DNA of 64,000 bases. Origin: Tardiphaga robiniae. GTDB taxonomy: Bacteria; Pseudomonadota; Alphaproteobacteria; Rhizobiales; Xanthobacteraceae. The stretch lies in NCBI RefSeq assembly GCF_001618955.1, contig NZ_LVYV01000023.1, forward strand, positions 372,001 through 436,000, written 5' to 3'. Below are positions 1 through 64,000 of the stretch, in pieces. The first letter of the stretch is position 1. Every line of letters starts with the position of its first letter. The position numbers were made by a program, and so were the translations under genes. The notes beneath the pieces are model-generated. The model was not told where the DNA came from. It was given only the letters and a program-made list of their open reading frames with translations, and made no database searches.

Positions 1-596
1 ACGGCGGGATCGTCATGCGGCACGTCGGAAATCGCCAGCGTCACGATCTCGGCCTTCTGCCCGGCGCGGGCAAGGCGGCCGCCCTTGATGCGGGAAAGAT
101 GCTTGCGCACGGTGTTGATCTCGCCGATTACCGCACCGGAGCGCAGCAGCGCGCGGTTGAGTTGCTGTTTCTGCTGGAAGGTGATGCCCGCCACCGGCGC
201 GGTCCAGTTGGCTGAGCCGCCGCCGGAAATCAGCACCAGCAGCAGGTCGTCGGCAGTGGCTTCCGCTGCAAGCCTGAGGCTGTCGTCGGCACCCTTGAGG
301 CCCGCTTCATCGGGCACGGGATGGCCGGCCTCGACCACACGGATGCGCCGTGTCGGCACGCCATGGCCATGGCGCGTGGTGGCGATGCCGGTGAGGCGCG
401 CGGGATCTAGTTTCAGCGTGTCGAGATAGTGCTTTTCCGCGGCGGCAGCCATGGCGGCGGCGCCCTTGCCGGCGGCGAGGCAGATGATGCGGCCCTTCGG
501 CGGCGCCGGCAGGTGGACGCTGAGGATGACATCGGGATGGGCCGCAGCAACTGCGGCATCGAAAATTGCGCGGAGCAGGGGGCGTTTATCGGTCAT
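1..596 (-). CDS. Glycerate 2-kinase (GckA/TtuD, DUF4147/MOFRL family), 3' part cut by window edge
   Basis: The minus-strand reading frame opens at an ATG at 594-596 (MTDKRPLLRAIFDAA) and stays open to the left edge, so only about the first 198 residues are present. They include an early ICLAAGKGAAAMA glycine-rich segment, GHPVPDEAG, an LLVLISGGGSA loop and a GEINTVRKHLSRIKGGRLA stretch, all typical of the N-terminal half of glycerate 2-kinases that phosphorylate D-glycerate after hydroxypyruvate or tartronate semialdehyde reduction. It probably acts in the cytoplasm in glyoxylate or serine-cycle carbon flow. It lies downstream of the binding-protein array, separated from it by a terminator, so it is probably transcribed on its own. 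The C-terminal MOFRL domain is outside the window. Confidence 0.85.
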   Translation of the reverse strand, partial: MTDKRPLLRAIFDAAVAAAHPDVILSVHLPAPPKGRIICLAAGKGAAAMAAAAEKHYLDTLKLDPARLTGIATTRHGHGVPTRRIRVVEAGHPVPDEAGLKGADDSLRLAAEATADDLLLVLISGGGSANWTAPVAGITFQQKQQLNRALLRSGAVIGEINTVRKHLSRIKGGRLARAGQKAEIVTLAISDVPHDDPA

Positions 597-666
597 GCCC
601 GGGGTTATGCCGCTCTACGACCTGAACGGCAAGATGCCTTGCCTGCGCTCTGAAATGTGGCGGGCA

Positions 667-703
667 AAGAAAAAAGCCCTTCGCAACGTGCGAAGGGCTT
701 TAC
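667..703 (-). terminator. Rho-independent terminator after the first binding-protein gene
   Basis: A perfect 12-bp stem (AAAGCCCTTCGC, 673-684, with its complement at 690-701) around a 5-nt loop is followed, in the minus direction, by TTTTTTCTTT. It ends transcription of the binding-protein gene at 724-1965 and insulates it from the glycerate kinase gene. Confidence 0.85.
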
Positions 704-723
704 CGTTTCATAGTGGGCAGAGA

Positions 724-1965
724 TTAGCCCCCGCTGCCGCCTGTGCCGAGCTCGCCGGTGAGTACGTCGCCGAACAGTTTCCAGTTCTCGCCTTCGAAGC
801 GCATCAGCTGCATCTGCTCGATCGGCGAGAAGTCGGTGGGCGAGGTGTTGACCTTGACGCCAGGCAGCAGCGTCGACTGCTGGACATCCTTGAGGTTCGC
901 CGCCTGCTTCATCACATTGGCGCGGGTGAGGTCGTCACCGCACTGCTTGAGCAGGATCGCCATGGTCTCGGCGATATTGTAGCCGGACATCAGCGACGAA
1001 TCCGAGGGGTTGCCGTCCGGCACGTATTTGGCGAGGAATTCGCGATAGGCCTTGATGCCCGGATCATCCTTCCACTGCGGGTCGGTGGCGTCCTTGGAGT
1101 AATGCGCGGAGAGCAAGCCCTGCGCATTCTCGAAGCCTGCGGGACGCAGTACCTGGCCGATGGAGACGCTGACGCCCGGCACGATCATGGTCGGCTTCCA
1201 GCCGAGTTCGGCGATCTTCTTGATGGTCTGTGCGGCAAACTTCGGCGTCGCGAAGATGATGACAACGTCGGGATTGACCGACTTCATCTTGACGATGTGG
1301 GAATCCACGGTCGGCTCGGTGAGCTCATAGCTCTCCTCGATGACGATGGACGAGGCCTTGTCGCCGAGGCCGTCCTTGACGCCCTTCAGGTAGTCCTTGC
1401 CGAAGTCGTCATTCTGGTAGAGCACGCCGATCTTGGCGCCGGCCTTTTCCTTCAGCAGGTACTTGGCGTAGATGCGGCCTTCGCTCTGGTAGCTGGGCAG
1501 CCAGCCCATGGTCCAGGGGAAGTTCTTCGGGTCGGCCCATTTGGTTGCGCCGGTGGCGAGGAACAGCTGCGGCACCTTCTTGGCGTTGAGATATTTCTGG
1601 ATCGCCGTATTGGACGGTGTGCCGAGCGCCGAAAACATCAAGAGCACTTCGTCAGACTCGACCAGTTTGCGGGTCTGCTCAACAGCCTTCGGCGGCGAAT
1701 AGGCGTCGTCATAGCTGATGTAGTTGATCTTGCGGCCGTTGATGCCGCCCTGATCGTTGATCATCTTGAAATAGCCTGCCTGCGCCTTGCCGACGGCGCC
1801 ATAGGCCGAAGCCGGTCCGCTATAGGGCACGATATTGCCGAGCTTGATTTCGGTGTCGCTGGCGCCGGTGTCGTATTTCTTCTGGGCAAGGACGTGGGTC
1901 GAGGAAATGGCGAGCAACATGGTGGCGGCCGAGAGCGACAATAGCCGCGCGGACGTGGCAGACAT
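724..1965 (-). CDS. LivK-type ABC substrate-binding protein, array member 1
   Basis: Periplasmic binding protein of the Peripla_BP_6 (Leu/Ile/Val-binding) family, 413 residues. A Sec signal peptide ends near STHVLAQ, and the mature protein opens with KKYDTGASDTEIKLGN, shared by the neighbouring paralogues. I start at ATG 1963-1965 because it gives a normal signal peptide and follows a GGAAGGAA ribosome site; an upstream in-frame ATG at 2052 would put a hydrophilic stretch before it. The body keeps YSGPASAYG, GRKINYISYDDAYSP, LVESDEV and a YQNDDFGKDYLKG segment. The mature protein has one cysteine (KQCGDD). No permease or ATPase gene is nearby, so the cognate transporter and ligand are unknown; amide, aromatic or amino-acid ligands are all possible for this family. 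Confidence 0.9.
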   Translation of the reverse strand: MSATSARLLSLSAATMLLAISSTHVLAQKKYDTGASDTEIKLGNIVPYSGPASAYGAVGKAQAGYFKMINDQGGINGRKINYISYDDAYSPPKAVEQTRKLVESDEVLLMFSALGTPSNTAIQKYLNAKKVPQLFLATGATKWADPKNFPWTMGWLPSYQSEGRIYAKYLLKEKAGAKIGVLYQNDDFGKDYLKGVKDGLGDKASSIVIEESYELTEPTVDSHIVKMKSVNPDVVIIFATPKFAAQTIKKIAELGWKPTMIVPGVSVSIGQVLRPAGFENAQGLLSAHYSKDATDPQWKDDPGIKAYREFLAKYVPDGNPSDSSLMSGYNIAETMAILLKQCGDDLTRANVMKQAANLKDVQQSTLLPGVKVNTSPTDFSPIEQMQLMRFEGENWKLFGDVLTGELGTGGSGG

Positions 1966-2086
1966 TTGAGTTCCTTCCCTTGCTTGCAAGGCGAGATTTT
2001 CTTGTTCTGCAGGTTCTTTTGCTCCTGCGAGATAGTCATACCGCGATTGCACAATGGCTCAAATGGAAAGCGACCAAAACGCAATA

Positions 2087-2114
2087 AGGCCCGCGCTGTT
2101 TTTGACGCGGGCCT
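2087..2114 (-). terminator. Hairpin between array members 2 and 1
   Basis: AGGCCCGCG (2087-2095) pairs with CGCGGGCCT (2106-2114). In the minus direction the following U-tract is poor (TTATTGCG then TTTT), so termination may be partial. It lies between the stop of the 2146-3387 gene and the start of the next gene. Confidence 0.65.
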
Positions 2115-2145
2115 CAGTATTTTCCGTTATGTGGAATGAAGGCGA

Positions 2146-3387
2146 TCAGCCACCCACATCGGCGCTAATGACCTCGCCGAACAACTCCCATTTATCGCCT
2201 TTGAAACGCATCAGTTGAAGCTGGCTGATCGGCGCAAAGTCGGTCGAAGATGTGTTGATCTTGATGCCGGGCAGCAGCACCTCGGTTCGGAAGTCCTTCA
2301 GGCTAGCCGCCTGCTTCATGACGTTTTCGCGGGTCAGGTTGTCACCGCACTTCTTGAGAACCTCGACCAGCGTCTGGGCGACCCCGTAACCGGTGACGAT
2401 CAATCCATCGAGCTTGTTGCCTTCCGGAAAATCCTTGTCAAGGAAGGCGAGAAATTCCTTCATGCCGGGGTCGTTGCTCCACTGGGTGTCCGCGACGTCC
2501 TTCAGATACGCAGCGGAAATAATGTCCTGCGAGTTTTCGAAGCCGGCCGGCTTCATCACGCTGCCGATCGAGTTGGACACGTTGTTGAGGAAGTGCATCG
2601 GTTTCCAGCCAATCTCGGCGGCCTTCTTGATAGCCTGCGCCGCAAATTTCGGCGTCGTGATGTTGACGAACACGTCGGCGTTCAACGACTTCAGCTTGAC
2701 GATGTGATTGTCGATGGTCGGTTCGGAGGTCTCGTAGCTCTCCTCCACCACGATCATTGAAGCGGCCTTTGCGCCAAGGCCGTCCTTCAGACCTTTGAGG
2801 TAGTCCTTGCCGTAGTCATCGTTCTGGTAAAGGACGGCAATCTTGGCGCCGGGCTTTTCCTTCAAAAGATATTTCGCATAGATCTGCGTCTCGCTCTGGT
2901 AGTTGGGCTGCCAGCCCATGGTCCAAGGGAAGTCTTTCGGGTCGTTCCACTTCGTGGCGCCGGTGGCCACGAACAGTTGCGGCACCTTCTTGCTGTTCAT
3001 GTATTTCTGGATCGCCGAGTTCGGCGGTGTGCCGAGCGAGTTGAACACCAGCAGAACTTCGTCCGATTCCACCAGCTTGCGCGCCTGCTCGACGGTCTTT
3101 GGCGGCGAATAGGCATCGTCATAACTGATGAAGTTGATCTTGCGACCGTTGATGCCGCCAGCGGCATTGATCTTCTTGAAGTAGGCTTCCTCGGTTTTTC
3201 CGATCACGCCATATGCGGAGGCGGGTCCGCTGTAGGGCATGATGTTGCCGATCTTGATTTCGGTATCTGAGGCGCCGGTGTCATATTTTTTCTGGGCGAG
3301 CGCCCCGGTGGCGGACGCGGCGAGCAAAGCCAAGCCAGCCAAATAGGCGGCTGAAAACGCGGCCAAACGCAAGTGCATTGCGGGCAT
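2146..3387 (-). CDS. LivK-type ABC substrate-binding protein, array member 2
   Basis: Periplasmic Peripla_BP_6 protein of 413 residues. It has a Sec signal peptide (MPAMHLRLAAFSAAYLAGLA, cleavage expected after GALAQ) and the family opening KKYDTGASDTEIKIGNIMPY. It aligns with its neighbours over its whole length, including GRKINFISYDDAYSP, FNSLGTPPNSAIQKYMN, GATKWNDPKDFPWTMGWQP, YQNDDYGKDYLKG and KKCGDNLTRENVMKQAASLKD near the C-terminus. The start ATG follows CAGGGAGATC. It is flanked on both sides by hairpins and is probably its own transcription unit. The ligand is not deducible; the divergence among array members around residues 200-330 suggests different ligand preferences. Confidence 0.9.
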   Translation of the reverse strand: MPAMHLRLAAFSAAYLAGLALLAASATGALAQKKYDTGASDTEIKIGNIMPYSGPASAYGVIGKTEEAYFKKINAAGGINGRKINFISYDDAYSPPKTVEQARKLVESDEVLLVFNSLGTPPNSAIQKYMNSKKVPQLFVATGATKWNDPKDFPWTMGWQPNYQSETQIYAKYLLKEKPGAKIAVLYQNDDYGKDYLKGLKDGLGAKAASMIVVEESYETSEPTIDNHIVKLKSLNADVFVNITTPKFAAQAIKKAAEIGWKPMHFLNNVSNSIGSVMKPAGFENSQDIISAAYLKDVADTQWSNDPGMKEFLAFLDKDFPEGNKLDGLIVTGYGVAQTLVEVLKKCGDNLTRENVMKQAASLKDFRTEVLLPGIKINTSSTDFAPISQLQLMRFKGDKWELFGEVISADVGG

Positions 3388-3484
3388 TTCTGATCTCCCT
3401 GATCAATTGTGATGTGTCACGTTTCTTGACGTGGAGCTCTGCGGCTCCTGAGAACATTCAACACCCACCTGCATGTCGCAGCAA

Positions 3485-3515
3485 GAAAAAGCCCCCGCGA
3501 CGATGTCGCGGGGGC
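3485..3515 (-). terminator. Rho-independent terminator after array member 3
   Basis: A perfect 10-bp stem GCCCCCGCGA / TCGCGGGGGC (3491-3500 and 3506-3515) with a 5-nt loop, followed on the minus strand by TTTTTC. It separates array member 3 from the leader of member 2. Confidence 0.85.
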
Positions 3516-3563
3516 GGTATAATTCGTGTTCGCTGATGCAGCAGAACTGCTGCCGCAACTGAG

Positions 3564-4799
3564 CTATTGCGTCGCGACGTCGGCGCTGAAGATCTCGCCG
3601 AAGCGCTCCCACTTGTCGCCCTTGAAGCGCTGCATCTGCAATTGCGAGATCGGCGCGAAATCGGTGGGCGAGGTATTGATGGTGATGCCCGGCAGCAGCG
3701 TGTCGGGGGTAAAGTCCTTCAGGCTGGCGGCCTGCTTCATGACATTCGTCCGGGTCAGGTCGTCGCCGCACATCTGCAGCACCTTGACCAGCGTCTGCGC
3801 AGCACCATAGCCATAGACTGTGCTCGAATCCGCCTTGTTGGCGTCCGGCATGTATTTGTCGAGGAACGCGTTCCACTTCTTCATGCCGGGATCGTCCTTC
3901 CACTGCGAGTCGGTACCGTCCTTGGTGTAGGAGGCCGACAGCACGCCCTGTGCATTGTCGAAGCCGGCGGGCTGCATCACCGCTCCCACGGAAACGCTGA
4001 CATTGGCGAGGATCTGCAGCGGCTTCCAGCCGAGTTCGGCGGTTTTCTTGATGGTCTGTGCCGCAAATTTCGGCGTGGTGAAAATCATCAGCACATCTGG
4101 GTTGGCGGCTTTGAGCTTTACCACATGGGTGTCGATGGTCGGTTCGGCGATCTCGTAGCTATCCTCGATGGTGATCATCGACGACGCCTTGGCGCCGAGA
4201 CCGTCCTTGAAGCCCTTCAGATAATCCTTGCCGAAGTCGTCATTCTGGTAGAGCACGCCGATTTTCGCGTTCGGCTTCTCCTTCAGAAGATACTTCGCAT
4301 AGATCTGCGCCTCGCTCTGATAGGAGGGCTGCCAGCCGATCGTCCACGGGAAGTTCTTCGGATCGTTCCACTTGGTGGCGCCGGTGGCGACGAAGAGCTG
4401 CGGCACCTTCTTGCCGTTCAGATATTTCTGGATCGCGGTGTTCGAGGGCGTGCCGAGTGGATTGAACACCACCAGCACCTCGTCGGATTCGACCAGCCTT
4501 CGCACCTGCTCCACGGCTTTCGGCGGCGAATAGGCGTCGTCGTAACTGATGAAGTTAATCTTGCGTCCGTTGATGCCACCCTGTGCGTTGATCATGTTGA
4601 AATAGGCGGTCTCGGTCTTGCCGATCGTTCCATAGGCAGATGCGGGGCCGCTATAGGGAATGATGTTGCCGATCTTTATTTCGGTGTCGGTGGCGCCGGT
4701 GTCGTATTTCTTCTGCGCGAGCGCGCCGCTGGCCGTCATGACAACTAACGCCAGTGCAGCGGGTAGCGCTGCCAGGCGCATGGATCGTACGAGCATCAT
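3564..4799 (-). CDS. LivK-type ABC substrate-binding protein, array member 3
   Basis: Periplasmic Peripla_BP_6 protein of about 411 residues. I start at the ATG-ATG pair at 4794-4799 (MMLVRSMRLAALPAALALVV) because GGAG lies just upstream and a signal peptide follows; an in-frame ATG at 4883 would add 28 basic residues. Mature start near GALAQ|KKYDTGATDTEIKIGN. It is closest by eye to array member 4 (YTKDGTDSQWKDDPGMKKW versus YRKDGADSQWKDDAGMKKW; VYGYGAAQTLVKVLQMCGD versus VYGYGAAQTLVKVLEMCGD). One cysteine in the mature chain. It supplies ligand to an importer whose membrane parts are not in this window. Confidence 0.9.
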   Translation of the reverse strand: MMLVRSMRLAALPAALALVVMTASGALAQKKYDTGATDTEIKIGNIIPYSGPASAYGTIGKTETAYFNMINAQGGINGRKINFISYDDAYSPPKAVEQVRRLVESDEVLVVFNPLGTPSNTAIQKYLNGKKVPQLFVATGATKWNDPKNFPWTIGWQPSYQSEAQIYAKYLLKEKPNAKIGVLYQNDDFGKDYLKGFKDGLGAKASSMITIEDSYEIAEPTIDTHVVKLKAANPDVLMIFTTPKFAAQTIKKTAELGWKPLQILANVSVSVGAVMQPAGFDNAQGVLSASYTKDGTDSQWKDDPGMKKWNAFLDKYMPDANKADSSTVYGYGAAQTLVKVLQMCGDDLTRTNVMKQAASLKDFTPDTLLPGITINTSPTDFAPISQLQMQRFKGDKWERFGEIFSADVATQ

Positions 4800-4887
4800 G
4801 GATCTCCGTGATCGTTTCTTCCCAAGTTTTTTCGAAGTTCTGCGACTCCTGCCGGTATTGAATACCTCTGGAGTGCGAGCCACAAGA

Positions 4888-4917
4888 ATAAGCCCCTGCG
4901 ACCAAATCGCAGGGGCT
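4888..4917 (-). terminator. Hairpin after array member 4
   Basis: A perfect 11-bp stem AGCCCCTGCGA / TCGCAGGGGCT (4891-4901 and 4907-4917) with a 5-nt loop. The minus-strand 3' tail is TATTCTTG, a weak U-tract. Confidence 0.75.
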
Positions 4918-4954
4918 CCGTTGTTTTAGTGGTGCAGTGCAAAGTGCTGCGATA

Positions 4955-6190
4955 CTAGTCCGGCGAAGTCGTGTCGGCATTGATCACGTCGCCGAACAGC
5001 TCCCACTTGTCGCCCTTGAAGCGCATCATCCGCAACTGCGCGATCGGCGCATAGTCGGTGGCCGAGGTGGAGATGGTGATGCCCGGCAGCAGCGTGTCTG
5101 GCGCGAAGTCCTTCAGGCTTGCCGCCTGCTTCATGACATTTTCGCGGGACAGGTTGTCGCCGCACATCTCCAGCACCTTCACCAGCGTCTGCGCGGCGCC
5201 ATAACCGTAGACGAGGCTGTTGTCGGTGCGATCGGCGCCCGGCATGTATTTGTCGATGAAGGCCGACCATTTCTTCATGCCCGCATCGTCTTTCCATTGC
5301 GAATCCGCGCCGTCCTTGCGGTAGTCGGCGGACAGGACGCCCTCTGCATTGGCAAAGCCTGCCGGCTGCATCACTGCTCCGACGGAAACGCTGACATTGG
5401 TCACGAGCTGCAGCGGCTTCCAGCCGAGTTCACCGATCTTCTTGATGCCTTGGGCCGCGAATTTCGGCGTTACGAAATGGACGACGACATCAGGATTGAG
5501 CGACTTCACCTTCACGATGTGGGAATCGATGGTCGGCTCGGAAATCTCATAGCTCTCTTCCGTAACGAGCATCGTGGCGGCCTTGGCGCCCAGCGCTTCC
5601 TTGAACGCCTTCTGGTAGTCCTTGCCGAAATCGTCGTTCTGATAGATCACTGCGACCTTGGCGTTCGGCTTCTCCTTCATCAGGTATTTTGCGTAGATTT
5701 GTGCTTCGACCGCGTAGCTCGGCTGCCAGCCCATCGTCCACGGGAAGTGCTTCGGATCGTTCCACTTGCTGGCGCCGGTGGCGACGAAGAGTTGCGGCAC
5801 CTTCTTGGCATTCATGTATTTCTGGAACGCGGTATTTGACGGCGTGCCGAGCGAATTGAAGATGAACAGTGCCTCGTCGCTTTCGACCAGCTTGCGGGCC
5901 TGTTCGACCGCCTTCGGCGGCGAATAGGCGTCATCGTAGCTGATGAAATTGATCTTGCGGCCGTTGATGCCGCCCTGGTCATTGATCATTTTGAAATAGG
6001 CGGTTTCAGTCTTGCCGATCAGTCCGTAGGATGAGGCAGGGCCGCTATACGGCATAATGTTGCCGATCGTGATTTCGGTGTCAGTGGCGCCGGTGTCGTA
6101 TTTCTTCTGGGCCAGCGCGCTGCCGCTGGTCGCGACGCTGAGGGCCGCGGCAACCGACAAAGCCAGTGCGCGCGATCGGATCGAAGGCAT
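4955..6190 (-). CDS. LivK-type ABC substrate-binding protein, array member 4
   Basis: Periplasmic Peripla_BP_6 protein of 411 residues with a Sec signal peptide (MPSIRSRALALSVAAALSVA, cleavage near SALAQ) and mature start KKYDTGATDTEITIGN. The start ATG at 6188-6190 follows CAGGGAGTTC. Conserved blocks are YSGPASSYG, INFISYDDAYSP, NSLGTPSNTAFQKYMN, GASKWNDPKHFPWTMGWQP, YQNDDFGKDYQKA and EMCGDNLSRENVMKQAASLKDFAPDTLLPG. It is visibly the nearest relative of array member 3. No cognate permease is adjacent. Its leader carries the TTCAAT-CCGGC-GGAGCCGCA block also seen before members 2 and 3. Confidence 0.9.
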   Translation of the reverse strand: MPSIRSRALALSVAAALSVATSGSALAQKKYDTGATDTEITIGNIMPYSGPASSYGLIGKTETAYFKMINDQGGINGRKINFISYDDAYSPPKAVEQARKLVESDEALFIFNSLGTPSNTAFQKYMNAKKVPQLFVATGASKWNDPKHFPWTMGWQPSYAVEAQIYAKYLMKEKPNAKVAVIYQNDDFGKDYQKAFKEALGAKAATMLVTEESYEISEPTIDSHIVKVKSLNPDVVVHFVTPKFAAQGIKKIGELGWKPLQLVTNVSVSVGAVMQPAGFANAEGVLSADYRKDGADSQWKDDAGMKKWSAFIDKYMPGADRTDNSLVYGYGAAQTLVKVLEMCGDNLSRENVMKQAASLKDFAPDTLLPGITISTSATDYAPIAQLRMMRFKGDKWELFGDVINADTTSPD

Positions 6191-6278
6191 TTCAGAACTC
6201 CCTGATTTTTATTCGTCTTGTTTTGCGGGCCTTTGCGGCTCCGGCCGGATTGAACACCGTTCACGTGTATGCGGCAAC

Positions 6279-6311
6279 AAAAAGCCCCTCGCGATGACGC
6301 CGCGAAGGGCT
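6279..6311 (-). terminator. Rho-independent terminator after array member 5
   Basis: AGCCCCTCGCG (6283-6293) pairs with CGCGAAGGGCT (6301-6311) with one C:A mismatch, followed on the minus strand by TTTTTGTTG. Confidence 0.8.
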
Positions 6312-6350
6312 GCTTTATTGGGCAATGGATATGCCGTCCCCCGGTATAAT

Positions 6351-7574
6351 TCAGCGGTTGATCTCGCCCGAGATCACAGGGCCAAATAACTCCCATTTGT
6401 CGCCCTTGAAGCGCATCATCTGCAACTGTTCGATCGGGTAGAAATCAGTCGCGGACGTGTTGAGCTTGACGCCCGGCAGCATCGTGTCCGGCGCAAAGTC
6501 CTTCAGGCTGGCGGCTTGCTTCATCACATTGGCACGGGTGAGATCGTCCCCTGCCTGCTTCAGCACCTGGACCATGGTCTGCGCTGCGCCATAGCCGTAG
6601 ACTACAGAGATGTCGTTGCGGCGGGCATCCGGCGCGTATTTGGCCAGGAACGCATAGAAGCGCTGCATGCCGGGGTCATTGTCCCATTGCGGATCCGAGC
6701 CGTCCTTGGCGTAATAGGCCGACAGGATGCCCTGCGAGATCTCCTGTCCCGCCGGTTTCAGCACCGAACTGATCGATGCGCTGGCATAGCCCTGGATGTA
6801 GAGCGGCTTCCAGCCGAGTTCAGCCACCTTGCGAATGCTCTGTACCGCGGACTTCGGTGTGGTGACGCTGATGAACGTATCGGCGCCAGAGGCTTTCAGA
6901 TTGATGACGTGGCTATCGATGGTCGGCTCGGTGACCTCATAGCTCTCGGCGGCGACCAGCATCGCCGATGCCTTGTCGCCGAGCCCGTCCTTCAAACCCT
7001 TCAGCACATCCTTGCCGAGGTCGTCGTTCTGATAAAGCACCGCGATCTTCGCGTCGGGCTTTTCGTTCAGCAGATATTTCGCATAGATGCGGCCCTCGCT
7101 CTCATAGGGCGGTTGCCACGCCATGGTCCACGGGAAAGCCTTGTGATTGCCGAAATAGGTCGCACCGGCGGCGACGAACAGTTGCGGCACTTTTTTGATG
7201 TTGAGATACTTCTGGATCGCCGCGTTGGACGGTGTGCCCAGCGGATTAAACACCACGAGGACCTCGTCTGATTCCACAAGCTTGCGCGCTTGCTCGACGG
7301 CCTTGGACGGGTTGTAGGCGTCGTCATAGCTGATGAAACTGATCTTGCGGCCATTGATGCCGCCCTGATCGTTGATCATCCGGAAATAGGCGGCCTCGAT
7401 GATGCCCGCGATGCCATAGGCCGAAGCCGGCCCGCTATAGGGCATGATGTTGCCGATCTTGATCTCGTTGTCGGATGCGCCGGGATCGTATTGCTTCTGC
7501 GCGAGAGCATGACCTGCGCAGGCGAGGCTTAGCGCGGCGGCAAGCGAGATGGTTCGTGGTCGAAAGGCAGGCAT
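6351..7574 (-). CDS. LivK-type ABC substrate-binding protein, array member 5 (most divergent)
   Basis: Periplasmic Peripla_BP_6 protein of about 407 residues. I start at the ATG at 7572-7574 (MPAFRPRTISLAAALSLACA) because a clean signal peptide follows; the frame also runs up to 7661, through the leader hairpin, with an unlikely N-terminus. The mature start is KQYDPGASDNEIKIGN. It differs from the other four at sites they conserve: YFGNHKAFPWTMAW replaces KWNDPK-FPWTMGW, YNPSKAVEQ replaces YSPPK, and the single mature cysteine is replaced by alanine (KQAGDD). It is the first gene of the array in transcription order and adjoins the stress sigma gene, from which a strong terminator separates it. 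Its ligand is unknown. Confidence 0.88.
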   Translation of the reverse strand: MPAFRPRTISLAAALSLACAGHALAQKQYDPGASDNEIKIGNIMPYSGPASAYGIAGIIEAAYFRMINDQGGINGRKISFISYDDAYNPSKAVEQARKLVESDEVLVVFNPLGTPSNAAIQKYLNIKKVPQLFVAAGATYFGNHKAFPWTMAWQPPYESEGRIYAKYLLNEKPDAKIAVLYQNDDLGKDVLKGLKDGLGDKASAMLVAAESYEVTEPTIDSHVINLKASGADTFISVTTPKSAVQSIRKVAELGWKPLYIQGYASASISSVLKPAGQEISQGILSAYYAKDGSDPQWDNDPGMQRFYAFLAKYAPDARRNDISVVYGYGAAQTMVQVLKQAGDDLTRANVMKQAASLKDFAPDTMLPGVKLNTSATDFYPIEQLQMMRFKGDKWELFGPVISGEINR

Positions 7575-7628
7575 TCCGGGTTGGTCCTCGTACAGCAGTC
7601 GCGAGGCGTTAATGGCATGTGCATCAAC

Positions 7629-7658
7629 AAAAATCCCCCGCGACGTGAGCGCGAGGGG
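7629..7658 (-). promoter_or_regulatory. Terminator-like hairpin in the leader of array member 5
   Basis: TCCCC-CGCG and CGCG-A-GGGG form a hairpin (7634-7658) with one mismatch, followed on the minus strand by ATTTTTGTTG. It lies between the ecfG terminator (7751-7779) and the start at 7574, so no upstream gene needs it as a terminator. It may be a leader attenuator or the terminator of a short transcript. Confidence 0.5.
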
Positions 7659-7750
7659 CACTTTCTGTGTGGCGGAAAGATGGTGGCGGTTCCTTCGCCC
7701 CGATGCGGAAGAAGTCGGCGCGCTGCTGATACATTCATATTCACTCGCAC

Positions 7751-7779
7751 AAAAAAAGCGGCCACCGAAGTGACCGCTT
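7751..7779 (-). terminator. Rho-independent terminator of the nepR-ecfG operon
   Basis: AAGCGG-C-CAC, loop CGAA, GTG-A-CCGCTT (7756-7779), followed on the minus strand by a run of seven T. It lies about 25 bases past the ecfG stop. Confidence 0.85.
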
Positions 7780-7804
7780 ATCTTGCCTCAATTGTCGGAT
7801 CGAC

Positions 7805-8353
7805 CTAACCGCCCGATCCGCCGATCACTGCCCGGACGGTATCGTCCGGGCCGAAGTCTTCCGCGCCATCCACATAGAGCAGGGCGCTGAGCTTCGACCG
7901 CGCGCGATTGACGCGGCTCTTGATGGTGCCGACGGCGCAGCCGCAGATCGTGGCCGCGTCCTCATAGGAGAAGCCCGATGCGCCGACGAGAATAAGCGCT
8001 TCGCGCTGATCCTGCGGAAGCTTCTCGAGCGCCGCGCGAAACTCCTCAAATTCCAGATGGGCGTTTTGCGCCGGCTGGGTCTTCAGAGTCTTGGCATAGC
8101 TGCCATCCGCATCCTCCACCTCACGCCGCCGTTTGCGATAGTCCGACCGGAACAGGTTGCGCAGAATGGTGAACAACCACGCAGGCAGATTCGAGCCGAC
8201 CTGGAAGGAGTCGATATTGGCGAGAGCGCGCAACAGCGTTTCCTGTACGAGGTCATCGGCCCGGTCGCCGTTGCCGGAGAGCGAGATCGCGAAGGCGCGC
8301 AGGCTAGGCACCGACGCCAGAATGTCGTCGCGGAGTGAGTCTGTGAGAGGCAT
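7805..8353 (-). CDS. ecfG: ECF sigma factor EcfG of the general stress response
   Basis: Extracytoplasmic-function sigma factor of 182 residues. It directs RNA polymerase to GGAAC-N16/17-CGTT promoters once NepR is sequestered by phosphorylated PhyR. Region 2 is visible at about residues 20-75 (DDLVQETLLRALANIDSF, LPAWLFTILRNLFRSDYRKR) and region 4 at about 110-160 (LPQDQREALILVGASGFSYEDAA, CGCAVGTIKSRVNRARSKL). Its ATG overlaps the nepR stop (TAATG), so the two are translationally coupled. Position next to nepR and opposite phyR makes the assignment secure. The operon appears autoregulated from the minus-strand promoter candidate at 8643-8667. No sensor kinase gene is nearby. Confidence 0.95.
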   Translation of the reverse strand: MPLTDSLRDDILASVPSLRAFAISLSGNGDRADDLVQETLLRALANIDSFQVGSNLPAWLFTILRNLFRSDYRKRRREVEDADGSYAKTLKTQPAQNAHLEFEEFRAALEKLPQDQREALILVGASGFSYEDAATICGCAVGTIKSRVNRARSKLSALLYVDGAEDFGPDDTVRAVIGGSGG

Positions 8354-8550
8354 TATTCCCCTCCTTCATTTTTGCCAGGATCGCCAGCGATCTGGGCTTG
8401 AGCCTCAGCCCCGTCCAGCTTGCGGATCAGCTCCGCAAATCGGTCCGGCACGCCCTGTCGCACGACATCGTCGTACATGGCGCGCAACTGATGTCCGATC
8501 CGTGACTGGATTTCGGCGTTTAATCCGCCCTTTGGCTTCACATCTTTCAT
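8353..8550 (-). CDS. nepR: Anti-sigma factor NepR
   Basis: Small anti-sigma factor that binds EcfG and is itself captured by phosphorylated PhyR (partner switching). I chose the ATG at 8548-8550 (MKDVKPKGGLNAEIQ, 65 residues) because GGAA is correctly spaced from it; an in-frame ATG at 8560-8562 would add MERV but sits directly on the purine-rich site. The conserved core is GLNAEIQSRIGHQLRAMYDDVVRQGVPDRFAELIRKLD, the two-helix segment that contacts sigma and PhyR. The C-terminal tail is short and acidic. First gene of the nepR-ecfG operon. Confidence 0.93.
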   Translation of the reverse strand: MKDVKPKGGLNAEIQSRIGHQLRAMYDDVVRQGVPDRFAELIRKLDGAEAQAQIAGDPGKNEGGE

Positions 8551-8642
8551 GACCCGTTCCACATTCCCCAGAAGATACGCCCCCTGGAATTTGAGAAATT
8601 TTCTTGATTTTTGAAGCCTTTGCGGCGTCTGTTCGCGATCTT

Positions 8643-8667
8643 AATGCGGAGCACGGCGGAAAGTTCC
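8643..8667 (-). promoter_or_regulatory. EcfG-type promoter candidate for nepR-ecfG
   Basis: On the minus strand GGAAC (8663-8667) is followed after exactly 16 bases by CATT (8643-8646), one base off the CGTT consensus. Direction and position fit autoregulation of nepR-ecfG. Confidence 0.6.
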
Positions 8668-8675
8668 GACCTGGT

Positions 8676-8700
8676 GGAACTTTTGTCCGACTGGGACGTA
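8676..8700 (+). promoter_or_regulatory. EcfG-type promoter candidate for phyR
   Basis: GGAAC (8676-8680), 16 bases, then CGTA (8697-8700), one base off CGTT. It fires toward phyR. With the minus-strand element its -35 box lies in a perfect inverted repeat, AAAGTTCC (8660-8667) / GGAACTTT (8676-8683). Confidence 0.6.
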
Positions 8701-8773
8701 GACACGCACATTGAAGGAACCGGTTGTATTCCGGTACCCCTTTGACTTTGATTTAGAACAGGATGGAGTGGGG

Positions 8774-9574
8774 ATGTCCCGATCACAGCTCGTAGCTGAA
8801 CACTTGCCGCTGTTGCGGCGCTATGCCCGCGCCCTCACAGGTAACCAGGCCTCAGGCGATGCCTATGTAGGCGCCATGCTGGAAGCGTTGCTGCAGGACC
8901 AGTCGCTGCTCGACGAGCAACACGGCGCCCGCGCCGGCTTGTTTCGTCTGTTCACCCAGATTTGGAACTCTGTCGCCTTGAATGACAATCCGGACGTCGC
9001 GCCGCTGCAGGCGGCGTCCGAGAAGCGCATTTCCAACATTACCCCGCTGCCAAGACAGGCCTTCCTGTTGCTATCGCTCGAAGGCTTCTCTGAAGAGGAA
9101 GTCGCCTTCGTACTCGACGCTGATGTGGCGGAAGTGCGTACGCTGGCCGACACGGCCGGCCGAGAAATGGCCGCCGAGATCGCTACCGACGTTCTCATCA
9201 TCGAGGACGAGACCTTTATTGCGATGGATCTCGAAAGCCTCGTAAAGAATCTTGGTCATAACGTCATCGGCGTTGCCCGCACCCATGCGGATGCGGTGGC
9301 GCTCGCGAAGAACAAGAAGCCCGGCCTGATCCTCGCCGATATCCAGCTCGCCGATGGCAGCTCGGGTCTCGATGCGGTGAACGAGTTGCTGCGCATCTTC
9401 GAAGTGCCGGTAGTCTTCATCACCGCCTATCCGGAGCGTTTCCTGACTGGCGAACGTCCAGAGCCGGCATTCCTGATCTCGAAGCCGTTCCAGCCCGCGA
9501 TGGTCTCGGCCGTCGCCAGCCAGGCGCTGTTCTTCCAGCGCAACTCAAAGAACAAGACGGCCAAGGCGTCCTGA
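8774..9574 (+). CDS. phyR: Response regulator PhyR (sigma-factor mimic)
   Basis: General stress response anti-anti-sigma factor, 266 residues, the usual size. Residues 1 to about 130 mimic sigma regions 2 and 4 (MSRSQLVAEHLPLLRRYARALTG; LPRQAFLLLSLEGFSEEEVAFVL). The rest is a receiver domain: acidic DVLIIEDETFIAMDLESL, the phospho-acceptor aspartate in LILADIQLADG (near residue 189), and PVVFITAYPERF with the lysine of LISKPFQ, which fit the FATGUY receiver subclass. When phosphorylated it binds NepR and frees EcfG. The ATG at 8774 follows GGAGTGGGG; the frame extends to 8711, but that would sit almost on the promoter. It is divergent from nepR-ecfG. Confidence 0.96.
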   Translation: MSRSQLVAEHLPLLRRYARALTGNQASGDAYVGAMLEALLQDQSLLDEQHGARAGLFRLFTQIWNSVALNDNPDVAPLQAASEKRISNITPLPRQAFLLLSLEGFSEEEVAFVLDADVAEVRTLADTAGREMAAEIATDVLIIEDETFIAMDLESLVKNLGHNVIGVARTHADAVALAKNKKPGLILADIQLADGSSGLDAVNELLRIFEVPVVFITAYPERFLTGERPEPAFLISKPFQPAMVSAVASQALFFQRNSKNKTAKAS

Positions 9575-9600
9575 TTTCACTTTTATCGATTACGATTGCA

Positions 9601-9630
9601 GCGGCCGGGCCACGTCCGGCCGCTTTTGTT
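9601..9630 (+). terminator. Rho-independent terminator of phyR
   Basis: Perfect 8-bp stem GCGGCCGG / CCGGCCGC (9601-9608, 9616-9623) with a 7-nt loop, followed by TTTTGTTT. The stretch from here to 9832 shows no gene. Confidence 0.85.
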
Positions 9631-9832
9631 TGGACTATGCGGCGCGGCGGATGATAACTGCCCAATAACTCCGCTGTCCTTGCGCAAACTATCAGCGAGC
9701 GGCGGGAGGGGGCCGGCACTATTGTGTTGAAGCAGCGATCAATGCCGATATCATCCCCCGATAGGCGGCATATTGCCACGTCCCGCAGGGCTGTGGCCGG
9801 GCTGCGTGACCCTTCTGGTCGAACCGGTGCGC

Positions 9833-10663
9833 ATGAACTCAACTGCCGACGCTGAACCTCACATCTATCAATCCAACGTGACGCGTCCCATCGCGGTCGA
9901 TGTCAGTAAGGTATCGCTCACCTTCGATACGGCCGACGGCAAGGTCGAAGCCCTATCCAATGTCGATCTGCAAATCGGCGGCGGGGAGTTCGTCTCCTTC
10001 ATCGGTCCCTCCGGCTGCGGCAAGACCACGCTGCTGCGTGTGATCGCGGACCTGCAGCAACCAAGCTCCGGCAGCGTCACTGTCAATGGCATGAGCGCCG
10101 AGCAGGCGCGGCTCGGGCGCAATTACGGCTATGTGTTTCAGGCGCCGGCGCTGTTTCCCTGGCGCAGCATCGAGGCCAATCTCAAGCTGCCGCTGGAGCT
10201 GATGGGCTTTTCGCCGACCGAACAAAAGCAGCGCGCCGCGCGCTACCTCGACCTCGTCAATCTCACCGGCTTCGAACGCAAGTTTCCCTGGCAGCTCTCC
10301 GGCGGCATGCAGCAGCGGGTTTCCATCGCGCGGGCGTTGTCGTTCGATCCCGAATTGCTGCTGATGGACGAGCCGTTCGGAGCACTGGACGAGATCGTCA
10401 GGGATCATCTCAACGAACAGTTGCTGCAATTGTGGGCCAAGACCCGCAAGACCGTGCTGTTCGTGACGCATTCGATTCCTGAAGCGGTGTTTCTCTCGAG
10501 CAGGATCGTGGTGATGTCACCGCGGCCGGGGCGCATCACCGATATTATCGACTACAATTTCCCGCGCGAGCGCACGCTGGAAATTCGCGAGACACCGGAA
10601 TTCATGGCCATCGCGCAGCGCGTGCGCACGGGCCTGCGCGCCGGGCACTCCTATGACGAGTAG
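9833..10663 (+). CDS. ABC transporter ATPase, NitT/TauT (nitrate/sulfonate/pyrimidine) type
   Basis: ATP-hydrolysing subunit of an importer, 276 residues. It has Walker A (GPSGCGKTT, near residue 60), the Q-loop ([11 protein letters not shown]), the LSGGMQQR signature, Walker B ([13 protein letters not shown]) and the H-loop ([13 protein letters not shown]). The start ATG at 9833 (MNSTADAEP) is preferred over an upstream in-frame start at 9773. It is the first of four genes: its last codons overlap the first permease by 11 bases, then come a second permease and an NMT1/THI5-like binding protein. The set probably imports a small nitrogen heterocycle or organic acid; pyrimidine or thiamine precursors are possible but not shown. 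Confidence 0.92.
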
Positions 10664-11579
10664 TACGGTGGATACGATGCCGGTCGCGCGCAAGGCACGG
10701 CGCACGCATCCGCTGGTCAAGCGCAGCGCGCCGGTGGTGACCATTGTCGCGGTGTTGATCATCATCTGGTACATCGGCGCCGTATTGATGAACCTGTCGC
10801 TGGTGCGCGGCGGTTTCGAGCGCGAGGAAGCGCCTTACACGACGATGGAATTGCTGGAAGGCACCATGAGCGCGGAGCGGCCGCTGCTGCCGGCGCCGCA
10901 TCAGGTGGTCGGTGCTTTCATCGACGGCGTGTTCGGCTATGCGCCGACGGCGCCGCGTAGCCTCGTCTATCATTCCATGGTGACGCTGTCGGCGACGCTG
11001 CTCGGCTTCGCGCTCGGTGCGCTGCTCGGCATCGTGCTGGCGCTTGCCATCGTGCACAGCCGCGTGCTGGAGCGCAGCCTGATGCCGTGGATCATCTGCT
11101 CGCAGATGGTGCCCATATTGGCGCTGGCGCCGATCTTCATTGTGGTGCTCGGTGCCGTCGGCCTACAAGGCCTGCTGCCGAAATCGATCATCTCGGCCTA
11201 TTTGAGTTTCTTCCCAATCACGATAGGCATGGTGAAGGGCTTTACCTCGCCCGATCCGATGCAGATGGATCTGATGCGGACATGGTCGGCGACGCCGCGG
11301 CAGGTGCTGTCGAAACTGCGCTGGCCCTCGGCGGTGCCGTATCTCTTTGCCAGCCTCAAGGTCGCCATCACCATTTCGCTGATCGGCGCCATCGTCGCGG
11401 AATTGCCGACCGGCGCGGAAGCCGGCATCGGCGCACGCTTGCTGGCCGGCTCCTATTACGGCCAGACGATCCAGATCTGGTCCGCGCTGGTGGCCGCCGC
11501 CGTGCTGGCGTCCGGCCTGATAGCGATTGTGAACTATGCCGAACGCAAGGTCGCGCAGCGGATGGGCGCGCGGTCATGA
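10653..11579 (+). CDS. ABC transporter permease 1 (NitT/TauT type)
   Basis: Inner-membrane permease of 308 residues with a BPD_transp_1 domain. An N-terminal membrane helix ([19 protein letters not shown]) is followed by a periplasmic stretch of about 75 residues, then the core with the EAA-like loop around [29 protein letters not shown], which should contact the ATPase. The start overlaps the ATPase gene and its TGA overlaps the ATG of the second permease, so the three are translationally coupled. Two non-identical permeases suggest a heterodimeric channel. Confidence 0.9.
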
Positions 11580-12706
11580 ACCGGCGCCAGATCCGCCTCG
11601 GTTTCATCATGTCGGCGGTGTTCGTGCTGATCACACTGATGCTCCCACTGCCGCTCTCGGGCGTGCCTGTCGCGGCATTGATGGCGCGGCCGCCGACATT
11701 CCTGCTCACCGGCGTGATCGTCCTGGTGTTCGGCTTTGCCGCCGGCTTTCGCGGCCTCCCCGCCATCGTGATCGGGCTCATCGGCGCGGGCATCACCGCC
11801 GACATGACGCTGATGCTGCTCCGCGATCCCCTGATTGCCGGCGATGCCGCATCGGGCTTCTGGATGATGGTCGTCGGCGTCTGGCTGGCATCTTGGATCT
11901 GCGTCGTCGCGCTGGCCGGGCTGAAACCGCGCAACAGCGCATTTCGGAAGATCATCGATCTTGCCATCCCGCTGCTGTTCGGTGCGGCCGTGTTCTATCT
12001 CTGGGAGGTTGTGGTGCGCGGCGCCGGCGTGCCGCCGGTGCTGCTGCCGTCGCCGAGCGCGGCCGCTGCGAAATTCATGGCGTCGCTGCCGATATTGGGC
12101 GCAGATTTCGTGCAGACCTTCATCCGCGGCGTGCTGATCGGCTACGCCATCGGCTGCGGCGCCGGTTTGCTGGTCGCGATCCTCGCACATCGCTTCGAAT
12201 TTCTCGGCCGCGGCCTGCTGCCGCTTGGTAATTTCTTCTCGGCGCTGCCGTTAGTCGGCGTCGCGCCCATCATGGTGATGTGGTTCGGCTTCGACTGGCC
12301 GTCGAAGGCTGCCGTGGTGGCGCTGGTGACGTTCTTCCCGATGCTGGTAAATGCGCTGGCCGGCCTGCAAGCCGCCGGCGACATCGAACGTGACCTGATG
12401 CGCTCCTACGGCGCGAGCTATGCCCAGACTCTGATCAAGTTGTATCTTCCCGCTGCTCTACCTTTCATCTTCAATGCACTGAAGATCAATGCCACACTGG
12501 CCCTGATCGGGGCGATCGTCGCGGAATTCTTCGGCACGCCGACGCAAGGCATAGGTTTTCGTATTTCGACGGAAGCCGGGCGCATGGCGCTGGACATGGT
12601 GTGGGCGGAGATCGCGCTCGCCGCGATTGCGGGAATGGCATTTTATGGACTTGTTGCGCTGGCCGAGCGCGCGACCACGTTTTGGCATCCATCCATACGA
12701 GCCTAA
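11576..12706 (+). CDS. ABC transporter permease 2 (NitT/TauT type)
   Basis: Inner-membrane permease of 376 residues. It starts at the ATG overlapping the previous stop (ATGA at 11576-11579). The N-terminal third (residues 1 to about 115) holds about four extra helices (MSAVFVLITLMLPLPL; FLLTGVIVLVFGFAAGF) before the canonical BPD_transp_1 domain, whose EAA-like loop is [43 protein letters not shown]. It pairs with permease 1. The extra N-terminal helices are longer than in single-permease systems of this family. Confidence 0.88.
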   Translation: MNRRQIRLGFIMSAVFVLITLMLPLPLSGVPVAALMARPPTFLLTGVIVLVFGFAAGFRGLPAIVIGLIGAGITADMTLMLLRDPLIAGDAASGFWMMVVGVWLASWICVVALAGLKPRNSAFRKIIDLAIPLLFGAAVFYLWEVVVRGAGVPPVLLPSPSAAAAKFMASLPILGADFVQTFIRGVLIGYAIGCGAGLLVAILAHRFEFLGRGLLPLGNFFSALPLVGVAPIMVMWFGFDWPSKAAVVALVTFFPMLVNALAGLQAAGDIERDLMRSYGASYAQTLIKLYLPAALPFIFNALKINATLALIGAIVAEFFGTPTQGIGFRISTEAGRMALDMVWAEIALAAIAGMAFYGLVALAERATTFWHPSIRA

Positions 12707-12737
12707 ATCGGCAGGCTCGCGAATTCCGGAGTTGGGC

Positions 12738-13718
12738 ATGAAGAAGATCATGGCACTTGGCGCGGCGATGACCCTGTCGCTCGGCTCTGCGCAGGCAGCG
12801 GACAAGGTCACCGTCCAGTTGAAGTGGGTCGCGCAGGCCCAGTTCGCCGGCTACTTCGTGGCCAAGGAGAAGGGCTTCTACAAGGAGGCCGGGCTTGACG
12901 TGACCATCAAGCCGGGCGGTCCCGACGTCGCCCCGCCGCAGGTGATCGCTGGCGGCGGTGCCGATGTGGTGGTGGATTGGATGCCCTCGGCGCTGGCTTC
13001 GCGCGAGAAGGGCGTGCCGCTGGTCAATATCTCGCAGACCTTCAAGAAGTCCGGACTCGAACTCACCTGCCGCGCCGAAACCGGCATCAAGAAGCCGACT
13101 GATCTGAAGGGCAAGGTTACCGGCGTCTGGTACGGGGGCAACGAATATCCGTTCCTCTCCTGGATGTCGAAGCTGGGCTACAAGACCGATGGCTCGCCGG
13201 CGGGCGTGAAGATCATCAAGCAGGGCTTCAATGTCGATCCGCTGCTGCAGAAGCAGGCCGATTGCGTGTCGACCATGGCCTATAACGAATACTGGCAGGT
13301 GATCGACGGCGGCTACAAGCCAAGCCAGCTCACCGTGTTTAAATATGAGGACGAAGGCGTCGCCACATTAGAGGACGGCCTTTGGGTGCTCGACAAGAAC
13401 CTCAAGGATCCCGTCTTCGTCGCCAAGATGGCGAAGTTCGTGAAGGCGTCGATGAAGGGCTGGGACTATGCCAAGGCCAATCCCGACGAAGCGGTGAAGA
13501 TCATCCTGGCTGGCGACTCCACGGGCGCCAAGACTGCTAAGGACCAGAAGCGCATGATGACCGAGGTCAGTAAGTTGCTCGGCGATGCCAATGGCAAGCT
13601 CGACGTCAAGGACTATGATCGCACCGTTGCAACGCTGATGTCTGGCGGTTCGGATCCCGTGATTACCAAGAAGCCGGAAGGTGCCTACAGCTTCGCAGTC
13701 TATGACGCGATGAAGTAA
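12738..13718 (+). CDS. NMT1/THI5-like ABC substrate-binding protein
   Basis: Periplasmic binding protein of 326 residues. A short Sec signal peptide (MKKIMALGAAMTLSLGSAQA) precedes DKVTVQLKWVAQAQFAGYFVAKEKGFYKEAGLDV, the hallmark opening of NMT1/THI5-like proteins such as ThiY. GGADVVVDWMPSALASREKG and KKPTDLKGKVTGVWYGGNEYPF are further family blocks. It follows the second permease by 31 bases and completes the importer at 9833-13718. The ligand is probably a pyrimidine-like or other small planar molecule; there is no riboswitch-like leader to settle it. Confidence 0.9.
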   Translation: MKKIMALGAAMTLSLGSAQAADKVTVQLKWVAQAQFAGYFVAKEKGFYKEAGLDVTIKPGGPDVAPPQVIAGGGADVVVDWMPSALASREKGVPLVNISQTFKKSGLELTCRAETGIKKPTDLKGKVTGVWYGGNEYPFLSWMSKLGYKTDGSPAGVKIIKQGFNVDPLLQKQADCVSTMAYNEYWQVIDGGYKPSQLTVFKYEDEGVATLEDGLWVLDKNLKDPVFVAKMAKFVKASMKGWDYAKANPDEAVKIILAGDSTGAKTAKDQKRMMTEVSKLLGDANGKLDVKDYDRTVATLMSGGSDPVITKKPEGAYSFAVYDAMK

Positions 13719-13727
13719 TCACGGGTA

Positions 13728-14639
13728 TCAGCGGCGCGCGAATAACGGCTGCGCGCCGATTGACTTGGCGAGGTGATCGCCAAAGGCCTCACTGATCGGC
13801 GGCAGCGTGCGGCCGGCTTTCTTGATGATGGTGATGGCCCGCGAGAAATCCGCGACGTCGATCTGCCGCGAGCGCAGGTCTGGCTCAGCGCCGATCTCGC
13901 GTGCGGAGCCTGGCAGGATGGTGATGCCCAGGCCGGCGCGGACCATGGCGATGGCCGTCATCATATAGGTCGCCTCGCAGGTCGGCTGCGCGATGTGTCC
14001 CGCGGTCAGGAAGGCGCTGTCGACGACCGCCCGGACGCTGGTCGCGGGATCCATCAGCACCAGCGGATATTTCATCAGATCGTCGATGGTGACCTTGCGG
14101 ATGCCGCCAATCGGGTGCTTCGCCGGAAACACCACATGCATGCGGTCGCGCACTTCGAGCAGTACTTCCACGTCGTGGCCGGTAACGCTGCCGCCCATGA
14201 TGCCGAGATCGACCTCTTCCGAGCGGACGAGATCGAGGACGCGGTTGGCAATCACGTCCTTCAGGACGAAGGACGTGCCGGGCTGTATTTCACGAAACGA
14301 CTTGATGGCTTCAGGCAAGGCGCCTGCCGCGACCGAGGGGAGCGCCGCGATCCGGACGACGCCCCGGCGCTTGGCCGCGATGTCGCGGGTGTCCACGACC
14401 ACGGCATCGAGATCGCGGATCATGCGCTGAAACACCGGCAGCAGTTCGCGGCCGACCCGCGTCAGTTCGACGGAGCGGGTGTTGCGATCGAACAGTTTCA
14501 CCTCGAGGGTTTCTTCGAGGCGCCTGATCTGAACCGTCAGCGTCGGCTGCGCCAGATGCAGCAACTCCGCGGCGCGGGTAAAGCTGCCGGCCTGGGCGAC
14601 GACAACGAATGACCTCATCTGCCGGAGATTTATATCCAT
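13728..14639 (-). CDS. LysR-family transcriptional regulator
   Basis: DNA-binding regulator of 303 residues. The winged helix-turn-helix is at about residues 1-60 (MDINLRQMRSFVVVAQAGSFTRAAELLHLAQPTLTVQIRRLEE), followed by the two-lobed co-inducer domain. It is divergent from the AtuA operon, with the palindrome TTGAATTAATTCAA between them, so it probably controls that operon and itself. It is convergent with the ABC importer operon, 9 bases from the end of that operon's last gene. Confidence 0.92.
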   Translation of the reverse strand: MDINLRQMRSFVVVAQAGSFTRAAELLHLAQPTLTVQIRRLEETLEVKLFDRNTRSVELTRVGRELLPVFQRMIRDLDAVVVDTRDIAAKRRGVVRIAALPSVAAGALPEAIKSFREIQPGTSFVLKDVIANRVLDLVRSEEVDLGIMGGSVTGHDVEVLLEVRDRMHVVFPAKHPIGGIRKVTIDDLMKYPLVLMDPATSVRAVVDSAFLTAGHIAQPTCEATYMMTAIAMVRAGLGITILPGSAREIGAEPDLRSRQIDVADFSRAITIIKKAGRTLPPISEAFGDHLAKSIGAQPLFARR

Positions 14640-14660
14640 AGGGAATTTCTATCAATGAGA

Positions 14661-14674
14661 TTGAATTAATTCAA
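14661..14674. promoter_or_regulatory. Palindromic operator candidate for the LysR regulator
   Basis: TTGAATTAATTCAA is a perfect 14-base palindrome 22 bases from the LysR start, in the intergenic region shared with the AtuA operon, and contains the T-N11-A spacing of LysR boxes. A further TTGAAT follows directly. Confidence 0.55.
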
Positions 14675-14837
14675 TTGAATAGAGGAAGGCTTGCGGCTTC
14701 AATCTGCCGAAGCGACATGTCCGCGATCGCCTGCTCAGGTCGGGCCATATCCAACAAAACAGATCGGGAGATGACACGCAGCGATCGTGCCTTTCGCACA
14801 TTCATCGCTCGCAGGTCTGATCCAGGGAGAATTGTTC

Positions 14838-16172
14838 GTGCGCACCATCAGGATCGGATCAGGTGCCGGTTATTCGGGTGACCGGATCGAACCGGCGATC
14901 GAACTCGCCGAAAGCGGCAACCTCGATTATCTCGTTTTCGAGTGTCTCGCCGAACGCACCATCGCGCTGGCCCAGCAGGACCGGTTGAAGGACCCGCAGG
15001 GCGGCTTCGATCCGCTGCTCGCCGACCGCATGAAGGCGGTGCTCCCAATCTGCAGAAAGAATGGCGTCAAGGTCATCACCAATATGGGCGCAGCGAATCC
15101 CGTCGCCGCAGCGCAGGCAACGCGTGACATCGCCAAGGCGCTTGGTCTGACCGGATTGAAAGTCGCGGCAGTGACTGGCGACGATGTGCTGGACCAGGCG
15201 CGAAACTCCGACGTCGCGCTGGACGAAGGAGGCTCCGTCAAGGCGCTCGGCAATCGCGTGATCTCGGCCAATGCCTACACCGGCGCAGCGCCCATCGCCG
15301 AAGCGCTGGCTGGTGGCGCAGATGTTGTGATTACCGGTCGCGCGGCCGATCCGGCGCTGTTTCTCGGACCGCTGGTGCATGAATTTGGCTGGGCGATGGA
15401 TGACTGGGACCTGCTCGGCAAGGGCACCATGGTCGGCCATCTCTTGGAATGCGCAGGCCAGATCACCGGCGGCTATTTCGCCGATCCCGGCGTGAAGGAT
15501 GTGCAGGGCCTCGCGCGGCTCGGCTTTCCCATCGGCGAGGTGCGTGAGGACGGCGATCTCGTTGTCACCAAGGTCGCAGGCTCGGGCGGCCAGATCACGC
15601 GCGCGACGGTGACCGAGCAGTTGCTCTACGAAATTCACGATCCGGTGCGCTACTTCCAGCCAGATGTGGTCGCTGACTTTTCGCAGGTGCGCGTCGAGGA
15701 AGTCGGCCCCGACCGCATCCATGTTACCGGTGGCACCGGCACGGCCAAGACGGGTCTGCTGAAGACATCAGTGGGCTATCTCGACAGCTATATCGGCGAG
15801 GGCGAGATTTCCTATGCTGGTGTCAATGCCGTCGCGCGCGGGCGTCTTGCGCTCGACATCGTGCGCGAGCGCCTCACGCTCACCGGCGTGAAGATGACGG
15901 AGAGCCGCTTCGATCTGATCGGCGTCAATGCGCTGCATGGTGACGCCCTGGCCGAAGGCCGCGATCCCTATGAAGTCCGCATCCGTGTCGCGGGGCGTAC
16001 AGACTCGCTCGCGGAAGCGGTGAAGATCGGCAACGAGGTCGAAACGCTTTACACCAACGGGCCTGCCGGTGGCGGCGGGGCCTGGAAATCGGCGCGCGAA
16101 ATCGTCGGGGTTGCCTCGGCCCTGTTGCCGGAGAGTGTCGTAGCTCCTCGCGTCACATTCATGGAGGCGTGA
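14838..16172 (+). CDS. AtuA-family (DUF1446) protein
   Basis: About 445 residues of the acyclic terpene utilisation AtuA / DUF1446 family. Recognisable blocks are IRIGSGAGYSGDRIEPAIELAESGNLDYLVFECLAERT at the N-terminus, GVKVITNMGAANP, ADVVITGRAADPALFLGPL, AGQITGGYFADPG and GVNALHGDALAEG. I start at GTG 14838 because GGGAGA lies 7 bases upstream and the sequence begins at the conserved IRIGSGAG; earlier in-frame starts add a non-conserved leader. Members are linked genetically to catabolism of terpenoids or other branched acids, but the reaction is not well defined. The next gene (16175) encodes the small AtuA-like domain that in some family members is fused to this one. Confidence 0.85.
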   Translation: MRTIRIGSGAGYSGDRIEPAIELAESGNLDYLVFECLAERTIALAQQDRLKDPQGGFDPLLADRMKAVLPICRKNGVKVITNMGAANPVAAAQATRDIAKALGLTGLKVAAVTGDDVLDQARNSDVALDEGGSVKALGNRVISANAYTGAAPIAEALAGGADVVITGRAADPALFLGPLVHEFGWAMDDWDLLGKGTMVGHLLECAGQITGGYFADPGVKDVQGLARLGFPIGEVREDGDLVVTKVAGSGGQITRATVTEQLLYEIHDPVRYFQPDVVADFSQVRVEEVGPDRIHVTGGTGTAKTGLLKTSVGYLDSYIGEGEISYAGVNAVARGRLALDIVRERLTLTGVKMTESRFDLIGVNALHGDALAEGRDPYEVRIRVAGRTDSLAEAVKIGNEVETLYTNGPAGGGGAWKSAREIVGVASALLPESVVAPRVTFMEA

Positions 16173-16174
16173 CC

Positions 16175-16504
16175 ATGAAACTCCATGAGATCGCGCATTC
16201 ACGCAGCGGCGACAAGGGCGACACGTCCAACATTTCCGTCATCGCTCTCGATATGGGTGACTTCGCGTTTCTGGCCGAGCATGTGACTGCCGATTGCGTC
16301 GCGCAGCATTTCAGCAAGACCATCACGGGCGCCGTCACACGTTATGAATTGCCGACGCTCGGCGCGCTGAACTTCGTGCTGACGGGCGCGCTCGGCGGCG
16401 GTGTCGTGCGATCGCTCGCGCTGGATACGCACGGCAAATCATTGAGCTCTGCGCTGCTTGAATTCGAGCTGCCGGACAACGGAGCGTCATCCGGCTCACC
16501 ATGA
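16175..16504 (+). CDS. AtuA-like small domain protein
   Basis: 109 residues, starting MKLHEIAHSRSGDKGDTSNISVIALDMGDF, the signature of the AtuA-related small domain often fused to, or encoded next to, DUF1446 proteins. The ATG at 16175 has GGAGG 7 bases upstream, inside the end of the preceding gene, whose stop lies 3 bases before the ATG; a GTG at 16169 is less likely. It probably forms a complex with the preceding protein. Confidence 0.85.
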   Translation: MKLHEIAHSRSGDKGDTSNISVIALDMGDFAFLAEHVTADCVAQHFSKTITGAVTRYELPTLGALNFVLTGALGGGVVRSLALDTHGKSLSSALLEFELPDNGASSGSP

Positions 16505-16566
16505 TCTTCGTCACAATAGGACGACGATACTTTCATACCAAAAAACCAAAAACGGGAGGACTATTG

Positions 16567-17793
16567 ATGAAGCGACGTACATTCCTGGCTGGCCTCGGTG
16601 CAACCGGTGTCAGCAGTGCCATTTTCTCACCGGCGATCGTTCGTGCCGCTGCGGATACTCCACTGAAGTTTGGTGTGCTGTCCGACATGACGGGTCTGTT
16701 CGCTGACAATGGCGGGCAGGGCTCGGTAGCGGCAGCGCAGCTCGCGATCGAGGAATGCGGCGGCAAGGTGCTCGGCAAGGCGATAGAGCTGATCCAGGCC
16801 GACCATCTCAACAAGCCCGATGTCGGCGGCAATATTGCGCGCCAGTGGTATGATCAGGAAGGCGTCGACGTCATTCTCGACGTGCCGGTGTCGTCTGTTT
16901 GCATCGCCGTGCAGACCTTCGCCAAGGACCGCAACAAGATGTTTATCACGTCCGCCGGCGGTTCGGCGGATCTCAGCGGCAAGTTCTGTTCGCCGAACTT
17001 CATTCAGTGGACCTACAATACTTACGCGCTGGCCAATGTCGCCGGCAAGGCGATGCTTCAGCGCGGTGGCGACACATGGTTCTTCGTTGTTGCGGACTAT
17101 GCCTTTGGCCAGGCGCTTGAGCGTGACGTGACGGAAGTTGCCGTGAAGGGCGGCGGCAAGGCGCTTGGCCGTGCGCCGCATCCGATCAACACAGCGGATT
17201 TCTCCTCGCAGCTTCTGACGGCCAAGTCGTCGGGCGCCAAGGTCATCGCCATCGCCAATGCCGGCAGCGACACGCAGAACGCCATCAAGCAGGCAGAAGA
17301 GTTCGGTTTGATGGGCGGCGATCAGAAGATGATTGCGCTCTTGATCGACGTGAATGACATCCGAAGCGTCGGATTGAAGAGTGCGCAAGGCCTGCTGGTG
17401 ACGTCCGGCTTCTACTGGAACATGGACGACCGCACGCGTGCATTCTCCAAGCGCTATGCTGCCAAGATGGGTAAGCCACCGAGCATGATGCAGGCCGGTG
17501 TCTATTCCTCGACGTTGAACTACATCAAGTCGGTGGAGGCCGCGAATACCAAGGATCCTGCCGCCGTGGTCAAGGATCTGCAGGGGCGTACCTTTGACGA
17601 TGCCTTCCTGCGCAACGGCAAGCTGCGTCCGGACAATCTGATGGTCCACGACATGTATCTCGCTGAAGTCAAGAAGCCTTCCGAGGTCACCGATAGCTAT
17701 GACGTGTTCAGGATCCTCGCCACGGTGAAGGGCGAAGACGCGTTCTCGCCGCTCTCGGCGAGTGCATGCCCAATGGTGATGAGCAAGAAGTAG
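16567..17793 (+). CDS. Tat-exported LivK-type substrate-binding protein of the AtuA operon
   Basis: Periplasmic Peripla_BP_6 protein of 408 residues. Unlike the array at 0.7-7.6 kb it has a twin-arginine signal (MKRRTFLAGLGATGVSSAIF) and a different mature sequence (DTPLKFGVLSDMTGLFADNGGQGS). The ATG at 16567 is preceded by GGGAGGA; an in-frame upstream start at 16501 would bury the signal. Family blocks include QADHLNKPDVGGNIARQWYDQ and MMQAGVYSSTLNYIKSVEAA. Operon position suggests it brings in the compound acted on by the AtuA pair. Its permease and ATPase genes are not in the window. Confidence 0.88.
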   Translation: MKRRTFLAGLGATGVSSAIFSPAIVRAAADTPLKFGVLSDMTGLFADNGGQGSVAAAQLAIEECGGKVLGKAIELIQADHLNKPDVGGNIARQWYDQEGVDVILDVPVSSVCIAVQTFAKDRNKMFITSAGGSADLSGKFCSPNFIQWTYNTYALANVAGKAMLQRGGDTWFFVVADYAFGQALERDVTEVAVKGGGKALGRAPHPINTADFSSQLLTAKSSGAKVIAIANAGSDTQNAIKQAEEFGLMGGDQKMIALLIDVNDIRSVGLKSAQGLLVTSGFYWNMDDRTRAFSKRYAAKMGKPPSMMQAGVYSSTLNYIKSVEAANTKDPAAVVKDLQGRTFDDAFLRNGKLRPDNLMVHDMYLAEVKKPSEVTDSYDVFRILATVKGEDAFSPLSASACPMVMSKK

Positions 17794-18120
17794 GTCGAGC
17801 AGATAACTCTATGAACTGTGCGTCGCGGGCAGGGAAATACCTTTGCCCGCGATTCCTTCGAAGGGTGAGAGAGCCTTACCTATCCCGCAAAGAATGCGGG
17901 GTGCAGCTGGCATCACCACAGCTCCACCCCGCGTCGCCGGTCAATTGGGGCAGGGGACGACCGGCTTCCGGGAAGACGCGCGAGGGTGAAAAGCGTTCCC
18001 GCGGGCGTCAAATTATTTAACACACGGTTAAGTGATCGCCGTTCTTGAACCTAGAGCCTTGACGCACGTTCCTATTATGAGCGCCACGCAACGACGCGGC
18101 GCAGGGCAGGCGAGGCTCAC
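17794..18120 (+). other. Intergenic region with terminator, no gene seen
   Basis: A hairpin TCGCGGGCA / TGCCCGCGA (17823-17831, 17844-17852) followed by TTCCTTC probably ends the AtuA operon. A second hairpin-forming stretch around 17884-17940 pairs GCGGGGTG with CACCCCGC. I find no supported gene; the promoter of the next gene should lie at 18000-18110. Confidence 0.5.
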
Positions 18121-18528
18121 ATGTCAAAGGTATCCAGCTTGGTCTTGGGAATGGTCGCCGGAGCGACCATGTTCGGCGCCATTCAGTATGCTTCCGGCAA
18201 TGATCTGCGGGGCACGCTGACCGAGTCAGACAAGGCTGCGTCCAGCGGTGTCAACCGGGCCGCCAAGGGTGACCGAGCATCACTAATTACCGCACCGAAT
18301 GATCAGAGCCAGACTCTCTCGTTCCGCGTTCAGGGCCTGTCGGATACGTCCGTCCTTCTGCGGATGGGCGTTGCGCCCGTGGTGGCTCCAACCAAGAATG
18401 AAGCCGTCAATATCCGGCCTCTCCCCATGAATGCCAAACCGCAGCGTGCGGCGGTGGGCTGCGAACCGCCAGTGAGTGTGCTCAGCGAGATGGCAAAGAT
18501 GCTGCAGCCGGGTCGTTGCGTGACCTGA
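18121..18528 (+). CDS. Small secreted hypothetical protein
   Basis: 135 residues, not recognised. An N-terminal hydrophobic segment (MSKVSSLVLGMVAGATMFGAIQYASG) looks like a signal peptide or membrane anchor. The rest is polar, rich in alanine and serine, with two cysteines near the end (VGCEPPVSVLSEMAKMLQPGRCVT) that could form a disulfide. Similar short proteins ending in a conserved CEP...GRC block occur in Bradyrhizobium relatives, from memory and not checked. It stands alone between two terminators or gene ends. Confidence 0.65.
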   Translation: MSKVSSLVLGMVAGATMFGAIQYASGNDLRGTLTESDKAASSGVNRAAKGDRASLITAPNDQSQTLSFRVQGLSDTSVLLRMGVAPVVAPTKNEAVNIRPLPMNAKPQRAAVGCEPPVSVLSEMAKMLQPGRCVT

Positions 18529-18549
18529 TCTTCACGCTGACAATTTCAA

Positions 18550-19029
18550 TCAATCGTCGGCGACCTCATCGGGGTCGCCGGTTTCGTTCGTGTCATCATC
18601 TGTCGCAGCGCTGCTGCGATTGGCCATATAGCCGAGTGCGACGCCGGCCAGCGCTAGCAGCGGAATAACCTTCTTGAGGCCGAGCGTGCGCGCGATCTGG
18701 ATGCCGGTCGCCACCAGCATCGGATCGATCAGCGGCGCATTCGCAGCAGCTCTGGCCGCTGCGCGCGCCGCGGCTGCTGCGCGCTCGCGGGCCTGCTTTT
18801 GCTTGGTCGCATAGACCTGAGCGAAGATCGCCGCGATGACCAAAAAGATGCCGGCGATGGTGAGGCAGGCCTCAATGACGCCGTAGCGCTGCATCACCGC
18901 GATGAAAGCCGCAACACACAGGAAGCACAGCGCCACGAAACCAGCAAAGCCCGCCAGTGCCATGAGCGATGTCATGCGCAGGCTGTTGCCTGTGCTGTTC
19001 TTCAGATCGTCGATGATACCCTTCAGCAT
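18550..19029 (-). CDS. Holin-X-like / hypothetical membrane protein
   Basis: 159 residues. Two hydrophobic helices at about residues 17-48 and 53-72 (LMALAGFAGFVALCFLCVAAFIAVM; ACLTIAGIFLVIAAIFAQVY) are followed by an Ala/Arg-rich amphipathic helix (ARERAAAAARAAARAAANA), a third helix near 120-135 (KKVIPLLALAGVALGYM) and an acidic tail. The arrangement fits the small 'phage holin family'/Holin-X membrane proteins that sit beside DUF883 proteins in alphaproteobacteria. It lies downstream of the DUF883 gene, separated by a hairpin, so read-through could co-express them under stress. Function unknown. Confidence 0.6.
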   Translation of the reverse strand: MLKGIIDDLKNSTGNSLRMTSLMALAGFAGFVALCFLCVAAFIAVMQRYGVIEACLTIAGIFLVIAAIFAQVYATKQKQARERAAAAARAAARAAANAPLIDPMLVATGIQIARTLGLKKVIPLLALAGVALGYMANRSSAATDDDTNETGDPDEVADD

Positions 19030-19065
19030 GGAAGCCCCCGAACCCGAACTCTAAAATACAAAGAA

Positions 19066-19094
19066 AACTGACGGCACCCTCGGGCACCGCCAGT
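19066..19094 (-). terminator. Hairpin terminator after the DUF883 gene
   Basis: On the minus strand ACTGgCGG...CCGtCAGT form an imperfect stem with an inner CCC/GGG, followed by TTTTCTTTG. Confidence 0.65.
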
Positions 19095-19121
19095 CATCAC
19101 ATCTCAATTCTGCGCATGTGC

Positions 19122-19493
19122 TCAGCGGCGCCAGGCCATCCCGATCAGCACGCCGAGGCCAAGCGCCAGGCCGACTGCAGCCAATGGGCGCTGGGTAATG
19201 CTGTCTTCCAGCGTTTCCTCCAGTGAATAGGCTGCGTCATGCGCAGCATCATAGGCCGCGCTGCCGCGCTCCCGCATGTCGGACATCATGTCTTCGGCGT
19301 CGGAACGGGCTTGCTTGACGCCGCGGCGGGCTTGTTTAGTAGCTTGGCCGGTAAAAGCATTAAGCGCGTCGGTGATCTGTTCGGTCAGGGCTGCAACATC
19401 GTTTTTCACGGCGGTGAGATCCTTCTGAAGGCGGCTATAGGTTGCTTTGTCGGTCAGTTTCTTGAGTTCATCCAGGCCATCGATATCCGCCAT
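19122..19493 (-). CDS. DUF883 (YqjD/ElaB-like) membrane-anchored protein
   Basis: 123 residues. A long predicted coiled coil (about residues 5-95: LKKLTDKATYSRLQKDLTAVKNDVAALTEQI and onward) ends in a C-terminal membrane helix with basic tail (LAAVGLALGLGVLIGMAWRR). This is the layout of YqjD/ElaB proteins, tail-anchored inner-membrane proteins that in E. coli bind ribosomes in stationary phase. An exact EcfG promoter lies 36-60 bases upstream, so I infer control by the PhyR-NepR-EcfG cascade encoded 10 kb away. Confidence 0.82.
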   Translation of the reverse strand: MADIDGLDELKKLTDKATYSRLQKDLTAVKNDVAALTEQITDALNAFTGQATKQARRGVKQARSDAEDMMSDMRERGSAAYDAAHDAAYSLEETLEDSITQRPLAAVGLALGLGVLIGMAWRR

Positions 19494-19528
19494 GCGAAGC
19501 TCTCCTGATACTGAAAATCCAATGCAGA

Positions 19529-19553
19529 AACGCCCGGTTAGACTGTAGGTTCC
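19529..19553 (-). promoter_or_regulatory. EcfG promoter of the DUF883 gene
   Basis: On the minus strand GGAAC (19549-19553), 16 bases, CGTT (19529-19532): an exact match to the EcfG consensus, 36 bases upstream of the ATG at 19493. Confidence 0.8.
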
Positions 19554-19568
19554 ATCAGTAGAGCCGGA

Positions 19569-20678
19569 TTAATCCGGCGGCAACTGCGGCGAATTGATCG
19601 GCATCAAATGCTCTTTCAGGATCAGCCCGACGATCAGGATCGGCGCCGCCAGGAAGCCGCCCATCGGGCCCCAGAGCCAGGTCCAGAACGCCAGCCCGAT
19701 GAACACCGCCAGCGCGTTGAGTTGCAATTTGCGTCCAATGATCGTGGGCGTGATGAAGTGGCCTTCCATGAAGGTGAGGCCGACGAACAGCAGCGGCGCG
19801 ATCATGCCTGCGGCAATCGTCTCCGACGAAATGATGCCGACCGCGACCAGGATGACGAACATGGCGACGGGGCCGATGATCGGGAAGAAGTTGAGCGTGG
19901 CTGCCAGCGCGCCGAGGCCGGCCGGGTTGGGCATGCCGGTGGCCGCGCAGATCACGCCGGTGGCAATGCCGACTCCGAAATTGATCATGGTGACCATCAG
20001 CAGATATTCGCCAAGGCTGGTCTCTATGGCATTGAGAATGCGCAGCGTCCGCAGTCGCCATTCGTGATCGGCGAAGTTCATCACCAGCGCGCGGCGCAGA
20101 TCTTTCCAGCTTGCGATGAACAGCACCAGCGTGGCGAAGAATAGCAGGAATTCGGTGAAGGTTGGCGACAGGAATTCGACGGTTGGCTGCACCCAGTCGA
20201 TCTTGGGCAATTCGAACTTTGTTGTCGCAAGCGTTTCGGCGCTGCCGAACATGCTCTGTATCTGGTGCCAGAGCGCCAGCGGTCGGTCGAAGACATGCAG
20301 CTTGTTCTTGAGCAGCGAACCTAGTTCGGGGAGGCGCGTCGTCCATTCCATCAGCGGGGATGAAATAAGCCCCACGATGAAGGCGAGTCCGGCGCAGACC
20401 AAGATAACGATCAGGACTGCCGAGATGGATCGCGGAATGCGGCGCTTTTCGAGAAAGCTCGCTGCGGGCGACAACATGGTGCCAATGATGAAGGCTGTCA
20501 CGATTGGCAGGAAGAATGCCTTGGCGACGTAGAGCACCGCAACCACGGTGATCACCAGCAGCGACATCAACGCAAAGGCGACAACCTCGGCACGGCGGAT
20601 CACCGGCGGCTGCTCGATCTTGCTCTCGGGCACCGGCGTGCCTGCAGGCTTTTCGGGGAGAGCGCGGACTTCACTCAT
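19569..20678 (-). CDS. AI-2E family transporter (PerM/TqsA-like permease)
   Basis: Polytopic inner-membrane protein of about 369 residues. I start at the ATG at 20678 (MSEVRALPEKPAG) after GGGACAG; in-frame ATGs at 20693 and 20765 are possible. It has paired N-terminal helices (VVAFALMSLLVITVVAVLYVAKAFFLPIV), the central soluble segment, and the C-terminal helices with NFFPIIGPVAMFV, FMEGHFITPTIIGRKLQLNALAVFIGLAFW and GPMGGFLAAPILIV, diagnostic of the AI-2E exporter/PerM superfamily. The substrate is unknown; some members are Na+/H+ antiporters. A near-consensus EcfG promoter and a perfect hairpin lie in its leader. Confidence 0.88.
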   Translation of the reverse strand: MSEVRALPEKPAGTPVPESKIEQPPVIRRAEVVAFALMSLLVITVVAVLYVAKAFFLPIVTAFIIGTMLSPAASFLEKRRIPRSISAVLIVILVCAGLAFIVGLISSPLMEWTTRLPELGSLLKNKLHVFDRPLALWHQIQSMFGSAETLATTKFELPKIDWVQPTVEFLSPTFTEFLLFFATLVLFIASWKDLRRALVMNFADHEWRLRTLRILNAIETSLGEYLLMVTMINFGVGIATGVICAATGMPNPAGLGALAATLNFFPIIGPVAMFVILVAVGIISSETIAAGMIAPLLFVGLTFMEGHFITPTIIGRKLQLNALAVFIGLAFWTWLWGPMGGFLAAPILIVGLILKEHLMPINSPQLPPD

Positions 20679-20728
20679 GAGCTGTCCCGACATGCCGCCA
20701 TTTGTTCGCGCAGATCGCGTTCGCGCGT

Positions 20729-20750
20729 CCGATCGCTGACATGCGATCGG
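20729..20750 (-). repeat. Perfect inverted repeat in the AI-2E gene leader
   Basis: CCGATCGC, loop TGACAT, GCGATCGG (20729-20736 and 20743-20750), 51-72 bases from the chosen start. It is either a leader hairpin or an operator. Confidence 0.5.
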
Positions 20751-20754
20751 GCAC

Positions 20755-20779
20755 AACACGACCATACCGCAAAAGTTCC
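20755..20779 (-). promoter_or_regulatory. Near-consensus EcfG promoter candidate (AI-2E gene)
   Basis: Minus-strand GGAAC (20775-20779), 16 bases, TGTT (20755-20758). One mismatch to CGTT. Confidence 0.4.
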
Positions 20780-20838
20780 GTCGCGATTTCGTGATGGTTC
20801 CTTGGTTGACAAATCATTCGGTGAACGCTCGCGGGGAG

Positions 20839-20863
20839 GGAACCCCGAGGCTTCGGCGCAGTT
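20839..20863 (+). promoter_or_regulatory. Near-consensus EcfG promoter candidate (L,D-transpeptidase gene)
   Basis: GGAAC (20839-20843), 16 bases, AGTT (20860-20863), 48 bases before the ATG at 20911. One mismatch to CGTT; a TTGACA at about 20813 is a rival -35 box. Confidence 0.35.
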
Positions 20864-20910
20864 GGTTGCGGTCATCACGACGATGACGCGTCGCCAAACG
20901 GGGCAGTCAC

Positions 20911-21702
20911 ATGTCACAGGCATCATCTGGAAACCGCAAGCTTTCGCTGTGTCTCACAAGCGCGCTCGTTGTTGCAGCCGCTCTGATCGTTGCTCCGCCG
21001 TTTATCTCCAGTGCATCGGCGCAGGTGATGAACTATGCACCGGCTGCGCAAAGCGCGTTTCCACCGGACGACGATGTGATGGCTGCACCGCGGGTGCGGG
21101 AGAACATGGATGTCGCTCTCCCGGAGCGCCTGCGCCGCGCTGAAGTCAGCTATATGACCCGCGAAGCGCCGGGCACAGTGATCATCGATACTGGCAATAC
21201 CCAGCTTTATTATGTGCTCGGCAACAACCGCGCGATTCGCTACGGCGTCGGTGTTGGCCGCGAAGGATTCACCTGGTCCGGAACGCAGACTGTCACGCGC
21301 AAGGCGGAATGGCCGGATTGGCATCCGCCGCAGGAAATGATTGCGCGCCAGCCCTATCTGCCGCGCTTCATGGCTGGCGGCCCCGGCAACCCGCTCGGTG
21401 CCCGCGCGATGTATCTCGGCTCCAGCGCTTATCGCATCCATGGCACCAATGATCCGTCAACCATCGGCAAGTTCGTGTCGTCGGGTTGTATCCGCCTGAC
21501 CAATGAAGATGTGCAGGACCTTTTCAGTCGCGTCAGCGTTGGGACCAGGGTTGTGGTGCTGCCGAAGTCGGTTGCCCCACACTATGAGGCGCGCACGGCT
21601 CCGGCGCCGCGCAGCGTCACATCGATCTCGGTTCGTCCTGCCGGCGTGCAGCAGGCTCCGGGCCGTCAGGCGATGAACCTTTCCGCGTCGTCGCTCTACT
21701 GA
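20911..21702 (+). CDS. L,D-transpeptidase (YkuD domain)
   Basis: Periplasmic peptidoglycan cross-linking enzyme of 263 residues. A Sec signal peptide (LCLTSALVVAAALIVAPPFISSASAQ) leads to a YkuD domain at about residues 85-210: GTVIIDTGNTQLYYVLGNNRAIRYGVGVGREGF, then the catalytic motif IHGTNDPSTIG...SSGCIRL with the His and Cys of the HXX14-17-S-G-C-I-R pattern intact. A variable proline/alanine-rich tail follows. It makes 3-3 cross-links or anchors outer-membrane proteins; such enzymes are often stress-induced. The DUF2865 gene follows after 39 bases. Confidence 0.92.
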   Translation: MSQASSGNRKLSLCLTSALVVAAALIVAPPFISSASAQVMNYAPAAQSAFPPDDDVMAAPRVRENMDVALPERLRRAEVSYMTREAPGTVIIDTGNTQLYYVLGNNRAIRYGVGVGREGFTWSGTQTVTRKAEWPDWHPPQEMIARQPYLPRFMAGGPGNPLGARAMYLGSSAYRIHGTNDPSTIGKFVSSGCIRLTNEDVQDLFSRVSVGTRVVVLPKSVAPHYEARTAPAPRSVTSISVRPAGVQQAPGRQAMNLSASSLY

Positions 21703-21741
21703 GAGTCGATCATTCTGTTTTGATGCCGCGTTGGAGGCCCC

Positions 21742-22374
21742 ATGACCCGATTTCCAGGACAACGGATGGCCCTCGGCGCGGTGGCGGCGATTGTCATACT
21801 CGGTGCCGCCCCAGCGCAGGCGCAGGATTTCTTCTCGGCATTGTTCGGCGGGATAGCGCGTGGTCGTGGCCCGGATATCTCGCTGCCTTTCGTCAATGAA
21901 GGTCCGCCGGTGCAGGAGCTGCGCCCTCGTGCAGCAAGCGGCGGGCGTCAGGCTTTTTGTGTGCGCACGTGCGATGGACGTTACTTCCCGATATCAGCCA
22001 CCGACAGTCAGAGCCGTGCGGCGTCGTGCAATAATTTCTGTCCGGCGAGCGATACCAAGGTTGTTTACGGCAGCAGTATCGACACGGCTGCGACCGAGAG
22101 CGGCAAGCCCTATTCCGAGCTGCCGAATGCATTCAAGTACCGCACCGAACTGGTGGCCGGTTGCACCTGTAACGGTAAGGACCAGATCGGTCTGGCGCCG
22201 GTGAAACTCGAGAACGATCCAACACTGCGCAAGGGTGATATCGTCGCCGGTGCCGATGGGCTGATGGTCACTGGCCGCGGCGCTGACAAGCGCGGCGCGT
22301 CGCTGCAGATGTCGCCAGTCTCGCCATCGGTGCAGGCGAAGTATGAGCGCATGCCGGTCGTGGCGCGGGAATAA
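21742..22374 (+). CDS. DUF2865 secreted protein
   Basis: 210 residues with a signal peptide (MALGAVAAIVILGAAPAQAQ) and the DUF2865 core at about residues 70-145: FCVRTCDGRYFPIS, CNNFCPASDTKVVYGSSID, YRTELVAGCTCNG. Six cysteines (CVRTC, CNNFC, CTC) could form disulfides in the periplasm. The tail (ADKRGASLQMSPVSPSVQAKYERMPVVARE) is low complexity. Function unknown. It may be co-transcribed with the L,D-transpeptidase, which suggests an envelope role. Confidence 0.8.
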   Translation: MTRFPGQRMALGAVAAIVILGAAPAQAQDFFSALFGGIARGRGPDISLPFVNEGPPVQELRPRAASGGRQAFCVRTCDGRYFPISATDSQSRAASCNNFCPASDTKVVYGSSIDTAATESGKPYSELPNAFKYRTELVAGCTCNGKDQIGLAPVKLENDPTLRKGDIVAGADGLMVTGRGADKRGASLQMSPVSPSVQAKYERMPVVARE

Positions 22375-22398
22375 TCCGCGCCAAGTCATCGATTGCGC

Positions 22399-24492
22399 TT
22401 AAGCCGCGCGGATCTTGCCGAGGAAGTCCGTCACTTGAGTGCCGAGTTGGCGTGTCTGCGTCGCCAGCGTCTCTGATGCCACCTTCACATCCTCAGCGGC
22501 TGCACCTGCTGCGTCGGCATCGGCGCTGACGCCGCTGATGTTATCCGACACGTTGCGGGTGCCATCGGCCGCCTGCTGGGTGCTGCGGGTGATTTCCTGC
22601 GTCGCCGCGCCCTGTTCTTCGACCGCGGCCGCAATCGCGGTGGCGACTTCATTCACTTCGCCGATAATGCCGCCGATCGACTTGATGGCTTCGATGGCCT
22701 CATTGGCGACCTTCTGGATATCCGCGATCTGTTCGGAAATATCCTCGGTCGCCTTGGCCGTCTGGCTGGCCAGCGACTTCACTTCGGACGCAACGACCGC
22801 AAAGCCACGGCCGGCTTCGCCGGCGCGCGCTGCTTCGATGGTGGCATTGAGTGCCAGCAGATTGGTTTGCGAGGCGATGTCGTTGATGAGGCCGACGACT
22901 TCGCCGATCCGGTTCGCTGTCTGGGCGAGGCCCTGAACGGTATTGTCGGTCTGCTGTGCCTGGCTGACGGCGCGGCTGGCGATGCCGGCCGCATGCGATG
23001 CCTGGCGGCTGATGTCGTTTATCGAGGCACTCAGCTCCTCGGCCGCGGCGGCGACATTTTGCACATTCACTGAGGCTTCGCCGGAGGCGCGCGCAGCATC
23101 CTGCACGCGGGCATTGGTCTGGCTGGACACAGCGGCCATGCCGTCAGATGTCGTATTCATCTGGTCCGAGGCGCTGCCAAGGGCGCCCAGCGTGTCGCGC
23201 ATCTGGATCTCGAACATGCCGATATACTGTTCGACGGCCTGCTGGCGCTGGCTGGCATTGGCATTGCGATGGCGTTCCTGCGCCTCGATCTCGGCTTTTT
23301 CCATCGCCTGCTTCTTGAAGGTCTCCAGCGCACCGGCCAGCCCGCCGATTTCATCCTGGCGATCGGCATAGCCGGCATCGACGGTGAGATCGCCACCCGC
23401 CACTTTCAGCATCGCGTCGCGGATGGTGAGCAGCGGCGTGGTGACACGGCGCGTGATGGTGACTATGGCGCCCACGGCCAGCAGGATTGCGGTACCCAGC
23501 AGCACCAGTTGCAAAATCAGCGAGCGTTGCGCGACGGACCATTGCGCGATGCTGTGGTTCTTGGCCTCGTCAAGTGCACGTTCCGCCACGACCACGGCCG
23601 TGCTCATCTTGTCGACGGTGAGCGGTGTCCAGGCCGTCGCCGGCATTTCGGGTTTCTCGCCGGTTGCGACAGCCTGAATCAGACGGTCGCGCAGCGCCAG
23701 ATATTGTGGGTCGAAATAGGACGCCTTCGCTGCAGCGAGGGCCGAGACAAGACCCTGTGGCAATTCAGTACCCGACGATGCGATGTCCAGGGCATTCCAT
23801 CCGGTCTCGATGCCGCCCGTCAGCTTCACATAGCTCCGCTGCAGCTCCGGCGAGATCTTGTTGACCGCGAGTGCGTTAGACACGATGACGGAGGCGTCAC
23901 CCGATGTGTTGCGCATCAGCCAGGCCATCTGCTTGATCGACAGCAACTGATCGATCGCTGGATCGTTGTGGGTTACGGCGGCCGTGAGAGCGGAGGAGAC
24001 TTTTTCGAGCATGGCCAGAACGGAATCGACATTGTCCTGGAATTCCTTGGCAAGGCCCGCACGGCGCGACGCCTTCGGCTTGCTCATCTGGTCCCAGGAT
24101 TCGGTCTGCAACGCGATCAATGCCTGCATCAGCCGGTTAAACTCGGGCACCAGCGTCGCCTTGCCGGGGAAGTCGGCGGTGACCAGCAATTCTCCTGCCG
24201 CTTTCATTGCCGGCATTTCGGCGCCGCGGATACGGCGTAGATAGGCCTCAGTATCGGGCTGAATCACGATATCGGCGTTCAACGTGCGGAACGTCGTGGA
24301 CCGGTCAGTACGCAGATTATGCATTGCCTTGAATACATGACCGGATGCCTCGGCGATCGTCGACATGCGTCCGGCGACGTTGAGGCGTCCATATGATTCC
24401 CACGCGCTGAGAACGAGGAATGTGACGACACAGACCGCCATGATGGCGATCACGGACTTGAGCAATGCGGAAACGGTCAATCGATGAAGCAC
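22399..24492 (-). CDS. Methyl-accepting chemotaxis protein, tandem copy 1
   Basis: Transmembrane chemoreceptor of 697 residues. I start at GTG 24492 ([13 protein letters not shown]): it follows GGGGGATTC exactly as in the neighbouring copy and gives the same length; the frame extends to 24507. Helix 1 is at about residues 10-32. A periplasmic sensor domain of about 290 residues ([19 protein letters not shown]) leads to helix 2 ([23 protein letters not shown]), a HAMP domain and a cytoplasmic signalling domain with hairpin tip [44 protein letters not shown]. It signals to CheA/CheW encoded elsewhere. Its sensor region differs more from copy 2 than its signalling region does. Confidence 0.93.
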
Positions 24493-24630
24493 AATGAATC
24501 CCCCCAAAAAATATTTCGGTATTTAAGGCTGCAATTGGTAAATATTCACGTTCATGCTCGTTCTGATAAAGTAATTTATAATATCGCCACTTAAGGTAGA
24601 AGATTGTCGTGCCCGGCGACGCTTCAACGA

Positions 24631-24657
24631 AAAAGCCCCGACGATGCCGGGGCTTTT
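24631..24657. terminator. Bidirectional terminator between the two chemoreceptor genes
   Basis: AAAAGCCCCG (24631-24640) pairs perfectly with CGGGGCTTTT (24648-24657), 7-nt loop. It ends transcription of copy 2; A- and T-tracts on both sides. Confidence 0.85.
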
Positions 24658-24698
24658 TATACTGTCAGCGCTCGATGACGTGACTGATGAGGCGCTGC

Positions 24699-26792
24699 CT
24701 AGGCAGCCCGTATCTTGCCGAGGAAGTCCGTTACCTGTGCGCCAAGCTGGCGCGTCTGCGTGGCCAGCGTTTCCGAGGCTACCTTCACATCCTGCGCGGC
24801 AGCGCCAGCTGCGTCCGCATCGGCGCTGACGCCGGCGATGTTGTCCGACACATTGCGGGTACCATCGGCAGCCTGCTGCGTGCTCCGGGTGATCTCTTGT
24901 GTCGCGGCGCCCTGTTCTTCGACGGCCGCAGCGATGGCAGTTGCTACTTCATTGACTTCGCCGATGATGCCGCCGATCGATTTGATCGCCTCGATCGCCT
25001 CATTGGCGACCTTCTGGATATCTGCGATCTGCTCGGAAATATCGTCGGTTGCCTTGGCGGTCTGGCTGGCCAGCGACTTCACTTCCGATGCGACGACCGC
25101 AAAGCCACGTCCGGCCTCGCCAGCGCGCGCGGCTTCGATAGTGGCGTTGAGCGCCAGCAGGTTGGTCTGCGAGGCGATATCGTTGATCAACCCGACCACC
25201 TCGCCGATCCGGTTGGCGGTCTTGGCGAGGCCTTGGACGGTGCCGTCGGTTTCCTGCGCCTGATTGACGGCGCGACTGGCGATACCCGCGGCATGCGCAG
25301 CCTGCCGGCTGATGTCGTTGATCGACGAGCTCAGCTGTTCGGCGGCGGAGGCGACATTCTGCACGTTCAGGGAGGCTTCGCCCGAGGCTTTTGCTGCGAC
25401 CTGCACGCGGGCATTGGTCTGGCTGGATACGACCGCCATGCCATCCGATGTGCTGTTCATCTGATCGGACGCGCTGCCGAGCGCGTTGAGCGCATCGCGC
25501 ATCTGGACCTCGAAGGTCCCGATGTGCTGTTCGATGGCCTGCTGCCGCTGGGTCGCGTCGGCGTTGCGGTTGCGCTCCTGTTGTTCGATCTGTGCTTTCT
25601 CCTTGGCTTGTTGCTTGAAGGTCTCCAGAGCGCCGGCGAGCGCGCCGATTTCGTCCTTCCGTTCGGAATAGCCGGCATCGACGACGAGATCGCCTGCGGC
25701 GACTTTCAGCATCGCATCGCGAATGGTGTGCAGCGGGGTAATGACGCGGCGGGTGACGGCAACCATGCTGCCGAACGCCACGCCGAGCGCGGCAGCGAGC
25801 AGCGCCAGTTGCAGGATCAACGCGTGCTGCGCGGCAGTCCACTGCGTCAAGGTGTGGCTTTTTGCTTCATTTAGCGCTCGTTCGGCGACTGTAACCGCAC
25901 TGGCCATGCGATCAACGGTGATTGGAGTCCATTCGCTCGCGGTGATTTCGGGTTTTTCGCCGCTCACCAGCGCATTCATGACACGGTCACGAAGAGCCAT
26001 ATACTGCGGGTCGAAATAAGCCACCTTCGCAGCAGCCATGGTTGCAGCCAGGTTGGGCGGCAGCTGCATTCCAGACGCAGACAATTCCAGCGCATTCCAG
26101 GCGGCGTCGATGCCGCCAACAAACTTGGTGTAGGCGAGCTTATTCTCAGGTGTGGCGCGCCCGACAGCAAGGCCGTTCGCGACGAGGAGGGATCCTTCGC
26201 CGGCGGTGTTGCGCAACAGCCAAGCTGCCTGTTTGATCGACAGTAATTGATCGATCATGGGATCGTTGTGGTTCACCGCGGCGGCGAGCTGGGCCGACAC
26301 TTTCTCCAGTGTTTCAAGCAGCGCCTGCGTGGTCTCCATATACTCCTTGCCGAGGGCTGCACGGCGCGACGCCTTCGGCTTGCTCATCGCGTCCCAGGAT
26401 TCGGTTTGCAGAGCGGTCAGCTTGTTGACCAGCTGGACCAGCGTCGGGTGCAGCGTCTTTTGATCGGCGAATTCGATGGTGGCAATGAGGTCAGCCGCTG
26501 CTCGCATCGCTGGCATCTCGGAATCGCGAATGGAGCGGAGATATTTTTCTCCGTCCGGCTGAATGACTGTCTCGTTGTTCAGGTTCCGGTTCGTCGATGC
26601 ACGGTCGGTGCGCAGATTATGCATCGCCTTGAAGGCATTCGCGGAGGCGTCCGCAATTCCCGAAATGCGGCTGGCTGAACGTAGCCGCCCGTAGGAGTCC
26701 CAGGCTGTCGTTGCCAGAACGGCGACCACACAGAGCGCCATGACCACGATGACAGATTGAAGCAATGCGGAAACGGTCAATCGATTGAACAT
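24699..26792 (-). CDS. Methyl-accepting chemotaxis protein, tandem copy 2
   Basis: Chemoreceptor of 697 residues, co-linear with copy 1. [35 protein letters not shown] gives helix 1. The periplasmic domain keeps [26 protein letters not shown] and [18 protein letters not shown]. Helix 2 ([23 protein letters not shown]) leads to HAMP and a signalling domain nearly identical by eye to copy 1 ([26 protein letters not shown]). The ATG at 26790-26792 follows GGGGGATTCAC. The upstream regions also match copy 1 (CAAATGGTAAATATT versus CAATTGGTAAATATT), so promoter and gene were duplicated together. The ligand is unknown. Confidence 0.93.
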
Positions 26793-27153
26793 CGTGAATC
26801 CCCCAAATATTTGATTTAGTAAGGCTTCAAATGGTAAATATTTCCGATTGCACCCGTATCGTGAAGCAGGCTTGAATACGGCTACTTTAGGTAGTTGGTG
26901 CGTAAGCGTTCTTAAGGCACGGCAAAGGACGAGGCCCGGCGATTGACCGGAGCTTTTTCATCTGCCGTTCTCCGCGCGGTTTCGGGCGCCCTGCTCAGGG
27001 TCCGGATTTTACGGGACCATCGATGACCTGAGAGCCCAGCTTGGGTGCCTGGTTCGGTGAGGTAAATACTTACTTCTGCCTTCGGGGGGCACGGAATTCT
27101 TCCAAAATACATCTCTTCGTACCGGCTCCGCCGGGTTCTTTTGTTCCGATCCG
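26793..27153. other. Intergenic region, no gene seen
   Basis: The first 60 bases are AT-rich and similar to the leader of the other chemoreceptor gene. From about 26920 to 27150 I see short GC-rich inverted segments but no convincing open reading frame or RNA; open frames here on the minus strand lack family features. Confidence 0.4.
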
Positions 27154-27178
27154 GGAACCCAATGCTCTCGCCCACGTT
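27154..27178 (+). promoter_or_regulatory. EcfG promoter of the 51-residue membrane protein gene
   Basis: GGAAC (27154-27158), 16 bases, CGTT (27175-27178): an exact EcfG consensus, 73 bases upstream of the ATG at 27252. Confidence 0.8.
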
Positions 27179-27251
27179 GGATTATTGTTGAGCAGCTGTG
27201 GCGATGGCCGGGGCTGCTATTCATTTCCATTGAGTCTGGGGGGATACGCAC

Positions 27252-27407
27252 ATGCTCGTCGGCGTCTTGATCACTTTTCTCGTCGTTATTCTCATTCTGT
27301 ACTTGATCAATCTGTTGCCGATCGACGGCCGCGCGAAGCAGATTTGCCGCGTCGTCGTGATCATTCTCGGTGTGATCTCGCTGCTGAAATACATCGCGGT
27401 TTTCTAG
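27252..27407 (+). CDS. Small membrane protein (Thivi_2564-like family)
   Basis: 51 residues: MLVGVLITFLVVILILYLIN, a short loop (LLPIDGRAKQICR), and a second helix VVVIILGVISLLKYIAVF. Two helices with a conserved central P-x-D and basic residues match the tiny Thivi_2564 family membrane proteins, whose function is unknown. CTGGGGGGAT serves as ribosome site. Exact EcfG promoter upstream and a strong terminator 15 bases after the stop, so it is a self-contained stress-regulated unit. Confidence 0.8.
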   Translation: MLVGVLITFLVVILILYLINLLPIDGRAKQICRVVVIILGVISLLKYIAVF

Positions 27408-27421
27408 CGAGATGAACTAAC

Positions 27422-27454
27422 AAAAAAGCCCCGGCGGTTTGCCGGGGCTTTTTT
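27422..27454. terminator. Bidirectional terminator between the small membrane protein gene and glcB
   Basis: A perfect 14-bp stem AAAAAAGCCCCGGC / GCCGGGGCTTTTTT (27422-27435, 27441-27454) with a 5-nt loop; works for both convergent genes. Confidence 0.9.
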
Positions 27455-27537
27455 TGCTTGCAGCCGATGCGATCGACATTGTCTCATTCGTCATGGCCGG
27501 GCCTGTCCCGGCCATGACGACAGAGACAGAGAGTGTG

Positions 27538-29697
27538 TCAAGCCAGCGCCTTCGCCTCGCGGCGGCGCGCGGTGAGGATGTACTCAGTGTAGCCGTTCGG
27601 CTGTGTGCGTCCCTCGAAGATCAGATCGCAGGCAGCCTTGAAGGCGACGCCGTCGAACGAGGGCGCCATGTTCTGATACAGCGCGTCGCCCTTGTTCTGC
27701 CCGTCCACGACCACGGCCATGCGCTTCAGCGATTCCATCACCTGATCCCTGGTAATGACGCCCTGATGCAGCCAGTTGGCGAGATGTTGCGCGGAGATGC
27801 GCAGCGTGGCGCGGTCTTCCATCAGGCCGACGCCGTGAATGTCCGGCACCTTGGAGCAGCCGACGCCCTGGTCGATCCAGCGCACGACATAGCCGAGGAT
27901 GCCCTGGCAGTTGTTGTCGATCTCCTGCTTCACATCGTCCGGCGCCCAGTTCGACTGCGATACTGGAATGGTGAGGATGTCGGTGAGCTTGCCGCGCGGG
28001 CCGCCCTTGGCGAGATCCTTCTGGCGCGTGGCGACATCGATCTGATGATAGTGCAAAGCGTGCAGCGTCGCGGCGGTCGGCGAGGGCACCCATGCGGTGG
28101 TGGCGCCGGCCTGCGGATGGCCGAGCTTCTGCGTGAGCATGTCCGCCATCTTGTCGGGCGCGGCCCACATGCCCTTGCCGATCTGGGCATGGCCCGGCAA
28201 CCCGTCGATCAAGCCGACATCGACGTTCCACTCTTCATAGGCCTTGATCCACGGCGTCGCCTTCATGTCGTTCTTGCGGATCATCGGACCCGCTTCCATC
28301 GACGTGTGGATTTCGTCGCCGGTGCGGTCGAGGAAGCCCGTGTTGATGAACATGATGCGCTTCGATGCATTCTGGATGCAGGCCTTGAGGTTCACCGTGG
28401 TGCGGCGTTCCTCATCCATGATACCGATCTTCATGGTGTTCTCAGGCAGCGACAGCAGCTTTTCGACGCGCGCGAAGATCTCGCAAGTCAGCGCCACTTC
28501 GTCGGGACCGTGCATCTTCGGCTTCACGATATAGACCGAGCCGGTACGGCTGTTGCGGATCGGACCCTTGCTCTTGAGATCGTGGATTGCGATCAGGCCG
28601 GCAACGGCGGCATCGAGCAGGCCTTCCGGAATTTCCTCGCCGGCGCTGTCGAGCACCGCATCCGTAAACATGTGATGGCCGACATTGCGCATCAGCATCA
28701 GGCTGCGGCCATGCAGCGTCAGGCTCTGGCCGTCGATGGTCTTGTAGACGCGGTCTTCGTTGAGCGCACGCTTCAGCGTCTTGCCGCCCTTTTCGAAATC
28801 GGCCGACAGCGTGCCGTTCATGAGGCCGAGCGTATTGCGATACACCAGCACCTTGTCGTCGGCGTCCACGGTGGCGACGCTGTCTTCCATGTCGAGAATG
28901 GTCGAGACGGCCGACTCCATGATCATGTCGGCAACACCAGCGGAGTCGTCCTTGCCAATGGTGTTGGTTCGATCGATCTTCACTTCGATATGCAGGCCGT
29001 TATTGACCAGCAGGATCGAGGTCGGGGTGGCGAGCTCGCCGAGATAGCCAGCGAGCTGGGATTCGTTCTTCAGCGCGGTGAGGTTGCCGCTCTTGAGCTT
29101 GGCCGAGAGCTGGCCCGCAATGATGCTGTAGGCCGTGACATCGGTGTGGCTGCCGGTGGCGAGCGGCGCGGCCTGATCGAGGAAGGCTTTTGCCTTGGCG
29201 ATGACTTTGTCGCCGCGCGCCTTGTTGTAGCCCTTGCCGCCCTCGGACGGATCGTGCGGGATCGCATCGGTGCCGTAGAAGGCATCGTAGAGGCTGCCCC
29301 AGCGCGCATTTGCGGCATTCAGCGCGTAGCGCGCATTGGTCAGCGGCACCACGAGCTGCGGGCCGCAGATCTGGCCGATCTCGATATCGATATTGGCAGT
29401 CTCGACCTGCTTGGTCGCGGGCTCCGGGAGGAGGTAGCCGATTTCCTTGAGGAACGCCGTATAGGCGTTCATGTCGAAGGCGCCCTTGTTGGCCAGATGC
29501 CAGGCATCGATCTTGGCCTGCAGCGTATCGCGCACCTTGAGCAGTTCGCGGTTCTTCGGGCCCAGGTCCTTGATGAGAGCGGCGACGCCGGCCCAGAACG
29601 CATCCGGCTGGATGCCGGTCCCGGGGGCGGCTTCCTTGGCGATGAAGTCGAACAGGACGGGGGCGATCTGCAGTCCGTGGGCGTCGATGCGTTTCAT
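27538..29697 (-). CDS. glcB: Malate synthase G
   Basis: Cytosolic enzyme of 719 residues that condenses glyoxylate and acetyl-CoA to malate in the glyoxylate shunt; length matches the G isoform. Blocks seen: [19 protein letters not shown] at the N-terminus, [18 protein letters not shown], the active-site stretch [63 protein letters not shown] and [16 protein letters not shown]. It stands alone, with a terminator at its 3' end and a GC-rich inverted repeat (GGCGCC...GGCGCC) near 29760 in the upstream gap. The glycerate kinase at the left edge works in related C2 metabolism but is far away. Confidence 0.96.
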
Positions 29698-29828
29698 GGT
29701 GTCTTTCTCGCGAGAAGCGGCAATTCTGCTCTAATTTCAGGGAGTATAAGCATAAACGGCGCCAAACCGGGGCGCCCATGGGACCTTTTAACGCCAAACG
29801 CTACCCGGTGAGAAGTCCCCTAAAGGGA

Positions 29829-30716
29829 TCAGTGGCCGGGCGGCCGAGCCGGGGCCTGCGCGTGATCTGGCGAGATCCGCTCCAGCACCACCTTGATCAC
29901 GATGGTGAGCAGTGCCACGGCCGTCAGCACCGTCGCCGCGGCGAAGGCGCCTGCGACATTGTAGTCCTGATACAGAAGTTCGATCTGCAACGGCAACGTC
30001 GTGGTCTGGCCGCGGATGTTGCCGGAGACGACGGAGACGGCACCAAATTCGCCCATCACGCGGGCATTGCACAGGATCGCGCCATAGAGCACGGCCCAGC
30101 GCACGTTCGGCAGCGTGACCCGCATGAAGGTCGCAAAGCCGGAAGCGCCGAGTGTGACGGCGGCCTCTTCCTCATCCGTGCCCTGCACCTGCATGAGCGG
30201 GATCAACTCACGCGCCACGAAGGGCGCGGTCACGAACATGCTGGCGAGCACGATCGCCGGCAGTGCGAACATCACCTTGATGCCCATGGCTTCGATCAGC
30301 GGGCCGAACAAGCCCTGCGAGCCATAGACGAAGATATAGGCGACGCCGGCGACGATCGGCGAGATCGAGTAGGGCAGCTCGATCAGCGAGATCAGTAGCG
30401 TGCGGCCTGGGAAGACGAACTTGGTCACCGTCCACGCCGCGGCGAGGCCGAACACGATGTTGATCGGCACAGCGATCAGCGCAGTGGTCACTGTCAACAG
30501 AATGGCATGCTGCGTGCCGGGCTCGGTGAGGCTGTTGAAAAACGTGCCGATGCCCTGCGACAGCGCTGAACTGAAGATCAAAGCCAGCGGTGCGATCAGG
30601 AACAGCAATGTGAGGATCGCGACGATGCCAAGTACCACGCGGCGCGTCACCGGGCCGGCACCGACGGGCGTCACCATCCATTCGGTATGGGCGCGTTCTG
30701 ACGTCGGGCGCGGCAT
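29829..30716 (-). CDS. cysW: Sulfate ABC transporter permease CysW (ATPase-less cluster)
   Basis: Inner-membrane permease of about 295 residues. The ATG at 30714-30716 overlaps the cysT stop (TGATG) with GGAGAC upstream; a GTG one codon earlier is possible. It has BPD_transp_1 helices (VVLGIVAILTLLFLIAPLALIFSSAL), FPGRTLLISLIELPYSISPIVAGVAYIFVYG, and the EAA-like loop EEEAAVTLGASGFATFMRVTLPNVRWAVLYG, ending with [25 protein letters not shown], typical of CysW. It forms the channel with CysT. No cysA follows, so the pair must borrow an ATPase, presumably CysA at 39986-41026. Confidence 0.93.
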   Translation of the reverse strand: MPRPTSERAHTEWMVTPVGAGPVTRRVVLGIVAILTLLFLIAPLALIFSSALSQGIGTFFNSLTEPGTQHAILLTVTTALIAVPINIVFGLAAAWTVTKFVFPGRTLLISLIELPYSISPIVAGVAYIFVYGSQGLFGPLIEAMGIKVMFALPAIVLASMFVTAPFVARELIPLMQVQGTDEEEAAVTLGASGFATFMRVTLPNVRWAVLYGAILCNARVMGEFGAVSVVSGNIRGQTTTLPLQIELLYQDYNVAGAFAAATVLTAVALLTIVIKVVLERISPDHAQAPARPPGH

Positions 30717-31543
30717 CACACGTCTCCCCGGCCGAGATAACGCAGGTTCCAGGCCTGCACCGCGTTGGTGACAATCAGCATGGCGAAAGCCATCGCCAGC
30801 ATCACCACGGCAATCGCGGCGGCAGCCTGGTAGTTGTATTCCTCGAGCCGAATATAGGTCAGCAGGGCAACGATCTCGGTCTTCATCGGCTGGTTGCCGG
30901 CGATGAAAATTACCGCGCCGAACTCGCCGAGGCTGCGCGCGAAGGACAGCGAGCAGCCGGCGAGGAACGCCGGAAAGATCGCCGGGAAGATTACGCGCCA
31001 GAGAATCTGCAGATCATTGGCGCCGAGCGAGCGGCCGGCTTCTTCGACATCGGAGCCGAGGTCTTCGATCACGGGCTGCACCGTGCGCACCACGAAGGGA
31101 ATGCTGGTAAAGGCCATCGCGATGGCGATGCCGAGCGGTGCGTAGGCGACCTGGATGCCAAGTGCATCGAGCGGTACGCCGAACCAGCCTTTCTTGGAAA
31201 ACAGCGCCGTCAGCGCGAGGCCGGCCACGGCGGTCGGCAGCGCGAAGGGCACGTCGACCAGCGCGTCGAGAATGCGCTTGCCGGGAAATTGATAGCGCGC
31301 CAGCACCCAGGCGAGCAGCAGGCCGTAGATGGCGTTGAATGCGGTGGCCGCCAGCGCCATCGTCACAGTGACGCGGATGGCCGACAGTGTGCGCGGCGAC
31401 GACAGGATGCCCCACAATTGCGCAAGCCCGACGTCCGAGGCTTTCAGGATCAGAGCGCAGAGCGGCAACAGCACGATTGCTCCGAGATAAAAGAGCGTAA
31501 TGCCGAGCGAGAGCCCGAAACCTGGAATGACGCTACGTCGCAA
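30716..31543 (-). CDS. cysT: Sulfate ABC transporter permease CysT (CysU)
   Basis: Inner-membrane permease. The frame stays open to 31678, but its first 45 codons run partly through an intergenic repeat. I propose the TTG at 31543 (LRRSVIPGFGLSLGITLFYLG), by analogy with the second CysT, which starts about ten residues before PGFGLS; this start is not certain. Core features are FPGKRILDALVDVPFALPTAVAGLALTALFS, the EAA-like loop VEEAGRSLGANDLQILWRVIFPAIFPAFLAG and LGEFGAVIFIAGNQPMKTEI. It works with CysW and the binding protein at 31778-32779 to import sulfate or thiosulfate. Confidence 0.88.
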   Translation of the reverse strand: MRRSVIPGFGLSLGITLFYLGAIVLLPLCALILKASDVGLAQLWGILSSPRTLSAIRVTVTMALAATAFNAIYGLLLAWVLARYQFPGKRILDALVDVPFALPTAVAGLALTALFSKKGWFGVPLDALGIQVAYAPLGIAIAMAFTSIPFVVRTVQPVIEDLGSDVEEAGRSLGANDLQILWRVIFPAIFPAFLAGCSLSFARSLGEFGAVIFIAGNQPMKTEIVALLTYIRLEEYNYQAAAAIAVVMLAMAFAMLIVTNAVQAWNLRYLGRGDV

Positions 31544-31610
31544 GGGAAGGTCCGTGTGTGAAGCCGTTGGGGCTTCTCTTAGACGATTTGCGCGGAAAGG
31601 AAACGCCGGC

Positions 31611-31774
31611 CTCTCGCTCCCTCGCCCCGCTTTTGTGGGGAGAGGGCGGGGGAGGGGGCTCTTGCGATCCGCAGTCACCGAGCTTTCGGCTCATGCGGTG
31701 TGCCGCCCCTCACCCGCCCGTCGTCGCTGCGCTTCGCCGGGCGACTTCTCCCCGCAAAAGGGCGGGGAGAGGTT
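31611..31774. repeat. Bradyrhizobium-type GC-rich intergenic inverted repeat
   Basis: Two mirrored GC-rich blocks: CCCTCGCCCCGC-TTTTG-TGGGGAGAGGG on the left and CTTCTCCCCGC-AAAAG-GGCGGGGAGAGG on the right, with an inner CGCTTCGCCGGGCG. This architecture is common between genes in Bradyrhizobium and relatives. It lies between the sulfate-binding protein gene and cysT. Confidence 0.75.
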
Positions 31775-31777
31775 AAG

Positions 31778-32779
31778 TCACTTCCCGCCGAACAGCGTGT
31801 CCAGCTTTGCGCCGGGATTGAGATGTTCGGCATTCAGCTTGTCCCAGCCGCCGAATTCGTCCTCGACGCGGTACAGCTTCACTTCCGGGAACTTGTCCTT
31901 GTATTTTGCCATCACGGTCTTGTCGGTGACGCGGTTATAGCCCTTGGCTTCGATGTCCTGGCCTTCCGGCGAATACAGGAATTCGAGATAGGCGGTCGCG
32001 AGTGCCTTCGTGCCGTGCTTGTCGGCATATTTGTCGACGACGGTCACCGGGAATTCGGCGAGTACGCTGGTCGGTGGCACCACCACTTCATACTTGTCCT
32101 TGCCCGCAAGGTCGCGGATCGACGAGGTCTCGGCCTCGAAGGTGATTAGCACATCGCCGGTACCGCGCTCGACGAAGGTCGTCGTCGCCGCGCGGCCGCC
32201 GGTGTCAAACACCGGGACATTGGCGAACAGCTTCTTGATGAAGTCATCAGCCTTGTCGGCGCCATACTTGTTCTTCGCGAAGGCATAGGCGGCCAGATAG
32301 GTGTAGCGCGCATTGCCTGAGGTCTTCGGATTCGGGAAGATCACCTGCACGCCGGGCTTCACCAGATCGTCCCAGTCCTTGATGCCTTTCGGATTGCCCG
32401 CACGCACGAGGAAGGCCGGCAGCGAGTAATAGGGCGAGGAATTGTTCGGTAACCGCTTGGCCCAGTCGGCCGGGATCAGTTTGCCGCGGTCATACAGCAC
32501 CTGCACGTCGGTGACCTGATTGAAGGTGACGACGTCCGCTTCCAGACCCTCAAGGATCGAACGCGCCTGACGCGACGAGCCGTTATGCGACTGGTTGATG
32601 GTGACGTCCTGCCCGGTTTTGGCCTTCCATTGCTTGGCAAAAGCAACGTTGATCTCGGCATAGAGCTCGCGCGAGATGTCGTAGGAGACATTGAGCAGCG
32701 TGTTCGGCGTCTGCGCCTGGGCGGGTGCAGTCGCGAGAATGCCGAGTCCGGCGGCGAGAGCGATAATGAAACGGTTCAC
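31778..32779 (-). CDS. Sulfate ABC transporter substrate-binding protein (first copy)
   Basis: Periplasmic sulfate/thiosulfate-binding protein of 333 residues (SBP/CysP family). The signal peptide is MNRFIIALAAGLGILATAPAQAQ. Family blocks are LLNVSYDISRELYAEINVAFAKQW, INQSHNGSSRQARSILEGLEADVVTFNQ, VQVIFPNPKTSGNARYTYLAAYAFA and YLEFLYSPEGQDIEAKGYNR. First gene of an SBP-cysT-cysW cluster lacking cysA, divergent from cysG. The intergenic region shared with cysG contains two palindromes that may coordinate both operons in response to sulfur supply. Confidence 0.93.
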   Translation of the reverse strand: MNRFIIALAAGLGILATAPAQAQTPNTLLNVSYDISRELYAEINVAFAKQWKAKTGQDVTINQSHNGSSRQARSILEGLEADVVTFNQVTDVQVLYDRGKLIPADWAKRLPNNSSPYYSLPAFLVRAGNPKGIKDWDDLVKPGVQVIFPNPKTSGNARYTYLAAYAFAKNKYGADKADDFIKKLFANVPVFDTGGRAATTTFVERGTGDVLITFEAETSSIRDLAGKDKYEVVVPPTSVLAEFPVTVVDKYADKHGTKALATAYLEFLYSPEGQDIEAKGYNRVTDKTVMAKYKDKFPEVKLYRVEDEFGGWDKLNAEHLNPGAKLDTLFGGK

Positions 32780-32966
32780 GTGAAGTCCCCTGTGAGTGAG
32801 AGCGATCGGATGGCCGGGAGCGGCGGCTGCGGCGTTTTGCCCGGCAAACGGTCCGGAATTTGCTGCGCAAAGGGGGCGGGCACGGGTGCGGTTTCGCGCA
32901 ACTCCTGCATCGGCCGACCGTTATTGAGAAGAAGCATCTACGACGCTTGGTGTTTGAGGACAAAAA

Positions 32967-33005
32967 TTCTATAGTTAGAACGCCTCGAAGAAGATAAAAT
33001 CTTCT
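32967..33005. promoter_or_regulatory. Operator candidates in the sulfate-binding protein/cysG divergent region
   Basis: Two palindromes lie close together: TTCTA-N4-TAGAA (32967-32980) and AGAAGAT-AAA-ATCTTCT (32989-33005). The whole gap (32780-33081, about 300 bases) is otherwise without genes and is AT-rich from 32940. The regulator that would bind is not evident. Confidence 0.45.
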
Positions 33006-33081
33006 CTTTGCGCCTCGTTATTGAGAGATATATAGAATATAATTCCAGTCAACCCCCGAATTTCGGGGCAGCGGAGTATGT

Positions 33082-34518
33082 ATGCGGTTTCTGCCTATCT
33101 TCCTCGATTTGCAGACCGGGCCGATCGTTCTTGTCGGCCAGGGCGAACTCGTGCGCGCCAAGCTGAGGCTGCTGCTGGCAGCCGGTGCGCGGATTCGCTG
33201 GTACGCGACGGACGGCAATCGTGACACGTCCGGGCTCGATGCCGAGGGCGTGGCGCGCATTGAATATGTCGAGGGCGATCCGGTGATCGCCGATCTCTCG
33301 GGGATCACCGCCGTGCTCTGCGCCGGCGCCGGTGAACTCGGCCACGCGGTGGCTGCACGCGCCAAAGCGAGCGGTGTGCCCGTCAATGTGATGGATGAAC
33401 TCGCGCACTCCACTTTCATCTTTCCGGCCATCGTCGATCGCGGCGATGTGGTCGTCGCCGTCGGAACCGGCGGTGCGTCGCCGGTGGTGGCGCGGCGTGT
33501 GCGCGAAAAGATCGAGGCGATGCTGCCTGCGCGGATCGGCGATCTCGCCGGCTTCATCGGGCGCTGGCGCAAACCGATCAACGACAAGATTGCCGAGGCT
33601 CCGTTGCGTCGCAGGTTCTGGGAGCGCATCGTCGATGGTCCGATCGGCGCGCTGGTGCTGGCGGGGCGCGGTACCGAGGCCGAGAAAGCGCTGACGGAAA
33701 TCGCCGATCTCTCGATCTATGCTGGTGCAGCGCAGGCCGGCGTTGTCGAAGGTCACGTCACGCTGGTGGGAGCAGGGCCGGGCGATCCGGATCTCCTGAC
33801 CATCAAGGCGTTGCGCGCGCTGCAGGACGCCGACGTTGTATTTTACGACGAACTGGTGTCACCCGAAGTGCTCGACCGCATCCGCCGGGATGCATCGCGT
33901 ATTCCGGTGGGGCGCCGGGTCGGCAAGCCTGGCATCGGTCAGGATGCGATCCACAAATTGCTGATCGAAGCCGCGAAAGCTGGACAACGCGCCGTGCGCT
34001 TGAAGGGCGGTGATCCTTTCATCTTCGGGCGCGGTGGCGAGGAGATCGAAGCGCTGCGCGAAGCGGGTGTTGCTTACTCCGTTATTCCCGGCATCACAGC
34101 AGGCCTTGGCGCTGCGGCTATGTTCGAGGCGCCGCTGACCTATCGCCGGGAAGCGCTGCGCATCACCTTCCTGACGGCGCACAAGGAAAAGGATGCCGAC
34201 AAGGTCGACTGGTCGACTCTCACCGACGACAAGATGACCGTCGTTGTTTATATGGGTATGACCGCCGCCCCGGCGATCCGCACGGGGCTTCTCGCTGCAG
34301 GCCGTTCGCCGCAGACACCTGTTGGCGTATTCGCGCGCGTCACGCGGTCCGACGCGCAGGCGGCCGTCGGCATTCTCGAAGACCTTCCGACGCTGGTCGG
34401 CCAGATTCAGGGCGGTCCGGCGGTTCTCATCATTGGTGATGTCGTGGCGCATTCCGCGCCGTGGCGGGCCACTCAGATCAACAAGCTCGTTTCAGATTTA
34501 TTGGTGGCTGCCGAATGA
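33082..34518 (+). CDS. cysG: Siroheme synthase CysG
   Basis: Bifunctional protein of 478 residues making siroheme for the sulfite/nitrite reductase encoded downstream. Residues 1 to about 210: precorrin-2 dehydrogenase/ferrochelatase with NAD-binding VLVGQGELVRAKLRLLLAAGA and GDVVVAVGTGGASPVVARRVR. Residues 225-478: uroporphyrinogen-III C-methyltransferase with VTLVGAGPGDPDLLTIKALRAL, DVVFYDELVSPEVL, VRLKGGDPFIFGRGGEEIEAL and VVYMGMTAAPAI. The ATG at 33082 starts a compact operon cysG-DUF2849-reductase-DUF934 with ATGA overlap at its end. Confidence 0.94.
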   Translation: MRFLPIFLDLQTGPIVLVGQGELVRAKLRLLLAAGARIRWYATDGNRDTSGLDAEGVARIEYVEGDPVIADLSGITAVLCAGAGELGHAVAARAKASGVPVNVMDELAHSTFIFPAIVDRGDVVVAVGTGGASPVVARRVREKIEAMLPARIGDLAGFIGRWRKPINDKIAEAPLRRRFWERIVDGPIGALVLAGRGTEAEKALTEIADLSIYAGAAQAGVVEGHVTLVGAGPGDPDLLTIKALRALQDADVVFYDELVSPEVLDRIRRDASRIPVGRRVGKPGIGQDAIHKLLIEAAKAGQRAVRLKGGDPFIFGRGGEEIEALREAGVAYSVIPGITAGLGAAAMFEAPLTYRREALRITFLTAHKEKDADKVDWSTLTDDKMTVVVYMGMTAAPAIRTGLLAAGRSPQTPVGVFARVTRSDAQAAVGILEDLPTLVGQIQGGPAVLIIGDVVAHSAPWRATQINKLVSDLLVAAE

Positions 34519-34829
34519 CATCTCCGCTGCAACAGAAAATCAAGATCACCGGCCCGTCGGTGGTGACTGCCAACCGCACCTGGGACGGCGTGGTGATTTA
34601 TCGCGATGCCCATAAAGGCTGGACCACCGACCTCGCGCAGGCTGCCATCGTGCGCACTGCCGATGATGCGCGTGCGCTGCTTGCTGAATCCACAGCCGAT
34701 GACGTTGGCGCCATCGGTCCCTATATCGCGCCGGTCGCCGTGAACGATAACGGCACCGTCGAGCCGGGCAACCTCCGTGAACAGATTCGCCGCAAGGGCG
34801 TCACCATCGACCTTCCGGCTTCGGCTTAA
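34515..34829 (+). CDS. DUF2849 protein
   Basis: 104 residues, starting at the ATG that overlaps the cysG stop (ATGA, 34515-34518). The sequence VVTANRTWDGVVIYRDAHKGWTTDLAQAAIV and a C-terminal REQIRRKGVTIDLPA match DUF2849, a small family found almost only between cysG and the sulfite/nitrite reductase gene in alphaproteobacteria. No membrane segments or metal motifs. Function unknown; operon context suggests a helper of siroheme reductase assembly or activity. Confidence 0.85.
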   Translation: MTSPLQQKIKITGPSVVTANRTWDGVVIYRDAHKGWTTDLAQAAIVRTADDARALLAESTADDVGAIGPYIAPVAVNDNGTVEPGNLREQIRRKGVTIDLPASA

Positions 34830-34841
34830 GGCACCTGAATT

Positions 34842-36497
34842 ATGTATGCTTATGATGAAATCGATCGCACGCTGATCAACGAGCGTGTCTCGGAATTCCG
34901 CGATCAGGTGAAGCGCCGCCTCGCAGGTGAACTCACCGAAGACGAGTTCAAGATGCTGCGGTTGATGAACGGCGTCTATCTTCAGCTTCACGCCTATATG
35001 TTCCGCGTCGCCATTCCCTATGGCACGCTGTCATCGCCGCAACTGCGCAAGATGGCGCATGTGGCGCGACGCTATGATCGCGGCTATGGCCACTTCACCA
35101 CGCGGCAGAACATCCAGTTCAATTGGATCAAGCTCGCCGATCTGCCGGATGCGCTGGAAGATCTCGCTTCGGTCGGCATCCATGCGATGCAGACCTCGGG
35201 CAATTGCACGCGCAATGTCACCACCGATCAATGGGCAGGTGTCGCACCGGGCGAGGTCGAGGATCCACGGATCTGGGCGGAATTGCTGCGGCAGTATTCG
35301 ACCATGCATCCGGAATTCTCGTTCCTGCCGCGCAAGTTCAAGATTGCGATCACTGCGTCGGCCCATGATCGCGCGGCGATCAAGGTGCATGACATCGGCC
35401 TGCGAATTCACAAGAACGAGGCCGGCGAGACTGGCTTTGAAGTGTTGGTCGGCGGTGGCCTCGGTCGCACGCCATTCATCGGCAAGGTGATCAAGCCGTT
35501 CGTTCACGGCCGCGATATTCTGAGCTACGTCGAGGCCATCCTGCGCGTCTACAATCAGTATGGCCGCCGCGACAATATCTACAAGGCGCGCATCAAGATT
35601 CTGGTTCATGAGCTGGGCATCGAGAAATTCGCCGCTGAAGTTGAGGATGAGTGGCTGGCGACGCGCGACAGTGCGCTGACGCTGGACAACGAGGTTGTCG
35701 AGGATATCCGCTCGCGCTTCACCTATCCGCACTATCAGAAGCTCTCCGACACGCCGGACGAGTTAACGGCCGCGTCGGCCGATCCGCATTTTGCGCGCTG
35801 GCTTAAGAACTCAGTCGCGCCGCATCAGCGGACCGGCTACGCCATCGTGACATTGTCGTTGAAGCCGGTGGGCGGCCCACCCGGCGATGCCACGGCTGAA
35901 CAGATGGATGCAGTCGCCGATCTTGCCGACAAATATTCGTTCGGCGAAATCCGCGTGGGCCATGAGCAAAATCTGGCGCTGCCGAATGTGGCCAGGCGCG
36001 ATCTGCCCGCACTGTGGCGGCAGCTCGACAAGCTCGGTCTCGCAACGCCGAACGTCAATCTGGTTACCGACATCATCGCATGCCCTGGCCTCGACTACTG
36101 CTCGCTGGCTAATACGCGTTCGATCCCGATCGCGCAGGAACTGACGCGGCGTTTCGCCAATAACGATCTCGCGGAGCTGATCGGTCGGCTGCATATCAAC
36201 ATCTCCGGCTGCATCAATGCCTGCGGCCATCACCATGTCGGCCATATCGGCATTCTTGGCGTCGAGAAGAATGGCGAGGAATTCTTCCAGATCACAATCG
36301 GCGGCCGTGCCGACGAGCATGCCGTGGTCGGCACCCTGATCGGACCGGCAGTGCCTTTTGCCGAGGTTGCTGACGTCATTGAGGATATCGTTGAAGCCTA
36401 TCTGGCACTGCGTGCTCGGCCGGATGAATTGTTTGTCCAGACTGTCGAACGCCTCGGTGTCGAGCCGTTCAAGGAGCGCGTTTATGCCACTCGTTAA
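34842..36497 (+). CDS. cysI: Ferredoxin-type nitrite/sulfite reductase (siroheme, 4Fe-4S)
   Basis: Assimilatory reductase of 551 residues, probably reducing sulfite to sulfide. FKMLRLMNGVYLQLHAYMFRVAIPYG and YGHFTTRQNIQFNWIKL form the first NIR_SIR ferredoxin-like half; GNCTRNVTTDQWAGVAPGEVEDPR lies in the substrate pocket. The cluster/siroheme cysteines are seen as CPGLDYC (C-x5-C) and CINAC (C-x3-C, in INISGCINACGHHHVGHIGILG). The setting among sulfate transport and siroheme genes favours sulfite over nitrite, and the gene symbol is given on that basis. The last 14 bases overlap the DUF934 gene. Confidence 0.9.
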   Translation: MYAYDEIDRTLINERVSEFRDQVKRRLAGELTEDEFKMLRLMNGVYLQLHAYMFRVAIPYGTLSSPQLRKMAHVARRYDRGYGHFTTRQNIQFNWIKLADLPDALEDLASVGIHAMQTSGNCTRNVTTDQWAGVAPGEVEDPRIWAELLRQYSTMHPEFSFLPRKFKIAITASAHDRAAIKVHDIGLRIHKNEAGETGFEVLVGGGLGRTPFIGKVIKPFVHGRDILSYVEAILRVYNQYGRRDNIYKARIKILVHELGIEKFAAEVEDEWLATRDSALTLDNEVVEDIRSRFTYPHYQKLSDTPDELTAASADPHFARWLKNSVAPHQRTGYAIVTLSLKPVGGPPGDATAEQMDAVADLADKYSFGEIRVGHEQNLALPNVARRDLPALWRQLDKLGLATPNVNLVTDIIACPGLDYCSLANTRSIPIAQELTRRFANNDLAELIGRLHINISGCINACGHHHVGHIGILGVEKNGEEFFQITIGGRADEHAVVGTLIGPAVPFAEVADVIEDIVEAYLALRARPDELFVQTVERLGVEPFKERVYATR

Positions 36498-36996
36498 GCA
36501 AGGCAAGATGGTTGCCGACGGCTATATTCACGTGGCCGACGATGCAGAGATTCCGGTCGACGGGGCGGCGTTGATTTCGGCCGCGCGTTTTCTCGCCGAC
36601 CCGGAGGTGCTGTTGAAGCGCAGCAGCCCGACCGGCGTGATCTGGCCGAACAACCGCGATCCGGAAGAGCTGGTGCCTTATCTCGACAAGCTCGCGGTGG
36701 TCGCGCTGGTGTTCCCGTCGTTTCGCGATGGCCGTGCCTACAGCCAGGCGCGCTTGCTGCGTGAGCGCTACAAATACAAGGGCGAATTACGGGCAACCGG
36801 CCAGGTGTTGCGCGATCAGTTCGTCATCATGCTGCGCGCCGGTTTCGATTCATTCGAGGTGAAGAAGGATGCCGATGCGGAAGCCTTCGCGGCCACAGTG
36901 AAGCGTTACACGGTGTTCTATCAGCCCACCGGCGATGGCCGCATCACGGCGCTGCATCAGCGCATGCAGTTGCGTCATGCGGAGAACGCGCGCTAA
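36484..36996 (+). CDS. DUF934 protein of the sulfite reductase operon
   Basis: 170 residues. The ATG lies inside the 3' end of the reductase gene, indicating translational coupling. Typical DUF934 segments are PTGVIWPNNRDPEELVPYLDKLAVVALVFPSFRDGRAYSQARLLRERYKYKGELRATGQVLRDQFVIMLRAGFDSFEV. Family members sit next to cysI/cysH genes; the biochemical role is not established. In many relatives a cysH (APS/PAPS reductase) gene lies in this operon, but none is present here. Confidence 0.87.
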   Translation: MPLVKQGKMVADGYIHVADDAEIPVDGAALISAARFLADPEVLLKRSSPTGVIWPNNRDPEELVPYLDKLAVVALVFPSFRDGRAYSQARLLRERYKYKGELRATGQVLRDQFVIMLRAGFDSFEVKKDADAEAFAATVKRYTVFYQPTGDGRITALHQRMQLRHAENAR

Positions 36997-37203
36997 TTCG
37001 CCGCATGTCGACGGCTTTCGCAGCGTTGGTTGATGACAAATGACCAGCGCGCGATACGGTCTCCATACGAAGGCATATTCATAGCACATTGCTGCCGTCA
37101 TGCCGCCAACATTGGAATCTGGTTTCGTTGACTTAGCGGTGCTTCTTCAAGATTTTGCCCCCACCTCATGACGATCGTGTTGTGAGGTTGGATGGAGATC
37201 AAA

Positions 37204-38193
37204 ATGGTCCGTCGTATTCTTCCCGTCATTGCGGGTCTCTTAATTGCAACATCGGCGCACGCGGCAGACATTTCGCTGCTCAACGTGTCGTATGACCCGA
37301 CGCGCGAGCTGTATGTCGATTTCAACAAATCGTTCGCTGCTGCGTATCAGAAGGAAACCGGCAAGAGCGTCGAAATCAAGCAGTCGCATGGCGGCTCGGG
37401 GGCGCAGGCGCGCTCTGTGATCGACGGTCTGCAAGCCGATGTGGTCACCCTCGCGCTCGCTTATGACATCGACGCAATCGCCAATAGGGGCCTGCTGGCC
37501 AAGGACTGGCAGAAGCGCCTGGCGCAGAATTCGTCGCCCTATACGTCGACCATCGTGTTCCTCGTGCGCAAGGGTAACCCCAAGGCCATCAAGGACTGGG
37601 ACGATCTGACCAAGAGCGGCGTCAGCGTCATCACGCCGAATCCGAAGACTTCTGGCGGCGCGCGCTGGAACTATCTCGGCGCCTGGGGCTATGCTCTGAA
37701 GAAATATGGATCGCAGGACAAGGCCAAGGAATTCGTCGGTAACATCTTCAAGAACGTTCCGGTTCTCGACACCGGCGCGCGTGGCTCGACCATCACCTTC
37801 GTCCAGCGCGGTGTCGGCGATGTCTTGCTGGCCTGGGAAAATGAGGCCTATCTGGCAATCCAGGAATTCGGCAAGGACAAGTTCGAGATCGTCGCGCCGT
37901 CGCTTTCAATTCTCGCCGAGCCGCCGGTCGCCGTCGTTGATACCGTCACTGACAAGAAGGGCACCAAAGTCGCTGCGGAGGCCTATCTGAAATACTGGTA
38001 CACCAAGGAAGGTCAGGAGATCGCCGCGCGCAATTTCTACCGTCCGCGTGATGCCGATATTGCCAAGAAGTACGAGGCTTCCTTCGCCAAGGTTGATCTG
38101 TTTACGATCGACGACGTGTTCGGAGGCTGGACCAAGGCGCAGAGCGAGCACTTTACCGACGGCGGCGTGTTCGACAAGATCTACAAGAACTGA
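37204..38193 (+). CDS. Sulfate ABC transporter substrate-binding protein (second copy)
   Basis: Periplasmic binding protein of 329 residues. I start at the ATG at 37204 ([21 protein letters not shown]) because GGAG is 7 bases upstream; an in-frame ATG at 37192 overlaps that site. Blocks: [78 protein letters not shown] and [23 protein letters not shown]. It resembles the first copy only moderately by eye, so the two may differ in affinity or oxyanion preference. First gene of a complete SBP-cysT-cysW-cysA set. Confidence 0.93.
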
Positions 38194-38259
38194 TCGTTCG
38201 CAGCGAAACATCCAGACCGGTACGCCAGTCTGGGGCTTTTACCAAAGCAAGGGGACATT

Positions 38260-39096
38260 GTGAGCGCGGCACCTAAACGAAGTGCGTTGCCGGGGTTCGG
38301 CCTGAGCATGGGCCTGACCCTGACATGGCTGTCGCTTTTGATTCTGATCCCTTTGGCCGGGTTGTTCGTCAAGACAGCCGATCTCAGTCTCTCGCAATTC
38401 ATCGATACCGTCACCAGCAACCGCACACTACACGCGCTCAGGATTTCGTTCGGATTGGCCTTCGCGGCTGCGCTGGTCAATCTGGTCGCTGGCCTGATTA
38501 TCGTCTGGGCCCTGGTGCGCTACCGGTTTCCCGGTCGCCGGCTGTTCGATGCCATTGTCGATATTCCGTTCGCCCTTCCCACTGCAGTGGCAGGCATCGC
38601 GCTGACGACGTTGTTCGCGCAGAACGGATGGCTCGGCGCGCCGCTTGCGTCACTCGGCATCAAGGTGGCGTTTACGCCGCTCGGCATTTTCCTGGCAATG
38701 GTCTTCATTGGTATTCCGTTCGTGGTGCGGACGGTGCAACCGGTCCTGATCGATCTCGATGTCGAGATCGAAGAGGCTGCCGTCTGTCTCGGTGCGTCGC
38801 GCTGGCAGACCATCACCCGCGTGATCATTCCCAGCCTCACGCCCGCCATTCTCACCGGCTTCGCGCTGGCTTTCGCCCGCGCGGTCGGCGAATATGGCTC
38901 CGTCATCTTCATCGCCGGCAATCTTCCGAATGTGTCGGAGATAGCGCCGCTCTTGATCGTCATCCGGCTGTCGGAATTCCGCTATGCCGATGCGACGGCG
39001 ATCGCGGTGGTGATGCTGGTCGTCTCGTTCCTGATCATCTTCCTCCTCAATCGGCTGCAGCGCTGGGCGCAGACCCGTGCGCTGGCCGTGAGTTGA
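38260..39096 (+). CDS. cysT: Sulfate ABC transporter permease CysT (second copy)
   Basis: Inner-membrane permease of 278 residues starting at GTG 38260 after AAGGGGAC. MSAAPKRSALPGFGLSMGLTLTWLSLLILIPLAGLF gives the first helix. FPGRRLFDAIVDIPFALPTAVAGIALTTLFAQNGWLG and the EAA-like loop EEAAVCLGASRWQTITRVIIPSLTPAILTGFALAFARAVGEYGSVIFIAGNLP are diagnostic of CysT. It lies 66 bases after the binding protein gene and 6 bases before cysW. Confidence 0.95.
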   Translation: MSAAPKRSALPGFGLSMGLTLTWLSLLILIPLAGLFVKTADLSLSQFIDTVTSNRTLHALRISFGLAFAAALVNLVAGLIIVWALVRYRFPGRRLFDAIVDIPFALPTAVAGIALTTLFAQNGWLGAPLASLGIKVAFTPLGIFLAMVFIGIPFVVRTVQPVLIDLDVEIEEAAVCLGASRWQTITRVIIPSLTPAILTGFALAFARAVGEYGSVIFIAGNLPNVSEIAPLLIVIRLSEFRYADATAIAVVMLVVSFLIIFLLNRLQRWAQTRALAVS

Positions 39097-39102
39097 CCTG
39101 AC

Positions 39103-39996
39103 ATGACCATTACAATTATCAATTCGCCAGTCACCGTGGAGCGCGCCCAGTCAGTGGCACGACATGATCCGCATACCGAACCATGGCTCGTGCGCGGGAT
39201 CATTATCGGCGTTGCGGTGACGTTCCTGACTGTCTTCGTCGTGTTGCCGCTGATTTTGGTGTTCTCGGAGGCCTTGTCCAAGGGCGTGGGCTTCTATCTG
39301 TCGGCTTTGGCAGATTCCGAGGCACTCGCAGCCATCTGGCTGACGCTTATCACGGCGGTGATCTCGGTCAGCCTCAATCTGGTGTTTGGCGTTGCCGCCG
39401 CCTGGGCGGTGGCCAAATTCGAATTCAGGGGCAAAACCTTGCTGGTCACCCTGATCGATCTGCCGTTCTCGGTCAGCCCCGTTATCTCCGGTCTGGTATT
39501 CGTGCTGCTGTTTGGTGCGCAGGGTTTCTTTGGGCCATGGCTGATGTCGCATGGCATCAACATTCTGTTTGCCGTACCGGCGATTGTGCTGGCGACAACC
39601 TTCGTCACCTTCCCGTTCGTCGCCCGGGAATTGATCCCGCTGATGCAGGAGCAGGGGTCGCAGGAGGAAGAGGCGGCGATCTCGCTGGGGGCGAGCGGCT
39701 GGCGCACCTTTGTCGTGGTGACGTTGCCCAATATCAAATGGGGCCTGCTTTACGGCGTACTGCTGTGTAATGCGCGCGCCATGGGTGAGTTTGGCGCGGT
39801 TTCGGTGGTGTCGGGCCACATTCGCGGCGAGACCAACACCATGCCGCTGCTGGTGGAAATCCTGTATAATGAATATCAACTGGTGGCGTCGTTCGCGATC
39901 GCGTCTCTGCTGGCTCTGCTGGCGCTCGTGACGCTGATCGCAAAGACCATCCTCGAAGGCCAGATCGAAGAAGGACAGCTGCCCCGTGACGATTGA
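39103..39996 (+). CDS. cysW: Sulfate ABC transporter permease CysW (second copy)
   Basis: Inner-membrane permease of 297 residues. The long N-terminal tail ([23 protein letters not shown]) precedes helices starting [62 protein letters not shown], the EAA-like loop [32 protein letters not shown] and [34 protein letters not shown] mark it as CysW. Its end overlaps the cysA start by 11 bases. Confidence 0.95.
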
Positions 39997-41026
39997 AGTT
40001 CGGAATATCGTAAAGCAGTACGGTGCCTTCAAGGCGCTGGATAATGTCGACCTCAGGGTTGCTGATGGCGAGTTGCTCGCGCTGCTCGGACCGTCCGGTT
40101 CCGGCAAGACGTCGTTGCTGCGAATTATCGCAGGGCTCGACTGGCCGGATTCTGGCGAAGTCTCATTCGACGGCGAAAACGCGCTGGTGCGGGGCGCTGG
40201 CGAGCGCCACGTCGGTTTCGTGTTCCAACACTATGCGTTGTTCCGCCATATGAGCGTGTTCGAGAATGTGGCCTTCGGCCTGCGCGTGCAGCCGCGCGCC
40301 GTGCGCAAGAGCGAAGCGCAGATCCGCGCGCGGGTGAAGGAGCTTCTCGATCTCGTGCAGCTCGACTGGCTCGCCAATCGCTATCCCAGCCAGCTCTCGG
40401 GCGGCCAGCGGCAGCGTATTGCGCTGGCGCGTGCGCTCGCCATCGAGCCGCGCATTCTGCTGCTCGACGAGCCGTTCGGTGCGCTCGATGCCAAGGTCCG
40501 CAAGGAGTTGCGGCAGTGGCTGCGCACGTTGCACGAGGAAATCCACGTCACCTCGATCTTCGTCACGCATGACCAGGAGGAGGCGCTCGAAGTCGCCAAC
40601 CGCGTCGTGGTGATGGACAAGGGCAAAATCGAACAGATCGGCACGCCTGGCGACGTTTACGATAACCCGGCGACGGCTTTCGTGCACTCATTCATAGGTG
40701 AATCGATCGTGCTCCCGGTCGATATAAGCGACGGCCAGGTGAAGCTCGGCCATCGCCCGCTCAACATCGATGCGGGCGGTGCGATCGGCCCGTCGAAACT
40801 GTTTGTTCGTCGTCATGACATGCAGATTGGTCCCGTAGGCGAGGGGGCCCTCGATGGCACTGTGCGCCGCGTCCGCACCTTCGGCCCGATCCAGCGTGCC
40901 GACATCGCATTGTCCGGCGATGACACGTTGGTGGAGATCGATGCCCCGCGCGACCGTCCGCTCACCACCGGCGATGCAATCAGCCTGCAGCCGCGGCGCT
41001 ACCGGATTTTCGCCGCGCAGGAGTGA
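39986..41026 (+). CDS. cysA: Sulfate ABC transporter ATPase CysA
   Basis: ATPase of 346 residues, GTG start overlapping cysW. Walker A is GPSGSGKTS (near residue 40), the Q-loop [22 protein letters not shown], signature LSGGQRQR, Walker [17 protein letters not shown] and H-loop [21 protein letters not shown]-terminal TOBE-like domain (about residues 240-346; [14 protein letters not shown]) is present. It energises the second importer and is the only cysA in the window, so it may also serve the ATPase-less cluster at 29.8-32.8 kb. Confidence 0.96.
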
Positions 41027-41110
41027 CGGGCGCTGTCTAAAAAATCCGCACGTTCACCTTTCAGCCACGGTTGGTGTGCAACAACGGCCCCTTGATTTGG
41101 GGGATTGCCG

Positions 41111-41620
41111 ATGAAGCGGGTGGCTCTGGCCAGTCTGGGATTTCTGTTGCTGGCAGGGTGCGCGGGAACGGTCGATACCGTGCCGGACCAACCCACCATG
41201 TATCTCAGCATGGCCAATGGAGGCGCCAAGCTCGATCCGGTGGCCGCAGCCTCGATGATCTCGCTGTATCGGCAGAACAACAGCCTCGGCCCGGTAGTGG
41301 TCGATCCCGCATTGATGGCGCTGGCGGAAGACCAGTCCACGGCCATGGCCAAACGGAACAAGCTCGATCACGACGTCAAGGCGCCGCTGGCCAAGCGGCT
41401 GAATGCTGGCGGCTACCCGGCAACGCTCGCGGTCGAGAACGTCTCGGCGGGCTACCACACCATGGCAGAAGCCTTTTCCGGCTGGCGGGACTCGCCGCCG
41501 CACCGGGCCAATATGCTGAAGTCCGGTGTCACAAAACTGGGCATTGCCGCGACCTATGCTCCCAACACCAAATACAAGGTGTTCTGGACCATGATCCTGG
41601 CGTCGACGGATTCCAAATAA
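41111..41620 (+). CDS. CAP-domain lipoprotein
   Basis: 169 residues. The ATG at 41111 follows GGGGGATT. The signal MKRVALASLGFLLLAGCAG carries a lipobox (LAGC), so the mature protein is probably a lipoprotein. The CAP/SCP domain is at about residues 50-165: ALAEDQSTAMAKRNKLDHD, ENVSAGYHTMAEAFSGWRDSPPHRANMLKSGVTKLGIAATYAPNTKYKVFWTMILA, with the conserved H/E and the SPPHRANML block. Role unknown in bacteria; envelope-associated. It appears to be monocistronic. Confidence 0.88.
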   Translation: MKRVALASLGFLLLAGCAGTVDTVPDQPTMYLSMANGGAKLDPVAAASMISLYRQNNSLGPVVVDPALMALAEDQSTAMAKRNKLDHDVKAPLAKRLNAGGYPATLAVENVSAGYHTMAEAFSGWRDSPPHRANMLKSGVTKLGIAATYAPNTKYKVFWTMILASTDSK

Positions 41621-41728
41621 GCCTTCCCAGATAGCCGAAGCGTGATGGTGCCCTGCACCATCTGTGATTGACGCCGCGACAAGGGAGCGCCACGGTAAGG
41701 TTCCCGTCGCCGATAATCGAGTGGTCCC

Positions 41729-42925
41729 ATGGATATGTCCGATCAGCCTCAGTCCAGCGCTACCAGCAAACCCGCCGAGGCAAAGCGTGTTCTGGTGCTG
41801 CAAGGGGGCGGCGCGCTTGGCTCCTATCAGGCCGGCGCCTATGAGGCGCTGTGTCATCACGATTTCGAGCCGGAATGGGTGGCAGGCATCTCCATCGGTG
41901 CCATTAACGCGGCGATCATCGCGGGCAACGAGCGCGACAAGCGGATTGGCAAGCTCAAGGAATTCTGGGAGATGGCGGCATCGCCGGTCCCCTGGAGCCC
42001 GATGCTGACGGATGATCGCGCGCGCTCTTATTTCTACGAGGCAGGCGCCGCTGTCATTGCCACATTCGGTGTGCCAGGCTTTTTCGTGCCGCGGATTCCG
42101 CCAGCACCGCTGTGGCCGCCCGGCAGTCCGCAGTCGCAGAGCTTTTACGACACCGCGCCGCTGAAAGCGACGCTGGAACGGCTGGTCGACTTTGATCGTC
42201 TCAACGATTGCAAGACCCGGCTGAGCGTCGGCGCCGTGAGCGTGACCACCGGCAACTTCACTTATTTCGACAACACGCTCTTCAAGAAAGATCGCAAAAG
42301 GATCGAGCCTGAGCACATCATGGCCTCCGGCGCGTTGCCGCCGGGCTTTCCATCGATCGTGATCGATGGCGAGCATTTCTGGGATGGCGGCATCGCCTCG
42401 AACACGCCGCTGGATTTCGTGCTGGATGACGTCACCAGCGATCTGTTGATCTTCCAGGTCGATCTGTTCAGTGCGCGCGGGCCATTGCCGCAATCGATCC
42501 TGGAAGCGCAGGAGCGTGAAAAGGACATCCGCTTCTCCAGCCGTACCCGCATGAATACCGACAAGAACAAGAAGATCCACAACATCCGCAAGGCGCTGCG
42601 CGATCTGATCGGCAAATTGCCGGAGGACCTGAAGCAGGACCCCGGAGTGGCGCTGTTGTCGGAAGCCGCCAAGGAAAACACCGTTACGGTGGTGCATTTG
42701 ATCTATACGAGCAAGAATTACGAGTCGTCGTCGAAGGACTACAATTTCTCGCGTATCGGCATGGTCGAACACTGGGGCGCCGGCGAGCGCGATGTGTTCC
42801 TCTCGATGCGCCACAAGGACTGGTTCGAGCGGCCGCAATCCGATGAATCGATGGTGACCCATGCGCTCACCGCCGACGATTACAATGACCTCCCGCAGCA
42901 TTTGACGTCCAACAGGAGCAAGTAA
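41729..42925 (+). CDS. Patatin-like phospholipase with DUF3734 domain
   Basis: 398 residues. The patatin core has the oxyanion loop VLQGGGALGSYQAGAYEAL, the nucleophile elbow GISIG (Gly-x-Ser-x-Gly, near residue 57) and the catalytic-dyad Asp in DGGIASNTPLDFVL. The C-terminal DUF3734 region (RFSSRTRMNTDKNKKIHNIRKALRDLIGKL...) follows. It overlaps the 3-hydroxybutyrate dehydrogenase start (TAATG), which suggests a shared role in polyhydroxybutyrate or lipid turnover, as in related bacteria. Cytoplasmic; no signal peptide. Confidence 0.92.
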   Translation: MDMSDQPQSSATSKPAEAKRVLVLQGGGALGSYQAGAYEALCHHDFEPEWVAGISIGAINAAIIAGNERDKRIGKLKEFWEMAASPVPWSPMLTDDRARSYFYEAGAAVIATFGVPGFFVPRIPPAPLWPPGSPQSQSFYDTAPLKATLERLVDFDRLNDCKTRLSVGAVSVTTGNFTYFDNTLFKKDRKRIEPEHIMASGALPPGFPSIVIDGEHFWDGGIASNTPLDFVLDDVTSDLLIFQVDLFSARGPLPQSILEAQEREKDIRFSSRTRMNTDKNKKIHNIRKALRDLIGKLPEDLKQDPGVALLSEAAKENTVTVVHLIYTSKNYESSSKDYNFSRIGMVEHWGAGERDVFLSMRHKDWFERPQSDESMVTHALTADDYNDLPQHLTSNRSK

Positions 42926-43713
42926 TGGCTAATCTCACAGGCAAGACCGCCGTCGTCACCGGTTCGACCAGCGGCATCGGCCTCGCTTATGCGCGCGCTT
43001 TCGCAAGCGCTGGCGCCAATATCGTCATCAACGGCATGGGCGTGCCTGCTGACATCGAGAAGGAACGCGCGGCGATCGAGAGCGATTTCAAGGTGAAGGC
43101 GATCCATTCCCCAGCCGACATGACCAAGCCGGCTGAAATTGCCGAAATGATCGCGCTCGGCGAGAAGACCTATGGATCGGTCGATATTCTTGTCAACAAT
43201 GCGGGCATCCAGTTTGTGTCGCCGATCGAGGAATTCCCGATCGAGAAGTGGGATGCGATCATCGCCATCAATCTCTCCTCGGCCTTCCACGGCATCCGCG
43301 CCGCCGTGCCCGGCATGAAGAAGCGCGGCTGGGGTCGCATCATCAACACCGCCTCGGCGCATTCGCTGGTCGCCTCGCCATTCAAGTCGGCCTATGTCTC
43401 TGCCAAGCACGGCATCGCCGGCCTGACCAAGACTGTGGCGCTGGAAGTCGCCACCCACAAGATCACCTGCAACTGCATCTCGCCCGGCTATGTCTGGACA
43501 CCGCTGGTGGAAAAGCAGATCCCCGACACCATGAAGGCGCGGGGCCTCACCAAGGAGCAGGTCATTCATGACGTGTTGCTGGCAGCACAGCCGACCAAGG
43601 AATTCGTGACCTCGGAGCAGGTCGCGGCCTTGGCGCTGTTCCTGTGCGGTGACGATGCGGCGCAGATCACTGGAACAAACCTGTCGATCGATGGCGGCTG
43701 GACCGCGGAGTAG
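42925..43713 (+). CDS. 3-hydroxybutyrate dehydrogenase (SDR family)
   Basis: 262 residues. NAD-binding TGSTSGIGLAYARAFASAGA, NNAG (LVNNAGIQFVSPIEE), catalytic Ser in INTASAHSLVASPFKSAYVSAKHG with the YxxxK, and C-terminal AALALFLCGDDAAQITGTNLSIDGGWTAE. The length and the segment ISPGYVWTPLVEKQIPDTMKARGLTKEQV match D-3-hydroxybutyrate dehydrogenase, which oxidises 3-hydroxybutyrate to acetoacetate in PHB degradation. It is translationally coupled to the patatin-like gene. Confidence 0.92.
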   Translation: MANLTGKTAVVTGSTSGIGLAYARAFASAGANIVINGMGVPADIEKERAAIESDFKVKAIHSPADMTKPAEIAEMIALGEKTYGSVDILVNNAGIQFVSPIEEFPIEKWDAIIAINLSSAFHGIRAAVPGMKKRGWGRIINTASAHSLVASPFKSAYVSAKHGIAGLTKTVALEVATHKITCNCISPGYVWTPLVEKQIPDTMKARGLTKEQVIHDVLLAAQPTKEFVTSEQVAALALFLCGDDAAQITGTNLSIDGGWTAE

Positions 43714-43718
43714 TTTCT

Positions 43719-43880
43719 TGTCCCTCCCTCAAGCGCGGCAAACCGCGCGCAGGGGGAGGGTGGCGCGTTTGAGAGCGCAGCGAACAAACGAGACGGGTGG
43801 GGTGCTGCAGCATGCACAAGGCGTGTGTGGTCCCCCCCACCCCGGCCTTCGGCCGACCCTCCCCACAAGGGGGGGATGCC
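43719..43880. repeat. Bradyrhizobium-type GC-rich intergenic repeat
   Basis: CTCCCTC...GAGGGTGGC at the left, GGTCCCCCCCACCCCGGCC-TTCGGCCGACC and CCCCACAAGGGGGGG at the right: nested inverted repeats between two convergent genes. Same general architecture as the element at 31611-31774. It probably also serves as a terminator. Confidence 0.65.
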
Positions 43881-43906
43881 ATGAGCGCCGGCGCATCGAG
43901 AAAAAG

Positions 43907-45280
43907 CTATTTGCGCTTTCCGAAGGCGAGCACGTGCAGCCCAAGCCGCTGCCGCACAATCCAGAACAGCAGAATCGTCTCGAATGTGAGCGCGATCGAC
44001 GTTGCTGCGGCGGCGCCATGGCCACCGAATTTCGGCACGAGCACGAGACACAGCACCAGGTTCATGACGAAAGCCGACGCGTAGGCCACGGCGCAAATAT
44101 GCTGGTGGCCGAGCATGTTGAGCAGCCGCTCTACCGGACCGATTGCGGCCCGCACCACGAGGCCGATGGCTGCGATGAACATGATGTCGTAACCGCCAGT
44201 GAATTGCGGACCGAACAGCCATAGTAGCGGCTTGCCCAGAGCGAGCAGGATCAGCGTAGCTGCGAGCGAGGGCCAGAACGTCCATTTGATCGCGTGGGTG
44301 ACATAAGCGGCAAGACGATCCTTGTCGCCGGCCGTATGATATTCAGTGAAGCGATGCGCCGTTGTCGCCGACATCGCGTAATGAATGAACGACACCAGCG
44401 CCAAGGTTTTTACGACGGCGAAATACACACCGACTTCGTCGGATGAGACGAATTGCTGCAGCACCAGCACGTCGGTGTAGGACAGCAGCAGATAGAAGCT
44501 CTCAACCAGCAGGATCGGCAGCGAGACCGCGAGCCAGCCACGATAGTCATAGGCCTTTGGGCCAGGCTCGATATGGGTGTGAAGCCGGCGGTTGAGCACG
44601 ATCATCTGGCCGATCATTGCGACCCAGACGGCCGCGACGCTGGCTAGCATTGCGATAGTCGCACCAAGCTTAAAGCCCAGTGCGAAGGCGCCGGCGGTGA
44701 AGCCGATGATGAGCGCCTGGCGGATGATAAATTGCGGCATCAGGCCGAGGCGCATCCAGTCATGCGAGCGCGCGATACCATCCTGTGTGTTGGCAACGAC
44801 GAAGGCCGGCAGTGTCAGGCAGCCGAGATAGAGCGGCACGACGGTCTCGGCGTCGATCCAGGGCGAGATGAGTTTGACGAGGCCGGCGAGCAGCAGCGAG
44901 ACGATCAGAGAGACGATGCCGGTCATCCAGCGGCTGCCTGAGAGAAAGCCGCGCAGCCGTGCGTGGTCGCCGCTGGCGCGATATTCCGGGATGATCTTCT
45001 GGGCTGAAGCGGCGATGCCGAAATCCATCATAGAGCCGAGCAGCAGTACCCAGGTCCAGACATAGACATAGATGCCGTAATCCGACGTGCCCATCCAGCG
45101 TGCCAGCAGGATCTGCGAAAAGTAAGCAAGGCCGGCCGAGATGACGCGGATGAGGAAGATGGTGCCGGCGAGGCGGCGTGTAAGCGAGGCTTCGCCTGTG
45201 CCGGTGAACAGCGCGCGCAGCCTGGCCTTGAGGCCGGTGGGCTCGGTTGCGGGTGCGGAGTTTGCGTCCATCACGGCCAC
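43907..45280 (-). CDS. Polysaccharide flippase (Wzx/MATE-like, oligosaccharide flippase family)
   Basis: Polytopic inner-membrane protein of 457 residues with about 12-14 helices. LAGTIFLIRVISAGLAYFSQILLARWMGTSDYGIYVYVWTWVLLL is the typical N-terminal motif; YTDVLVLQQFVSSDEVGVYFAVVKTL and GHQHICAVAYASAFVMNLVLCLVLVPKFGGHGAAAATSIALTFETILLFWIV are characteristic of the polysacc_synt family. It would move lipid-linked saccharide across the membrane. No glycosyltransferase cluster is adjacent. The start is the ATG at 45280 or three codons downstream. Confidence 0.87.
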   Translation of the reverse strand: MAVMDANSAPATEPTGLKARLRALFTGTGEASLTRRLAGTIFLIRVISAGLAYFSQILLARWMGTSDYGIYVYVWTWVLLLGSMMDFGIAASAQKIIPEYRASGDHARLRGFLSGSRWMTGIVSLIVSLLLAGLVKLISPWIDAETVVPLYLGCLTLPAFVVANTQDGIARSHDWMRLGLMPQFIIRQALIIGFTAGAFALGFKLGATIAMLASVAAVWVAMIGQMIVLNRRLHTHIEPGPKAYDYRGWLAVSLPILLVESFYLLLSYTDVLVLQQFVSSDEVGVYFAVVKTLALVSFIHYAMSATTAHRFTEYHTAGDKDRLAAYVTHAIKWTFWPSLAATLILLALGKPLLWLFGPQFTGGYDIMFIAAIGLVVRAAIGPVERLLNMLGHQHICAVAYASAFVMNLVLCLVLVPKFGGHGAAAATSIALTFETILLFWIVRQRLGLHVLAFGKRK

Positions 45281-45393
45281 GACAAGGTCCTCAGCCGCAG
45301 GCGCGCGGCGGTGGTCTGGCGTAGCAAGCAGTCGTTAACATCCGGTTGGACGGAGATATGCGGTTGCACGCAACAGGCTAAACGCGAGTGGTA

Positions 45394-46221
45394 TCAGGGC
45401 AGGTTGACGTTGAACTCATACGCCCGGTCGCTGCCGACCAGCGTCAGTTTCAGCGCGGCGCCGTCGGTCGTGGCGCCGGGCGGCACGCCATCGAGTTCGA
45501 AGCTGAAGCGCTTCACGCCCGGCGGGCTCTTGGCCTCGAGTTTGGGGATTGGCAGCGCCCATTCCGGCGTCGGGCCCTCGACGAACAGGTTGGGTTCGCT
45601 GCCTTCGGGCGCAACGACATCGACGAACACATTCTTGCCCTCGCGCTTGAGGTCGCGCACCGTCAGCGGATTGGTGTCGCCCATGGTTGCCGGCTTAGGC
45701 ACCGTATCGAGCGCTGCGGTCAGCGCGCCGTCCTCAGTGCTGGCCACGCTGGTAAAAGCGAGTTCGGCATTGGCGTCGACCGGAATGCATAGCTTGTCGC
45801 AGACCGCGTAATTGATCGCCGCACGGAGAATCACCGGCTTGCTGGGGTCCTTGGCGATCACCCGCATCGGCAGCACCACCTGTTTCACATAGCCCAGCGA
45901 CAGGCCACCAGCCCCATCCTCAAATTTTTTCGGCGCCGGCCACAGGATGGTGACGGTATCCAGGTTCTCCGATTTGGAGAAATCGAAGCGTGGCGGCACG
46001 CCGGAATCACCGGGATTCCGCCAGTAGGTGTGCCAGCCGGGCTGCAGCTGGATCGCGATACCCCCCAGCATCACAGGACCGCTACGCGAGCCTGCCACAA
46101 GCCTGATCTGCGAATGACTGTCTATCTGCCAAGGTGAGGTGTCCTCCGCCTGCGCGCTGCAGGTGAGGAGCAGGCCCGCGGCGCAGACAGCGACAATGTG
46201 ATGCGGAACAGATGCGGTCAT
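45394..46221 (-). CDS. Periplasmic DsbD-alpha-domain (thiol reductase N-terminal domain) protein
   Basis: 275 residues with a signal peptide (MTASVPHHIVAVCAAGLLLTCSAQA). The whole mature part is a DsbD N-terminal (DsbC/DsbD-alpha) domain: IQLQPGWHTYWRNPGDSGVPPRFDFSKSENL, LPMRVIAKDPSKPVILRAAINYAVCDKLCIPVDANAEL, with the C-x3-C pair CDKLC. No DsbD membrane or thioredoxin domains follow, so the electron donor must be a separate protein. Divergent from the yqgE gene, with a gap of about 150 bases. Confidence 0.83.
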   Translation of the reverse strand: MTASVPHHIVAVCAAGLLLTCSAQAEDTSPWQIDSHSQIRLVAGSRSGPVMLGGIAIQLQPGWHTYWRNPGDSGVPPRFDFSKSENLDTVTILWPAPKKFEDGAGGLSLGYVKQVVLPMRVIAKDPSKPVILRAAINYAVCDKLCIPVDANAELAFTSVASTEDGALTAALDTVPKPATMGDTNPLTVRDLKREGKNVFVDVVAPEGSEPNLFVEGPTPEWALPIPKLEAKSPPGVKRFSFELDGVPPGATTDGAALKLTLVGSDRAYEFNVNLP

Positions 46222-46375
46222 CGGGCGTCCTTACAGGGTGGGCCTGTCATAAAGCCAAACCTGTCTTAAGCTATTGAACTGCTTGTGATCCGGTTTTCGT
46301 ATGCGTTGCGGAAGGCTGATTGACAGAACCCAGACCCAATATCAGGATAAGCAATGAAATGAGAGCGGTTTGCTG

Positions 46376-47014
46376 ATGGAACCCACTCGCAAGCGCCCCC
46401 GGAAAAGCCGCGCGAAATCCAGCGCCGGCGACACAGGCAACTACCTCGACGGGCAGTTGCTGATCGCCATGCCTGTGATGGAAGACGAGCGCTTCGCCCG
46501 TTCGGTGATTTACGTCTGTGCGCATTCGTCGGAAGGTGCCATGGGCATCATCGTCAATCGGCCTGCAGGGAGCATCGATTTTCCCGAATTGCTGGTTCAA
46601 CTGGACATCATTGAAAAGTCCGACAGCATCAAGCTCCCGGAAAGCGCCGAAAGCATGAAAGTGCTGAAGGGTGGCCCGGTCGAGACCGGCCGCGGCTTCG
46701 TGCTGCATTCCAGCGATTTCTTCATCAAGGACGCGACGCTGCCGATCGACGATGGCGTCTGCCTCACGGCGACCGTGGATATCCTGCGCGCCATCGCCAA
46801 TGGTGGTGGACCCAAGCACGCGATTCTCGCGCTGGGCTATGCCGGCTGGGCGCCGGGCCAGCTGGAGGACGAAATCCAGGGCAACGGCTGGCTGCATTGC
46901 GCGGCTGATGAGGATCTCATCTTCGGCGGCGATGTCGAGGAGAAGTATCTTCGCGCGCTGCAGAAGATCGGGATCGCCCCGGGGATGTTGTCGGCCGAGG
47001 CCGGGCACGCCTGA
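46376..47014 (+). CDS. YqgE/AlgH family protein
   Basis: 212 residues starting at ATG 46376 ([16 protein letters not shown]); a TTG two codons earlier is less likely. The N-terminal basic tail precedes the conserved fold: [95 protein letters not shown]. Widely conserved, function not settled (a transcription or alginate role has been suggested in other species). Its stop is 2 bases from the end of the convergent gene. Confidence 0.92.
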
Positions 47015-47016
47015 CG

Positions 47017-48708
47017 TCAGGAGCCGGTGGGGCGCAACGGACACGCGATGTTGGCGGAGCCCAGTTGGGCACCTTCGATCTCCACGCAGGGCTGCGACGC
47101 ATCGATCATCAGATCATAGGTAGCCAGTGCTTCTGTACGGAACGGCTGGCCTTTGATGTGCATCTCCCACACGCCGCCGGGCAACGGCTCCTTCAAGCCC
47201 GCTCGGATGCGATTATCGTATTTGCCGGCAGGCAGGATCGGCAAAGCGAGATCGGTAATTGTGTAAAAGCGGGATCCAGCAGGCAGGAGTGGTGCGACGA
47301 AAGCCAGCGGCTTGTCGAGCAACAGATAGGTCGCGGGCCGCGAAAGCCGCGATGAAATCATTGGCGCGTATGGATTTGACCATGGTCGTCGCCACCAGTC
47401 GGTTGGCTGCGACCATGCAGCGATGATCGCTGCAATGATGAAGATCGAGCGGCTTGCGTGTTGGCCGACAGGATACGTGGGGGTGGTCGAGCGGAATGCC
47501 GTGACGATGCGTACCAGCAACAACACGATCAGTGGCCCGGTCAGCAATTCCAGTGCGACGGCATAGCGCTGGATCGAGAACAAAGTCAGCCAGACCGCAT
47601 AAGACGTGACAAAGAAGATCAGGAGCTGCAAGTCGCGCCGCGAAAAAATAGCGCGTGTATGCTTCATTTGAGCAATGAAGGCGATCGGAAGCAGCACGCA
47701 TAGCATCGCAAAGCGTGCGTCGCGAAACGGCAGCTCCGAGCTGCGGAAATTTCCGACGAGCCAATGAAACGGATAGGCTAGGCCATCCAGAATTCCCTTC
47801 GGAATGAACTGGCGATCGAGCACCGTAATCTCTCGCATCTCCGGCGAGGGAAACAGGCTATTCAGCAGCGGAAAGAACGGATTGCCGAATTCACGCCACA
47901 GCATCACGCTCCAGACGCCGCCCGTCATGATCGTGCCGATCGCGCCGCCGATGGCGAGGCAGGTCACGGCCACCAGAGGGCGTGCCGCAGCAAGTGCGGC
48001 GCCCGCCAGGCCAATTGCGAAGACGATGTTGGTGAGTTTGAAGCCGAGCGCGAGGCCGACCAAAAATCCTGCGACGACGTAACGTATTGGTCGCGGCTCA
48101 TCGGCCGCCAGCATCAGCGCCAGCCCGGCGATAATCGGGATCGCAGTGAGAATGTCGGAAAAACTGGTGCCGACTTCCGAAAGCGTCATCGGCCCCAGCG
48201 CAGCCAGCAGCAACGCAGCGACAACCGTCATCGCGTTGGCTGCGTGCCCGAGCACGATCCGTGACAGCCAATAGACCAGCGCGAGGTTGAGCCCATGCAC
48301 CGCGCCCATGGTCATCCCGGCAATAGCCGGCGGCAGCGCGTGACGGAGATAGTACCAGGGGAAGTAGATGATCGGGTTGAAGTGGGTCTGGAAGCCCGGT
48401 GGGATTACATCGTGATCGTAGCGGCCATTGAGCAACGCCCAGACGTTGTATTCGTGATAATTCTGCCAATCCCAATTGGCATCCTCGCCAGCCCATCCGG
48501 CATAGACCGCGCCGATCGCCATCGCGCCCGCCACAACTAAAAACGGCCGAAACCGGTCATGGGGACGTGGGGCCGCAGCCGCGGCATCCGCCAGAAATGG
48601 CAGTTCATGGGTGGAAATTGACGTCACGATGAGCGATGCAACCACAAATGAATATGGTGTTTGCCTATCAAGTGAATCTTGCCGAATTGCTAAATGCGAA
48701 TCGCGCAA
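47017..48708 (-). CDS. Polytopic membrane protein, possible GT-C type glycosyltransferase
   Basis: Up to 563 residues with about 10-11 hydrophobic segments (FLVVAGAMAIGAVYAGWAG; AMTVVAALLLAALGPMTLS; RYVVAGFLVGLALGFKLTNIVFAIGLAGAALA). A periplasmic stretch after the first helix (EDANWDWQNYHEYNVWALLNGRYDHDVIPPGFQTHFNPIIYFPWYYL) is rich in aromatic and acidic residues, as in GT-C/DUF2029-type sugar transferases. A soluble C-terminal domain of about 100 residues ends with two cysteines. Start uncertain: the frame begins at 48708, but GTG codons near 48640-48625 are equally plausible. No convincing catalytic motif, so function is open. Confidence 0.7.
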   Translation of the reverse strand: MRDSHLAIRQDSLDRQTPYSFVVASLIVTSISTHELPFLADAAAAAPRPHDRFRPFLVVAGAMAIGAVYAGWAGEDANWDWQNYHEYNVWALLNGRYDHDVIPPGFQTHFNPIIYFPWYYLRHALPPAIAGMTMGAVHGLNLALVYWLSRIVLGHAANAMTVVAALLLAALGPMTLSEVGTSFSDILTAIPIIAGLALMLAADEPRPIRYVVAGFLVGLALGFKLTNIVFAIGLAGAALAAARPLVAVTCLAIGGAIGTIMTGGVWSVMLWREFGNPFFPLLNSLFPSPEMREITVLDRQFIPKGILDGLAYPFHWLVGNFRSSELPFRDARFAMLCVLLPIAFIAQMKHTRAIFSRRDLQLLIFFVTSYAVWLTLFSIQRYAVALELLTGPLIVLLLVRIVTAFRSTTPTYPVGQHASRSIFIIAAIIAAWSQPTDWWRRPWSNPYAPMISSRLSRPATYLLLDKPLAFVAPLLPAGSRFYTITDLALPILPAGKYDNRIRAGLKEPLPGGVWEMHIKGQPFRTEALATYDLMIDASQPCVEIEGAQLGSANIACPLRPTGS

Positions 48709-48776
48709 TCTCTCCTTGCGGAGGGCAAGAGGTCGCAGGTACGCAGGTATGGTTTACGAGTGGTATCCGGCTCGAG

Positions 48777-51659
48777 TCAGCTCGCCGCTTCGAGCCGCTC
48801 TTCCGTTAGCATGCGCATCGCCGCATCTGCATCCATCGGCTCGCCAAAGGCAAAGCCCTGGGCGTATTCGCAGCCGAGCTGATACATCTCCACCGCATCC
48901 GAATCTGTCTCGACGCCTTCGGCGACGACGTCCATGCCGAGATCGTGCGCCATCGCGATGATGGATTTGAGGATCACCGGGCGGGTGCCGCGCGAGGTGG
49001 TGCGGACGAAGGACTGGTCGATCTTTAGCGTGTCGAACGGGAAGCGCTGCAGATAGGATAGCGACGAGTGGCCGGTGCCGAAATCGTCGAGCGAAAGACC
49101 CGTGCCGAGTTCGCGGATCCGGTGCAGCATCTGCGCTGCATGTTCCGGATTTTCCATCACCAGCGATTCCGTGAGTTCGAGCTTCAGCGTGCCGCGAGCG
49201 ACTGACGAGCGTGACAGCACGGTGCGGATGTCATGCAGGAGGTCGTGGCGCAGCAGCTGCCGCGAGGAGACGTTGACGCTGGCGAAGATCGGTTCGCGCG
49301 AGCGCATCGCGCGCTGCCAGATCGCGAGTTGGCGTGCGGTCTGATCCATGACGAACATGCCGAGATCGATGATCAGGCCGATCTCCTCGGCGATCGCGAT
49401 GAATTCCGACGGCGACATTCGGCCGAGCTTGGGATGATCCCAGCGCGCCAGTGCTTCGAAGCCGGCGATGGAGCGATCTTCCAGCCGAACGATGGGCTGG
49501 TACAAAATGGTGATTTCCTGACGCTCGATGGCGCGGCGCAGTTCGGATTCCAGCGTCAGGCGGTCGGTCTTGCGGGCGCGCATGGCCGGTTTGTAGACGT
49601 CGATGCGGTCACCGCCGATGCGTTTGGAGTGATACATCGCAAGCTCGGCGTCCTTGATGAGCTCGTCGGTGAGGGGCATCGCGGGGTCAGAGAGCGCGAG
49701 GCCGATCGATGCGGTCAGGAAGATCTCGCGGTCGTTGAAGGCAATCGGTGCGCGGATGGTCTTGCGGATGGTTTCGGCGAAAGCAGTGATCTTGGCTGCG
49801 TCCTGCTCGGACATCAGGATCAGGCCGAACTGGTCGCCGGCGAGGCGGGCCAGCGTGTCCTGCGGCTTCAGGATGCGGGTGAGACGACGGGCCAGCGTCA
49901 GCAGGATCGAGTCGCCGACGGCAATACCGACGGAATCGTTGACCTGTTTGAAGCGGTCGAGATCGATCACCATGATGGTCGGCCGCATGGTCGGCACAGT
50001 CTTGGAGAAATTCGCGACGGCGTTGAGGCGGTCAATGAACAGCTTGCGGTTCGGCAGACCGGTGAGATTGTCGTGCACCGAGTCGTGCAGCATGCGCTCT
50101 TCGGCATTCTTCATCTCGGTGACGTCGGTGAGTGTGCCGACCACGCGTGACACTTCGCCGTCGGAGCCAACCACCGGGCGTGCTTTCAGCGCGAACCACA
50201 TGAAGTGACCGTCGGGGGTGCGCAGGCGGAAGTCCTGCACGAGGCGGCCGCGACGCTGGTCGAGCACGCTGTCGAGGGCGGCCCGGAAGCGATCCTGATC
50301 GAGCGGGTGGAGCACTTCCAGCCAGCTTGCGGCAGGGCCTTCCAGCGTGCCGCGCTTGAGACCGAGGAGCGCCTCGGTCTCAGGGCTGGTGAACACCTTG
50401 TCGGCCGAGACGTCCCAGTCCCAGATCAGATCGCCGGAGCCGGTCAGCGCCAGCGCGCGGCGCTCGACGTCCGACACGATGCCATTGGTTGCGCCGCCGC
50501 CCGCGAAGGCGTGCTGCATGACCGTGAAGCCGATCAGCATCACGATCAGCACGAGGCCGCCGAGCAGCGCCGGGCCGACGATGTCATTGGTGACACTGCC
50601 GGCGACGGTCATCCCTGCGGCAACAACCCACACTACGAGCAGGAACCAGGTCGGGATCAGCAACACCGCGCGGTCGAAGCCATGGGTGGATAGATAGACG
50701 ATCAGCGCGAAGCCGGCGAAGGCGATTAGCACCAGCGAGATGCGCGCGATGCCCGAGGCGACTGCAGGATCGAACAGCGCCAGACCGACGAGAGAACCGA
50801 GGAAAGCCAGCCAGCCCAGCGTGATGTGCGAGTAGCGCACGTGCCATCGACTGAGATTGAGATAGGCGAAGAGAAACACCAGCAGCGTCGCCGCCAGTAT
50901 CGCTTCCCCCGAGGCGCGCCAGACGCGCTCGGCGCCCTGGGACATGTCGAGCACCTTGCCCCAGAAGCCGAAGTCGACGCCGATATAGACCAGCACGGCC
51001 CAGGCCAGGGCCGCGGCGGCCGGGAACATGATGCTGCCCTTCACGACGAACAGGATCGTCAGCACCAGCGCCAAGAGGCCCGAGATGCCGATGACGATGC
51101 CTTGGTACAGCGTGAAGGAGTTGACCTTGTCCTTGTAGGCTTCCGGCTCCCACAGATAGAGCTGGGGCAGCTTGTTGGTGCGCAGTTCGGCGACGAAGGT
51201 GATAACGGCACCGGGATCGAGGGTGACGCGGAAGATATCTGCGGTGGCGCTATCCTGACGTTCCGGGCGATCCCCGGTTGACGGCGTGATCGTCGCAATG
51301 CGCGAGAGGCCAAGATCGGGCCACAAGAGGCCAGACGACACGATGCGATAATGCGGTGCGACGATCAAACGATCGAGCTGGTCGTCGGTGTTGTTGGCGA
51401 GCGCGAACACCACCCAGTTCTGACCGGCTTCGCGGCCACGCACCTCGATGCGGCGAACGATGCCGTCGGTGCCGGGTGCGGTGGAGACCTGGATGCGATC
51501 GGTGTCGCTATGCTGATATTCAAGGATGCCGGTGAGATCGATCGCGGGCGCGTCACCGCGGACGCTGACAGCGTCAACAGCCTGTGCCGGTGCTGCGGCA
51601 ACAACAATCATCAGGCCGAGCGCGAGCGGCGCGAGCCACCTGATCAAACGCAATCTCAT
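48777..51659 (-). CDS. Membrane sensor PAS-GGDEF-EAL protein with degenerate GGDEF site
   Basis: 960 residues. Signal peptide (1-27), a periplasmic domain to about 180, seven or so helices (185-390), a PAS/PAC domain (about 405-525; DLIWDWDVSADKVFTSPETEALLGL), a GGDEF domain with motif AGDQF near residue 608, and an EAL domain with intact FEALARW (near 733), NVSSRQL, ELTES and DDFGTGHSS (near 857). Family knowledge: a degenerate GGDEF next to a complete EAL usually means a c-di-GMP phosphodiesterase, with the GGDEF half binding GTP or acting as a regulator. Membrane-bound sensor, signal unknown. Monocistronic. Confidence 0.93.
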   Translation of the reverse strand: MRLRLIRWLAPLALGLMIVVAAAPAQAVDAVSVRGDAPAIDLTGILEYQHSDTDRIQVSTAPGTDGIVRRIEVRGREAGQNWVVFALANNTDDQLDRLIVAPHYRIVSSGLLWPDLGLSRIATITPSTGDRPERQDSATADIFRVTLDPGAVITFVAELRTNKLPQLYLWEPEAYKDKVNSFTLYQGIVIGISGLLALVLTILFVVKGSIMFPAAAALAWAVLVYIGVDFGFWGKVLDMSQGAERVWRASGEAILAATLLVFLFAYLNLSRWHVRYSHITLGWLAFLGSLVGLALFDPAVASGIARISLVLIAFAGFALIVYLSTHGFDRAVLLIPTWFLLVVWVVAAGMTVAGSVTNDIVGPALLGGLVLIVMLIGFTVMQHAFAGGGATNGIVSDVERRALALTGSGDLIWDWDVSADKVFTSPETEALLGLKRGTLEGPAASWLEVLHPLDQDRFRAALDSVLDQRRGRLVQDFRLRTPDGHFMWFALKARPVVGSDGEVSRVVGTLTDVTEMKNAEERMLHDSVHDNLTGLPNRKLFIDRLNAVANFSKTVPTMRPTIMVIDLDRFKQVNDSVGIAVGDSILLTLARRLTRILKPQDTLARLAGDQFGLILMSEQDAAKITAFAETIRKTIRAPIAFNDREIFLTASIGLALSDPAMPLTDELIKDAELAMYHSKRIGGDRIDVYKPAMRARKTDRLTLESELRRAIERQEITILYQPIVRLEDRSIAGFEALARWDHPKLGRMSPSEFIAIAEEIGLIIDLGMFVMDQTARQLAIWQRAMRSREPIFASVNVSSRQLLRHDLLHDIRTVLSRSSVARGTLKLELTESLVMENPEHAAQMLHRIRELGTGLSLDDFGTGHSSLSYLQRFPFDTLKIDQSFVRTTSRGTRPVILKSIIAMAHDLGMDVVAEGVETDSDAVEMYQLGCEYAQGFAFGEPMDADAAMRMLTEERLEAAS

Positions 51660-51776
51660 TCTCCACGATCAACAAAACATCGACCCTGCGTCACGCAGAA
51701 GCAGGGCCATTTCCCGACGCGCGATAAATGACATGAAAGCGAGATAAATCAAAGGGTTTCCGGCTGTTCTCCAGCC

Positions 51777-52772
51777 CTAAACGACCAACACAATTTTGCC
51801 AATATGTGCGCTGGTTTCCATGCGTTTGTGCGCGTCTGCAGCCTTTTCCAGCGGGAAAGTGCTGTCCATCAGGGGTTTAACCTTGCCGGCCTTGAGCAGC
51901 GGCAGGACATTGGCCTCGATCGCCCTGACCATGGCGGCCTTGTCGGCATTGGTGCGGGGCCGCAGAGTCGAGCCGGTATAGTGCAGCCGCTTCACCATGA
52001 TCTTGGCAGCGTTGATGGTGGCTTTCGGGCCGTTCAGCACCGCAATCTGCACAATGCGCCCATCGACGGCGGCGGCATCGAAGTTTTTCTCCACATAATC
52101 CGCGCCCACCATATCGAGGATCAGCTCGACGCCGGTCTTGGTGATTTCCTTGACGCGTTCAACGAAATCCTCGGTCTTGTAGTTGATGGCGTGATCGGCG
52201 CCCAGCTTGAGGCAGGCATCGACCTTGTCCTGCGAGCCGACGGTGACGATCACTTTGGAACCCAGCGCCTTGGCGAGCTGGATCGCCATGGTGCCGATGC
52301 CGGAAGAGCCGCCATGGATCAGCAGGGTCTCGCCGGGCTGCAATCCGCCGCGTTCGAATACATTGTGCCAGACGGTCATCAGTGTTTCGGCGGTGGCGCC
52401 GGCCTCGGTCATCGAGAAGCTTTCGGGGACCGTCATCGCCTGGGCGTCCTGGGCGATGCAATATTGCGCGTAGCCGCCGCCGGCGACCAGCGACATCACC
52501 TTGTCACCGAGCTTGTGTTTGGTGGCGCCTTCGCCGAGGGCGACGACTTCACCTGAGATTTCGAGGCCGGGCAGATCGCTGGCGCCGGGCGGCGGCGGAT
52601 AGGCGCCAGAGCGCTGTGCGACGTCCGGACGGTTCACACCGGCGGCTGCGACCTTCACCAGGATTTCGCCGGGACCCGGCTTCGGAACGGGGCGCGTTTC
52701 GGGAATCAGCACCTCGGGGCCGCCCGGTTTGCTGATACCAACGACGGTCATTTGCGCGGGCAGCTTTTCCAT
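51777..52772 (-). CDS. NAD(P)H quinone oxidoreductase (zeta-crystallin/PIG3 type MDR)
   Basis: 331 residues of the zinc-free medium-chain dehydrogenase family. VKVAAAGVNRPDVAQRSGAYPPPPGASDLPGLEISGEV is the PIG3-type N-terminal block; NADPH binding is at LLIHGGSSGIGTMAIQLAKALGSKVIVTVGS; it ends ADAHKRMETSAHIGKIVLVV. It reduces quinones or alkenals. Divergent from the DUF1192 gene. Confidence 0.92.
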   Translation of the reverse strand: MEKLPAQMTVVGISKPGGPEVLIPETRPVPKPGPGEILVKVAAAGVNRPDVAQRSGAYPPPPGASDLPGLEISGEVVALGEGATKHKLGDKVMSLVAGGGYAQYCIAQDAQAMTVPESFSMTEAGATAETLMTVWHNVFERGGLQPGETLLIHGGSSGIGTMAIQLAKALGSKVIVTVGSQDKVDACLKLGADHAINYKTEDFVERVKEITKTGVELILDMVGADYVEKNFDAAAVDGRIVQIAVLNGPKATINAAKIMVKRLHYTGSTLRPRTNADKAAMVRAIEANVLPLLKAGKVKPLMDSTFPLEKAADAHKRMETSAHIGKIVLVV

Positions 52773-52881
52773 GATTTGTCCTTGCGGCGTACGGGATGTC
52801 GACTGGCGATCTGATTAAACAGCCGGATCAATGCTGGCAACATCCGGTGCATATTCGAATTTGAGAGGGGGAGGTCCCCAA

Positions 52882-53073
52882 ATGGCGATCGACGACGACG
52901 ACAAACCGAAAAAGAAGGTCAGCCACGAGATCGGGCAGGACCTCTCGCTGCTATCGGTCGAAGAACTCGCCGACCGGATCGCTTTGCTGAATGGCGAGAT
53001 CACCCGGCTGCAATCGAGCATGACTTTGAAGCGCGCGACGCGCGATGCGGCGGATCGTTTTTTCAAGTCGTGA
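52882..53073 (+). CDS. DUF1192 small protein
   Basis: 63 residues: MAIDDDDKPKKKVSHEIGQDLSLLSVEELADRIALLNGEITRLQSSMTLKRATRDAADRFFKS. The acidic/basic start, LSVEELxxRIALLxxEIxRL helix and FFKS end match DUF1192, a short coiled-coil family of Rhizobiales with unknown role. The ATG follows GGGGGAGG; the frame extends upstream to 52831 without support. Divergent from the quinone oxidoreductase gene, an arrangement seen in relatives. Confidence 0.88.
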   Translation: MAIDDDDKPKKKVSHEIGQDLSLLSVEELADRIALLNGEITRLQSSMTLKRATRDAADRFFKS

Positions 53074-53107
53074 CGGGCTATTGAACGGCGCTTTCCTGCC
53101 TCTCTGC

Positions 53108-53223
53108 CGTCATTGCGAGGTCAAGGAAAGCTGCCTGCAGCTTTCCTCTTAGCGAAGCAACGTGGCAACCCAGAAGCCATACGCGAAGAAAAACTGGACT
53201 GCTTCGCTCCGCTCGCAACGACG
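53108..53223. repeat. Short palindromic intergenic repeat (CGTCATTGCGAG type)
   Basis: About 116 bases with near-perfect inverted ends (CGTCATTGCGAG at the left, CTCGCAACGACG at the right) and an inner hairpin AGGAAAGCTGC / GCAGCTTTCCT. The GCGAAGCAA...TTGCTTCGC-like interior is typical of repeats scattered in Bradyrhizobium-type genomes. Confidence 0.75.
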
Positions 53224-53374
53224 GACGAGAGGCCTGTGCAATACCGCCGACGCTTCCTCAGTCACGATCCCGACATTGTCTCATTCCGATACAGCTTGCG
53301 AGGCGTCGCATGGCAAACGGATCGTGAAGAAAGCCCGCGCATTTACGCGCAATTAAGCTTTCTCGCATATTACT

Positions 53375-53473
53375 TAAATTGTCCTTGTTTGGACACCGAG
53401 TGGCTCCTGTCCACTCTGTTTGACGCCTCCCTGTTATCAACTTTAAAGCCGCCGGAAACGGCGGCTCTTTTTT
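53375..53473 (+). ncRNA. Candidate small RNA with three hairpins and a strong terminator
   Basis: In an otherwise gene-free 570-base gap, three hairpins follow each other: GTCC-TTGTTT-GGAC (53381-53394), GAGTGG-CTCCTGT-CCACTC (53398-53416) and a terminator with an 8-bp stem AGCCGCCG, GAAA tetraloop, CGGCGGCT and CTTTTTT (53447-53473). The unpaired stretch between the second and third contains CCTCCCTG. CU-rich, anti-Shine-Dalgarno loops plus a terminator are typical of trans-acting rhizobial sRNAs. The 5' end and strand of transcription are inferred; no promoter is obvious. It could alternatively be an isolated terminator of upstream transcription. Confidence 0.5.
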
Positions 53474-53642
53474 GGTATGTATGTCTCCATTCGGGGTGTC
53501 CGCGATCATTCAATCGCGTTGGAAACCATAAATACTTCTTTAATTTTACGCCGCTGGACTCTCACGCACGCACGCGTAATGATTTGTTCATCATAAGCCC
53601 GCCGTTCAGAGCTGGCTGCGAAACCTGCGTGAGGCGTTAACT

Positions 53643-54155
53643 ATGTCGGATCGTTTGCACAGCGAACCCGCTCTCGTTCAGTTCAGCGAGCGGCTGACCA
53701 ATTCCGCTGCCTTCGGCGCCTTGTTTCGCGAGGGGATGGATCTGGTCGAAGAGACCGCGGCCTATCTCGATGGCGTCGGCCGTAGCGAGGCCAAGGCACT
53801 GGATCGCTCCGTCAGCCTGACTTACGCCACCGAAAGCATGCGCCTCACCACCCGCCTCATGCAGCTTGCCTCATGGCTGCTGCTGCACCGTGCGGTGAAG
53901 GAAGGCGAGATGACGCTGACCCAGGCCAATCGTGAAAAGACCAAGGTCAAGCTCAGCGCCGCCGATCCGAGTCCGGAAGAAATGCTGCTCAAGCTGCCCG
54001 AGCAGCTGCAGATACTGATTGCGCGTTCGATGGTGCTGCAGACCAAGGTTCGTCGCCTCGACGTCTCGATCCACGCCGCGACCACCACGCATGCCCCGAT
54101 CGGCAATCCGCTGGTGCCGCAGCTCAATCGCCTGAAGGCCGCGTTCGAACGCTGA
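53643..54155 (+). CDS. DUF1465 protein
   Basis: 170 residues, mostly helical. VQFSERLTNSAAFGALFREGMDLVEETAAYLDGVGRSEAKALDRSVSLTYATESMRLTTRLMQLASWLLLHRAVKEGEMT matches DUF1465, a family restricted largely to alphaproteobacteria. No signal peptide or membrane segment. It has been considered a cytoplasmic regulator, but I know no firm function. The 5' gap holds AT-rich promoter-like sequence (53530-53570). Confidence 0.86.
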   Translation: MSDRLHSEPALVQFSERLTNSAAFGALFREGMDLVEETAAYLDGVGRSEAKALDRSVSLTYATESMRLTTRLMQLASWLLLHRAVKEGEMTLTQANREKTKVKLSAADPSPEEMLLKLPEQLQILIARSMVLQTKVRRLDVSIHAATTTHAPIGNPLVPQLNRLKAAFER

Positions 54156-54241
54156 TCTCCCGTCCCTCGCATTCCTGAACGCTGTTCCTCGCTCGCCGCT
54201 CATGCGCTAAACATGAGCTTGGCGCAGCGGGGGCATTTGCG

Positions 54242-55327
54242 ATGGCAGGCGATATCAGGGCATTGACCGGGGTGCGCGGCGTCGCAGCTGCTGTCATCGT
54301 CGTGTATCATTTCGGTGACGTGCAGCTCGCAACCGGTGGCACCGGCTCATTCTTCCGCATTCCCTACGGCTATCTGCTGGTCGACCTGTTTTTCATGCTG
54401 TCAGGCTATGTGATGGCGCTGACCTATCGCGACGCGTTCCTGCATCTCACTGGCAAGGCGTTTGCGCATTTCATGCTGAAGCGGGTCGCGCGGTTGTATC
54501 CGGCCTATTTCATCATCGGGCTGTTCTATGTGGCCAAGATCGCGGCTGGTCTGTCCGGTGAAAGGCTGGAGATGTATTCAGCCTGGGACTGGACCGGCAA
54601 CCTGTTGATGATGACCGGCTGGGGTCTCTACATTTTCCCGATCATCGGCGTGGCCTGGGCGGCGAGCGCCGAGATGGGCTCCTATCTGCTGCTGCCGATC
54701 CTGATGGCCTTTACCCAGCGCTGGAGCAAATGGATTGCGGGATTTGCGGTGATCGCGGCGCTGCTCGGCATCTATGCGGTTAGCGTCAGTGGCCGCGGGT
54801 CGGGCGGACCGCTCGATGTGGTCAACGGCAATTCGCTTTATCCGCTGCTGCGCGCGGTGGCGGGCTTCACGCTGGGCCTTGCGATCTTCCGCCTTAGTGG
54901 CCTCGTCGATCGCCTGTCGGCAACCGTGCAGGATGGTCTGGTCGTCGCGCTTCCGCTCGCCATCATCGCCGTCGGTTTGGCCGATGCGAGCGATCGCTTG
55001 ATGTATCTGCTGTACATCCCGCTGGTCGCGGTGCTCTCGCGTGATGGCCGGATGGCGCAACTGCTGTTCGGCAACGCGCTGGTCTACCGGCTCGGCATCA
55101 TCTCGTACTCGATCTATCTGATCCATCCGCTGTTCGTCAGTTTCGCTATCAGGACCTGGCGGCATTTAGGCCAGACTGAGGTTGTCTATATCGCTGCATC
55201 GCTGGTCTGTTTCGCCATCATCTGGGCGCTGGCGGAAGTGAGCTATCGCTTCGTCGAAATGCCCGGCCGCAACTGGATCACGCAGCGCTTTATCCCGCGG
55301 AGAAGCGACGTCCCGGCGAAGGCGTAG
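54242..55327 (+). CDS. Acyltransferase 3 family membrane protein (OafA/YrhL-like)
   Basis: 361 residues with about ten helices. IRALTGVRGVAAAVIVVYHFGD carries the catalytic-type R-G-x-A...H, and LLVDLFFMLSGYVMALTYRD the second family motif. FGNALVYRLGIISYSIYLIHPLF and VEMPGRNW are at the end. Such enzymes transfer acetyl or other acyl groups to cell-surface glycans. The acceptor is unknown and no saccharide cluster is adjacent. Confidence 0.9.
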   Translation: MAGDIRALTGVRGVAAAVIVVYHFGDVQLATGGTGSFFRIPYGYLLVDLFFMLSGYVMALTYRDAFLHLTGKAFAHFMLKRVARLYPAYFIIGLFYVAKIAAGLSGERLEMYSAWDWTGNLLMMTGWGLYIFPIIGVAWAASAEMGSYLLLPILMAFTQRWSKWIAGFAVIAALLGIYAVSVSGRGSGGPLDVVNGNSLYPLLRAVAGFTLGLAIFRLSGLVDRLSATVQDGLVVALPLAIIAVGLADASDRLMYLLYIPLVAVLSRDGRMAQLLFGNALVYRLGIISYSIYLIHPLFVSFAIRTWRHLGQTEVVYIAASLVCFAIIWALAEVSYRFVEMPGRNWITQRFIPRRSDVPAKA

Positions 55328-55651
55328 GCATCGGGGCTATCAAGTCGGTAGTGCGGCGCGATGCCGCAGACGGCCGCGATCCATTCTTTCAGATATTACT
55401 GCCACGCTGCCCGGAAATGTGAGCGATGACGCTGCAGGTACAGCGTCATTTATCGCAAAGCCTTGCCTGAATGGGGTTTCTCGCCAGAGAGCTACACTTC
55501 GGATGCCGGGCCAATGCGAGTTTGGAGGAGGCGTCGCGCCAGCTATCTTCGCATTGTTGCGGTGACTCCATGTCGCACGGGAGCAATCGCAACGATGTGG
55601 CATTGAAGCGCGGCCACACCGAAATTCCGCGCCGATCCAAGTAGGAATCTG
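55328..55651 (+). other. Intergenic region with a hairpin, no gene seen
   Basis: A perfect stem ATGACGCTG / CAGCGTCAT (55426-55434, 55441-55449) followed by TTATC may end transcription of the acyltransferase gene. The rest, up to the MipA/OmpV start at 55652, shows no supported gene. Confidence 0.5.
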
Positions 55652-56485
55652 ATGTCTTTGTCTCCTCGCCTGTTCGGTCTCATTGGTGTGTTGGCTTGTC
55701 CGGCGGTTGCGGCCGCGGCTGATCCGGTGGTGATGCTGCCATCCGTGCCGTTCGTGCCGTCGGCCTCCGGCGGCTGGACCGTGACCGTCGGGATCGGCGG
55801 AGAGATGCAGCCGTCCTATGAAGGTGCGGGGAGCTCCAAGCTTGGGCCGAAGCCGATCATCTCCATACGCCGGGCGGGCACGCCGGCGCGTTTCAAGAGT
55901 ATGCGGGACAATGCGAGTTTCGCCCTGATCGATGTCGGTGGCTTTCGCGCCGGTCCGGTCGGGGCTTACAAAACCTCCCGCAAGGCCAGCGATCACAGTG
56001 AGCTGCGTGGCTTGAAGGACGTCGACTTCGCCGTCGAGCTAGGTGGTTTCGCTGAATACTACGCTTTCGACTGGCTGCGCCTTCGCTCTGAACTGCGCCG
56101 CGGTTTCGGCGGTCATGAGGGCATCGTCGCGGATTTCTCTGCGGACGTGATCGTACCGATCAACGAGCGGATGACCTTTGCGGCCGGCCCGCGCTATACC
56201 GCGACCAACGCAAAGTATACATCGGCCTACTTCAGCGTAAGCAATGTCGAGGCACTGGCCTCGGGCCTGCCGGTCTACGACGCCAAGGGCGGTTCGAGCT
56301 CGGTCGGTGCCGGTGCGCAGCTGCGCTACAAGCTCGATCCGCAGTGGGAAGTACGCGGCTATGTCGAATACGACAAGCTGCTTGGCAGCATCGCTGACAG
56401 TCCGCTGGTGAAATTCCGGGGATCCACCAATCAGGTGACCTACGGCGTCGGCGTGGCCTATTCGTTCGACGTCGGCGTGCGCTAG
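55652..56485 (+). CDS. MipA/OmpV family outer-membrane protein
   Basis: 277 residues with signal peptide (LFGLIGVLACPAVAAAAD). The repeated amphipathic strands end with a C-terminal aromatic-rich strand (NQVTYGVGVAYSFDVGVR), and WTVTVGIGGEMQPSYEGAGSSKLGPKPIISIRRAG plus DVDFAVELGGFAEYYAFDWLRLRSELRRGFGGHEGIVADFSADVIVPI match MipA/OmpV, a beta-barrel scaffold family. AGGAATCTG precedes the ATG. Confidence 0.9.
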   Translation: MSLSPRLFGLIGVLACPAVAAAADPVVMLPSVPFVPSASGGWTVTVGIGGEMQPSYEGAGSSKLGPKPIISIRRAGTPARFKSMRDNASFALIDVGGFRAGPVGAYKTSRKASDHSELRGLKDVDFAVELGGFAEYYAFDWLRLRSELRRGFGGHEGIVADFSADVIVPINERMTFAAGPRYTATNAKYTSAYFSVSNVEALASGLPVYDAKGGSSSVGAGAQLRYKLDPQWEVRGYVEYDKLLGSIADSPLVKFRGSTNQVTYGVGVAYSFDVGVR

Positions 56486-56554
56486 CACGACGTGCGATAG
56501 CACGGCGCGCGCCTGCACAGCGTGGGCAAATACCGCGCTTGCTGGCTCGCGCTT

Positions 56555-57178
56555 CTAGCGATCCCCGAGCAGATAGTACGACAGCATCGTATCCAGCTCC
56601 TGTTCCAGCTCGCCATTGGCGAAGGCATCCGGACGGAATGCGATCGCCGCATCGAGCGCCGAGCCGACCATTCTCGGAATAAAGAAGCTGCCGGCCTCGC
56701 GATTGAAGCCAGGGCGCAGCTCGTCGGCATGGCTGTCGAACATGCCGCGCAACAGGCCTTGCCGCTGCGGGAAGCGATCAAATGGCCACTGAGCAGGGGG
56801 CCGGCCCGAGGCAGTCTCCATCAAGACTTTCAGCAGCGGCAGGACGCGTGCGTGCTGGCTGATTGCAGTGTTCAGGCCGGAACGGACAAACCCGCGCAGA
56901 TCCAGCCCTTCGAATTCTGAAATGGTCTGCCAGATATTTTCGGACATTTGCGCCTCCGTCCGGCCATGGAGGGCCCCGAACAGCGCGTCTCGATTCGGAA
57001 AATACTGATAGAGCGAGCCGATGCTGACGCCGGCGCGCTCCGCGATCCGGTTGGTGGTGGCGCGGTCGTATCCTTCATCGACCAGGACGAGAGCGGCGGC
57101 GTCCAGGATGACGCCCACGGTCGCAACGGAGCGCGCCTGACGCGGCTTCTTGCGGTGGTGCCCCGTATTGGTCGGCAT
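56555..57178 (-). CDS. TetR/AcrR-family transcriptional regulator
   Basis: 207 residues. The N-terminal helix-turn-helix is VATVGVILDAAALVLVDEGYDRATTNRIAERAGVSIGSLYQYFPNRDALF. The ligand-binding C-terminal half (about residues 75-207) is divergent, so the effector is unknown. An inverted repeat at 57237-57256, upstream of its start, could be its operator. The gene lies between MipA/OmpV and rpmE with no obvious target operon. Confidence 0.9.
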   Translation of the reverse strand: MPTNTGHHRKKPRQARSVATVGVILDAAALVLVDEGYDRATTNRIAERAGVSIGSLYQYFPNRDALFGALHGRTEAQMSENIWQTISEFEGLDLRGFVRSGLNTAISQHARVLPLLKVLMETASGRPPAQWPFDRFPQRQGLLRGMFDSHADELRPGFNREAGSFFIPRMVGSALDAAIAFRPDAFANGELEQELDTMLSYYLLGDR

Positions 57179-57236
57179 GCTCTTGTTGCGCCCCCGCGCA
57201 AGGTGATGTGGCGCATCTTATTGGGAGGGCAACCGA

Positions 57237-57256
57237 GGCGGTTTTAAGGTACCGCC
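57237..57256. promoter_or_regulatory. Inverted repeat, TetR operator candidate
   Basis: GGCGGT, 8 bases, ACCGCC (57237-57242, 57251-57256), 59 bases upstream of the TetR ATG; a second palindrome CCGCCA...TGGCGG overlaps its right half. Confidence 0.4.
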
Positions 57257-57278
57257 ATGGCGATGGCGGGCCGGCAAC

Positions 57279-57310
57279 GAAAAACGCCCCTGCAGGCTGC
57301 AGAGGCGTTT
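57279..57310 (-). terminator. Rho-independent terminator of rpmE
   Basis: On the minus strand AAACGCC...CTGCAG / CTGCAG...GGCGTTT with one mismatch, followed by TTCG after five T. It is about 50 bases past the rpmE stop; another hairpin, GATCTTC...GAAGATC (57341-57359), overlaps the stop codon. Confidence 0.75.
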
Positions 57311-57357
57311 CGAAAGGCAGTCGGACAAGCCGGAAGGGCCGATCTTCTTTAGGAAGA

Positions 57358-57588
57358 TCAGTCTTCCTTCTTGAGGAAGCCCGAGAACTTCTTCTGGAAG
57401 CGTGACACGCGGCCACCGCGGTCGAGAAGCTGGGTGGTGCCGCCGGTCCAGGCCGGATGCGACCGCGGATCGATGTCGAGGTTCAGCTTGTCGCCTTCCT
57501 TGCCCCAGGTGGAGCGGGTCTGATACTCGCTACCATCGGTCATAACGACCGTAATGTTATGATAATCCGGGTGAATTTCGGCTTTCAT
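57358..57588 (-). CDS. rpmE: 50S ribosomal protein bL31
   Basis: 76 residues: [30 protein letters not shown], then [35 protein letters not shown]. The HPAWTG motif is diagnostic. It lacks the CxxC zinc pair of the C+ type, so this is the zinc-independent form usual in alphaproteobacteria. The ATG at 57586-57588 follows GGAACC; upstream codons in frame have no support. Divergent from the ABC exporter gene. Confidence 0.95.
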
Positions 57589-57813
57589 GACGGTTCCTTC
57601 GGCGCGCCGGCGCCTGAATCTCTGTGATTTCAATGGCGGATTTGGCCGCTCTATATCGCAGGAACGGGCAGGAGACAAGGACTGCCGCGACGGATCATGG
57701 CCCCTCGTGCGGTTGCCCCCGGGCAATTTGCCCTGCCGGGAATTGACCTAGGTCATTTGCCTCGGGGCCCGCTCCGGCCTATCTCAGGGCAACGACAAGA
57801 ACGGTTATAAATC

Positions 57814-59676
57814 ATGAGTGCAGTCGAACGGCTTGAGATCCCCCGCGCGGCCAAGCCGACGCTTCCGCAGCCCGATCCCGTGCTTCCGGAGCCGTCGCTG
57901 GCGGATACCGTTGTGGAGTCCCCGGCACCACCCAGCCGAGCCAAATTGCGGCCGCTCCTGGCGTTGGCGCCCTATGTGGCGCGGTATCGCGGCCGGGCCC
58001 TGCTGGCGCTGGTGTCGCTGACCGTTGCGGCTGTGACCACGCTCGTCGTGCCTGTGGCGGCACGGCGGATGATCGACTTCGGCTTCAGCCCCGAAGGCAT
58101 CGCGATGATCAACAACTATTTCAGCGTCATGATCGCTGTGGTGGTCGTGCTCGCGCTGGCCAGTGCGGCCCGCTACTACCTCGTCATGACCATCGGCGAG
58201 CGCATCGTCGCCGATCTGCGCCGCGACGTGTTCCAGCATCTCACCGCCCTGTCGCCGTCTTTCTTCGATACGTCGCGCTCCGGCGAACTGGTGTCGCGGC
58301 TCACGGCCGATACTACGCAGATCAAGTCAGCGGTCGGCGCGTCCGTATCCATCGCGCTGCGCAACCTCGTGCTGTTTCTCGGCGCGGCAGCCATGATGGT
58401 CGTTTCTAGCCCCAAGCTCTCCGGCTTCGTGCTCGCGGCGATTCCGCTGATTGTGATCCCGCTGGTGGCCTTCGGGCGCTGGGTGCGGCGCCTGTCGCGC
58501 AACGCGCAGGATACGCTGGCGGAAGCCTCGGCCTATGCCGGCGAACTCGTTGGCTCGATCCGTACGGTGCAGGCCTATACCAACGAGCAGCTGGCGAACG
58601 CGCGCTTCGGCAAGGAGGTCGAGCAGGCCTATGACGCTGCGCGCGGCTCCACGCGCGCGCGCGCCGTGCTGACTGCGATTATCATCTTCATCGTGTTCTC
58701 CAGTGTCGTCGGCATTCTCTGGGTCGGCTCGCACGATGTTCTGACGGGCTCGTTGACGCCCGGCCGTCTCGGACAGTTCGTGCTCTATGCGGCCTTCGCG
58801 GCCTCCAGCCTCGGCCAGCTCAGCGAAGTCTGGGGCGAGATTTCGGCGGCGTCGGGCGCGGCGGAACGACTGTTCGAAATCCTCAACGTCAAATCCGCCG
58901 TGGTGGCCCCGGCAGCGCCGCGGGCCTTGCCGCAGCCCGCACGCGGCGACGTCGTGTTCGACAACGTCTCCTTTGCCTATCCGACCCGGCCGGACATCCT
59001 GTCGGCCGCTGGCGTGTCGCTGTCGGTGAAGGCTGGCGAAAAGGTCGCCATCGTCGGCCCGTCCGGTGCCGGCAAGAGCACGCTGTTTCATTTGCTGCTG
59101 CGCTTTTACGATCCCAAGGGCGGCGCCATCTCGGTCGATGGCGTACCGATCCGCAACGCCGATCCGCGCGAGCTGCGCAAGCGCATCGCATTGGTGCCGC
59201 AAGACTCCGTCGTGTTCGCGGCAACGGCCCGGGAGAACATCCGCTTCGGTCGTCCCGATGCGACGGACGCTGAAGTCGAGCACGCCGCATCGCTAGCGCA
59301 TGCCACGGAATTCATCCGCCGCCTGCCTGATGGATTCGAGGCGCAGTTGGGCGAACGGGGCGTCACGCTCTCCGGCGGCCAGCGTCAGCGCATCGCCATC
59401 GCACGCGCCATCCTGCGCGATGCACCGCTGCTGCTGCTCGATGAAGCAACGTCTGCACTCGATGCCGAATCCGAGACGCTGGTGCAGACCGCACTGGAAG
59501 AGCTGATGAAACACCGCACCACGCTGGTGATCGCCCATCGCCTCGCCACCGTGCTGTCCTGCGATCGCATCCTCGTCATGGATCATGGCCGCATCGTCGA
59601 GCAGGGCACGCATGCCTCGTTGGTCGCGGCGAACGGGCTTTATGCACGACTGGCGCGGCTGCAGTTCGGGGTGTGA
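57814..59676 (+). CDS. ABC exporter (MsbA/LmrA-like, membrane plus ATPase domains fused)
   Basis: 620 residues. Six-helix membrane domain at about 45-340 ([68 protein letters not shown]), ATPase domain from about 380: Walker [11 protein letters not shown]-loop [10 protein letters not shown], signature LSGGQRQR, Walker [14 protein letters not shown]-loop VIAHRLATV. The membrane half resembles the lipid/multidrug exporter family. It sits next to rpmE, divergently, as in other Rhizobiales. Substrate unknown. It works as a homodimer. Confidence 0.93.
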
Positions 59677-59697
59677 GTATCGACGATAGGAGGCTTG

Positions 59698-60144
59698 CTA
59701 CGGCTTCCATTCCATCAGGTCGACGGCACGGCCTGACGTGTTCACTTCATCGCCCGTTTTGACGAAGCCGTTACGCATATAGAATTTGATTGCGCGGATA
59801 TTGTCGGCATTGACCTTCAGCCTCACGCCGGTGGGCGATAGGCGTTTGGTTTCATCGACCAGCGTGCGGCTGACATCGGATCCCCATTGAGCGGGGCTGA
59901 CCACTAACTGATCGAGATAACCCCTGCCGTCGATGGTGACGAAGCCGACCAGCGCGCCGTCCTGCTCCGCAACCACGATTTGCGCTACGGGTACCAGTTC
60001 GGTGCGCCATCGGTTGCGCCACCAGTCTACGCGGGCGTCGAAATTGATCGACGGATAGGCCTGCCGCCATGTCTCCAGCCACAAGGTGATGGACGCGTCT
60101 TCATCGCTCTCGCGATAGGGACGCAACTTGAATGCCTCAGACAT
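59698..60144 (-). CDS. GNAT-family N-acetyltransferase
   Basis: 148 residues with the GNAT fold: YRESDEDASITLWLETWRQAYP at the N-terminus, QIVVAEQDGALVGFVTIDGRGYLDQLVVSPAQWGSDVSRTLVDETKRLSPTGVRLKVNADNIRAIKFYMRNGFVKTGDE, the acetyl-CoA binding and N-x-xAIxFYxxxGF motif. The classic Q/R-x-x-G-x-G/A site is altered to QWGSDV. Substrate unknown. It lies 4 bases downstream of the OmpA-like gene and is probably in that operon. Confidence 0.88.
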   Translation of the reverse strand: MSEAFKLRPYRESDEDASITLWLETWRQAYPSINFDARVDWWRNRWRTELVPVAQIVVAEQDGALVGFVTIDGRGYLDQLVVSPAQWGSDVSRTLVDETKRLSPTGVRLKVNADNIRAIKFYMRNGFVKTGDEVNTSGRAVDLMEWKP

Positions 60145-60148
60145 GCCC

Positions 60149-61180
60149 TCAGCGCTCGGTGAGCTTGAGTTCGATGCGGCGGTTGCGCTTGTACGCTTCT
60201 TCGGTCTGGGCCGTATCCAGCGGCTGATTTTCGGCGAAGCCGGCGGCGACGAGGCGTTGTGCGGGGACGCCGAGCGAGATCAGATACTGCACCACTGAGA
60301 TAGCTCGTGCTGACGACAGTTCCCAGTTCGACTTGAACAGCGGGCTGTTGAGGATCGGCCGCGAGTCGGTGTGGCCATCGACGCGCATCACCCAGGCGAT
60401 TTCCGACGGGATCTGCTTGTCGAGTTCGGTGAGTGCACTGGCGACCTTGTCGAGTTCGGCGCGGCCTTCCGGTAACAATAGTGCCTGACCGGCGTCGAAG
60501 AATACTTCCGACTGGAATACGAAGCGGTCGCCGACCACACGAATGTCAGGGCGGTTGCCGAGAATGGCGCGCAGGCGTCCGAAGAATTCGGAGCGATAGC
60601 GCGACAGCTCCTGAACGCGCTGCGCGAGTGCGACGTTGAGGCGCTGGCCAAGATCGACGATGCGGCCCTGCGATTCCTTGTCTCGTTTCTCGGACGCTTC
60701 CAGTGCTTCTTCGAGTGCCGCGAGCTGGCGGCGCAGCGCGGAGATCTGCTGGTTCAGCACCTCGACCTGCGCCAGCGCGCGGGCTGAGAGCTGCTTTTCG
60801 GAATCCAGCGCTTTGTTGAGCTCGGTGTTGCGGCCTGCGGCATCGGAGCCTGCACCGGCAAGGCCGTCATACAGGCCCTTGATCCGGTCGCGCTCCGATT
60901 CCGCGGCGGACAGCCCGGCGCGCATCTGAGATAGCTGTTCGTCGAGATTGAGCTTGCCGAGCTTCTCCAGCGACAGCAGATCGTTCAGCTGTGCCAGCTT
61001 GGCGGTGAGCTGTTCCAGCGCCTTGTCCTTGCCGGTGACTTCCTGCGACAGATAGAATTGCACGACGAGGAAGATCGACAGCAGGAAGACGATTGCGAGC
61101 ACCAGCGTCGACAGCGCATCGACGAAGCCCGGCCAGTAGTTGAATTCGGAAGAGCCGCGGCGATTGCGTGCCAATGCCAT
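60149..61180 (-). CDS. OmpA/MotB-like peptidoglycan-binding protein with coiled coil
   Basis: 343 residues. One N-terminal membrane helix (YWPGFVDALSTLVLAIVFLLSIFLVVQFYLSQ), whose FVDALSTLVL segment is like the MotB plug helix, a long coiled coil (about residues 50-185), and a C-terminal OmpA domain (QSEVFFDAGQALLLPEGRAELDKVASALTEL, VDGHTDSRPI, ELSSARAISVVQYLISLGVPAQRLVAAGFAENQPLD) that binds peptidoglycan. It starts 3 bases after the MotA/ExbB-like gene, with which it probably forms a proton-driven, wall-anchored complex. Substrate or output unknown. Confidence 0.9.
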   Translation of the reverse strand: MALARNRRGSSEFNYWPGFVDALSTLVLAIVFLLSIFLVVQFYLSQEVTGKDKALEQLTAKLAQLNDLLSLEKLGKLNLDEQLSQMRAGLSAAESERDRIKGLYDGLAGAGSDAAGRNTELNKALDSEKQLSARALAQVEVLNQQISALRRQLAALEEALEASEKRDKESQGRIVDLGQRLNVALAQRVQELSRYRSEFFGRLRAILGNRPDIRVVGDRFVFQSEVFFDAGQALLLPEGRAELDKVASALTELDKQIPSEIAWVMRVDGHTDSRPILNSPLFKSNWELSSARAISVVQYLISLGVPAQRLVAAGFAENQPLDTAQTEEAYKRNRRIELKLTER

Positions 61181-61183
61181 GGA

Positions 61184-62194
61184 TCAGTTCTTCTCAGGTT
61201 GGCGAGCGATGTGTTCCAGCAGCTTCTTGATCTCGCGGCTTTGCTCGCCCTGGCCGTCGGCCCATTCGCGGATCATCTCCTGCTCGCTGCGCATATGCGC
61301 CACAAGGCTCTGGATCGCATCGGCGAGATTGGCCATGGCGGTCGTGGTGCCACGATTGTTGTTGCCGTCCTCGATGGAGCGACGCAGGCGCTCGATGGCA
61401 TCCTGCAACTCGGCCGGGGTGCCAGATGAGATAACGGGGGCTGTTTCGCCGGAGTATTCCTTCACGGTGGAAGCGAGCCAGTCTTCCAGATCCGTATAAA
61501 ACCGGTTCTGCGCCTGGCTGGATTGCAGGTCGAGGAAGCCGAGGATCAGTGAGCCGGCGAGGCCGAACAGCGATGACGAGAACGAGATCCCCATGCCGGC
61601 GAGCGGCGCGGCGAGGCCTTCCTTCAGCGTGTCGAACAGCGAGCCGGCATCGCCACCGACCTTGAGGCCTTCGATCACCTTGCCGACGGAGCCAACGGTC
61701 TCGATCAGGCCCCAGAAGGTACCGAGCAGTCCGAGAAACACCAAGAGGCCGGTCATATAGCGCGAGATGTCGCGGGATTCGTCGAGGCGCGTCGCGATCG
61801 AATCGAGCAGATGCCGCATGGTCTGCTGCGAGATGGTCATACGGCCGGTACGCTCGCCGCCGAGGATCGCAGCCATCGGCGCCAGCAGGGTCGGGCGTCG
61901 GTCCAGCGCTAGGCCAGGATCGGAAATCCGAAAGCTGTTGACCCAGGAGACTTCCGGATAGAGCCGGATGACCTGCCTGAACGACAGGATAATGCCGATC
62001 GCCAATACCGCGCCGATTAGCGCGTTGAGCCCGGGATTGGCAAAGAAAGCGAGAACGATCTGCTTGTAGAGCACGGTCATGATCAGACCGCAGAGCACCA
62101 AAAACACCAGCATTCGGACCAGGAAGATCCGGGGCGATGAGAGCTTGGTCAGTTCGATCTCCATCGCGGAGCGGGAGGAGGAGCCAGGCGCCAT
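61184..62194 (-). CDS. MotA/TolQ/ExbB proton-channel family protein
   Basis: 336 residues with membrane helices at about 25-50 and 58-75, a large cytoplasmic part, and paired helices (TGLLVFLGLLGTFWGLIETVGSVGKVIEGL; LAAPLAGMGISFSSSLFGLAGSLILGFLDLQ) that match the proton-channel signature of ExbB/TolQ/MotA. A C-terminal cytoplasmic coiled region (DAIERLRRSIEDGNN) follows. With the OmpA-like gene 3 bases downstream it forms the ion-driven pair. No flagellar genes are near, so I do not call it MotA. Confidence 0.9.
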   Translation of the reverse strand: MAPGSSSRSAMEIELTKLSSPRIFLVRMLVFLVLCGLIMTVLYKQIVLAFFANPGLNALIGAVLAIGIILSFRQVIRLYPEVSWVNSFRISDPGLALDRRPTLLAPMAAILGGERTGRMTISQQTMRHLLDSIATRLDESRDISRYMTGLLVFLGLLGTFWGLIETVGSVGKVIEGLKVGGDAGSLFDTLKEGLAAPLAGMGISFSSSLFGLAGSLILGFLDLQSSQAQNRFYTDLEDWLASTVKEYSGETAPVISSGTPAELQDAIERLRRSIEDGNNNRGTTTAMANLADAIQSLVAHMRSEQEMIREWADGQGEQSREIKKLLEHIARQPEKN

Positions 62195-62590
62195 GTGCTG
62201 ATCATCTGCATGCGAGGAAAAGGTTCGACGCGCAATATGGCACAGCCCCGCGACAAAAAAAGATCGGATACTGCCGGAATCAGCGATGTCACCGGGAACT
62301 TCCAGTTGAAACCCGGTTTGATCTGGCGCGTATTCGTAAAAAACCTTTTTGTTGAGCCGTTTACGGGCTCCTGCATGGCGCTTCTATAGTTGCAAGCGCT
62401 GGTGACAATTGCGGTCTCGCTCTCGGTTCTGACGTCACTTGCCTGAGTGGTGCAACAGCGCTCCGGCAACTCCGGTTTGGTCGATACGATCTGGACCTCT
62501 CGCTCGGCGTTGTCGGCGCATGCAATGCGCTATGGCCAGTGCCGGGGGGCGTAGCTGAATATCTGGCAATGGCTCTTCCCGACGCTGATC
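62195..62590. other. Intergenic region, no gene seen
   Basis: About 400 bases between the ExbB-like start and a methyltransferase remnant. It should hold the promoter of the ExbB-like operon. I find no convincing open frame, hairpin or RNA signature. Confidence 0.4.
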
Positions 62591-62977
62591 GAGATGTTCG
62601 AGCACATGATGAACCTCGCGGGTTGATGACATGCGTGCGGTCATGGCTGGCACCGGACGGCCGCTTCTTCATGCACATCTTCACTGGCGGCGTGATGCCC
62701 AGCCATCATCTCATTCGGCAATATGCAGACACATTCGCGATGGAGAAGGAGGGCGCTGGAGCGGTACGCATTACGCGCGCACGGCGAATGACCGGCTCGA
62801 CAATTTCGATTCTCACCGCGACGAGATCGAACGCATCCTGCGTCCGGTCTATAGATGCAACACCGCATATGGATGCGGCGCTGGTGCTGATTCCTTCTGC
62901 GACCGCAGGCTTGTCTGTCTATGCGGATGGAAGCCAATGGGGGCGTGAGCCACTATCGAATGGCCGCCGTTAACTAA
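62591..62977 (+). pseudogene. Remnant of a SAM-dependent methyltransferase (cyclopropane-fatty-acyl-phospholipid synthase family)
   Basis: Translating the three plus frames in succession gives EMFEHMMN (then a stop), CVRSWLAPDGRFFMHIFTGGVMPSHHLIRQYADTFAMEKE, then in another frame WSGTHYARTANDRLDNFDSHRDEIERILRPVY, then ATAGLSVYADGSQWG and finally GVSHYRMAAVN-stop. Together they follow the C-terminal half of CFA-synthase-type methyltransferases. At least three frameshifts, a premature stop, an apparent in-frame deletion after FMHIFT and the missing N-terminal half show it is dead. Confidence 0.8.
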
Positions 62978-63213
62978 ACGTGTGCCGGTTCCATCCGATT
63001 CACGTTCGCGTGAGGCTCGAAAGCCTTTGTGAGTTCAATATGATAGGCCGTGTGGCAATGCGCCGCCTCGATATGTATTGCGCCGCAGCACCGCGGTTTT
63101 TATTCTAAGCTATCAAAGAAGTTCGATAAATCCGGCTACGCGCATGAAGACCACAGAGGTCCGGCGTATCCGTTGATGCATATTCGAATGCGCAACTTGG
63201 GATAACAAATTAA

Positions 63214-64000
63214 ATGTCGATGTTGAACGCACGCTCTGCAGGCTTCGTGCTTCTGCTGGCGGGACTCGCACCCGTGCTCGCAGGATGCAAAGAACCCAAG
63301 GACGCGGTGGCGTCAGCGCCGCCGCAGGTGAGCGAGCCTGAAGTCAGCATCATTTCCGTCACGCAACAGCGACGTGCGCTGGTTCGCGAATTGCCCGGAC
63401 GTATCGCGCCGACGCGCGTTGCCGATGTGCGGTCGCGTGTGTCGGGCATTATCATCGAACGCGCGTTTCATCAGGGTACCGAGGTGAAGGCGGGTGACAC
63501 GCTGTATCGCATCGATCCGAAGCCGTTCGAGGTGGAATTGCAGTCCGCAAAGGCGTCGCTTCACAAGGCGGAAGCTGCCTATGACCTCGCGTCGATGCAG
63601 GCCAAGCGCGTGTCGGGTCTTGCACTGCAAAAAGCAGTCTCCGAAGCCGAAGCCGAGAAAGCAGTCGGTGCGCAGCGTCAGGCTGAAGCCGAAATTGCAT
63701 CCAAGAAAGCCGACGTCGCGCGTGCGCGCCTCAATCTGGACTATGCAACTATCCGCGCGCCGATCGACGGCATTGTCGGAGCCGCTCTGGTGACCGAAGG
63801 TGCGCTGCTTGCGCAGAACGACAACACGAATCTCGCCACCATTCAGCAGCTCGATCCGATCTATGCCGATTTCACGCAGTCGGTGTCCGAACTGAATAAC
63901 TTGCGCCGCTCTTTCGAGACCGGCGATCTCGAGCGGATCGCGCCTGGCGCGGCCAAGGTGAGACTGATGCTTGACGACGGCACGCTCTATTCGCTGCCGG
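63214..64000 (+). CDS. RND efflux periplasmic adaptor (MexA/AcrA-like), cut by window edge
   Basis: About 262 residues of the N-terminal part of a membrane-fusion protein. The lipobox LAGC (VLLLAGLAPVLAGCKEPKD) predicts a lipoprotein anchor. Then comes ISVTQQRRALVRELPGRIAPTRVADVRSRVSGIIIERAFHQGTEVKAGDTLYRIDPKPFEVELQSAKASLHKAEAAYDLA, the biotinyl-lipoyl domain and hairpin, and APIDGIVGAALVTEGALLAQNDNTNLATIQQLDPIYADFTQS. The RND pump gene is expected just past the right edge. The start is the ATG at 63214. Confidence 0.93.
   Translation, partial: MSMLNARSAGFVLLLAGLAPVLAGCKEPKDAVASAPPQVSEPEVSIISVTQQRRALVRELPGRIAPTRVADVRSRVSGIIIERAFHQGTEVKAGDTLYRIDPKPFEVELQSAKASLHKAEAAYDLASMQAKRVSGLALQKAVSEAEAEKAVGAQRQAEAEIASKKADVARARLNLDYATIRAPIDGIVGAALVTEGALLAQNDNTNLATIQQLDPIYADFTQSVSELNNLRRSFETGDLERIAPGAAKVRLMLDDGTLYSLP

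Follow-up and report, generated by a model that had tools for sequence, protein, structure and literature searches.

The element at 53.4 kb of the window (the whole 64,000-nucleotide stretch of Tardiphaga robiniae DNA that was analysed) is an sRNA of the catalogued family BjrC1505, preceded by a CtrA-type promoter box and followed on the same strand by rcdA, the gene for an adaptor of CtrA proteolysis (Table 1). We propose that CtrA activates this sRNA and that the sRNA represses rcdA, which would prolong the life of CtrA; taken as a whole, this model seems to us to fall a little short of an even chance. The wider reading, in which BjrC1505 is a conserved alphaproteobacterial sRNA, activated by CtrA and repressing RcdA, an RNA brake on CtrA proteolysis that is kept and lost together with rcdA, is put forward more tentatively. 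The RNA family was already known; the CtrA box and the partnership with rcdA appear to be new here, and repression of rcdA is a testable proposal. A CtrA box and a partnership with rcdA would make BjrC1505 part of the alphaproteobacterial circuit that sets the timing of replication and division; in the literature on that circuit we met few RNA regulators: CcnA, EcpR1 and GspR (related cell-cycle RNAs are treated in excerpts of PMC8959179 for CcnA and PMC4414408 for EcpR1). The model names a concrete target site and a concrete promoter site and predicts a shorter CtrA half-life upon deletion of the sRNA.

Table 1. Features of the sRNA-rcdA region and of the binding-protein array, with positions in the window.
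Feature	Position	Strand	Basis
DUF1192 gene, upstream conserved neighbour	52882..53073	+	Pfam PF06698; synteny
CtrA-type box TTTA-N7-TTAA	53342..53356	+	homologue conservation; 7 spacer positions not conserved
-10-like TATTAC	53368..53373	+	position-specific TATNAC/CATTAC conservation in 111 box-aligned homologues
sRNA BjrC1505, predicted transcript of ~95 nt	53380..53473	+	RF02356 match; 5' end predicted from conserved -10 box at 53368-53373
Hairpin 1 (TGTCC/GGACA)	53380..53395	+	covaries, with 88.9% of cells paired and double changes in 2 of 5 pairs
Hairpin 2, loop CTCCTGT (the loop of the sequence-only reading)	53398..53416	+	stem invariant in 44 of 44 rows
Conserved linker TTTGACGCCTCCCTGTT, proposed seed	53419..53435	+	little changed in family and named homologues and in most of the distant ones
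Intrinsic terminator	53447..53473	+	terminator scan; covariation, 99.0% of cells paired
GAGGCGTTAA, rcdA RBS, proposed target site	53631..53640	+	would pair with 53420-53429, 10 bp including one G-U
rcdA (DUF1465), CtrA-proteolysis adaptor	53643..54155	+	NF051867, 192.4 bits (cut-off 170); PDB 3ctw, E 1.8e-32; PF07323
Array member 1: -10 box and 5' hairpin with CAGGAGC	1999..2044	-	
Array member 2: -10 box and 5' hairpin with CAGGAGCC	3423..3465	-	
Array member 3: -10 box and 5' hairpin with CAGGAGTC	4825..4866	-	
Array member 4: -10 box and 5' hairpin with GGAGCC	6217..6258	-	

The sequence-only reading had placed a candidate sRNA at this locus, and the Rfam search bore it out. Positions 53335-53474 matched RF02356 (BjrC1505) with 138.5 bits against a gathering threshold of 50 and over all model positions 1-140, a full-length match in which no sequence difference sets the element apart from the family; a target and a control are proposed only here. 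Neither alpha-r14 nor alpha-r15 (AbcR), the two families suggested for a covariance search, was matched at the Rfam gathering thresholds, which RF02356 alone passed. When the element was scanned below threshold (E up to 1), only Phe_leader and suhB/mmgR (19 bits, threshold 41) were added and an AbcR-type match was absent. Both the element DNA and the RF02356 model had a single place in the genome. BjrC1505 is reportedly a find of Madhugiri and co-workers from 2012 in the Bradyrhizobium/Rhodopseudomonas lineage. The RNA is listed in a table of predicted RNAs in an excerpt of PMC6337395, and excerpts of PMC7143759 and PMC4842269 mention BjrC RNAs of B. japonicum. In the literature searched we found neither a function for BjrC1505 nor the identifier RF02356, and none of the papers found there that join CtrA or rcdA with sRNAs was on BjrC1505.

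Matches to RF02356 were present in 130 of 149 genomes sampled from the same bacterial family (129 above threshold) and, at E <= 0.001, in 25 of 240 genomes across the class Alphaproteobacteria (12 above threshold); 20 of the 26 class-level places other than the window's own were fetched. RF02356 gave no match in 14 control genomes; the controls named elsewhere in the analysis include Caulobacter vibrioides. Among the matches listed, an exact 33-base core occurred in the Hyphomicrobiales Bradyrhizobium, Tardiphaga, Afipia, Roseibium, Stappia, Bosea and Chelatococcus, and 80 of the at least 119 pattern stretches with this core make up the named loci referred to below. The named locus closest to the window, again among the matches listed, belongs to a Tardiphaga MAG with 80-86% DNA identity.

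The RNA together with its terminator (53375-53473) folded better than 200 of 200 shuffles (z -5.2). In a structure alignment of 44 rows (43 of 44 diversity-selected loci and the window), 96.6% of the cells of hairpin 1 and the terminator were paired, a share that fell to 58.4% or less on sliding. The two elements covaried, with 33 double-changed cells against 9.7 in shuffles and 0 of 500 shuffles as high. The loop of hairpin 2 had been said to expose GGCTCCTG. These letters are present at 53402-53409, but their two G belong to the stem GAGTGG/CCACTC, which leaves only CTCCTGT in the loop. Furthermore, the letters of hairpin 2 differ in many of 20 loci from other families of the class and the linker GACGCCTCCCTGTT stays, with few changes, in the same 20 loci, which makes the linker the better seed candidate. 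Its CCTCCC was mostly unpaired in the ensemble. With up to two mismatches allowed, the long complement AACAGGGAGGCGTC had 46 sites genome-wide, a number that includes the RNA gene, and its reversed pattern had 32.

Upstream of the RNA, the box TTWA-N7-TTAA was found in 144 of 145 testable homologues, 126 of them exact and 18 with one mismatch; the count covers 150 loci from three sets, from which five too close to contig ends were left out. It was exact in 45 of 49 family, 71 of 76 named and 10 of 20 other-family loci, had one mismatch in 4, 5 and 9 loci of these sets, respectively, and was worse in one locus, compared with a random background of 1.2% and 1.1% of 9000 random 57-nt windows from the same loci. 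In the 111 homologues aligned on the box the half-sites are invariant, as fixed by the construction of the alignment, and the spacer is low in information; the bases flanking the half-sites are nearly fixed and the -10 stands at a fixed distance. TTAA-N7-TTAA is given as the CtrA motif in excerpts of PMC12403871 and PMC3616915, and most CtrA-activated promoters of Caulobacter have one site at -35 according to an excerpt of PMC11264516. The window has such a motif near -35 at 53342-53356, with TTTA as its first half, and the genome encodes a CtrA that is 96% identical to the typed query. As the predicted -35 region lies partly within the box, the sRNA is most likely switched on by phosphorylated CtrA; both the binding and its sign, activation and not repression, are inferred. 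Box and -10 lie within the first 45 positions of the RF02356 model (53335-53379), where several model pairs are broken in the window, and since they do, model positions 1-45 are probably promoter DNA and not RNA.

RcdA delivers CtrA to ClpXP proteolysis, and its gene begins ~170 nt past the sRNA terminator on the same strand. NCBIfam names the RcdA equivalog family (NF051867) a protease adaptor, and an excerpt of PMC10469942 describes CtrA as controlled by rcdA. The arrangement is conserved: rcdA lies downstream on the same strand in 49 of 50 family, 75 of 80 named and 8 of 20 other-family loci, and DUF1192 upstream on the same strand in 47 of 50, 66 of 80 and 5 of 20. Across the class, PF07323 was present in 22 of 25 sRNA-bearing against 68 of 215 other genomes (Fisher 5.5e-8, which is optimistic because the genomes are related and the counts not independent). 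All 20 sampled sRNA-bearing genomes of the family encode a strong RcdA (PF07323, 150-201 bits); among 19 sRNA-less family genomes, 14 lack PF07323 and 5 have a diverged copy (75-84 bits). At the five loci with diverged rcdA, a match to RF02356 was absent at E 0.01 and the end of a DUF1192-like frame was still seen upstream by eye, so the sRNA appears to have been lost or to have decayed while its neighbours stayed. The sRNA-less family genomes with absent or diverged RcdA fall in genera g2, g7, g41, g14 and g19; in g14 and g19 the DUF1192-like frame and rcdA are still adjacent and the sRNA is gone.

We propose the following route from CtrA to rcdA. Through the box at the predicted -35 region, CtrA would turn on the BjrC1505 sRNA. 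The ~95-nt RNA would stop at its own terminator and display the class-wide conserved linker UUUGACGCCUCCCUGUU, and this linker would pair with the rcdA ribosome-binding site and lower translation (in this family within the Hyphomicrobiales and in its near relatives). Less RcdA would then mean slower destruction of CtrA. Because proteolysis of CtrA relies on RcdA as the delivering adaptor, CtrA would in this way slow its own destruction.

The complementarity on which this route rests lies between linker bases 53420-53429 (UUGACGCCUC) and GAGGCGUUAA at 53631-53640, directly before the rcdA start. It was ranked against 352 genes predicted by a simple gene caller in 464 kb (20 x 20 kb and the window) of the 6.36-Mb genome, and four target ideas were tried (array, ctrA, gcrA and rcdA). 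With the linker set against ribosome-binding regions, rcdA ranked 2 of 352 by duplex energy and 14 of 352 with accessibility; it ranked 2 of 352 after removal of general Shine-Dalgarno strength, and a plain anti-Shine-Dalgarno sequence placed it only 186th. The median percentile of rcdA for linker pairing was 3.7% across 49 family loci and 4.5% across 75 named ones, a performance equalled by 1 of 100 shuffled linkers. The rcdA start was located in 132 of the 150 loci, and G[AG]GG?CGT stood within the last 25 nt before it in 78 of these 132, against 5 of 352 background genes. None of 8 rcdA loci from other families fell in the best quarter for linker pairing, so that the pairing does not explain the class-wide conservation of the linker. 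When the whole leader (-150 to +60) was taken, rcdA dropped to rank 47 with accessibility and to rank 112 by duplex energy, again of 352. TTAACCATG at the rcdA start may be a CtrA half-site and conserved as such rather than for pairing. Lastly, any effect on rcdA could be one in cis, through leader attenuation.

The same linker could serve a less specific purpose. BjrC1505 would then be a CtrA-controlled sRNA like AbcR, MmgR or the Sor RNAs, with its accessible CCUCCCUG as a general anti-Shine-Dalgarno seed that represses the mRNAs of many periplasmic solute-binding proteins and with rcdA as at most one of its targets; this we consider rather doubtful. The 40 genes with the best linker pairing at the ribosome-binding site include 11 solute-binding proteins, against 1 of 40 random genes from the other 312 (Fisher 0.003; 39 of the top 40 were classified, three of them, rcdA and array members 2 and 4, from earlier annotation). 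However, binding-protein genes have strong Shine-Dalgarno sequences, and the top 40 of the plain 16S anti-Shine-Dalgarno sequence itself holds at least 8 labelled binding-protein genes. It enriches binding proteins similarly, and the enrichment is therefore not specific to the BjrC1505 RNA. A rank test on the labels gave p near 1e-6, but this value is biased, the label seeds having come for the most part from the top of the ranking. When the array was the sole source of seeds, no more than 4 non-array genes were labelled and p was 0.046. We therefore rely on the count of 11 against 1 in 40. Also, 4 of 24 shuffled linkers with an anti-Shine-Dalgarno 5-mer ranked Peripla_BP_6 as well. On the array itself, members 2 and 4 (ranked 35 and 30 of 352) have CAGGGAG at their real ribosome-binding sites, a match to CUCCCUG of the linker such as an anti-Shine-Dalgarno motif would find at many binding-protein genes, but members 1, 3 and 5 rank 132, 231 and 232. 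What is left of the AbcR-like action that had been proposed for the array is thus a weaker, non-specific form through the linker at the true ribosome-binding sites of members 2 and 4, and not one through the loop.

BjrC1505 resembles several known RNAs. AbcR1 and AbcR2 (alpha-r15) likewise have three stem-loops and CU-rich anti-Shine-Dalgarno motifs (excerpt of PMC7143759), but BjrC1505 has no Rfam match to that family, is single copy and has a CtrA-type promoter. Like alpha-R8 (MmgR; SisA-D of Caulobacter; RF00519), it has a CCUCCCU seed followed by a terminator, but its score against RF00519 is the 19 bits mentioned above, below the threshold of 41, and the genome has a separate RF00519 (alpha-r8/MmgR) gene at G000:C1:170126-170203 (71.2 bits). 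Four distant members of RF02356 (L243, L246, L254 and L258) matched SorX (RF02784) and SorY (RF02651) of Rhodobacter, in favour of the general anti-Shine-Dalgarno reading, and this suggests a linker-plus-terminator module common to these RNAs and the distant members. These matches were below the gathering scores, however, and the RNA of the window gave no such match at E up to 1.

It seems unlikely that the RNA is instead a terminated leader of rcdA, with the CtrA box driving rcdA through a leaky terminator and the linker acting in cis or being a by-product. The common strand, the ~170 nt from terminator to rcdA, the synteny and the co-occurrence are all in line with such a leader, as is a CtrA motif upstream of rcdA in S. 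meliloti; that CtrA survey (excerpt of PMC3616915) searched only upstream of protein-coding genes and lists rcdA as one of those bearing the motif. However, the terminator is near-perfect and conserved, with pairing in 99.0% of cells, and the interval between it and rcdA has conserved elements of its own, as a separate promoter would (TGGACTC in 63 of 132 loci, TTGTTCATCAT in 55 of 132). By our reading of the coordinates, moreover, 13 of the 25 class genomes with a match have no rcdA in the 600 nt downstream. An sRNA that would act on the rcdA ribosome-binding site is the preferred reading.

The mechanism of the sequence-only reading, in which the CTCCTG loop of hairpin 2 represses an array of five Peripla_BP_6 binding-protein genes on the minus strand via CAGGAGCC in their leaders, is very improbable. 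The leader matches it had cited do exist: CAGGAGCC in member 2 (3443-3450, minus strand), CAGGAGC in member 1 (2021-2027), CAGGAGTC in member 3 (4844-4851) and GGAGCC in member 4 (6237-6242). By duplex energy of hairpin 2 alone, with structure ignored, the five leaders ranked 1, 3, 13, 24 and 209 of 352, a rank sum reached by 6 of 300 shuffled hairpins. At face value these ranks are better than chance, but the leaders are paralogous and the ranks count as one or two observations, not five. With accessibility the leaders ranked 38, 59, 60, 171 and 303 of 352, and 0 of 32 array leaders from the window and its relatives reached -6 kcal/mol; the expectation that the five leaders would rank above random mRNAs thus failed once structure was counted. 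The matched site is not at the ribosome-binding site, but 52-63 nt upstream of the start codons used. The pattern CAGGAGYCGC was not enriched in the genome (40 sites against 62 for the reversed control pattern).

What the leaders share is better seen when the 32 leaders of four members, from the window and nine genomes of the genus, are compared. TTG stood 16-18 nt upstream of a -10-like hexamer in 32 of 32, and wherever CAGGAG was present it formed part of the 5' arm of a hairpin, one that begins at most a few bases from where the transcript is predicted to start. The motif was kept in 8 of 9 member-2 and 6 of 7 member-3 leaders, as the loop model would have it, but only in 1 of 7 member-1 and 0 of 9 member-4 leaders. 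In the 25 leaders of members 2-4, 78.3% of the hairpin cells were paired (at most 55.8% when slid), with 8 double changes against 4.2 in shuffles and 11 of 500 shuffles as high; the 7 leaders of member 1 had a double change in 1 of 6 hairpin pairs. Member 3 of the window loses its hairpin in a longer mRNA context, and for the window's members 2, 3 and 4, respectively, 44, 96 and 36 of 200 shuffles folded equally well. A hairpin at the 5' end predicted for the mRNA, partly kept by compensatory changes, thus accounts for the CAGGAG motif that the leaders share, and it is possible that this hairpin protects or stabilises the mRNA. Pairing between hairpin 2 and the array was rejected as the leading mechanism since both partners are buried in stems. 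This corrects the AbcR-like reading: where paralogous leaders share a motif, it can belong to a conserved 5' hairpin instead of an sRNA site. In one genome (G000), binding-protein member 2 had 47 matches, so that binding proteins of the branched-chain-amino-acid type are very greatly expanded there.

Action on ctrA or gcrA mRNA, in the manner of CcnA of Caulobacter crescentus (in the excerpt of PMC8959179 a 182-nt RNA from the replication origin with a CtrA-type promoter, whose CCCC loop acts on ctrA and gcrA), is the least probable of the readings and was rejected for lack of signal: a 10-bp match to UGUUUGACGC in gcrA codons was the best site in 8 of 10 genomes, but ctrA leaders ranked 39 to 325 and gcrA leaders 12 to 124 of 352 (10 genomes each), with ranks of 325 for ctrA and 47 for gcrA in the genome of the window, and BjrC1505, at a predicted ~95 nt and beside rcdA, differs from CcnA and has no notable pairing with either.

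Two further observations concern the intergenic DNA around the sRNA. By its look we took 53100-53225, between DUF1192 and the sRNA, to be a REP element of Bradyrhizobium. An inverted-repeat test of 53060-53260 found no inverted repeat, and a 17-base piece of the stretch occurred once in the window and elsewhere only in two copies of the same place among the fetched loci; since the piece is not repeated at other fetched loci, the repetition of this stretch is not supported. Between the sRNA and rcdA, GANTC was found in 86 of 132 regions against 60.3 expected, with a cluster 80-100 nt before the rcdA start, an excess that does no more than suggest a CcrM site. In the window GACTC is found at 53557-53561 in the rcdA promoter region, which is presumably a CcrM-type GANTC site.
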